Origin: a virus
Direction: 5' to 3' (one strand)
Virus record (IMG/VR): IMGVR_UViG_3300020473_000138
Coordinates: 1-21,972 of that record
DNA length: 21,972 nt
How positions within the stretch are numbered: position 1 is the stretch's first letter; each line of letters opens with the position of its first letter. Both the position numbers and the translations under genes were made by a program. Below are positions 1-21,972 of this stretch, piece after piece. The notes below the pieces were generated by a model. It was given only the letters and a program-made list of their open reading frames with translations. It was not told where the DNA came from and searched no databases.

Positions 1-90
1 TATCAGTATAAGTCTGCTTTCGTAGCAGATCAAGAGATCAATCTCTTGGCTTGTATGACACAGATTATGTTGGAGTGTGAATTCAAATGA
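1..90 (+). CDS. 44: Sliding-clamp loader large subunit gp44, C-terminal end (5' partial)
   Basis: Frame 1 is open from the first base to a TGA at 88-90 and encodes the last 29 residues of a protein running in from outside the window. The tail (YQYKSAFVADQEINLLAC, then MTQIMLECEFK) lines up without gaps with the end of T4 gp44 as I recall it (NNQYHGIAANTELHLAYLF, then IQLACEMQWK). Shared features are QY, the A-x-x-x-E core, the Leu pair and the final acidic-aromatic-Lys. gp44 is the AAA+ ATPase subunit that, with gp62, loads the gp45 clamp onto primer-template DNA. Its gp62 partner lies about 4.1 kb downstream at 4169, which supports the call and shows that the pair has been separated. The ATPase domain is outside the window, so the identity rests on this short tail and the context. 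Confidence 0.8.
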   Translation, partial: YQYKSAFVADQEINLLACMTQIMLECEFK

Positions 91-881
91 TTATTTGTAA
101 AAAATGTGGTATTGAAAAACCATTAAGTGAGTATCATTTTGAAAAAAACAGAAACAAATATAGAGAACAATGTAAAGATTGTAGAAATGCTACTCGCAGG
201 AAACGGTATCCTAAAGTAAAAGATAAGATAAATGAAAGAGCCAGAGATCGTTGGGCTAATGAACCTGGATATGTAGAGAAGAAAAGAGAAACTGCCAGAA
301 AAACTAGAGAAAAATATAAAGATATTTGGAATGCAAATCAACGTGAACGTTATGCAAATGATCCTGTCTATAGAGAAGAACAAAAACAGAAGCAAAGAGA
401 TCTTTGGGCAAATAGCCCAGAACATCGTAGAAGATCTAAAGAGATGAATAGAAAATGGATTGAAAATAATAGAGAAAGATATGATGCAACTAATGCCAAA
501 TATTCTCAAAGGAACAAAGAAAAAATTAAAGTATATGCCCAACAATATCGAGAGGAAAATCCCGAACATTGTAAAGCATTAAGAAAAGCCAATTATGAGA
601 AACACCAAGAAACACGTGTTGGAGATCAAAGGAAACTTAGAAAAGAACGAAGGCAACATTTACTTGAAAGACTTGGTGGTAAATGTGTAGAATGTGGTAC
701 AACAAAAAGGCTTCAATTTGATCACATAGATCCTAGAACTAAATCATTTACTATTGCACCAAAATTGACATCAAGTATTGAAGTTTTGTACGAAGAAGTT
801 GATAAATGTCAACTACTTTGTCCAGACTGTCATCTAGAAAAAACAAAGGAGGATTATCTTAATGGACTTATCGATCGATGA
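87..881 (+). CDS. Free-standing HNH homing-type endonuclease
   Basis: A 264-residue basic protein whose ATG overlaps the gp44 stop (ATGA). The N-terminus has a small zinc-finger pattern (C4, C7, C29, C32). The middle (about 40-190) is a highly charged helical region with three W/Y-A-N-x-P units near residues 56, 89 and 107, like the repeated DNA-binding modules of phage homing endonucleases. The C-terminus is an HNH nuclease: C200-x2-C203, the catalytic-type pair D212-H213, then C245-x2-C248-H249. Such enzymes cut one DNA site and spread by repair-driven copying. Here the gene is not in an intron, because gp44 ends normally, so it is a free-standing intergenic element like the T4 seg and mob genes. 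It lies at the edge of an accessory block. The cleavage site cannot be read from the sequence. Confidence 0.85.
   Translation: MIICKKCGIEKPLSEYHFEKNRNKYREQCKDCRNATRRKRYPKVKDKINERARDRWANEPGYVEKKRETARKTREKYKDIWNANQRERYANDPVYREEQKQKQRDLWANSPEHRRRSKEMNRKWIENNRERYDATNAKYSQRNKEKIKVYAQQYREENPEHCKALRKANYEKHQETRVGDQRKLRKERRQHLLERLGGKCVECGTTKRLQFDHIDPRTKSFTIAPKLTSSIEVLYEEVDKCQLLCPDCHLEKTKEDYLNGLIDR
847..852 (+). promoter_or_regulatory. Strong Shine-Dalgarno AGGAGG for the 862 gene
   Basis: A full AGGAGG lies inside the end of the HNH gene, nine bases before the ATG at 862. It fixes that start even though it makes the two genes overlap by 20 bases. Confidence 0.7.
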
Positions 882-1251
882 TGATGTGAAAATCACTATC
901 AACCTCAACAAGTTGGTAGAAATTAGAGCAAAACTATTATCTCAAGGTGAAGATTATTCAAAAAAGATATCCACTGGCGAATATCTTGATGGGAATGATA
1001 TTGATCTTATTGCAACTAAGTTAAGAGATACTTTGACTTGGGATGCATTATTCTATATGATAGATGATTCTATCTTAGAATACTTGGATATAAAAGAAAC
1101 TCATTATGGTGAGAGGACTATTGAAACCATTGAATTAACAATGGAGAAGGAACGGAAAGAAAGAGAGAAGGAGTTTAAGAAGAACTTTGATCTAGTTAAA
1201 TTAGAATCATCTTCTTGGACAATTGATGTACCTATCAGGAAAAACAAATGA
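862..1251 (+). CDS. Hypothetical protein, 129 aa
   Basis: I do not recognise this acidic, probably mostly helical protein. It has no membrane segment, signal peptide or cysteine pattern. Residues 96-111 are a run of Lys, Arg and Glu (EKERKEREKEFKK) that could form a short charged helix. The start at 862 is supported by AGGAGG nine bases upstream and overlaps the HNH reading frame by 20 bases. The stop overlaps the next ATG (ATGA at 1248-1251), so translation is probably coupled. It is the first non-nuclease gene of the accessory block between gp44 and gp62, but nothing in the sequence gives a function. Confidence 0.7.
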   Translation: MDLSIDDDVKITINLNKLVEIRAKLLSQGEDYSKKISTGEYLDGNDIDLIATKLRDTLTWDALFYMIDDSILEYLDIKETHYGERTIETIELTMEKERKEREKEFKKNFDLVKLESSSWTIDVPIRKNK

Positions 1252-1397
1252 CTGAACCAGAATTTAACGGATTATCTGTCCGTGTTCCTTTTGGAGACTT
1301 TAAGTATATGCTACAGAAATTGTGGCAATGTCGTAAGAGTGATCCGAAATGTAATGATCTTTATGAGAAGTACAAAGAAATGGATTTTGCTGATTAA
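1248..1397 (+). CDS. Small hypothetical protein, 49 aa
   Basis: A short reading frame, ATG 1248 to TAA 1397, beginning MTEPEFNGLSVRVPFGDFKY and ending YEKYKEMDFAD. It fills exactly the space between two neighbours, sharing ATGA with the gene before and TAATG with the methyltransferase after. This perfect fit is the main reason to call it real. It has two cysteines (C28 and C35, in QCRKSDPKC), which are too few for a clear zinc site. No family is recognised. It could be a small partner of the methyltransferase it is coupled to, but that is only suggested by position. Confidence 0.6.
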   Translation: MTEPEFNGLSVRVPFGDFKYMLQKLWQCRKSDPKCNDLYEKYKEMDFAD

Positions 1398-2332
1398 TGA
1401 AAGACACTATTCTATTTGGTGATTGTCGTGAGACCTTAGGTGCTTTCCTACCTAACAGTGCAAGGATGTGTGTAACATCCCCACCTTACTATGGTTTAAG
1501 AAACTATGGTGATGAGGAGAATCAAATAGGTCTGGAACAAAGTCCAGAAGAATATGTAGATGAAATGGTTAAAGTATTCCGAGAGGTAAAAAATGTGCTC
1601 ACAAATGATGGAACTTGTTGGGTTAATATTGGGGATAGTTACTATAATTACAGGCCTGGGAGAGGACAAGGACTGGCAAAACAAACAGTCTCAAATACTA
1701 GACAGGACTTACCAGATATGTGTCCTCGTAGAGGAAATAGAATCGAAGGAGTTAAAGAAAAAGACCTCATCGGAATCCCCTGGATGTTCGCATTCGCAAT
1801 GCGAGCCGACGGATGGTATCTAAGGCAGGATATTATATGGCACAAGCCTAATCCAATGCCTGAGTCAGTTAGGGATAGATGTACTAAGGCACACGAATAT
1901 ATTTTTCTATTCAGTAAAGATAAAAAATATTACTATGATAATGAAGCGATTAAAGAACCAGTAAAGCAAGACTGGGGTACACGTGATAGAACTAATGGTA
2001 AGTATCACAATCCTGGTACAGGATTGCAACCTCATTCTGGTTTAACCAAATCATACACTAAGAGGAATAAGCGTAGTGTATGGTCAGTAAATAAGAAACC
2101 ATATAAGGGTGCACACTTTGCAACATATCCAGCAGAGTTAATTGAACCTTGTATTAAAGCAGGATCAGAAGAAGGCGATACCATACTAGATCCTTTTATG
2201 GGGTCTGGTACCACTGCTATGGTAGCAAAGCAATTGGGTAGATACTACTTGGGTTGCGAACTTCACGAAGACTATGGTGACCTTATAAAAAAACGTATAG
2301 GAAGTACAAGTTCTCTTAGGGAGTTTTATTGA
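1397..2332 (+). CDS. Site-specific DNA methyltransferase (beta class, N6-adenine or N4-cytosine)
   Basis: A 311-residue SAM-dependent DNA amino-methyltransferase. The catalytic motif IV comes first (TSPPYYG, residues 27-33) and the SAM-binding motif I last (LDPFMGSGTT, 264-273), which is the beta-class order. The central part has the family segment WHKPNPMP followed by KAHEYIFLFSK. An S-P-P-Y catalytic motif occurs in both N4-cytosine and some N6-adenine enzymes, so the methylated base is uncertain. Low-complexity Lys/Arg/Tyr-rich residues around 190-240 probably hold the target-recognition region. No matching restriction endonuclease is seen, so it is an orphan enzyme, probably protecting phage DNA from host restriction or marking it. 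The start overlaps the previous stop (TAATG) and the end overlaps the oxygenase gene (TGATG). Confidence 0.85.
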   Translation: MKDTILFGDCRETLGAFLPNSARMCVTSPPYYGLRNYGDEENQIGLEQSPEEYVDEMVKVFREVKNVLTNDGTCWVNIGDSYYNYRPGRGQGLAKQTVSNTRQDLPDMCPRRGNRIEGVKEKDLIGIPWMFAFAMRADGWYLRQDIIWHKPNPMPESVRDRCTKAHEYIFLFSKDKKYYYDNEAIKEPVKQDWGTRDRTNGKYHNPGTGLQPHSGLTKSYTKRNKRSVWSVNKKPYKGAHFATYPAELIEPCIKAGSEEGDTILDPFMGSGTTAMVAKQLGRYYLGCELHEDYGDLIKKRIGSTSSLREFY

Positions 2333-2874
2333 TGAAATTTTATTCAGTAGATTGTAATTGGAATGAACTTCTTAAAGAAACTGCTAGAGTTTATAAACTT
2401 TGGGAAGGTGTTGTTAAACCTCAAATTCCACCTCATTTAGATTATGATTCTACTCTTTCTAAGAATGCTTACAATCTTATTACTCTCAGCACTCCTTTGC
2501 CAGAGTACTATAAGTTTTGGAGACAGGTATACGAAAACCTTAAAGGGGAATTAGGAACACCTATATGGATACACGCTTGGCTTAATGTACATAGAAAGGA
2601 AGAACTTGGTGTTAAGTCTTTAGAATGGCATAATCATTCTTATGCTGATTATCACGGATTCATTCATATCAGTGATAAAGCTAGTACAACTGAATTTAAA
2701 AATGGTACTATGATACCAAACAATCAAGGTCAGATGTATTTTGGTGACGCTTCATTAGAACATCGTGTAGTTAGTGGACAGTTTGATGGTATTCGTGCTA
2801 GTATAGCGTATGACCTTTTAGTTGATCCTAGACCTGAGCATTTTGGCCAAAACATCTTTGTTCCTATATTATGA
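2332..2874 (+). CDS. 2OG-Fe(II) oxygenase-like protein
   Basis: A 180-residue protein of the putative 2-oxoglutarate/Fe(II) oxygenase type common in T4-like marine phages. The pattern fits a double-stranded beta-helix iron site: WLNVHR near 83-88, a proximal histidine pair H100-N-H102 in WHNHSYADYHGF, a distal histidine H144 in LEHRV, and R155 in IRASIAYDL as the likely 2-oxoglutarate-binding arginine. The expected acidic ligand after the first His is not obvious, so catalysis is uncertain. I chose ATG 2332, which shares TGATG with the methyltransferase stop, over a TTG one codon upstream. The stop overlaps the dam start (ATGA). Being coupled to a DNA methyltransferase on both sides suggests, but does not show, a nucleic-acid substrate; small metabolites or proteins are equally possible. 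Confidence 0.65.
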   Translation: MKFYSVDCNWNELLKETARVYKLWEGVVKPQIPPHLDYDSTLSKNAYNLITLSTPLPEYYKFWRQVYENLKGELGTPIWIHAWLNVHRKEELGVKSLEWHNHSYADYHGFIHISDKASTTEFKNGTMIPNNQGQMYFGDASLEHRVVSGQFDGIRASIAYDLLVDPRPEHFGQNIFVPIL

Positions 2875-3731
2875 AAAAGTTTAAAACACCTCTTAGATAT
2901 CCAGGTGGTAAGTCACGTGCTACTAAGGTACTGCTAGAGTATGTACCTAAGAAGTATGATTATTATGTGGAACCTTTTATAGGTGGTGGTTCTATGGCCA
3001 TTGCTTTGACTAAGATACGTCCTAACCTTAAAGTTACAATCAATGATCTTTACTTCCCAGTGTATGCATTCTGGACTGCGTTAAGAGATGTTGGTCCTCA
3101 GATGCAACAGCACTTGTTTAAAATTAAGACAGACTTATCTGCGTACGATAGCGAAGAAGATATATTAAAAGCACATAAGGATGCATTTGATAAGGCCAAG
3201 GAAAGGTTGAAAGGAAGTGATGACATATACCAAACTGCTATTAACTTTTATATTTGTAATAAATGTTCCTTCTCTGGACTGAGTGAGAACTCTTCTTTCT
3301 CTAAGCAAGCATCTCAATCTAACTTCTCCGTAAATGGGATAAATAGTTTACTGTGGTACTCTCAGGCAATTAGGAATTGGAACATCAAGAATGAGGATTA
3401 TTCTCAGGTAATAAATCCTGATGCGTTTAATTTTCTAGATCCACCTTACAGTATTAAAGATAATCTTTATGGTAGTAAGGGGTCTTTACATAAAACTTTT
3501 TCGCATACTAAGTTGGCCTCTCTCTGTGATGCTTTTGAAGGTAATATGATGATTACTTATAATGCATCTAAGGATATAGAAGAATTATATCCTAAGTTTT
3601 CTAAGTTGAAGTGGGATCTAACCTACACAATGAGGTCAACACAGTCATATGGTGCCGACCAAGACAAGCGTAAAGAACTTCTATTGGTTAACTATACTAT
3701 CAACAACAGTACAGGAGATTGGTACAAGTAA
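2871..3731 (+). CDS. dam: Dam-type N6-adenine DNA methyltransferase (D12 class)
   Basis: A 286-residue alpha-class adenine methyltransferase, close to the usual 260-290 residues of Dam. Motif X is LRYPGGKS (8-15), the SAM-binding motif I is VEPFIGGGS (33-41), an ND pair at 58-59 sits at the end of the next strand, and the catalytic motif IV is LDPPYS (189-194). T4 Dam and bacterial Dam methylate the adenine in GATC. The target here is likely similar, but the recognition region (about 70-180) cannot be read for specificity. The start shares ATGA with the oxygenase gene, and the stop shares TAATG with the next gene. With the beta-class enzyme upstream, the phage encodes two orphan methyltransferases and no visible restriction partner. 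Confidence 0.9.
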   Translation: MKKFKTPLRYPGGKSRATKVLLEYVPKKYDYYVEPFIGGGSMAIALTKIRPNLKVTINDLYFPVYAFWTALRDVGPQMQQHLFKIKTDLSAYDSEEDILKAHKDAFDKAKERLKGSDDIYQTAINFYICNKCSFSGLSENSSFSKQASQSNFSVNGINSLLWYSQAIRNWNIKNEDYSQVINPDAFNFLDPPYSIKDNLYGSKGSLHKTFSHTKLASLCDAFEGNMMITYNASKDIEELYPKFSKLKWDLTYTMRSTQSYGADQDKRKELLLVNYTINNSTGDWYK

Positions 3732-3937
3732 TGGGAAACATTGTCGCAAGAGCACGTGGTGGACGTGCACAACTCATTGACACTAGAGCAGGAGTCATTC
3801 AGACTTTTGGAGTGGATGTTCAAAGTGCTGTATTACAAGGTGATGAAGTAGTAGTTCAACTTACTTCAGGTAAGACACAAATCTATAGATTCAATATCTC
3901 TGGTCGTACCGTATTTGGACCTGTAAGAACTTTCTAA
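3731..3937 (+). CDS. Small hypothetical protein, 68 aa
   Basis: A small basic protein beginning MGNIVARARGGRAQLIDT. Alternating hydrophobic residues (VVVQL, QIYRF, TVFGPV) suggest a compact all-beta fold. I placed the start at ATG 3731, which shares TAATG with the dam stop, and not at an in-frame GTG 12 bases earlier inside dam. The stop TAA overlaps the next ATG (TAATG, 3935-3939). It has no cysteines or membrane segment. I do not recognise the family with certainty, so function is unknown. Confidence 0.65.
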   Translation: MGNIVARARGGRAQLIDTRAGVIQTFGVDVQSAVLQGDEVVVQLTSGKTQIYRFNISGRTVFGPVRTF

Positions 3938-4179
3938 TGACCGAAAAGATAGACACTCAAGGTATGAGTGGCGAAGCAACCGAAGGTTGTACAGATAACA
4001 TTTATCCTAGAGACGAAAATGGTGAGCCTATTTACCCACCATTTAATCCTACACCATTGACATTGATCGAACCACAACTTAAAATAGAATTGAAGGCACT
4101 TATTAATGAGGTACTTGATGAAAGAAAAGATTACGTTCATCCTTGGTACGAATACTGGGATGGTGTAAGTGGTGACTAA
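3937..4179 (+). CDS. Small acidic hypothetical protein, 80 aa
   Basis: An acidic protein with a proline-rich, probably disordered middle (EPIYPPFNPTPLTLIEP) followed by a predicted amphipathic helix (LKIELKALINEVLDERKDY) and a Trp/Tyr-rich end (HPWYEYWDG). That layout, a flexible arm with one helix, is typical of small binding proteins, but no family is recognised. It starts on TAATG with the gene before and its last 11 bases overlap the GTG start of gp62, so it is in the same tightly coupled string as the clamp loader gene. Confidence 0.6.
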   Translation: MTEKIDTQGMSGEATEGCTDNIYPRDENGEPIYPPFNPTPLTLIEPQLKIELKALINEVLDERKDYVHPWYEYWDGVSGD

Positions 4180-4549
4180 ACTAAACGATTATCTTTACAG
4201 CATTAATCAATCCAAGAAGGACATCTGGGATGAAGAAGATACGAAGGGATATGTTCCCTTCGTAATCAATAAATGTTTATCAGGTCAGTTAGATTCTGTG
4301 CTGCACGCAAATGAAATGAATGCAGCTCATCACTTACCAAAGCGTTTACAGTACGATTACTTTATAAATACCCTCAGACCTAGGAAGAGATTCTCTCCTT
4401 GGATGAAGAAGTCTGCACTTGATGATCTTGACGCAGTAAAAACATACTATGGTTATAGTAATGAAAAAGCACGACAAGCATTACAGGTATTGACTACATC
4501 ACAGTTGAAAGAGATCCGATCCCTTATTGACACTGGTGGCAGTAAATGA
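4169..4549 (+). CDS. 62: Clamp loader small subunit gp62
   Basis: A 126-residue protein of the phage clamp loader A subunit family, in the short form seen in marine T4-like phages (T4 gp62 has 187 residues). Recognisable segments are GYVPFVINKCLSGQLDSV, HANEMNAAHHLPKRLQYDYF, TLRPRKRFSPWMKK and YYGYSNEKARQAL. gp62 joins four gp44 subunits to open and load the gp45 sliding clamp. It starts at one of two consecutive GTG codons (4169 or 4172); no ATG is near. It overlaps the previous gene by 11 bases and shares ATGA with regA, keeping the T4 order 62-regA. Its usual upstream partner gp44 is separated from it by the accessory block. Confidence 0.85.
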   Translation: MVTKLNDYLYSINQSKKDIWDEEDTKGYVPFVINKCLSGQLDSVLHANEMNAAHHLPKRLQYDYFINTLRPRKRFSPWMKKSALDDLDAVKTYYGYSNEKARQALQVLTTSQLKEIRSLIDTGGSK

Positions 4550-4965
4550 CCGAAGAATTTGTACAATGGACAGAGCAATCGATGATCGAGGTTGCTCTTA
4601 AGGAACCAGATGATTTCCTTAAGGTGAGAGAGACACTAACCAGAATTGGTGTAGCTTCTCGTAAGGAAAAGAAGATATATCAATCTTGCCATATCCTCCA
4701 CAAACGTGGTAAGTATTACATAGTTCATTTTAAAGAGTTGTTTGCATTGGATGGTAAGCAAACAAATCTTAGTATCAATGACGTACAACGTCGTAACAGA
4801 ATTGCATCCCTCTTGTCAGATTGGGGATTATTGAGTATAATATCAACGGATAAAATAGATACTATAGCTCCTCTGAATCAGATTAAGGTTCTTTCCTTTA
4901 AAGAAAAGGGAGATTGGATTTTAGAATCTAAGTATAATATCGGTAAGAAAAAAACTGAAACTTAA
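4546..4965 (+). CDS. regA: RegA translational repressor
   Basis: A 139-residue homologue of T4 RegA (122 residues), an RNA-binding protein that blocks ribosome binding on many early phage messages. From Met13 (ATG 4582) it follows the T4 protein closely: MIEVALKEPDDFLKVRETLT, IYQSCHILHKRGKYYIVHFK, LLSDWGLLSI, VLSFKEKGDW and the end KYNIG. I keep the upstream ATG 4546 because it shares ATGA with gp62, so the protein has a 12-residue extension relative to T4. T4 RegA binds start regions of its own and of replication genes. The neighbours gp62 and gp43 are the usual targets in T4, but no specific site was identified here. Confidence 0.95.
   Translation: MTEEFVQWTEQSMIEVALKEPDDFLKVRETLTRIGVASRKEKKIYQSCHILHKRGKYYIVHFKELFALDGKQTNLSINDVQRRNRIASLLSDWGLLSIISTDKIDTIAPLNQIKVLSFKEKGDWILESKYNIGKKKTET
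4813..4841 (+). promoter_or_regulatory. Possible internal sigma-70 promoter in regA
   Basis: TTGTCA (4813-4818), a 17-base spacer and TATAAT (4836-4841) lie inside the 3' part of regA, about 127 bases before the 4968 gene. The match is close, but the bases also encode conserved RegA residues (LSDWGLLSII), so it may be chance. Confidence 0.35.
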
Positions 4966-4967
4966 TT

Positions 4968-5816
4968 ATGCTAACACTTGATGCCTTTAAGAATAGAATA
5001 ATAACACCTGAAATTCGGGAGTCTTTATTTGAATTAAATCCTAACAGAAAAGAGTATACAGAATATATTGATCCAAAATATAAAGAAACTAAGTATCTTC
5101 TTTGCGATGATGTGTTAATGAATCCTTATGATGTTAGGGATTTTTTAATTAATGCTGCTTATTGTACTGGTACTAATGATCTTGTACCAACTAAGACTGG
5201 TGCTCCTGGTATACAACAGCCTATTTGTAATGAGTGGTGTAAAGAGTATGTGCAATATCTTAATGGTTTAGTTCAGAAATTTAAGATTACTAGTAAAACA
5301 GTAACTTGGTATGACTTCTCTTGCTATTGTAATCTCTTTTGGAAAGGTATGAAGTCTATTAATAGTAACTATTATCCTCACGTTGATCCATCTGATATGG
5401 CATTTAATTTATTCTTATCGGATGATTTGGATGAAAGAGAAGGTACAGCATTCTTTCGTATTAATGTTCAGGGAGAAGAGTTTAATGATATTAGGTTATA
5501 TGAAAAAGTTGCTAAGTTACATCCTCGTGTTATAACACAGAGAATGGATCAGGGTAGAGTAGCAACTGGAGAAGTTGATGACTGGCAGTATTTTCGGGGT
5601 GATGAATGTTACACCCAATTGGGTGTGATACCTGCTCGCTTTAATTGTATTAGTGCATATAGAGGATCTATCTTTCATACTGCTTGTTATGATCCTGCTT
5701 GGTATCCAGAAGGACATCTAAGATATTCTTTAGTTTCTATGTTGTCTATTTCAAATCCTGTAGGTAAACTAGCTGCTCAAGGATTTATGGCGAAGAAACC
5801 GTCTGAAGAAGAGTAA
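4968..5816 (+). CDS. Fe(II)/2OG-oxygenase-like protein (DUF6445-like)
   Basis: A 282-residue protein with the layout of a jelly-roll iron oxygenase: H138-x-D140 in YYPHVDPSDMAFNLFLS, then EGTAFFR (158-164), a distal H237 in YRGSIFHTAC, and R252 in LRYSLVSML. These would be the two-His, one-Asp metal set and a 2-oxoglutarate-binding Arg. It resembles the proteins I know as DUF6445, which are common in marine phages and bacteria, but I cannot confirm the family without a search. The substrate is unknown. It sits between regA (two-base gap) and the hsp20 leader, outside the methyltransferase block, and uses few GC-ending codons. It may be transcribed with regA or from the promoter-like sequence inside regA. 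Confidence 0.6.
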   Translation: MLTLDAFKNRIITPEIRESLFELNPNRKEYTEYIDPKYKETKYLLCDDVLMNPYDVRDFLINAAYCTGTNDLVPTKTGAPGIQQPICNEWCKEYVQYLNGLVQKFKITSKTVTWYDFSCYCNLFWKGMKSINSNYYPHVDPSDMAFNLFLSDDLDEREGTAFFRINVQGEEFNDIRLYEKVAKLHPRVITQRMDQGRVATGEVDDWQYFRGDECYTQLGVIPARFNCISAYRGSIFHTACYDPAWYPEGHLRYSLVSMLSISNPVGKLAAQGFMAKKPSEEE

Positions 5817-5825
5817 AAACCGACT

Positions 5826-5854
5826 TTGATATTTTTGGGTGTTGTGGTTAAATA
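5826..5854 (+). promoter_or_regulatory. hsp20: Possible hsp20 promoter
   Basis: TTGATA (5826-5831), a 17-base spacer and TAAATA (5849-5854) resemble a sigma-70 promoter. The same TTAAATA also resembles the core of a T4-type late promoter. Either would start RNA within the hsp20 leader. The match is moderate. Confidence 0.35.
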
Positions 5855-5885
5855 GTAGTGTCGCCTTCGGGGACCACAATTTAAC
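5842..5885 (+). promoter_or_regulatory. Hairpin-forming leader of hsp20 with two exclusive stems
   Basis: TTGTGGT (5842-5848) can pair with ACCACAA (5873-5879). GTTAAAT (5847-5853) can instead pair with ATTTAAC (5879-5885); the two stems share bases and cannot form together. A GC-rich inner hairpin, GTCGCC-TTC-GGGGAC with one mismatch (5860-5874), competes with the first stem. No U-run follows, so it is not a simple terminator. A switch controlling hsp20 is possible but unproven. Confidence 0.4.
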
Positions 5886-5909
5886 ACTCGCTTTTAAAGG
5901 AGAACCAAA

Positions 5910-6341
5910 ATGAACATTCAAAGATATCGTGCTGCCGATCTTCCAGAACTAATGGATCGGATCACAAGAAACAGTATTGGGATGGATGATTACCTTGATA
6001 AGTTTTTTAATCTACACGAAACTACAAGTAACTATCCTCCTTACAACCTTGTCCAAGTCAACAACGTAGAGTCCAGACTAGAGATAGCACTAGCAGGATT
6101 CAAGAACGAAGAAGTAAAAGTATATTCTGAGTATGGTAAACTCTTTGTGGAGGGTCAGAAGGAAGATAAAGAAACTGACATTAAATACCAACACAAAGGA
6201 TTGGCTCAGAGATCTTTTAAACGCACTTGGCAACTCTCTGACGATACAGAAGTTGGAGATGTAAAGTTTGAAGATGGTCTGTTGACTATCGAGTTAGGTA
6301 AGATCGTCCCTGAACACCACTCTCGTAAAGATTACCTTTAA
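5910..6341 (+). CDS. hsp20: Small heat shock protein Hsp20
   Basis: A 143-residue small heat shock protein with a typical alpha-crystallin domain from about residue 48 to 130: VESRLEIALAGFKNEEVKV, the strand KLFVEGQKE, the arm QRSFKRTWQLSDD, then the hallmark A/G-x-x-x-G-L region read here as VKFEDGLLTIELGK. Such proteins hold unfolding proteins in ATP-independent oligomers. The gene lies next to gp43 in marine T4-like phages and is one of their signature genes, perhaps stabilising virion or host proteins. The start is well supported by AAAGGAG at 5896-5902, seven bases before the ATG. A 93-base leader with strong secondary structure precedes it and a hairpin terminator follows, so it is one of the few genes here with its own transcription boundaries. 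Confidence 0.95.
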   Translation: MNIQRYRAADLPELMDRITRNSIGMDDYLDKFFNLHETTSNYPPYNLVQVNNVESRLEIALAGFKNEEVKVYSEYGKLFVEGQKEDKETDIKYQHKGLAQRSFKRTWQLSDDTEVGDVKFEDGLLTIELGKIVPEHHSRKDYL

Positions 6342-6349
6342 CCATCTAA

Positions 6350-6377
6350 CCCCTTGACAAATGTCAGGGGGTCTTTT
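6350..6377 (+). terminator. Rho-independent terminator after hsp20
   Basis: The stem CCCC-(bulged T)-TGAC pairs with GTCA-GGGG around a four-base AAAT loop, and is followed by GTCTTTT. It begins nine bases after the hsp20 stop. The left arm contains the -35 box of the next promoter. Confidence 0.8.
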
Positions 6378-6382
6378 ATAAT
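6354..6382 (+). promoter_or_regulatory. Consensus sigma-70 (early) promoter for the gp43 operon
   Basis: TTGACA (6354-6359), a spacer of exactly 17 bases and TATAAT (6377-6382): both boxes match the consensus perfectly. Transcription would start about 6389, some 12 bases before the ATG at 6401, and read into gp43, uvsX and gp41. The -35 box lies in the stem of the hsp20 terminator and the -10 box begins at its last T. Confidence 0.8.
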
Positions 6383-6400
6383 ATATAAAAAGATTTTAAA

Positions 6401-6784
6401 ATGTCCATACAACTCTTGTTAATGAAAAGTGGTGAGGAAGTCATCGCTGATGTTTACGAGATAAGAGATGCAGAACAGAAACCTCAAGGTTTTATTTTAA
6501 GAGATCCACAAATTTGTAAGATCTTTAAGAATATGGAGGAGCCTGAGAAAGGACCAAACGTTACGTTTGAGAACTGGGCACCTCTATCTGCACAGAAAAA
6601 ATTCTTAGTTAAAGAACACGCATTCCTTACAATGTGTGATCCACTTCCTCCATTAGTTGAGCACTTCACAGAACGCTTTGGCGAAGGAGAAGAATCCCTT
6701 GACCCTACTAGTATAAATGATCTCTCCACAGATAGTCCTACTGAAGAACCAGCAGACACTCCTGACACAGGTGGAACCGACTGA
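6401..6784 (+). CDS. Conserved-type hypothetical protein, 127 aa, first gene of the gp43 operon
   Basis: A protein with a folded N-terminal part (about 1-90) and an acidic, Ser/Thr/Pro-rich, probably disordered tail (from about 92). The start MSIQLLLMKSGEEVIADVYE followed by GFILRDPQICKI reads like the first strands of an Sm-like barrel. This is an inference from residue pattern, not a recognised family match. It lacks cysteine clusters and membrane segments. The ATG lies about 12 bases after the predicted start of transcription, so the message would have a very short leader without an obvious Shine-Dalgarno site. Its 3' end overlaps the next gene by up to 68 bases. Confidence 0.7.
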   Translation: MSIQLLLMKSGEEVIADVYEIRDAEQKPQGFILRDPQICKIFKNMEEPEKGPNVTFENWAPLSAQKKFLVKEHAFLTMCDPLPPLVEHFTERFGEGEESLDPTSINDLSTDSPTEEPADTPDTGGTD

Positions 6785-6977
6785 GGCAGAGTTGCCTGGT
6801 GAACCAGATGTTAGATTAATAGATCCATATTTGGTGGAGGGTAACGAGTTGACAAGATGGCTTAAGTCTGTTACAATACAGAATGAGATGATGATTCAAT
6901 CGGATCAGATTCTTACTATAGTCGAACCTACTCCTGCCCTTATCTCTTCTTATAATGAAGTTCTACAAGAACGTTGA
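6717..6977 (+). CDS. Hypothetical protein preceding gp43, up to 86 aa
   Basis: A small acidic protein (DVRLIDPYLVEGNELTRWL, then VTIQNEMMIQSDQIL) of unknown function. The start is uncertain. ATG 6717 gives 86 residues but overlaps the gene before by 68 bases. GTG 6771 gives 69 residues (VEPTEAELPGEPDVRL) with only a 14-base overlap, and the first 18 residues of the longer form look unlike a conserved start. The 3' end overlaps the gp43 start by 23 bases, so it is probably translationally coupled to the polymerase. No family recognised. Confidence 0.55.
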   Translation: MISPQIVLLKNQQTLLTQVEPTEAELPGEPDVRLIDPYLVEGNELTRWLKSVTIQNEMMIQSDQILTIVEPTPALISSYNEVLQER

Positions 6978-9438
6978 CCAAGTTGGTGATCGAATTCTTG
7001 TTAGAGGTTGTGATGGGTATAAAGAAGTTCGTTTTCGTGACGAGTTTCGACCTACCCTTTACGTAAAGAGTAAGAAAGAGTCTAAGTTTACCACATTATA
7101 TGGTGAACACGTTCGACCTATTCAGCCAGGAGGCATCCGAGACTGTAAGCAATTTTGCCAGCAGTATGAGGATGTTGATGGTTTTGAGATATCTGGTAAT
7201 CAGGCTTATCTCTATCAATGGATCAGTGATAACTTCCCTGGTGAAGTAGACTATGATCCAAGTAAGATACGTGTGTTCACGATCGATATTGAAACAGCAG
7301 CAGAAAACGGATTCCCCGACATCGAATCTGCTGATCAGGAAATCTTACTTATCTCAGTTAAGGACAGTTTTACGGGCTTGTATCACGTATGGGGTTCCAA
7401 ACCTTTTACGAACAAGCACGCTGATGTATCGTACACACAATGTGCTCACGAGCAGGAACTACTTCAGAAGTATCTCGCTTGGTGGATCGAAAACTATCCC
7501 GATGTAATTACAGGTTGGAATGTTCAACTGTTCGATGTTCCGTATATCTGTAATCGTTTGGCTCGTGTGCTTGGTGACAAGCAGACGAAATTCTTTTCAC
7601 CTTGGAAACTACTGAGTTCCCGTGAAATTTATATACAGGGCAGAAAGAACATCTCTTATGATGTATCGGGGATAACGGTGCTGGACTATCTTGATTTGTA
7701 TAGGAAATTCACTTATACAAATCAGGAATCCTACCGTTTGGATCACATAGCACTAGTAGAGTTAGGGTCTAAGAAATTAGATCACTCAGAATTTGACACC
7801 TTCAAGGAGTTCTATACCCAAGACTGGCAGAAATTTGTAGAGTACAACATCCACGACGTACGTCTGGTTGATCAACTTGAAGACAAGATGAAGCTTATGG
7901 ACTTAGCGTTTACGCTTGCGTATGATGCTAAGGTCAACCTTGAAGATGTTTTTTCTCAGGTGCGGATGTGGGATAGTATCATATATAACTATCTAAGAAA
8001 AAAGAATATAGTAATACCTCCCAAGATAAAGAATCAGAAGTCTGACAAATACGCAGGTGCTTATGTCAAGGAACCGAAACCAGGACGCTATGACTGGGTT
8101 GTTAATTTTGACCTCAATAGCCTGTACCCTCATCTTATTATGCAATATAACATCTCCCCAGAGACCCTCAGGGAGACTAGACACAGTAGTGCCAGCGTTG
8201 AAGGGATATTAAATGGAGAGGTGTCAATTGATGGGGATGATTGTGTTTGTGCTAACGGTGCTCAGTATCGTAAGGATGTACGGGGTTTTCTACCAGAACT
8301 AATGGAAAAGATCTACGATGAACGTAGTATCTACAAACGTAATATGATTGAGGCGAAGAAGAACTATGAGAAAGAACCTTCCCTCACATTAGAGAAAAAG
8401 ATATCGAAGTTTAATAACTTCCAGATGGCTAGGAAGATTCAATTGAATAGTGCTTATGGTGCTATTGGTAATGAGTATTTTAGATATTATAAACTAGCGA
8501 ACGCAGAAGCAATCACCTTGTCTGGACAGGTATCTATCCGTTGGATAGAGAATAAGATAAACACTTACCTAAATAAACTCTTGTCCACCTTGGATGAGGA
8601 TTATGTCATCGCATCTGACACCGATTCGATTTATCTTAATCTCGGACCTCTTGTTGATAAATTTTTTAGTAATAAGTCTGACGATAAGATTCGGATCGTT
8701 GACTTACTTGATAAGGTCTGCAAAGATAAGTTGGAACCGTTCATTGATGCCTCGTATGAGGAGCTTGCAACGTATGTGGCGGCGTATGACCAGAAGATGA
8801 TAATGAAGCGTGAGAACATTGCTGACCGTGGTATTTGGACAGCAAAGAAACGCTACATTCTTAATGTATGGGATTCTGAAGGAGTAAGATATAGTGAACC
8901 AAAGATGAAAATTATGGGATTGGAGACTGCGAGGTCTTCTGTTCCTCAGTACTTCAGAGATCGTCTTAAGAAGGCGTTCAGACTTATTATGTCTGCTGAT
9001 AACGATACAGTTATTGAGTACATCGATGATTGTAAGAAGGAGACCCGTCAGGCATTAGTTTCTGACATTGCATTCCCACGTGGATGTAATGGTGTCACCA
9101 AGTATAGACATCCTAGGGAGATCTATCAGAAAGGTACTCCCATACACGTACGTGGTGCGTTGTTGTACAATCACCATATCAAGGATAAAAAGATTCAACA
9201 TAAGAATGCTTTTATCCAAGAGGGTGAGAAGATTAAGTTTGTCTATCTCAAGACACCCAATCCTATACAGGAGAACGTGATCTCATTTTTCCAAGACTTA
9301 CCATCCGAGTTTAATTTGGAGAAATATATAGACCACGACAAACAATTTAATAAAGCATTCTACGAACCCTTGCGTTCTGTGCTAGAATGTATTGGATGGA
9401 AACCAGAACGTTCTGGTAGTCTTATGGAATTTTTCTAA
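6955..9438 (+). CDS. 43: DNA polymerase gp43 (family B, T4 type)
   Basis: An 827-residue replicative polymerase with proofreading exonuclease, somewhat shorter than T4 gp43 (898). Exonuclease motifs are complete: Exo I FTIDIET (D111, E113), Exo II ITGWNVQLFD (N189, D194) and Exo III YNIHD (D301). Polymerase motifs are complete: A at DLNSLYPHLIM (D386), B at KIQLNSAYGAIGNEYF (K494) and C at IASDTDSIY (D555, D557). The family motif TAKKRYIL follows near 629-636. The extreme C-terminus GSLMEFF is hydrophobic-aromatic, as expected for binding the gp45 clamp. It is uninterrupted, with no intron or split as reported in some phage polymerases. The start overlaps the small upstream gene by 23 bases, and the stop shares TAATG with uvsX. 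Confidence 0.97.
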   Translation: MKFYKNVDQVGDRILVRGCDGYKEVRFRDEFRPTLYVKSKKESKFTTLYGEHVRPIQPGGIRDCKQFCQQYEDVDGFEISGNQAYLYQWISDNFPGEVDYDPSKIRVFTIDIETAAENGFPDIESADQEILLISVKDSFTGLYHVWGSKPFTNKHADVSYTQCAHEQELLQKYLAWWIENYPDVITGWNVQLFDVPYICNRLARVLGDKQTKFFSPWKLLSSREIYIQGRKNISYDVSGITVLDYLDLYRKFTYTNQESYRLDHIALVELGSKKLDHSEFDTFKEFYTQDWQKFVEYNIHDVRLVDQLEDKMKLMDLAFTLAYDAKVNLEDVFSQVRMWDSIIYNYLRKKNIVIPPKIKNQKSDKYAGAYVKEPKPGRYDWVVNFDLNSLYPHLIMQYNISPETLRETRHSSASVEGILNGEVSIDGDDCVCANGAQYRKDVRGFLPELMEKIYDERSIYKRNMIEAKKNYEKEPSLTLEKKISKFNNFQMARKIQLNSAYGAIGNEYFRYYKLANAEAITLSGQVSIRWIENKINTYLNKLLSTLDEDYVIASDTDSIYLNLGPLVDKFFSNKSDDKIRIVDLLDKVCKDKLEPFIDASYEELATYVAAYDQKMIMKRENIADRGIWTAKKRYILNVWDSEGVRYSEPKMKIMGLETARSSVPQYFRDRLKKAFRLIMSADNDTVIEYIDDCKKETRQALVSDIAFPRGCNGVTKYRHPREIYQKGTPIHVRGALLYNHHIKDKKIQHKNAFIQEGEKIKFVYLKTPNPIQENVISFFQDLPSEFNLEKYIDHDKQFNKAFYEPLRSVLECIGWKPERSGSLMEFF

Positions 9439-10454
9439 TGAGTTTTCTAAATTCTGTTATCAAGGAGATTGGTAATGAGTATGCAGCAGTCGCAGACCAA
9501 GGAATTGCTGCTGGTGACAATGCTGACTGGGTTGATACTGGTAGCTATATTTTTAATGCTCTTGTATCTGGATCAGTATTTGGAGGCATTCCTTCAAACA
9601 AGGTTACAGCACTTGCAGGAGAGTCTTCCACAGGAAAGACTTTCTTTGCCCTTAGCGTCTGTAAGAATTTTCTAGAGCAGAACCCTAAGGGTAATGTTCT
9701 TTACTTTGAGTCTGAGTCTGCTATATCAAAAGATATGATGGCTGACAGAGGACTTGATGTTAAACGTGTAGGTGTAGTACCTGTTGTTACTGTGCAAGAG
9801 TTTCGTACACAGGCTATGAAGATAGTGTCTGAGTATGAGAAACTTAACAAAGATGATAGGCCACCATTGCTTATGGTGCTAGATAGTCTTGGTAACTTAT
9901 CAACTTCTAAAGAAATTGAAGATTCCGCAGCAGGAAAAGATACCAGAGATATGACACGAGCACAAGTGATCAAGTCTATCTTTAGGGTCTTGACACTTAA
10001 TCTTGGTCGAGCGAATATACCACTGCTAGTTACTAATCATACCTACGATGTAGTAGGTAGCTATGTTCCTATGAAGGAGATGGGTGGTGGAACAGGACTT
10101 AAGTACGCTGCTTCTAACATTATTTTCTTATCGAAAGCTAAGGAGAAAGACGGTACCGAGGTTGTTGGCAATCTCATTACTGCCACAAATCGTAAAAGTC
10201 GCTTTACAAAAGAGAACAGTAAGGTTAAAGTAAGGTTGTTCTTTGACGAGCGAGGACTTGACAAGTATTACGGACTACTGGAACTGGGTGAAAAGCACGG
10301 AGTATTCCAACGCAAGGCAAATCGCTTTGTGTTTGGTGGCACTTCAGTATATCCTAGTGCCGTTCTTAAGGAACCAGAAAAGTACTTTACCCCCGAAGTA
10401 ATGCAAGCACTCGATGAGTGTGCTTCAAAAGAATTTAAGTATGGCAATGAATGA
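9438..10454 (+). CDS. uvsX: UvsX RecA-like recombinase
   Basis: A 338-residue strand-exchange ATPase that coats single-stranded DNA and drives recombination-dependent replication and repair. The Walker A motif is GESSTGKT (61-68) and Walker B is LLMVLDS (144-150). Other RecA/UvsX hallmarks are YFESESAISKDM (89-100), the region TRAQVIKSIFRVLT, and TNHTYDV for loop-linked nucleotide sensing. The sequence MGGGTGLKYAASNIIFL matches the UvsX DNA-binding loop L2 area and the strand after it. The length is close to T4 UvsX (about 390), slightly shorter. It starts on the TAATG shared with gp43 and overlaps the helicase start by 8 to 14 bases, giving the gp43-uvsX-gp41 order expected of marine T4-like phages. 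Confidence 0.95.
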   Translation: MSFLNSVIKEIGNEYAAVADQGIAAGDNADWVDTGSYIFNALVSGSVFGGIPSNKVTALAGESSTGKTFFALSVCKNFLEQNPKGNVLYFESESAISKDMMADRGLDVKRVGVVPVVTVQEFRTQAMKIVSEYEKLNKDDRPPLLMVLDSLGNLSTSKEIEDSAAGKDTRDMTRAQVIKSIFRVLTLNLGRANIPLLVTNHTYDVVGSYVPMKEMGGGTGLKYAASNIIFLSKAKEKDGTEVVGNLITATNRKSRFTKENSKVKVRLFFDERGLDKYYGLLELGEKHGVFQRKANRFVFGGTSVYPSAVLKEPEKYFTPEVMQALDECASKEFKYGNE

Positions 10455-11826
10455 ACGTGTAGAAAGAACTATCTTACGTAGTCTCTTTCGTAATGAAGAT
10501 TACTTTCGTAAGATTCTTCCTTTTGTAAAGCCTGAGTATTATGAGGAACTTGATGAAAAAATCATTTTTGAAGAGATACAAAAATTCTCTTCTAAATATG
10601 ACCGTCTCCCGACCACGGAGGTTATACTCATTGAAGTCGAAGGACGGCAAGATGTTTCTGATGAGACTTATAGTCAAGTCCGAGATATCTGTGTCTCTTT
10701 CAAGGATGTAGAGGAAGATCCTACACAGGATTGGTTGCTTGATGCCACTGAGAAGTGGTGTAAAGACAGGGCAATATACATAGCCTTGATGGAGTCTATC
10801 AAGCTTGCTGATGGAAAGGATGAGAAGAAAAGTAGGGATGCGATTCCTGATATTCTTAAGGAAGCTTTATCGGTCTCTTTTGATGACCATATTGGTCACG
10901 ACTACTTGGTTGACTATCAAGAACGCTTCGATTTCTATACTACTGACGAGGAAAAAACTCCGTTTGATCTGGAGTACTTCAATAAGATTACCAAGGGTGG
11001 TATCCCAAACAAAACACTCAATGTTGCTCTCGCTGGAACAGGAGTAGGTAAGTCATTGTTTATGTGCCACGTTGCAGCAGCGTGTTTATCACAAGGAAAG
11101 AATGTATTGTACATCACCCTTGAGATGGCAGAGGAGAAGATTGCTGAACGTATTGATGCTAACTTACTTAATGTAAACATCAAGGACATTCCAGAATTAC
11201 CTAGGATGATCTTTGAATCTAAGGTATCAGATCTGTCACGTAAGACACAGGGTAAACTTATTATTAAAGAGTATCCTACTGCGTCAGCACACGCAGGTCA
11301 TTTCAGATCATTGATGAATGAATTGTCGTTGAAGAAATCATTTGCACCAGATATAATTTTTATAGACTACCTTAACATCTGTGCTTCTTCCAGATACAAA
11401 GGTGCCATTGTTAACTCTTACACTTATGTTAAAGCGATTGCGGAAGAACTTAGGGGATTGGCTGTCGAATTTGATTTACCGATCGTTAGTGCTACTCAAA
11501 CTACTCGTGCTGGTTTCGGCTCTACTGATGTTGACCTTACTGACACTTCAGAGTCCTTCGGACTCCCTGCTACTGCTGATTTTATGTTCGCTCTCATTTC
11601 TAGCGAGGAGTTGGAATCCCAAAATCAGATAATGGTTAAACAGTTAAAGAATAGATACAATGACCCTACAATGTATAGAAGATTCCTCGTGGGTATTGAC
11701 AGAGCGAAGATGAAGCTGTATGATGTAGAGCAAGGTTCTGATGCCGAGGCAGAAGCCAAAGACATTGACTTCACACCCGATTTTAATAAAGAATCTACTT
11801 CCAAATTTGCTGATTTTGTAGTATGA
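10441..11826 (+). CDS. 41: Replicative DNA helicase gp41 (DnaB-like)
   Basis: The hexameric 5'-3' helicase that unwinds ahead of gp43 and forms the primosome with gp61. From ATG 10441 it has 461 residues, like T4 gp41 (475). The N-terminal helical domain (MNERVERTILRSLFRNEDYF) matches the T4 start. The RecA-like core has Walker A GTGVGKS (199-205), the conserved YITLEMAEEKIAERIDANLL, EYPTASAHAGHFRSL, and Walker B DIIFIDYL (304-311). Further on are VKAIAEELRGLAVE and SESFGLPATADFM. The start could also be ATG 10447, which removes two residues. An ATG at 10414 would overlap uvsX by 41 bases and adds residues not seen in T4. The stop shares ATGA with mazG. Confidence 0.95.
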   Translation: MAMNERVERTILRSLFRNEDYFRKILPFVKPEYYEELDEKIIFEEIQKFSSKYDRLPTTEVILIEVEGRQDVSDETYSQVRDICVSFKDVEEDPTQDWLLDATEKWCKDRAIYIALMESIKLADGKDEKKSRDAIPDILKEALSVSFDDHIGHDYLVDYQERFDFYTTDEEKTPFDLEYFNKITKGGIPNKTLNVALAGTGVGKSLFMCHVAAACLSQGKNVLYITLEMAEEKIAERIDANLLNVNIKDIPELPRMIFESKVSDLSRKTQGKLIIKEYPTASAHAGHFRSLMNELSLKKSFAPDIIFIDYLNICASSRYKGAIVNSYTYVKAIAEELRGLAVEFDLPIVSATQTTRAGFGSTDVDLTDTSESFGLPATADFMFALISSEELESQNQIMVKQLKNRYNDPTMYRRFLVGIDRAKMKLYDVEQGSDAEAEAKDIDFTPDFNKESTSKFADFVV

Positions 11827-12242
11827 CTGAAGAACGTATGATCGTAGATGTCGATCAGTATATGGAGTTTGTGGATCAAACCACAAGTATTCCATCAAAA
11901 AATAATGGTGAGTTTATAGCTCGTATTGCAGAACTAGATAAGAAAGGAGTTGACATCGCACGTCTTATGACTGCTGCTGTTGGTATCAGTGCAGAAGGTG
12001 GAGAGTTTACAGAGATAGTTAAGAAGATTGCTTTTCAAGGTAAGGAACTTACTGATGATGTTAAGTTACATATGTTGAAGGAACTAGGAGATGTATTCTG
12101 GTATTATAGTCAAGCTTGTATGGCACTAGGATTTGATTTCAATAAAGTATTAGCAACTAATATGGCAAAGTTACTTGCTAGATATCCTGATGGAACATTT
12201 CAAGTTGATATGTCTGAGAATCGTAAGCAAGGTGATATCTAA
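11823..12242 (+). CDS. mazG: MazG-like nucleoside triphosphate pyrophosphohydrolase
   Basis: A 139-residue all-alpha NTP pyrophosphohydrolase. The metal-binding motif is complete: E58-x2-E61 in GISAEGGEF, then after 25 residues E87-x2-D90 in ELGDVFWYY. Members hydrolyse (d)NTPs to monophosphates. The cyanophage version was proposed to act on ppGpp, but published biochemistry found preference for deoxynucleotides. The gene shares ATGA with gp41 before it and TAATG with the pyrE-like gene after it, linking nucleotide processing to replication. mazG is frequent in marine T4-like phages and supports that origin. It is a single-domain form, about half the size of E. coli MazG. Confidence 0.9.
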   Translation: MTEERMIVDVDQYMEFVDQTTSIPSKNNGEFIARIAELDKKGVDIARLMTAAVGISAEGGEFTEIVKKIAFQGKELTDDVKLHMLKELGDVFWYYSQACMALGFDFNKVLATNMAKLLARYPDGTFQVDMSENRKQGDI

Positions 12243-12796
12243 TGACCGATCCAGCATACAAAGCAACATTACTCAAACTCATTAAGGAGAGAGCATATAA
12301 GAAAGGTCAGTTTACTCTTTCTTCTGGTCATACAAGTAGCCATTATGTCAACTGCAAACCTGTAACATTATCTTGTGAAGGTAATGCACTTCTATCTACC
12401 TTGATGGTAAAGAAGTTGGATGAAGGGTCTAGAGCAGTTGGTGGTCTTACTCTAGGTGGTGATCCATTGGTTGTTGGTGTAGCACAGAGAGCATTCTATA
12501 AAGGAGGGCACATTGATGCTCTTATTGTTAGGAAGAATCCTAAAAAATATGGTACAAAGGAAGTTATCGAAGGTCCAAAACCTGAGAAGGGTTCTATTGT
12601 CACAGTCCTAGAGGATGTAACTACCACTGGTAGTAGTGCTATGAAGGCGGTTAATGTCCTACGTGATGCAGGTTACGTTGTTAATCGTGTTGTTGCTATC
12701 GTTGATAGGATGGATGATCATAGTATATGGGAAAAGAATAATATACAATTTAGATCCTTATTCACCTTACAGGAAATTATCGATCAAGAAGGATAA
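12242..12796 (+). CDS. pyrE: PyrE-like orotate phosphoribosyltransferase
   Basis: A 184-residue type I phosphoribosyltransferase that would convert orotate and PRPP to OMP, feeding pyrimidine synthesis. The start region FTLSSGHTSSHYVNCKPVTL matches the substrate-binding SGxxSxxYVxxK segment of PyrE. The flexible loop VRKNPKKYGTKEVIEG (96-111) carries the R-K and K-x-x-G residues. The PRPP-binding motif VTVLEDVTTTGSSAMKA is at 120-136 with the acidic pair E124-D125. Its length is slightly below bacterial PyrE (about 210), and the C-terminal arm is short. The start overlaps the mazG stop (TAATG). No other pyrimidine gene is in the window, so it may supplement the host pathway. Orotate specificity is inferred; related phosphoribosyltransferases use other bases. 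Confidence 0.88.
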   Translation: MTDPAYKATLLKLIKERAYKKGQFTLSSGHTSSHYVNCKPVTLSCEGNALLSTLMVKKLDEGSRAVGGLTLGGDPLVVGVAQRAFYKGGHIDALIVRKNPKKYGTKEVIEGPKPEKGSIVTVLEDVTTTGSSAMKAVNVLRDAGYVVNRVVAIVDRMDDHSIWEKNNIQFRSLFTLQEIIDQEG

Positions 12797-12801
12797 AAAC
12801 T

Positions 12802-12810
12802 CTAAATATT
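12802..12810 (+). promoter_or_regulatory. Late-promoter-like motif CTAAATATT
   Basis: CTAAATATT is a variant of the T4 late promoter core TATAAATA. It lies in the 17-base gap after pyrE. It is very close to the ATG at 12814, so the leader would be almost absent unless translation starts further in, for example at ATG 12871. Confidence 0.35.
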
Positions 12811-12813
12811 GGT

Positions 12814-14001
12814 ATGGCATACAATGTTCTACCAAAAACTTTTGAGGAAGCAGGAAAGGCAGTGAAGCATATGGATAAAGTCCGTGCTTCTGAAGCCCTT
12901 AGATTATTTAATGAACTTAAACATCACTATGGTACCGTAGTACCAGATCCAATTGCATTTGATCCTACTAATAAATCTGTTTGTAAAATCACTCGTCAAC
13001 TAGTAGGAAGTTTTACTATAAGAGATATCAAGTCCAGACTTAAGATCAAAAATTTGCAACCTGATTTTGGTAATGGTAGTAGAGGAAACCGAGGAGCAGC
13101 AAACCAAGGTGGTCTCTTTGAAAGAGAGATGGAGAACTTGCTCAATGATTGGATTGAGAATCCAGATCAGTTAAAAAATAATAAGTATAGACATTTTATC
13201 TTTGGTCTTGTAGATCATTATGGTCTGGAGAATTGTACAGCATTGAGAGTAGTACCTGAAGGTGCTGAGAACAAGAAAAGACCAATGAAAATTGTTAATG
13301 GTCAATGGCAGATAGGTGGTGCCTCACCATCTAAAGGATATAATATTGGTGCAACGGTTACTGACGTAACGTTGGTGACACAGTGTAAGGGGGAGCAAGA
13401 AAGGAATACATATCTGTCATTAAAGACAAGTGGTACCACAAACTTATCTAACTTAGGTCTTAAGACCAACGTGTTTCCTGTAGAACAAGTTAAAGCAGGT
13501 AGTATTACTACTGAAGCAGGACTAGCATTGATTAAAACATTTGGTCTAAAGCAAGATTTGCTTTGTGCTACCTTTAATAACTTTCAAGCAGGTAACCGTA
13601 ACTTCCACGAGATTGATAATTCTCCTAGTTATGATCGTAACTTACTTAAGCAATTGATTAAAGGATCTCTTGGTTGGGGATATCATTATGTCCATTTACA
13701 CAATGGACATATACATCATCTAGAAATTGATGAGAAATTTTTAAATGCTGCTTCCGTTGCGTCAGGTGTCAAAGTGGCATATGGTGGTAACACAGGAGGG
13801 GCAAAACGTGTTAATATAAACTTAACAACACCATTATTGGATATGGCTTTTAATATCAGAAATACATCTGATAAGGGAAGTAAAGCAGATCCAGATCGTG
13901 TGTATCCAGACAAGCTACAGTCAGGATATAAGATGAAAGGTGAAAGCATTATGACTAAATTTCCAGGTGACTCAGAGGAGGACGCACACGATAATGTCTA
14001 A
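12814..14001 (+). CDS. Uncharacterised protein, 395 aa, possible PD-(D/E)XK-like nuclease
   Basis: I do not recognise a named family. Several features suggest a nuclease-like core: a Glu-rich helix GLFEREMENLLNDWIE (100-115), a strand ending in D184 (ATVTDVTLVTQ), and a strand YLSLKTSG (200-207) in which S202-x-K204 could stand for the usual D/E-x-K. This pattern is weak and the key acidic residue of the last motif would be missing. Near 289-306 is a histidine-rich stretch (GYHYVHLHNGHIHHLEID) that could bind metal. Residues 86-100 are Gly/Asn/Arg-rich and probably flexible. It starts just after a late-promoter-like motif and overlaps the next, ligase-like gene by 8 bases, so the two are probably made together. 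A virion or packaging role is an alternative. Confidence 0.6.
   Translation: MAYNVLPKTFEEAGKAVKHMDKVRASEALRLFNELKHHYGTVVPDPIAFDPTNKSVCKITRQLVGSFTIRDIKSRLKIKNLQPDFGNGSRGNRGAANQGGLFEREMENLLNDWIENPDQLKNNKYRHFIFGLVDHYGLENCTALRVVPEGAENKKRPMKIVNGQWQIGGASPSKGYNIGATVTDVTLVTQCKGEQERNTYLSLKTSGTTNLSNLGLKTNVFPVEQVKAGSITTEAGLALIKTFGLKQDLLCATFNNFQAGNRNFHEIDNSPSYDRNLLKQLIKGSLGWGYHYVHLHNGHIHHLEIDEKFLNAASVASGVKVAYGGNTGGAKRVNINLTTPLLDMAFNIRNTSDKGSKADPDRVYPDKLQSGYKMKGESIMTKFPGDSEEDAHDNV
13687..13711. repeat. Perfect 10-bp inverted repeat inside the 12814 gene
   Basis: TATGTCCATT (13687-13696) and AATGGACATA (13702-13711) are exact reverse complements around a five-base TACAC loop. They lie in the histidine-rich coding stretch, so the RNA could form a strong hairpin. 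Whether it has a role is unknown. Confidence 0.6.
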
Positions 14002-15202
14002 TGTAAAGCAACTTAAACACCTTGAACACTTAGAAGATGAAATGTTGAACTATGGTTCTGATGGTTGTGCTGCGTCTGTTGCTTTCTTGAAGGAATTATA
14101 TAAGATGCTTGGTAAGACTGCTGATGCAAGAGGATTTTTACAAACCAAATGGGATGGAGCACCATCTGTAGTATGTGGTACTGATCCTAACAGTGGTATG
14201 TTCTTTGTGGGTACTAAGTCTGTCTTTGCTAAGACTGCACCTAAGGTTTGCTACACAGAAGAGGATGTTGATGTATATTATGAGGGAGATCTAGCAGAGA
14301 AGTTGAAGTATTCTCTACGTTACTTCAGTAAGTTGAACATTAGAGGAGTTGTACAGGGAGATTTACTATACACAGACAGTACTTTAAAGACTGAGACTGT
14401 AGATGGTGAGAAATTATATACGTTTAGACCTAATACTATTACGTACGGAATACCTCAGGAACACGACATAGGTAAAGAGGTCAAGCAATCAAAGATTGGT
14501 GTAGTATTCCATACGCATTACAGTGGTACCACTTTTGGAGAGATGCAAGCAAAAGCTGGTGCTCCTATCAAGACATTCTCACGTGCTAGTGAAGTAGCAG
14601 TCATATCTAACGACACTCCCATCAACGAAGTGACCCTTACGGCTCAAGAATGTACCACTTTTGAGCAATATATTCAACGGATAGATCACCTCTGTGGAAA
14701 CTGTGGGGAATTCCTCGATAATATTGTGGAAAACATTGGAACAACTGGTGAAGCTAAGTGGCACGTTGCTAGTTACCTTAAGCAGTTCTTTAATAGTCAG
14801 GTACGTCAAGGTGTGGCTATAGGCAATCCACGTCAAGCACTTGATAACTTGATAGAGTTCTATCACGAGAAGATGAAGAAGGAACTTGCTAAGATCAAGA
14901 CTCCCAAGACACTTGCAGTTAAGCGTAAGTTAGTATTTGAGAGTGAAGTGTACCTAGATAATAACGAAACTAACTTTACTCAGTTGTTGAAACTCTATAA
15001 AGAGATACAAGATGTTAAACAATTTATTATAGACAAACTAGATCACCTAGAAAGATTCAGAACTTACGTAGAAACTGAAAAGGGATACAAGGTTACTACA
15101 CCTGAGGGTTATGTACTACATCAAGATGGTGATATGATCAAACTGGTTAACCGTCTTGAGTTTGCATACAACAACTTTACTATTCAGAAGCAATGGCGTT
15201 AG
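13994..15202 (+). CDS. Ligase-type nucleotidyltransferase-like protein, 402 aa
   Basis: Not a classical T4 ligase, but it carries the ordered motifs of the covalent nucleotidyltransferase superfamily (DNA/RNA ligases and capping enzymes). Motif I is TKWDG (51-55, K52 as candidate nucleotide-accepting lysine), GTKSVF follows at 73-78, motif III-like is VVQGDLLYT (119-127), motif IIIa-like is IGVVFH (168-173), motif IV is EGYVL (371-375) and motif V is IKLVNR (382-387). About 200 residues lie between IIIa and IV, far more than in known ligases; they look helical and include a Cys pair (CGNCGEF). I chose ATG 13994, which overlaps the previous stop by 8 bases, over ATG 13967. It overlaps the next gene, a nucleotidyltransferase, by 10 bases. 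The substrate is unknown, and it could have lost catalysis. Confidence 0.6.
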   Translation: MSNVKQLKHLEHLEDEMLNYGSDGCAASVAFLKELYKMLGKTADARGFLQTKWDGAPSVVCGTDPNSGMFFVGTKSVFAKTAPKVCYTEEDVDVYYEGDLAEKLKYSLRYFSKLNIRGVVQGDLLYTDSTLKTETVDGEKLYTFRPNTITYGIPQEHDIGKEVKQSKIGVVFHTHYSGTTFGEMQAKAGAPIKTFSRASEVAVISNDTPINEVTLTAQECTTFEQYIQRIDHLCGNCGEFLDNIVENIGTTGEAKWHVASYLKQFFNSQVRQGVAIGNPRQALDNLIEFYHEKMKKELAKIKTPKTLAVKRKLVFESEVYLDNNETNFTQLLKLYKEIQDVKQFIIDKLDHLERFRTYVETEKGYKVTTPEGYVLHQDGDMIKLVNRLEFAYNNFTIQKQWR

Positions 15203-15762
15203 AAAAACTATACGATTGTTGCTTCTTTACCTTTGGTAGGTTCCAGCCACCCACTACAGGACACGAGGAGAATATAAAAGGGGTCAAAACAGCAGCTTCT
15301 AAATGTGACTGGAGGATCTATACATCAAAGACGCAAGATAAAAGTGGTAAGAATCCATTAAAACCAGACAGTAAAGTAGCGTGGATGAGGAAAATGTTCC
15401 GTACCTATGCTACAAACATAGTTGGTGCTCAAAAATCTGTGATTGAATGCTTACAAGACATACAAGCAGCAGGTTATGAGGATGCAACGTTGGTTGTTGG
15501 TTCGGATCGTGTTAATGCATTTCAGTGGATTCATAAATACAATGGTAAGGACTATTATTTCAGGAAATTAGACATTGTTTCCTCTGGTAATCGTGATGCA
15601 GACGGTGATACGTTTGCAATCTCTGGTACTAAGATGAGACGTGCAGCATTTGCTGAAGACTTTCCTACTTTTCGTGCAGGTATTCCAAAAGCATTGAGCG
15701 ATGGAGAATGTATGAAGCTGATGAACGAGATTAAGAGTGCGTTACCATCTAATTTCAAATGA
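15193..15762 (+). CDS. NMNAT/cytidylyltransferase-like nucleotidyltransferase
   Basis: A 189-residue Rossmann-fold nucleotidyltransferase. The N-terminal motif TFGRFQPPTTGHEE (13-26) is the family's G-R-F-x-P-x-T/H-x-G-H signature, with T22 and H24 expected to contact the ATP phosphates. VVGSDR (101-106) is the middle nucleotide-binding strand, and ISGTKMR (143-149) is the C-terminal ISSTxxR motif. Family members join an NTP to NMN, pantetheine phosphate, glycerol phosphate or similar groups; the specificity here cannot be read. It overlaps the ligase-like gene by 10 bases and shares ATGA with the next. In marine T4-like phages such genes are usually labelled cytidylyltransferase or NMN adenylyltransferase. 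Paired with a ligase-like protein, a role in making or using an adenylylated cofactor is possible. Confidence 0.82.
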   Translation: MALEKLYDCCFFTFGRFQPPTTGHEENIKGVKTAASKCDWRIYTSKTQDKSGKNPLKPDSKVAWMRKMFRTYATNIVGAQKSVIECLQDIQAAGYEDATLVVGSDRVNAFQWIHKYNGKDYYFRKLDIVSSGNRDADGDTFAISGTKMRRAAFAEDFPTFRAGIPKALSDGECMKLMNEIKSALPSNFK

Positions 15763-16118
15763 AGAAACTATCCGAATTTAAGTGTCCTCCAGCTAAGAAA
15801 AAGACTGGTGAAAAGTATTGTCGTCTTTGTGAGAAGAGGGAGAAACGTGGCACCTGTGGCTATGGTGGAAGAATGTGGGATCGTTATACAGTAGATGACG
15901 TATCTCAGGAAGAAAAGACACAAAGAATGTCTGAGTATCAAGGTAGTAACTCTGATGCTAGTGAAGAATTTGTATTTAATCTCAGTGATAATCTTTCAGA
16001 AATTATTGAAACGGATCCATTGGTTAATAATCCAACATCCAATTACAGATATGATGACACACCACCTCCTGCTAAGAAGAAGTTGATGAACATCAAGAAA
16101 AAAGCCAAGAAAAAATGA
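15759..16118 (+). CDS. Cysteine- and lysine-rich hypothetical protein, 119 aa
   Basis: The N-terminus contains four cysteines (C9, C21, C24, C33, in KCPPAKKKTGEKYCRLC and GTCGYGG) that could hold one zinc ion. The middle is acidic and Ser/Asn-rich, probably disordered. The end is strongly basic (KKLMNIKKKAKKK), suitable for binding nucleic acid. The segment PPAKKK occurs twice, near residues 10-15 and 104-109. It shares ATGA with the nucleotidyltransferase before and the small protein after. No family is recognised. It may be a DNA-associated virion protein, since the region appears to be late, but that is inference. Confidence 0.65.
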   Translation: MKKLSEFKCPPAKKKTGEKYCRLCEKREKRGTCGYGGRMWDRYTVDDVSQEEKTQRMSEYQGSNSDASEEFVFNLSDNLSEIIETDPLVNNPTSNYRYDDTPPPAKKKLMNIKKKAKKK

Positions 16119-16336
16119 GAATCTTACACCGATTACCACTTGATGAATGGTTTGATGATGTTCCACACCCCCACGATACTATGCCTATTGCAACAGACTC
16201 TAATGAGAATCCTAGACCAGAGGAAGAAATAGCAGATATACATCAAAAGATGTATGAGATTGCTACATCAAAATACAATCCTTTTTCCATAGGAGGATCA
16301 GAAAACATTCACGATTTCGATAAGAACAATGGCTGA
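16115..16336 (+). CDS. Small acidic hypothetical protein, 73 aa
   Basis: A 73-residue protein beginning MRILHRLPLDEWFDDVPHPH, with a Pro/Glu/Asn-rich middle and a helix (PEEEIADIHQKMYEIATSKY). It shares ATGA with the gene before and overlaps the fibre-like gene by 8 bases. I see no cysteine cluster, membrane segment or recognisable family. Its place inside a string of late genes is the only functional hint. Confidence 0.6.
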   Translation: MRILHRLPLDEWFDDVPHPHDTMPIATDSNENPRPEEEIADIHQKMYEIATSKYNPFSIGGSENIHDFDKNNG

Positions 16337-16859
16337 TACTTATAGACCCTTTCTAGAAAAGTTGGGTGGTACCTCTGCTGCTACTTTTGTAGGTAACAAG
16401 GGAGAATTATTTTACGATCCTGATTCAACTACCCTGAAAATTTCTGATGGAAGCACCGCAGGTGGTGTAGGAATCGGTGGTGGTGCTGGTACTACTGATA
16501 AAATAGATGAAGGTAATACTTCAGTAGAAGTTGTTGATACTGGTAGTAATGGTACGATTAAATTCGAGACAGAAGGCACTGATCGTTGGAAGATCACTAG
16601 TGCTGGTCACATCATTCCATATGCTAATGCAGCATATGATTTAGGTAATGCAGAGTATAAGGTAAGACACTTGTTCTTATCTGACAATACTCTTTACTTT
16701 GAGGGAGATTTCCTTAAAGTAGCACAACATAATGAAGGTGGTGCAGCACAATCGCCAAGCTATATGATCCCTCTTGCTAAGTTGAAGGATGCTTTAAATG
16801 CATCTGCTGACTTTGAAGCATTCAAAGCAGCAATTCTTGCGATTACTGATGCTAGTTAA
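16329..16859 (+). CDS. Fibre-like virion structural protein, 176 aa
   Basis: The N-terminal half reads like a phage fibre-attachment unit: GNKGELFYDPDSTTLKISDG, then a glycine-rich stretch (GGVGIGGGAG). The middle, DRWKITSAGHIIPYANAAYD followed by LGNAEYKVRHLFLSDNTLYF, is a beta-helix-type repeat common in tail fibre and receptor-binding proteins, where it is usually part of much longer chains. At 176 residues this is a short, possibly accessory fibre or a head or collar decoration. The C-terminus is alanine-rich and helical (ADFEAFKAAILAITD). The start overlaps the previous gene by 8 bases and the stop is directly followed by the next ATG. The structural call comes from residue pattern, not from a firm family match. 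Confidence 0.6.
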   Translation: MADTYRPFLEKLGGTSAATFVGNKGELFYDPDSTTLKISDGSTAGGVGIGGGAGTTDKIDEGNTSVEVVDTGSNGTIKFETEGTDRWKITSAGHIIPYANAAYDLGNAEYKVRHLFLSDNTLYFEGDFLKVAQHNEGGAAQSPSYMIPLAKLKDALNASADFEAFKAAILAITDAS

Positions 16860-17093
16860 ATGAAATCATTTAAACAATTTCGTGTAGAAATAAAAGAGCA
16901 TTTTGAACGTGAGGTTCAAGAGGATTTCCATTTTAATAATGTATTTCTTGAAGGTGACTGGGTGAAGAACACTACCAACGGTAAGTGTGGTAAGGTAATT
17001 CGTCGTGGACCTAACTATATAATAGCACTAGCAGAAGACAACAAGATCTTTAGATCTTGGGTAAAAGATCTAGAGGAGTACTCAGTACTATGA
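16860..17093 (+). CDS. Small hypothetical protein with SH3/KOW-like region, 77 aa
   Basis: The protein starts MKSFKQFRVEIKEHFEREVQ, an amphipathic helix resembling the capsid-targeting peptide of T4 internal proteins (MKTYQEF type). I-K-E at 11-13 fits the L/I-x-E pattern cut by the T4 prohead protease gp21. The rest (GDWVKNTTNGKCGKVIRRGP, then NYIIALAEDNKIFRSWV) looks like a small SH3 or KOW-type beta barrel. No function is certain; a protein carried inside the head is a fair hypothesis. The start follows the previous stop directly (TAAATG) and the end shares ATGA with the next gene. Confidence 0.65.
   Translation: MKSFKQFRVEIKEHFEREVQEDFHFNNVFLEGDWVKNTTNGKCGKVIRRGPNYIIALAEDNKIFRSWVKDLEEYSVL
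17042..17059. repeat. Inverted repeat CAAGATCT-TT-AGATCTTG
   Basis: Eight-base arms are exact reverse complements around TT. A third AGATCT follows at 17066-17071. All lie in the last codons of the 16860 gene, just before the Shine-Dalgarno (GAGGAG, 17073-17078) of the next gene, so a folded RNA could affect its translation. Confidence 0.5.
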
Positions 17094-17245
17094 AAACATT
17101 CTACCAACTAAGACAGGAATTAACATCTGAGGATACCTCAGAGATAGAGATTATGCCTGAGATTAATTCCGACACAGATGATCCGAAGGAGGTTAAGAAA
17201 AAGGCTGCGAAACGTATGAAGAAATTGAAGAAAGAGCCTAAATAA
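17090..17245 (+). CDS. Small lysine-rich hypothetical protein, 51 aa
   Basis: A 51-residue protein with start MKTFYQLRQELTSEDTSEIE, an acidic middle and a basic tail (KKKAAKRMKKLKKEPK). The ATG overlaps the previous stop (ATGA), with GAGGAG 11 bases upstream, which decides the start; an upstream TTG at 17057 would lie inside the gene before. The N-terminus is similar to that of the preceding protein (MKSFKQFRVE) and to the T4 internal-protein targeting peptide. The basic tail could bind packaged DNA. It is plausibly a small head-internal protein, but no clear protease site is visible. Confidence 0.6.
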   Translation: MKTFYQLRQELTSEDTSEIEIMPEINSDTDDPKEVKKKAAKRMKKLKKEPK

Positions 17246-17246
17246 A
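17238..17246 (+). promoter_or_regulatory. Late-promoter-like motif CTAAATAAA
   Basis: A variant of TATAAATA overlapping the stop of the 17090 gene and lying 20 bases before the ATG at 17266. The spacing would suit a short late transcript for that gene. The stop codon itself supplies part of the motif. Confidence 0.35.
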
Positions 17247-17265
17247 TCATCTTGCTTATTTTGAG

Positions 17266-17454
17266 ATGATTAATTTTTTTATGCCCATTGCTATCAGCAT
17301 AATCAATAAAGCTGTTGATAGAATACCCGATGATCTTGATTCTGTTATCAAAGATTTTGTTATTAAGTTGCTGAAAAAAGCAGCTGCTAAGACAGAAAAC
17401 AAACTTGATGATGAACTAGTTGCTGCTGTAGCAAAAGCACTACTAGAGTCATAG
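17266..17454 (+). CDS. Small helical hypothetical protein, 62 aa
   Basis: A 62-residue protein that is probably all helical. It has a hydrophobic N-terminal part (MINFFMPIAISIINKAV) that could touch a membrane, then an amphipathic charged part (IKDFVIKLLKKAAAKTENKL) and a helix rich in alanine and leucine. ATG 17281 is an alternative start, removing five residues. It is flanked by late-promoter-like motifs on both sides (17238 and 17466), so it may be transcribed alone. A small membrane-active or scaffold-type protein would fit the composition, but there is no family match and the size leaves doubt that it is real. Confidence 0.5.
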   Translation: MINFFMPIAISIINKAVDRIPDDLDSVIKDFVIKLLKKAAAKTENKLDDELVAAVAKALLES

Positions 17455-17465
17455 TGTTCAGGTTT

Positions 17466-17473
17466 TATAAATA
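17466..17473 (+). promoter_or_regulatory. T4-type late promoter TATAAATA
   Basis: An exact TATAAATA in the 46-base gap between the 17266 and 17501 genes, 27 bases before the ATG at 17501. This is the T4 late promoter core read by the gp55/gp33-modified polymerase and has the right position for a late transcript. Confidence 0.75.
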
Positions 17474-17500
17474 TACTCAGACCATAGTTGTAATAAAGTA

Positions 17501-18052
17501 ATGGCAAACCTTAGAGAAGGTCAACCTCAATTCATTGAACGTCAAGAACAGGATACTATTACGGCAGTACCTCAAGATGACGGTACTATCAAGTATTGGC
17601 TTGGCAATTATGATGGTAGAGGTGAAGTAACCGCAGTTAGAATACTAGACGGTGGTTTGTATGAAACTGGTGTTACTCCAACAGTTCAATTAGTTGATGA
17701 TAATGGCGACGACATCAGTAATGGTGGAGCAGAGTTTGCTGTTATAATGAACACTAAAGGTGAGTGTATTAGTGTTTATCCAAAAGAAGGTGGTCTTGGA
17801 TCTGGTCTTGTAGGTCCAGTCATAAAAGCAAAACTAGTTACTGCTGCTGAGAACGTAGTTTCTCCAGCAGAGTTGGAAGTTTGCATTAGAGACGGACAAT
17901 GGGTAGATATACCAGCTTCTGAAGTTGAAACCCACAATCGTCAGGCTAGGGATAAATGGACAAATGAAACTGCTAAACTTAGTAGTCAAACTAACTTCCA
18001 AGTGCTTGGTGTTACCGATAAGTTCGGTAAAGTCGAAGGATTCACACTTTAA
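17501..18052 (+). CDS. Probable late virion-associated protein, 183 aa
   Basis: A 183-residue acidic protein, rich in Gly, Asp and Val, that is probably mostly beta (EVTAVRILDGGLYETGV, TPTVQLVDDNGDDI, GAEFAVIMNTKGECISV). The C-terminal third is more charged (EVETHNRQARDKWTNETAKL) and ends in KFGKVEGFTL. I do not recognise the family. Repeated V-x-I/L and D-G turns resemble structural or fibre-associated proteins of marine T4-like phages. The best late promoter of the window lies 27 bases upstream and another lies at its stop, which supports late, abundant expression. A virion component is therefore inferred from composition and promoter. Confidence 0.65.
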   Translation: MANLREGQPQFIERQEQDTITAVPQDDGTIKYWLGNYDGRGEVTAVRILDGGLYETGVTPTVQLVDDNGDDISNGGAEFAVIMNTKGECISVYPKEGGLGSGLVGPVIKAKLVTAAENVVSPAELEVCIRDGQWVDIPASEVETHNRQARDKWTNETAKLSSQTNFQVLGVTDKFGKVEGFTL

Positions 18053-18058
18053 TAAATA
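18051..18058 (+). promoter_or_regulatory. Late-promoter-like motif AATAAATA
   Basis: AATAAATA followed by CT overlaps the stop of the 17501 gene and lies 18 bases before the ATG at 18077. It matches seven of the eight bases of TATAAATA. Confidence 0.5.
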
Positions 18059-18076
18059 CTAAAAACGGTAAAAACA

Positions 18077-18718
18077 ATGTCACTTTACGGAGATACTGAC
18101 AGTAACGCCAACAAGACGAAAGTCGAAACTACCGTCGCAGCAGACGCTAGTGGAGGGACTGTGGTCTTCGTTGACGAGACAGAAGCAGCACTTAGTGAGA
18201 ACCAAGAGCGTGGACTCACTGGACCAGGTTGGTGGAACTACATCACCTATACCGATACTGCTGGTAATACACGCCATAAATCAGAACTTCTTGTTCCTCT
18301 AACAGATCCAGAAGCAAACGCAGACGAGACACAGAGTGATGATAGTATAGTAGCTGACGCAGCATCTGCAATCACATTCAGTCAAGATCTAGTAGCACTA
18401 ACAGGTCTTAGTGACCCCGTTACTACAAGTGCACTTACAGTTACTGCTGCATCAAGTGACTCATCAGCACTTAGCACACAGTGGCAACGTAAGACTGCAA
18501 CAGGACTTCGTTGGGTTAACATCACATCTTCACTAGACGGTGGAGTATATGGTAACACTGGAACAGCTACTGGAGTAACTTCGGGAGCAGCAACAGCACT
18601 CACAATTACCGCAGGTACTAAAGCAGTACTTGACGGATATGAGTATCGTGTTAAAGTAACATCTGCTGGTGGTGCAGAAGAAGTAACATCTGCTTATAAG
18701 TCTATAACATTTGCATAA
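18077..18718 (+). CDS. Virion structural protein with C-terminal Ig-like domain
   Basis: A 213-residue protein in two parts. The N-terminal part (about 1-80; MSLYGDTDSNANKTKVE, ERGLTGPGWWNYITYTD, NTRHKSELLVPL) resembles a short module found in virion proteins of marine T4-like phages. The C-terminal part (about 85-213) is Thr/Ser/Ala-rich and ends in a typical Ig-like strand pattern: TQWQRKTATGLRWVNI, then LDGYEYRVKVTSAGGAEEV. Ig-like domains often decorate phage heads (as in T4 Hoc) and tails. Codon choice is rich in GCA, ACT and GTT, and the gene has its own late-promoter-like motif, as expected for an abundant late protein. The exact place in the virion is unknown. Confidence 0.7.
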   Translation: MSLYGDTDSNANKTKVETTVAADASGGTVVFVDETEAALSENQERGLTGPGWWNYITYTDTAGNTRHKSELLVPLTDPEANADETQSDDSIVADAASAITFSQDLVALTGLSDPVTTSALTVTAASSDSSALSTQWQRKTATGLRWVNITSSLDGGVYGNTGTATGVTSGAATALTITAGTKAVLDGYEYRVKVTSAGGAEEVTSAYKSITFA

Positions 18719-18726
18719 TATGAGGG

Positions 18727-19086
18727 ATGAAATTTGAATTTCTAAATGATGATAACTTCCTCCTATTCGCTTCCAAGCACTATGAAAATCCTCAAGGAAT
18801 AACTTACGACGACTTCCTTGAGGATTTGAAGCGTTTTAAATACATCAAACGATTATTGAAACGTTATGAAAAGACAGGAGAGTTAAAGACTCACCTAATT
18901 CTTAATCATATTATAATTTTATTTAATGTATTTGGTGACGCATCAACACCTATGTTGTTTCATAAAATAGATGAGCATCATTGGAGTATGTTGAAGTCGT
19001 TTCTTAAGTATCTCAACTACCTTCCAGAGGAACTTGATGATCCTTACTTAGATACATATACTTTAGAAGAACTTATACTACTATGA
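18727..19086 (+). CDS. Conserved-type hypothetical protein, 119 aa
   Basis: A 119-residue helical protein beginning MKFEFLNDDNFLLFASKHYE, followed by DDFLEDLKRFKYIKRLLKRY, LILNHIIILFNVFGDA and FHKIDEHHWSMLKSFLKYL. I know similar unnamed proteins from T4-like marine phages, where they stand among structural genes, but no function is established. The hydrophobic run (about 57-72) is probably a buried helix; it is interrupted by Asn and His and is unlikely to cross a membrane. The start lies eight bases after the previous stop, and the stop shares ATGA with the next gene. Confidence 0.7.
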   Translation: MKFEFLNDDNFLLFASKHYENPQGITYDDFLEDLKRFKYIKRLLKRYEKTGELKTHLILNHIIILFNVFGDASTPMLFHKIDEHHWSMLKSFLKYLNYLPEELDDPYLDTYTLEELILL

Positions 19087-19742
19087 ATGAGGACGCACCA
19101 ATCAATTCAGCTGGAGACGGTAGTCAGATTGCTTTGCCTCCTACTCACATCATAGTTGGAAAAAGAAATCGTTCTAAATATAAAAAGAACAACAGCACAA
19201 AATACGACGGTCGTACAAAGGCTGGTCGTAAATTAGTCTCTCGTATTATGTCAGGTCGCAACAAAAAAATGGCTGAAGAATCTAAAAAAATCACTGAAGC
19301 AGCAACTGAGACCGAAAGAGCTCAGAAGCAAATCCAACAACAGAAGAAGTTAGGACGTGCTAAGGATCTCCAGAAGAAGCGTGACGAAGCTAAGAAGAAG
19401 ATGCAGTCCAAGACTAAGGAAATGGACACTCTTATGAAGGCACGTCTTTCTGATTTTAAGAAGAAGGCATCCGATCAAACAAAGAAATTAAAGAAAGAGT
19501 CTGTTGAGGTTGATGTACTAGACACAGCAGTAGCTCTAGTGGATAAAAAGGTTGGTGATGATCAAGGTTTTGCTGACATTGCAGTAGGTGACAAGTCAAT
19601 GAAACTTGATACATACTCTGCTAAGAGAGTAACAGATGTATACAGTCAACTTGACCCTGCTAACCAGATTAAGTTCCGTCAAATGCTTAATCATTCACCA
19701 GAAACCTATCTGAAAGCAGTAGATTTCGCAGTTAAGAATTAA
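19083..19742 (+). CDS. Lysine-rich helical hypothetical protein, 219 aa
   Basis: A 219-residue protein in three parts: a flexible start (NSAGDGSQIALPPTHIIVGK) followed by a very basic patch; a long charged helix or coiled coil (about 60-145), dominated by Lys, Glu and Gln (KRDEAKKKMQSKTKEMD); and a compact C-terminal part (about 146-219; DTAVALVDKKVGDDQGF, DPANQIKFRQMLNHSPETY). The composition suits a scaffold, tape-like or DNA-associated protein. I do not recognise a named family. It shares ATGA with the gene before, and two bases separate its stop from the next ATG. Confidence 0.7.
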   Translation: MNEDAPINSAGDGSQIALPPTHIIVGKRNRSKYKKNNSTKYDGRTKAGRKLVSRIMSGRNKKMAEESKKITEAATETERAQKQIQQQKKLGRAKDLQKKRDEAKKKMQSKTKEMDTLMKARLSDFKKKASDQTKKLKKESVEVDVLDTAVALVDKKVGDDQGFADIAVGDKSMKLDTYSAKRVTDVYSQLDPANQIKFRQMLNHSPETYLKAVDFAVKN

Positions 19743-19744
19743 TA

Positions 19745-20179
19745 ATGGCTGAGAGTATTAACGCTGCTATAATAGAGCGGCTGGAAAAAGTAGTTAGTAC
19801 TCTTCAGGAAAATTCTATGAAGATGGGGCAGCTGCTTGCTGTCCATAATGAAAAATTAGACAAACAGGATAGGATAGATGCGGTATTATTCGAGAAAGTT
19901 GAATCGCTTCATAGAGAGGTCAACCGTCAGAGTAAAGAGATTAAGGCAGGATGTGAGAGAGATATTCGCAAGGTAGATGAAAGACTTCGTATTATGGAAA
20001 AGAAGATGTGGACAATTGCTGGTGCAATTTCCATCATAAGTTTTGTTGTGAGTCCAGTAGGGCAGAAGTTTGTAAAACCTATGTTGACACCACCACCACA
20101 ATCTGATACAATATCATTGACCTCCACTTCTGCTGATGCAATTTTTAGACCAGCAGTACGTAAATCTCTTGTCTCCTAG
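19745..20179 (+). CDS. Coiled-coil protein with one membrane segment, 144 aa
   Basis: Residues 1-87 form a long charged helix with heptad spacing of Leu, Ile and Val (IERLEKVVSTLQENSMKMGQ and on to DERLRIMEKKM), probably a coiled coil. Residues 88-105 (WTIAGAISIISFVVSPVG) are a single hydrophobic membrane segment, followed by a short Pro/Ser/Thr-rich end. This layout recalls small phage membrane proteins such as haemolysin XhlA-type or holin accessory proteins, but identity is not certain. The last 44 bases overlap the start of the primase gene in another frame. A lysis or envelope role is an inference. Confidence 0.65.
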   Translation: MAESINAAIIERLEKVVSTLQENSMKMGQLLAVHNEKLDKQDRIDAVLFEKVESLHREVNRQSKEIKAGCERDIRKVDERLRIMEKKMWTIAGAISIISFVVSPVGQKFVKPMLTPPPQSDTISLTSTSADAIFRPAVRKSLVS

Positions 20180-21125
20180 GTTACAGGGGTTCGCTAAGAA
20201 GAAAACTGGCCTCTACAATTTCCGTTGCCCCTATTGTGGTGACTCAGAAAAGAGAAAGTCTAAGACCAGAGGATACTTATTTACAACTAAGACAGGACTC
20301 GTCTTCAAGTGTCACAATTGTGGCATATCGAAGGCGTTTTTTAATTTCTTGCAGGATCAAGATAAGATCTTGTGGGAGCAATATAACTTAGAAAAATTTA
20401 AGGAATCATCTGGTGGACGTAAACGTCAGATAGACACTAAGGTCTTTAAAAAACCTGTCTTTAAGAAGAAGAAAACCGTAAATCTTCCAAAAATTTCTGA
20501 GCTAAATATAGGACATCCTGCAAGAGAATACCTAGAAAGCAGAAAGATACCTGACCTGTCAAAATTCTATTACGCAGACAAGTTCAAGGAGTGGACAAAC
20601 ACCCTGAAACATACGTATGACAGCACAGACAGTGAGGAGTCTCGTATTATTATTCCTTTGTTAAATGAGGAAGGTAATCTATTTGGTTATCAAGGTAGAT
20701 CCTTAAACCCTAAGGATAAATTGCGTTACGTTACAGTAATGCTACAAGATGATGTACCTAAAGTATATGGATTAAGTGATGTTGACAAAACCAAAACTAT
20801 CTACGTCCTTGAAGGACCATTGGACGCAGCTTTCATTCCACAAGCGATTGCTATGTGCGGAGCTGACGTTCATCTCAGTCGTTGGGGGATTAGCGATGCT
20901 GTGTGGATCTATGATAACGAACCACGTAATCCCCAGATCGTCGGACGTATGGGAAAAACCATCTCCTCAGGAGATGCCATCGTCATATGGCCATCCAGAA
21001 TTGTCCAAAAAGATATCAATGATATGATATTGGCTGGACATAACGTCCTTGACGTGATACAATCTAACACGTACAGAGGACTTGAAGCAAAAGTTAAACT
21101 TACCGAATGGAAAAGATGCAAGTAG
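20136..21125 (+). CDS. 61: DNA primase gp61
   Basis: A 329-residue primase that makes RNA primers on the lagging strand with the gp41 helicase; T4 gp61 has 342. The N-terminal zinc-binding domain is complete, with C31-x2-C34 (FRCPYCGDSEKRKSK) and C59-x2-C62 (FKCHNCGISK). The TOPRIM core has TIYVLEGPLDAAF (E226 and D230) and VWIYDNEPRN (D260 and E262). The link region (91-115) is Lys-rich. The beginning FLDQQYVNLLSPRLQGF lines up with the T4 start, supporting ATG 20136 although it overlaps the membrane-protein gene by 44 bases. It is separated from gp41 by about 8.3 kb of mostly late genes. The stop overlaps the nrdA start by 10 bases. Confidence 0.95.
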   Translation: MQFLDQQYVNLLSPRLQGFAKKKTGLYNFRCPYCGDSEKRKSKTRGYLFTTKTGLVFKCHNCGISKAFFNFLQDQDKILWEQYNLEKFKESSGGRKRQIDTKVFKKPVFKKKKTVNLPKISELNIGHPAREYLESRKIPDLSKFYYADKFKEWTNTLKHTYDSTDSEESRIIIPLLNEEGNLFGYQGRSLNPKDKLRYVTVMLQDDVPKVYGLSDVDKTKTIYVLEGPLDAAFIPQAIAMCGADVHLSRWGISDAVWIYDNEPRNPQIVGRMGKTISSGDAIVIWPSRIVQKDINDMILAGHNVLDVIQSNTYRGLEAKVKLTEWKRCK

Positions 21126-21972
21126 TAAAACGTAGAGGCAAGACCGAAGAACTGAACCTAGAAAAGGTTCACGCAATGGTTGAAGAGGCTTGTGCAGGTC
21201 TTACAGGGGTCTCTGCAAGTCAAGTGGAGATCAATTCCAACCTACAGTTTTATGATGGTATTAAAACTGAACAGATTCAGGACATTTTAGTACGATCTGC
21301 AAGTGATTTGATTACTTTAGAGAATCCTAATTATCAATTTGTTGCTGCAAGGTTGCTTAGTGTTAGTCTTCGTAAGAAATTATTTGGACGTGAACGTAAG
21401 CATCCTCATATCAAAGATCATCTTTTCAAAGGAGCAGAAAAAGGAATATATGACGATACTTTATGGGGTAGTTACAATGATATTGAGTGGGATAGAATCA
21501 ATAACTACATAGATTATGACAGAGATGACCAGTTTACATACGCTGGTCTTAGACAGGTAGTAGATAAGTATCTAGTGCAAGATAGAAGCACTGGGGCAAT
21601 CTATGAATCACCGCAACAAATGTATATACTTATTGCGGCTACTATATTTTCAGTTTATCCTTTAGAGACTCGTTTAAAGTACGTTAAAGATTACTATGAC
21701 GCAATCAGCAAGCACCAAATCAACCTCCCAACGCCCATTATGGCAGGAGTCAGAACACCTATTCGTCAATATGCATCTTGTGTTCTGGTTGATATTGATG
21801 ACACCCTCGATAGTATCTTTAGCAGTGATATGGCTATTGGCAAATATGTCGCACAGAGGGCTGGTATCGGTATTAACGCAGGTAGAATCAGGGGGATCAA
21901 CAGTAAAATCAGGGGTGGAGAAGTTCAACACACAGGTGTGGTCCCCTTCCTTAAAAAATTTGAGTCAACTGT
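21116..21972 (+). CDS. nrdA: Ribonucleoside-diphosphate reductase large subunit NrdA (3' partial)
   Basis: The first 285 residues of class I ribonucleotide reductase alpha, which makes deoxynucleotides for phage DNA synthesis. The reading frame is open to the window end. The N-terminus is an ATP-cone-like domain: VVKRRGKTEELNLEKVHAMV, then YDGIKTEQIQDILVRSASDL. The catalytic domain begins with YESPQQMYILIAATIF (163-178) and INLPTPIMAGVRTPIRQYAS, then C222, which corresponds to the redox-active Cys225 of E. coli NrdA. GKYVAQRAGIGINAGRIRGI matches the conserved loop near the substrate site. The C-terminal cysteines lie outside the window. ATG 21116 overlaps the primase end by 10 bases. nrdB, not seen, is expected downstream. 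Confidence 0.93.
   Translation, partial: MQVVKRRGKTEELNLEKVHAMVEEACAGLTGVSASQVEINSNLQFYDGIKTEQIQDILVRSASDLITLENPNYQFVAARLLSVSLRKKLFGRERKHPHIKDHLFKGAEKGIYDDTLWGSYNDIEWDRINNYIDYDRDDQFTYAGLRQVVDKYLVQDRSTGAIYESPQQMYILIAATIFSVYPLETRLKYVKDYYDAISKHQINLPTPIMAGVRTPIRQYASCVLVDIDDTLDSIFSSDMAIGKYVAQRAGIGINAGRIRGINSKIRGGEVQHTGVVPFLKKFEST

Follow-up and report, generated by a model that had tools for sequence, protein, structure and literature searches.

What does the gene for a 402-residue protein in the replication cluster of this DNA encode, and could the product be a ligase? The window, the whole stretch of 21,972 nucleotides that was analyzed (positions 1 to 21,972 of IMG/VR virus record IMGVR_UViG_3300020473_000138), is a fragment of a T4-like cyanomyovirus. 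Few viruses are as common in the ocean as T4-like cyanophages and pelagiphages. Homologues of T4 g30 had not been found in cyanomyoviruses by 2010, when "distant homologues not yet identified" were left open (PMC2984593). The gene in question is the following.

13994..15202, plus strand: coding sequence of a DUF6267 protein, 402 aa, candidate covalent nucleotidyltransferase of the ligase family (Pfam, PHROG and AF2 model).

The protein is a member of DUF6267 (PF19782), which it matches over profile positions 2–376 of 376 with 422.5 bits (cut-off 27), and it also matches PHROG_455 (466.9 bits). The ATG at 13994 is backed by homologues, the N-termini of which read M[AS]NVKQLKHLEH, and its homologues in P-HM1 and S-PM2 bear the note "T4-LIKE GC: 71" (T4-GC 71). 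The original prediction described the family as possibly undescribed, and this description stands: Pfam ("unknown function"), PHROGs and NCBIfam give no function, and DUF6267 is unmentioned in the literature searched. Given that these resources assign no function, the ligase assignment of DUF6267/PHROG_455/T4-GC 71 is new. Specifically, we propose, with a probability of roughly 0.65, that the DUF6267 proteins make up a divergent family, specific to their lineage, within the covalent nucleotidyltransferase superfamily of polynucleotide ligases and RNA-capping enzymes, and most likely work as 5'-phosphate/3'-OH polynucleotide ligases with an active site similar to those of RLIG1 and Rnl1. Support for this assignment comes from motif invariance, fold-level resemblance, near-universality, and linkage or fusion to a HIGH-type enzyme, all observed here, from which we infer the chemistry and the substrate.

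All the motifs of the original prediction are found in the 402-aa translation where they had been placed, namely, K52-W-D-G, VVQGDLLYT at 119–127, IGVVFH at 168–173, EGYVL at 371–375 and IKLVNR at 382–387. The features within the gene, with strands and helices taken from the AF2 model, are listed below.

14018..14038, plus strand: near-invariant N-terminal motif H9-x-E-H-x-E-D15 (H9, H12 and E14 in 112/112 homologues, E11 and D15 in 111/112).
14147..14158, plus strand: motif I, K52-W-D-G, with the predicted nucleotide-accepting Lys (K52, D54 and G55 in 112/112; K52 ends strand 47–52).
14213..14218, plus strand: motif Ia, T74-K75, invariant (K52 to Ia always 23 residues).
14354..14362, plus strand: motif III, Q121-G-D123 (Q121 and D123 invariant; within strand 119–127).
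14495..14512, plus strand: motif IIIa, I168-GVVF-H173 (H173 invariant; strand 168–177; position matches the IIIa His of RLIG1).
14513..15103, plus strand: largely helical insertion between motifs IIIa and IV, 197 aa here and about 125–145 aa in short-form clades (helices 217–246, 258–271, 279–299, 304–323 and 325–350).
15104..15115, plus strand: motif IV, E371-G-Y-V (E371 and G372 invariant; starts strand 372–377).
15140..15154, plus strand: motif V, K383-L-V-N-R387, with one Lys only (K383 and R387 invariant; strand 380–385).

Conservation was counted over a non-redundant set of 112 homologues, in which identity falls to about 26%. K52, D54, G55, K75, Q121, D123, H173, E371, G372, K383 and R387 are unchanged in 112/112, and K52 and E371, the two residues on the conservation of which the original prediction had been staked, are thus invariant in every homologue aligned. 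The I–Ia, I–III and IV–V spacings are nearly constant, with the length of the insertion variable. Among the features that characterize the covalent nucleotidyltransferase superfamily, the protein has the conserved KxDG Lys, followed by motifs Ia, III, IIIa and IV in the expected order; the acidic residue of III is conserved, and IV has its Glu. The second Lys of the usual KxK in motif V is replaced by Val or Ile at position 385 in all homologues, and the acidic residue of motif III is Asp, not Glu; both features count against a ligase. However, only one motif V Lys is described for RLIG1 (PMC11494293), and KxK is therefore taken here as usual, not obligatory, for the superfamily, and DUF6267 is provisionally filed there on the strength of the fold and the other motifs. 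The bare pattern is not rare: when the motif order is written as a loose regular expression, 129 of 10,000 shuffled ORFs (about 1.3%) match it. It rises above chance because the residues are invariant in 112/112 homologues.

In the AF2 models of both the 402-aa long form (pLDDT 87, pTM 0.81) and a short-form relative (pLDDT 90), the motifs fall on strands in the order expected for the ligase fold. When compared to the PDB with Foldseek, the long-form model yielded no ligase match, only carbonic-anhydrase noise (TM 0.07), after which the short-form model was turned to. The matches of the latter are individually weak (best E 0.12, TM about 0.2), and the covalent nucleotidyltransferase superfamily accounts for 39 of the top 50, with ranks 1–19 occupied by DNA ligases, RNA ligases and capping enzymes, led by archaeal and human DNA ligases. 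Against BFVD, the long-form model retrieved RNA/DNA ligases at ranks 19, 21, 22, 23, 38, 44, 45 and 46, below its own family. PA5oct was suggested as a relative by fold and was unconfirmed by profile. Taken with the invariance of K52 and E371, the short-form matches support the original assignment to the nucleotidyltransferase superfamily, with catalysis predicted, and bear indirectly on the predicted meeting of K52, E371 and K383 in one pocket. The insertion had been put at about 200 residues, which holds in the long clade, where the IIIa–IV distance is 198; across homologues, this distance ranges from 126 to 198 residues and is only 126–145 in 65/112, so the insertion is a clade-variable helical region and not a fixed 200-residue block. 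It holds the invariant N267 and K342.

In the mechanism that we envisage, K52, assisted by a metal near D54, D123 and E371, would attack the alpha-phosphate of ATP (possibly NAD+) to form lysyl-AMP, with the nucleotide held by K75, H173 and K383. The AMP would then be transferred to a nucleic-acid end that bears a 5'-phosphate, from which a 3'-OH would displace it. With no C-terminal domain to bind the substrate, the protein probably uses the helical insertion instead. RNA appears somewhat more likely than DNA as the substrate, for example, host-cleaved RNA, which T4 Rnl1 mends.

DUF6267 is near-universal in T4-like cyanophages: scored against records with a cyanophage-type UvsX, it is present in 371–372 of 374 Synechococcus-named, 61 of 61 Cyanophage-named and 24 of 24 Prochlorococcus-named records. 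Most of the T4-like cyanophages that carry it are without any other recognizable ligase. PF01068 (ATP-dependent DNA ligase) was detected in 1 of the 19 genomes tested, PF09414 in none of 18 cyanophage and pelagiphage genomes carrying DUF6267, and PF09511 and PF01653 in none of 13 cyanophage and pelagiphage genomes. As positive controls, PF01068, PF09414 and PF09511 all match in T4 and KVP40, and PF01653 matches in 11 of 14 control genomes. This distribution bears on the leading alternative, a sub-case of the explanation above that we consider possible and hold tentatively, namely, that DUF6267 takes the place of gp30 as the replicative DNA ligase so far missing from T4-like cyanophages and seals the nicks of Okazaki fragments and recombination. 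Near-universality in a group in which 18/19 genomes lack PF01068 is consistent with such a role, as are the position of the gene, which falls between gp41 and gp61 in the window and in many relatives is only a few kb from gp41, the archaeal and human DNA ligases at the head of the PDB list, and the room left in 2010 for distant g30 homologues (PMC2984593). However, Pseudoalteromonas phage XG4, Stenotrophomonas phage DLP6 and cyanophage S-CRM01 each carry DUF6267 together with a PF01068 ligase, so that DUF6267 is not simply a gp30 substitute. Furthermore, the gene lies outside the replication cluster in P-SSM2-type phages, the protein has neither an OB domain nor motif VI, its nearest motif logic is RNA-ligase-like, and the host NAD+-dependent ligase could serve instead. 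The XG4 protein had no relatives in the viral contigs searched. Eighteen matches in genome assemblies, considered as cellular homologues, resemble phage contigs, and the two inspected (L406 and L415) have UvsX- and gp41-like genes next to that of DUF6267.

The genes on both sides overlap that of DUF6267.

15193..15762, plus strand: HIGH-type nucleotidyltransferase partner, 189 aa, NMNAT/cytidylyltransferase-like (GRFQPPTTGH ... ISGTKMR), sharing its first 10 nt with the end of the DUF6267 gene.
12814..14001, plus strand: upstream partner, 395 aa (PHROG_8438; T183-D184 ... L201-S-L-K204), sharing its last 8 nt with the start of the DUF6267 gene.

The HIGH partner matches CTP_transf_like (22.5 bits, cut-off 21) and, weakly, a NadR-type NMNAT model (E 9e-5), and contains GRFQPxxxGH and ISGTxxR, which we take to be NadM/NadR-like motifs. 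Its gene lies immediately downstream of DUF6267 in 79/79 loci of the window's clade and within 2 kb of it in all 72 loci of another clade that extend far enough, and the two are joined in an S-PM2 reading frame, in a 591-aa S-PM2 entry and in loci L418/L419; the linkage is absent in P-SSM2/S-SKS1-type phages. That the usual partner is NMNAT-like and not an end-healing kinase counts against the ligase reading. A P-loop kinase is encoded near the DUF6267 gene in pelagiphage HTVC008M, as in a T4-like kinase-ligase repair pair, but it has no homologue in 17 other genomes tested and is therefore not a general partner.

The same linkage suggests a second alternative, which we regard as unlikely: DUF6267 would be an adenylyltransferase and not a ligase. 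It would cap or adenylylate some acceptor, such as the 5' end of a nucleic acid, perhaps at the expense of NAD+, and the NMNAT-like neighbor would recycle NMN. The adjacency, the fusions and the NadM/NadR-like motifs all point in this direction, and capping guanylyltransferases belong to the same superfamily. However, no NMN-binding Ia domain such as that of NAD+-dependent ligases is recognizable in DUF6267, PF01653 is unmatched in these genomes, the partner, a putative NMNAT, has also been called a cytidylyltransferase, and P-SSM2/S-SKS1-type phages lack the linkage. In addition, the partner and the product of the next gene were found in S-SZBM1 virions, whereas DUF6267, considered as a virion protein, is absent from the 30 listed virion products (PMC9146016). 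Combining the two activities, a ligase-like enzyme with its NMNAT-like partner, as neighbors or as one polypeptide, could form a self-recharging NAD+-dependent machine for joining nucleic acids that spends NAD+, releases NMN and rebuilds NAD+ from NMN and ATP, an arrangement to which we attach little credence.

In the upstream partner, D184 and S202-L203-K204 are invariant in 35 homologues, and in three other groups the upstream genes, although dissimilar in sequence, show an analogous D...S[LM]K pattern. The partner is possibly a PD-(D/E)XK-like protein, a nuclease assignment made by eye, and such a possible domain or gene accompanies DUF6267 and the HIGH enzyme in L418/L419 and many other loci. 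A cut-and-seal module, in which this part is added to the ligase and the HIGH enzyme, is conceivable.

It is improbable that DUF6267 retains a ligase-like fold and is noncatalytic, for example, as a nucleotide sensor or the binding subunit of a multi-gene module. The Val or Ile in place of the second motif V Lys, the Asp of motif III, and the overlap or fusion of the partner genes would agree with such a role, but the acceptor Lys and all other predicted ligand residues are invariant over very divergent phages, a degree of conservation that an inactive enzyme would not be expected to show. Least probable of all is a coincidental resemblance on an unrelated fold, for which the frequency of the motif order in shuffled ORFs, the weakness of single fold matches and a nearly empty profile alignment could be cited, against the predominance of one superfamily among the top PDB matches and the invariant motif residues on the strands expected for a ligase.

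If the polynucleotide ligase reading is correct, hundreds of proteins that are currently listed as hypothetical would gain a function, and a compact ligase without the usual C-terminal domain would be added to those known. An RNA ligase would suggest RNA repair, perhaps against host RNA-cleaving defences, as a core function of these viruses. A predicted ligase-type site in a near-universal gene makes the 2010 question of hidden T4 DNA ligase homologues testable (PMC2984593).

Comparison with known ligases was carried out at the level of sequences, profiles and motifs. Ligase chains in the PDB were matched neither by phmmer nor by DUF6267 profile searches; no Pfam ligase family is among those listed for 74 DUF6267 members, and none was found in NCBIfam; and the window protein has no match to PF09511 (Rnl1) at E<=1 and none to PF09414 (Rnl2) or PF01068. 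However, T4 Rnl1, used as a phmmer query of the PDB, retrieves itself alone, so that absent sequence matches are uninformative and do not exclude DUF6267 from the superfamily. With hhalign, the DUF6267 profile gave no alignment with the Rnl2 and gp30 profiles and aligned with that of T4 Rnl1 over motifs IV–V only, in the correct register and not significantly (E 0.025, probability 2%). T4 gp30 and other ATP-dependent DNA ligases (PF01068) share the motif order with DUF6267 and provide the leading PDB fold matches, but DUF6267 lacks their DNA-binding domain, OB domain, motif VI and profile match; it ends 19 residues after K383, which leaves no room for an OB domain. T4 Rnl2 (PF09414) does have EGYVL at motif IV, as stated in the original prediction, and a similar I–III spacing of 64 compared to 69–77 in DUF6267; it differs in having KIHG, KxK, a C-terminal domain and a IV–V spacing of 21, the same as in gp30, against 12 in DUF6267 and 13 in T4 Rnl1. 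T4 Rnl1 (PF09511) shares KxDG, with EGYVAVMKDGSHFKIK a closer match over motifs IV–V than Rnl2, and EGYVA..DG..FK across these motifs, and is the sole ligase profile with a correctly registered local alignment; unlike DUF6267, which has no Pfam match to PF09511, it carries both lysines of motif V (KxK) and ends in a helical domain. The absence of a C-terminal domain, emphasized in the original prediction, indeed separates DUF6267 from T4 Rnl1 and Rnl2 but is not unique, because RLIG1 also lacks a C-terminal RNA-binding domain (PMC11494293). RLIG1 (C12orf29; human and Yasminevirus 5'-3' RNA ligase), which is capable of autoadenylation and joins RNA but does not seal nicked DNA, further shares the KxDG of motif I, the motif IIIa His (His195) and a motif V Lys 13 residues past the motif IV Glu, compared to 12 in DUF6267 (PMC11494293). 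It differs in the 45 residues between IIIa and IV in Yasminevirus RLIG1, against 126–198 in DUF6267, and in the Glu of motif III and Arg of motif Ia, which are Asp and Lys in DUF6267. Judged from these residues, and with RLIG1 compared by its published description, the motif logic of DUF6267 (KxDG, a IIIa His, a single motif V Lys and no C-terminal domain) is closest to that of RLIG1 and T4 Rnl1.

The window, an entire 21,972-base IMG/VR virus record of the T4-like cyanomyovirus type, encodes DNA polymerase gp43, UvsX, gp41 helicase, MazG, orotate phosphoribosyltransferase, gp61 primase, and the ribonucleotide reductase large subunit (some named by eye), all on the + strand. The protein of interest matches Pfam DUF6267 (422.5 bits) and PHROG_455, both labelled "unknown function," and a literature search for DUF6267 by name found no paper:

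13994-15202, + strand, DUF6267 ORF, 402 residues on translation

Overlaps of 8 nt with the preceding gene (12814-14001) and 10 nt with the following one (15193-15762) give the ORF an operon-like arrangement. Elsewhere in the window, the orotate phosphoribosyltransferase is encoded at 12242-12796 (TIGR00336, 128.5 bits, exceeding the cut-off); among the cyanophages compared in PMC9146016, no more than 3% were reported to have pyrE. Two ORFs (1397-2332 and 2871-3731) look DNA methyltransferase-like by eye (TSPPYYGLRNYGDEE ... DPFMGSGT; Dam-like FLDPPY) and are accompanied by an HNH-like ORF (87-881).

The motifs originally noted were confirmed on translation, each at the residues named there, and the interpretation is supported at superfamily level: we put the probability that DUF6267 belongs to the covalent nucleotidyltransferase superfamily at about 0.9. 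Motif order by itself is not rare, the loose pattern occurring in 1.3% of shuffled ORFs. Three concordant alignments, of 74, 109, and 112 members (the last including Pseudoalteromonas phage XG4), identified invariant residues that include H9, H12, E14, K52, D54, G55, P57, K75, Q121, D123, H173, N267, K342, E371, G372, K383, R387, F390, N394, and F395, and it is these residues at catalytic positions that selection maintains. Spacings are near-fixed between motifs I and Ia (23 residues), I and III (69-77), and IV and V (11-13), and the distance from IIIa to IV is bimodal (126-145 residues in 65 sequences, 172-198 in 47), indicating that the long insertion noted originally is a helical module of variable length.

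Confident AlphaFold2 predictions for the window protein (pLDDT 87, pTM 0.81) and for a 293-residue relative, L284 (pLDDT 90, pTM 0.84), place K52 at a strand end, D123 and H173 within strands, E371 at a strand start, and K383 in the following strand. When the short model was searched against the PDB, ligases and capping enzymes occupied ranks 1-19 and 39 of the 50 best matches, among them ATP- and NAD+-dependent DNA ligases, RNA editing ligase 1, capping guanylyltransferases, and Naegleria, tRNA, and archaeal RNA ligases. All of these matches were individually non-significant (best E 0.12, TM ~0.2), so the argument for the proposed fold is how strongly a single superfamily dominates the list. 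With the long model, the PDB search yielded noise only; against BFVD this model retrieved eight RNA or DNA ligases (ranks 19-46) after its own relatives. Sequence, profile, and profile-profile comparisons produced no significant link to known ligases, the lone hint being an alignment of motifs IV-V to T4 Rnl1 in the correct register (E 0.025, probability 2%); as a control, T4 Rnl1 searched against PDB chains retrieved itself alone.

Of the ~470 phage records bearing DUF6267, nearly all are Synechococcus or Prochlorococcus phages, the others being pelagiphage HTVC008M, Methylophilales phages, and a few more; loci within bacterial or archaeal assemblies look like phage contigs. Compared as record totals, duplicates included and without record-by-record matching, cyanophage-type UvsX and DUF6267 number 374 and 371-372 Synechococcus-named, 61 and 61 Cyanophage, 24 and 24 Prochlorococcus, 4 and 4 Methylophilales, 2 and 2 Pelagibacter, and 8 and 3-4 "Marine"-named records, respectively. 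GenBank notes for P-HM1 and S-PM2 call the gene "T4-LIKE GC: 71." In metaG-MbCM1 (NC_019443) and other cyanophage records, "NrdB ribonucleotide reductase A subunit" is the name given to a DUF6267 match (BFVD H8ZNG8, 728 aa), and a small PHROG matching the downstream partner also bears a ribonucleotide reductase name; these names are likely a spreading misannotation.

Clokie et al. 2010 noted the lack of T4 g30 homologues in cyanomyoviruses and considered two explanations, distant homologues or true absence, the latter in their view the more probable (PMC2984593). Among the cyanophage or pelagiphage genomes tested, PF01068 was missing from 18/19 (the exception being S-CRM01), PF09414 from 18/18, and PF09511 and PF01653 from 13/13. 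The first three profiles were all detected in T4 and KVP40, and PF01653 was found in none of the phages tested and in 11/14 control bacteria and archaea. DUF6267 is thus usually the sole ligase-like protein of these genomes, as would be expected of a simple gp30 substitute. That reading is possible but not preferred, since XG4, DLP6, and S-CRM01 carry both DUF6267 and a PF01068 ligase, and P-SSM2 and S-SKS1 encode DUF6267 outside the replication cluster. More broadly, we predict that DUF6267 is a polynucleotide ligase and consider this likely, though with far from full confidence.

The gene 3' of DUF6267 encodes a HIGH-type nucleotidyltransferase whose GRFQPPTTGH and ISGTKMR motifs are NMNAT-like. 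It is immediately downstream in 79/79 loci of the clade to which the window belongs; in the S-IOM18 clade it falls within 2 kb in 72/72 loci with room. Some HTVC008M-type loci also show the linkage, which most P-SSM2/S-SKS1-type loci lack. The two are joined in S-PM2. In NC_006820 (103025-104804, L329) a frameshift splits its DUF6267, and the record lists a pair of genes, the latter named cytidyltransferase; the HIGH domain is in frame with the C-terminal half of DUF6267. A 591-aa S-PM2 entry in BFVD covers both proteins. Single ORFs of ~930-936 aa in two further loci (L418:312-3101 and L419:1828-4635) comprise DUF6267, the HIGH domain, and a C-terminal domain (GDVKI.D.QVEVKS, PD-(D/E)XK-like by eye); motif IV there reads MEGVAM.

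HIGH enzymes of one clade start MK[KS]FSAFLTEA... (L170:3914-5074, L172, L205, and ~20 other S-IOM18-type loci; L321, L318), and two small window ORFs (16860-17093; ~17090) start MKSFKQFRVE and MKTFYQLRQE. All bear an apparent resemblance to the T4 capsid-targeting sequence that the prohead protease removes, and such a start would fit a HIGH enzyme carried in virions. The enzyme has been found in virions of S-SM1 (PMC3037559), S-SZBM1 (PMC9146016), and S-CREM2, where it is named cytidylyltransferase (PMC10665884). The listed S-SZBM1 virion proteins include the HIGH enzyme (_140) and its neighbor (_139) but not the adjacent DUF6267 product (PMC9146016), which therefore probably acts inside the cell.

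Upstream of DUF6267, several clades encode mutually dissimilar proteins, all with a conserved Asp ahead of S[LM]K (or, more broadly, S[LMH]K or ELK; window 12814-14001, L081, L082, L053, L406, L430). By eye these may be PD-(D/E)XK-like, and possibly represent a fast-evolving nuclease-like partner. In pelagiphages, a P-loop kinase (Zeta_toxin/AAA_33; weak PHROG polynucleotide kinase) lies two genes downstream of DUF6267 (HTVC008M, L081:5709-6368); no homologue was detected in 17 other genomes tested.

Because DUF6267 tested negative for membership of Rnl1, Rnl2, PF01068, and PF01653, it is filed under none of them and is provisionally regarded as a new family inside a known superfamily. The closest parallel is RLIG1 (C12orf29), which autoadenylates on the KxDG lysine, joins RNA and not nicked DNA, and has no counterpart of the Rnl1 RNA-binding domain (PMC11494293); the window protein ends 19 residues past K383. 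Compared through published residue roles rather than alignment, Lys73/Asp75 (I), Arg89 (Ia), Glu174 (III), His195 (IIIa), Glu240 (IV), and Lys253 (V) of Yasminevirus RLIG1 (PMC11494293) correspond to K52/D54, K75, D123, H173, E371, and K383, differing in residue type at Ia and III. By analogy with this arrangement, in which both proteins have a His at IIIa and few residues between IV and V, RNA is somewhat favored over DNA as the substrate, and an RNA ligase is our leading guess for DUF6267.

Follow-up and report, generated by a model that had tools for sequence, protein, structure and literature searches.

A nuclease joined to an enzyme of the ligase superfamily has been described in phages as the HNH-Rnl2 fusions of jumbo phages, which the relevant part of PMC7824862 reads as an attack on superinfecting or host DNA combined with RNA repair. 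The three overlapping genes studied here resemble those fusions in that a predicted nuclease accompanies a predicted ligase-superfamily enzyme. They differ from the HNH and Rnl2 pairing, as that part of the source gives it, in that the nuclease comes from interchangeable PD-(D/E)XK-type groups, its partner is DUF6267 and there is an NMNAT-like third part. As in the phage NAD-synthesis modules (NAMPT-NMNAT and NadR-like), there is a putative NMNAT-like enzyme of the HIGH superfamily, and in some relatives a P-loop gene adjoins its gene, as in those modules. In contrast to them, the set has no NAMPT and the constant partner is DUF6267. In contrast to type II systems such as those of HinP1I and MspI, it contains no methyltransferase, and the partners of the nuclease are ligase-like and NMNAT-like proteins. 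In the open-licence PMC literature we found no description of the combination of nuclease, DUF6267 and NMNAT-like protein, and no paper on DUF6267 (PF19782) or on the “cytitidyltransferase” of cyanophages, although each may be described elsewhere.

Our reading is that these genes represent one form of a module that is widespread among phages, marine relatives of T4 included, and that combines a swappable nuclease with DUF6267 and an NMNAT-like protein. The module would work by the mechanism proposed below; we regard the case for this reading as evenly balanced. That the three parts form a linked module is, taken by itself, highly probable.

The Three Genes and Their Surroundings

The window (the whole stretch of 21,972 nucleotides that was analysed) contains these features:

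12814..14001, + strand: gene 1, 395 aa; predicted restriction-endonuclease fold, slot family A1, phrog_8438; candidate site E103, D184, S202-x-K204
13994..15202, + strand: gene 2, 402 aa from the ATG at 13994 (longest form from GTG 13967); DUF6267, predicted ligase-type covalent nucleotidyltransferase fold with a helical insert and no OB domain
15193..15762, + strand: gene 3, 189 aa; NMNAT/cytidylyltransferase-like, putative HIGH-superfamily nucleotidyltransferase
16860..17093, + strand: small ORF, 77 aa; homologue of a C-terminal domain on longer NMNAT-like proteins

The three ORFs are more than chance reading frames, because protein-family matches extend over most of each protein and many contigs have relatives of all three in this order. 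They were previously noted as genes overlapping by 8 and 10 bases, and this is correct given the ATG start of gene 2. The earlier note also placed the set between a late-promoter-like motif and structural-type genes, and both statements stood only in part. The sequence CTAAATA is indeed present at 12802-12808, one of six copies on the + strand of the window (there are none on the - strand), but it lies five bases before the gene 1 ATG. This is nearer than a T4-type late -10 box would lie, and a late promoter directly driving the gene set was therefore rejected. On the 3' side the ORF at 16329-16859 weakly matches Mtd_N and tail-type proteins, but a gp61-type primase gene follows at 20136. Nothing was found to tie the three genes to DNA packaging, as had been suggested. 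The window has two methyltransferase genes, at 1397-2332 and 2871-3731, both outside the set; a methyltransferase search limited to PF01555 gave matches in 6 of 22 contigs.

Predicted Activities of the Three Proteins

The activities guessed earlier for the three proteins (nuclease-like, ligase-like and NMNAT-like) were supported by a fold model and an invariant motif for gene 1, by invariant motifs and a model for gene 2, and by motifs and family matches for gene 3. These assignments rest on protein families, motifs and models, as the sequence profiles of all three proteins gave nothing usable against solved structures.

Gene 1 matched phrog_8438 (E=6e-73). Its AF2 model (pLDDT 83.7) resembled solved members of the PD-(D/E)XK fold, namely HinP1I (VIA Z 10.1 over 215 residues at 4.3 A) and MspI (VIA Z 9.5; Foldseek E=5e-4, the only Foldseek match below 0.001); the absence of a fold from the VIA lists does not exclude that fold. 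Residues E103, D184, S202 and K204 were invariant among 34 sequences, giving an acidic residue followed by D...(E/Q/N/S)xK in which S replaces E as a variant. The D and the S of this site are 18 apart, as are the D and the N of MspI. Gene 1 thus shares the fold and an invariant D...xK site with HinP1I and MspI, although identity to them is only 11-14%. Together, these data support gene 1 as a predicted restriction endonuclease with an E/D/SxK site.

Gene 2 belongs to DUF6267 (PF19782, E=2.5e-126). Motif I (KxDG) together with motifs III, IV and V defines the covalent nucleotidyltransferase superfamily of ligases and capping enzymes, and corresponding stretches were found in gene 2 (K52-W-D54-G55, Q121-G-D123, E371-G372 and K383); residues K52, D54, G55, Q121, D123, E371, G372 and K383 were invariant in 133 DUF6267 sequences. 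The AF2 model (pLDDT 92.3) has a nucleotidyltransferase fold, with RNA or DNA ligases in 48 of the 50 VIA rows listed. Among these, the Naegleria RNA ligase scored best (Z 7.2), T4 Rnl2 had Z 6.4 and DNA ligases came close behind. These Z values are modest, Foldseek alone gave no match with E <0.001 for this model, and a PDB profile search with gene 2 gave no ligase match. DUF6267 appears to share with T4 Rnl2, the Naegleria enzyme and ATP-dependent DNA ligases a nucleotidyltransferase core with motifs I (KWDG), III, IV (EGxV) and V (K). In contrast to them it has a long helical insert between motifs IIIa and IV (residues about 217-350), a conserved N-terminal HxEHxED stretch of its own and no OB domain. 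The chain stops 19 residues past the motif V lysine, and the model contains no C-terminal OB domain or equivalent. Membership of the covalent nucleotidyltransferase (ligase) superfamily is supported by the motifs and the model. However, full ligation by DUF6267 is doubtful because the OB domain that most nick-sealing ligases possess is missing from its model.

NMN adenylyltransferases have the consensus (H/T)xGH and ISxTxxR, and gene 3 contains TTGH and ISGTKMR. It matched phrog_3041 (E=6e-59) and PF01467 (E=1.4e-4, above the family cut-off). Unlike the NMNATs of phage NAD modules, it matched the curated NCBIfam NMNAT models below their cut-offs (TIGR01526, 21.9 bits against 341; TIGR01527, 13.4 against 181). 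The evidence supports gene 3 as a putative NMNAT-like nucleotidyltransferase.

A Variable Slot Next to a Constant Pair

The position directly upstream of DUF6267, here termed the slot, was filled by an ORF of at least 240 aa at 173 of the 197 long DUF6267 loci with room for one. For short DUF6267 proteins, such an ORF was absent at 40 of 86 loci with room, and the NMNAT-like gene was absent from the locus in 44 of 109. At least nine groups with no relation to one another occupy the slot, and almost all of them have a conserved D...(S/E)xK-type site. BLAST gave 13 families (A0-A3, C1-C7, C9 and C10, omitting one-member clusters and the methyltransferase-like cluster C8), and profile comparison reduced these to nine groups, most families being unrelated apart from the pairs A2-A3, C2-C6, C4-C9 and A2-C5. 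Families A0-A3 were counted apart because their single-linkage merge at E=1e-4 falls apart at 1e-6.

Nine of the 11 slot families with four or more sequences have a conserved D...(S/E/N/Q/T/D)xK, the fused C-terminal domain described below being counted as one family; none of 23 control families does (Fisher p=1e-6). Before filtering, 12 of 14 families had passed; C7, C9 and C10 were dropped, having 3, 2 and 2 sequences, and for C10 the automatic match differs from the site chosen by eye. A0 and C1 fell short of the automatic threshold, and their sites (D...SLK and D...ISHK) are visible in the consensus only. Two slot proteins of family C1 matched the PADLOC Type II restriction enzyme model (1.6e-7 and 3.3e-9); of the 16 proteins scanned, slot or fused, the other 14 had no match to the PADLOC restriction-enzyme models, and gene 1 is one of these 14. 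The C1 profile gave nothing usable against solved structures.

Slot families differed in 8 of 175 locus pairs at 90-100% DUF6267 identity and in 409 of 947 pairs at 80-90%. In one pair (L278/L280) the flanks are 95% and 97% identical up to a few bases from the start and stop of the slot gene. Slot genes are swapped with gene precision among phages that are closely alike in the flanks.

DUF6267 and the NMNAT-like protein, on the other hand, were both present in 18 of 18 phage records, in five of which their genes are unlinked, 65-119 kb apart. Among 50,697 phage records there were 467 matches to DUF6267 and 515 to the NMNAT-like protein, mostly in cyanophages. In gut and rumen contigs the two are fused in a single ORF, and the C-terminal parts of the fused proteins L493, L494 and L495 match slot families A0 (5e-13), C9 (2e-8) and C9 (4e-4), respectively; a second scan for fused relatives, with L388 as query, found none.

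Constant co-occurrence of the three families had been put forward as a test of a single system. The first family fails it, being one of at least nine interchangeable groups. The idea of one functional system is favored by the conserved order, the constant pair and the fusions, but has to accommodate a variable first family and a pair that can be unlinked. Based on the slot swapping, the retention of DUF6267 and the NMNAT-like protein, and the fusions that match marine slot families, “one system” is supported in the form of a variable nuclease with a constant ligase-like and a constant NMNAT-like part.

Proposed Mechanism and Alternatives

The enzyme folds, motifs, gene order, gene-precise nuclease swapping and one-polypeptide fusion all have computational support. 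From them we infer the following. The slot nuclease, here with a HinP1I/MspI-like fold, would cut DNA at short sites in the infected cell, the target most likely being host or rival DNA. DUF6267 would load AMP on Lys52 and then seal or 5'-adenylylate the cut ends. The NMNAT-like enzyme would supply the nucleotide cofactor and, if DUF6267 uses NAD+, may turn the released NMN back into NAD+. The cut-then-seal-or-cap step was proposed because what unrelated nucleases have in common is the end they make, which is the substrate of a ligase; we consider this chemistry plausible, if short of probable.

A different division of labor would make DUF6267 an RNA ligase that mends host-cut tRNAs and the NMNAT-like enzyme a means of restoring NAD+, as a counter-defence core to which the slot nuclease is independent cargo directed at rival phages. 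The RNA ligases that head the structural neighbors of gene 2 agree with this, as does a P-loop ORF between the pair, present at 25 of the 43 loci that have them apart (the copy in HTVC008M matches Zeta_toxin/AAA_33). The part of PMC7824862 cited above also describes both phage NAD modules and HNH-Rnl2 fusions. However, DNA ligases follow closely in the VIA rows, and independent cargo would leave unexplained both the high slot occupancy of long loci and the slot-family domains fused to DUF6267-NMNAT in one chain, such that we consider this explanation unlikely. Delivery with the virion appears decidedly unlikely; in that case the capsid would carry part or all of the set, and its injection would serve to cut host DNA and adjust NAD early in infection. 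Leaders resembling the T4 capsid-targeting one are present on 66 of the 74 NMNAT-like proteins of middle length and on 39 of the 210 long DUF6267 proteins; among other ORFs, a background in which DUF6267 and slot ORFs remain, the count is 98 of 2139. Only 2 of 108 short NMNAT-like proteins have such a leader, and genes 1, 2 and 3 of the window have none. NMNAT-like proteins were identified in the virion proteomes of S-SZBM1, S-CREM2 and S-SCSM1 (PMC9146016, PMC10665884, PMC9602691), although the authors themselves allow for carry-over, and the S-SZBM1 virion list includes neither DUF6267 (S-SZBM1_141) nor the slot protein (_142).

The gene-precise replacement and the many unrelated nuclease-like families could also be produced by free-standing homing-type endonucleases that land in the slot and spread by cutting slot-less relatives, with no tie to DUF6267. 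We give this little credence, as empty sites, expected to be common among relatives of such elements, are rare (24 of 197 long loci), and elsewhere these slot families occur in fusion with the constant parts. Scarcely any credence is given to the genes being unlinked neighbors in a crowded replication region that co-occur through common phage descent only. Among annotated records with matches, almost all are cyanophages or their relatives, and the constant pair can be unlinked; yet both constant parts are kept in every one of the 18 records, even when unlinked, and the fusions were seen in gut and rumen contigs.

If the mechanism of cutting, end processing and cofactor supply holds, restriction-like cutting inside a phage would be coupled to end processing and NAD. 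Once the constant pair is recognised as belonging to a module with a swappable restriction-type nuclease, three annotations of the “hypothetical protein/cytidylyltransferase” kind become one testable system, DUF6267 gains a predicted chemistry, and the slot families offer a pool of unexplored nucleases. The constant pair is known mostly from cyanophages, the phages of the most abundant photosynthetic cells of the sea. We suggest tentatively, and as somewhat unlikely, that this is a new class of phage conflict system with an exchangeable restriction nuclease, ligase-type end capping or sealing and a built-in NAD+ cycle. If so, nuclease swapping would change the DNA attacked, like changes of restriction specificity in bacteria, with an end-processing enzyme as the constant partner rather than a methyltransferase.

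Additional Observations

The folds nearest to gene 1 recognise CCGG and GCGC. Entire classes of restriction palindromes are missing from the phage genomes: CATG does not occur in the window although 67 copies were expected, nor do CCGG, GCGC and CGCG, each with an expectation of about 6-9, and in the window and the relative contig G001 taken together all four are absent, compared with 263 CATG, 36 CCGG, 33 GCGC and 26 CGCG expected. Self-avoidance was rejected as proof of nuclease specificity, and palindrome loss is not used as support, because the absences do not go with the slot gene: relatives L042 and L051, with another slot family, lack CATG as well, and TCGA is absent or present among contigs whose slot proteins are 90-94% identical.

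The 77-aa ORF was homologous to all six longer NMNAT-like proteins tested (BLASTP/phmmer; phmmer E 3e-17 to 6e-8), the match being to a C-terminal domain that other phages have on the NMNAT-like protein itself. The N-terminus of the small ORF, MKSFKQFRVE, resembles a T4 capsid-targeting leader.

Gene Layout

The window is a virus record of 21,972 bases from a T4-like phage. Searches identified genes for MazG, a phosphoribosyltransferase and a primase-type protein; ORFs resembling polymerase, RecA and helicase were recognized by eye in the ORF list. That list also confirmed the three genes that an earlier note had proposed as one system, with overlaps of 8 and 10 bases. The features discussed here are:

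1397-2332 and 2871-3731, two DNA methyltransferase genes
12242-12796, phosphoribosyltransferase-like gene (phrog_32468)
12814-14001, gene 1, 395 aa
13994-15202, gene 2, DUF6267 (PF19782)
15193-15762, gene 3, NMNAT-like
16860-17093, separate ORF

The methyltransferase genes, one of N6/N4 type and one of Dam/D12 type, lie ~10 kb upstream of the gene set. The phosphoribosyltransferase-like gene sits between mazG and gene 1; the relatives compared have no such gene annotated at that position.

Predicted Functions of the Three Genes

Gene 1 matched only an unnamed phage family, phrog_8438. Its AlphaFold2 model (pLDDT 83.7) had MspI as its sole Foldseek match below 0.001 (5e-4, probability 1.00). 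The top VIA-align matches were HinP1I (Z 10.1, 215 residues, 4.3 A), MspI (9.5) and a second HinP1I (8.4), with Holliday resolvases and EcoRV clearly lower at Z ~5.5; Z below 8 may carry little meaning, and the top three are all above 8 and of the same kind. E103, D184, S202 and K204 were invariant in an alignment of 34 sequences. Together, these data support the nuclease-like call of the earlier note, and gene 1 is predicted to have a restriction-endonuclease fold. A defence-model scan of gene 1 gave a weak DpdD match only, with the Type II restriction enzyme model unmatched.

The ligase-like call for gene 2 was likewise supported. Among 133 DUF6267 sequences, the invariant residues were K52, D54 and G55, Q121 and D123, E371 and G372, and K383, which we take to be nucleotidyltransferase motifs I, III, IV and V, respectively. 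Foldseek found nothing significant for the confident DUF6267 model (pLDDT 92.3, pTM 0.88), and ligases acting on RNA or DNA made up 48 of the 50 VIA matches listed, with Z reaching 7.2. As modelled, gene 2 is a ligase-type nucleotidyltransferase that differs from known ligases in having a helical insert at ~217-350 and in lacking an OB domain past motif V.

Gene 3 carries TTGH and ISGTKMR motifs and is cytidylyltransferase-like; it exceeded the PF01467 cut-off and matched NMNAT models weakly, in agreement with its NMNAT-like designation. In many other phages the NMNAT-like protein is longer, with an extra C-terminal domain that in the window is the separate ORF at 16860-17093.

A Constant Pair and a Variable Slot

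Viral contigs, a single genome scan and annotated phages supplied the DUF6267 loci, of which 335 that differed in their gene 2 sequence were kept; each scan contributed at most its best 80 matches, so the set is not a random sample. DUF6267 was long (370 aa or more) in 226 loci and short in 109. The NMNAT-like gene was adjacent to long DUF6267 in 148 loci, at a more distant position on the locus in 45, absent from 16 and untestable in 17 (short: 50, 3, 44 and 12, respectively). A P-loop ORF was present in 25 of 43 loci in which the two genes were non-adjacent; such genes lie between them in L003, L222, L224, L229, L231 and others, one being adenylate-kinase-like and one Zeta-toxin/kinase-like.

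Directly upstream of DUF6267, in the place of gene 1 (hereafter the slot), an ORF of at least 240 aa was found in 173 of the 197 long loci with upstream room and in 46 of the 86 such short loci. The slot ORFs formed 13 BLAST families, or nine groups once profile-related pairs were merged, and by these comparisons gene 1's family is one occupant of a variable slot. The constant co-occurrence of three families, which the earlier note had set as a check, held for DUF6267 and the NMNAT-like gene, both present in 18/18 annotated phage records (selected for having either), but not for the first family. The pair shared a neighbourhood in 13 of these records, including XaC1, at ~3.5 kb, and Syn10, where it spans the ends of the record, and was unlinked in P-SSM2, S-SSM7, ME01, S-SKS1 and S-CREM2.

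An automatic test detected a conserved D...(S/E/N/Q/T/D)xK flanked by hydrophobic residues in 9 of the 11 slot families that have four or more sequences, where the fused C-terminal domain described below counts as a family, and in none of 23 control families taken from these loci (p=1e-6). By sequence, two members of slot family C1 matched the Type II restriction enzyme model; none of the 14 remaining proteins in the scan (slot or fused, gene 1 included) did so. At least one of the 173 ORFs upstream of long DUF6267, that of L251, resembles a membrane monooxygenase instead of a nuclease. In three loci with short DUF6267 (L333, L337 and L341) the nuclease is replaced by an ORF directly upstream whose cluster, judged on one member, resembles a DNA methyltransferase.

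Slot families differed in 8 of 175 locus pairs at 90-100% DUF6267 identity and in 409 of 947 at 80-90%. DNA alignment of ten swapped pairs revealed homologous flanks on both sides in nine; in the other, L165/L166, the sequence begins too near the slot to judge. In L278/L280 the upstream flank (95% identical) stops at the slot gene start and the downstream flank (97% identical) starts at its stop. For two other pairs, L163/L164 and L291/L292, upstream similarity breaks off several hundred bases short of the slot. These alignments indicate that the slot gene undergoes exchange between phages.

Fusion of the Parts

Four MAG-contig ORFs of 936-955 aa, one on a contig with T4-type topoisomerase II genes, join DUF6267, an NMNAT-like domain and a C-terminal part in which a GDxxxxDxQxEVK-type stretch is conserved. 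The best 80 loci of the viral-contig scan held seven further fusions: three without the C-terminal part, one cut, and three (L493, L494 and L495) with 292-517 extra residues. In profile comparisons these extra residues matched marine slot families, A0 for L493 (5e-13), C9 (2e-8) and C4 (1e-6) for L494, and C9 for L495 (4e-4), which argues that the third domain is a predicted slot-type nuclease. This domain varies in fusions too, since L385 and L493 are 82% identical in their common core whereas BLAST found no match between their C-terminal parts. The gut or rumen origin of L385-L389 was taken from MAG titles, and we infer the same habitat for L493-L495 from close kinship.

Palindrome Avoidance

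At least one four-base palindrome was absent or nearly so (≤2% of expected, for words with 15 or more expected) in 15 of 22 contigs, and nearly all avoided words were palindromes or interrupted palindromes. CATG, CCGG, GCGC and CGCG are wholly absent from the window and from a 61.7-kb relative. In other contigs, TCGA, CTNAG-type or other palindromes are missing from 40-180 kb of sequence. This depletion is restriction-type avoidance. As a pointer to the slot nuclease it was rejected, as the avoided palindromes did not track slot family across contigs.

Proposed Mechanism

Unrelated nucleases with one partner, DUF6267, must all present it with a common feature. PD-(D/E)XK enzymes yield 5'-phosphate and 3'-hydroxyl ends, the substrate of ligase-type enzymes. 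From this we infer that the ends which the slot nuclease would make are processed by DUF6267. It may seal them or, since it lacks an OB domain, leave them 5'-adenylylated. NAD+-using ligases release NMN, which NMNAT would recycle; the NMNAT-like enzyme could do so here if DUF6267 uses NAD+, which is a guess. Since swapping of the nuclease would fit a change of target, the DNA attacked is probably that of the host or a rival.

The component folds are already known; we rate the combination as new in kind, with a predicted function. A search of open-licence PMC papers turned up neither a system that combines these parts nor a DUF6267 paper; the nearest precedent found was an HNH-Rnl2 fusion (PMC7824862).

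Leader Motif and Virion Proteins

Among mid-length NMNAT-like proteins, 66 of 74 had an N-terminal MKxFxxFLxE form, which we take to be like the T4 capsid-targeting leader. The form also occurred in 39 of the 210 long DUF6267 proteins and, as background, in 98 of 2139 other ORFs, among which some DUF6267 and slot ORFs remain. It was absent from the window's three proteins. N-termini of this type are carried by the ORF at 16860-17093 and by NMNAT-like proteins of many loci, in enzymes and other proteins alike.

NMNAT-like proteins have been reported in virions of S-SZBM1 (Table 1, PMC9146016), S-CREM2 (PMC10665884) and S-SCSM1 (PMC9602691). Gene order and sequence identify S-SZBM1_141 as DUF6267 and _142 as the slot protein; neither is included in Table 1 (PMC9146016). 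S-SZBM1_139 (L392:4989-6362), encoded directly after the NMNAT-like gene, was strongly detected as a virion protein in that phage.
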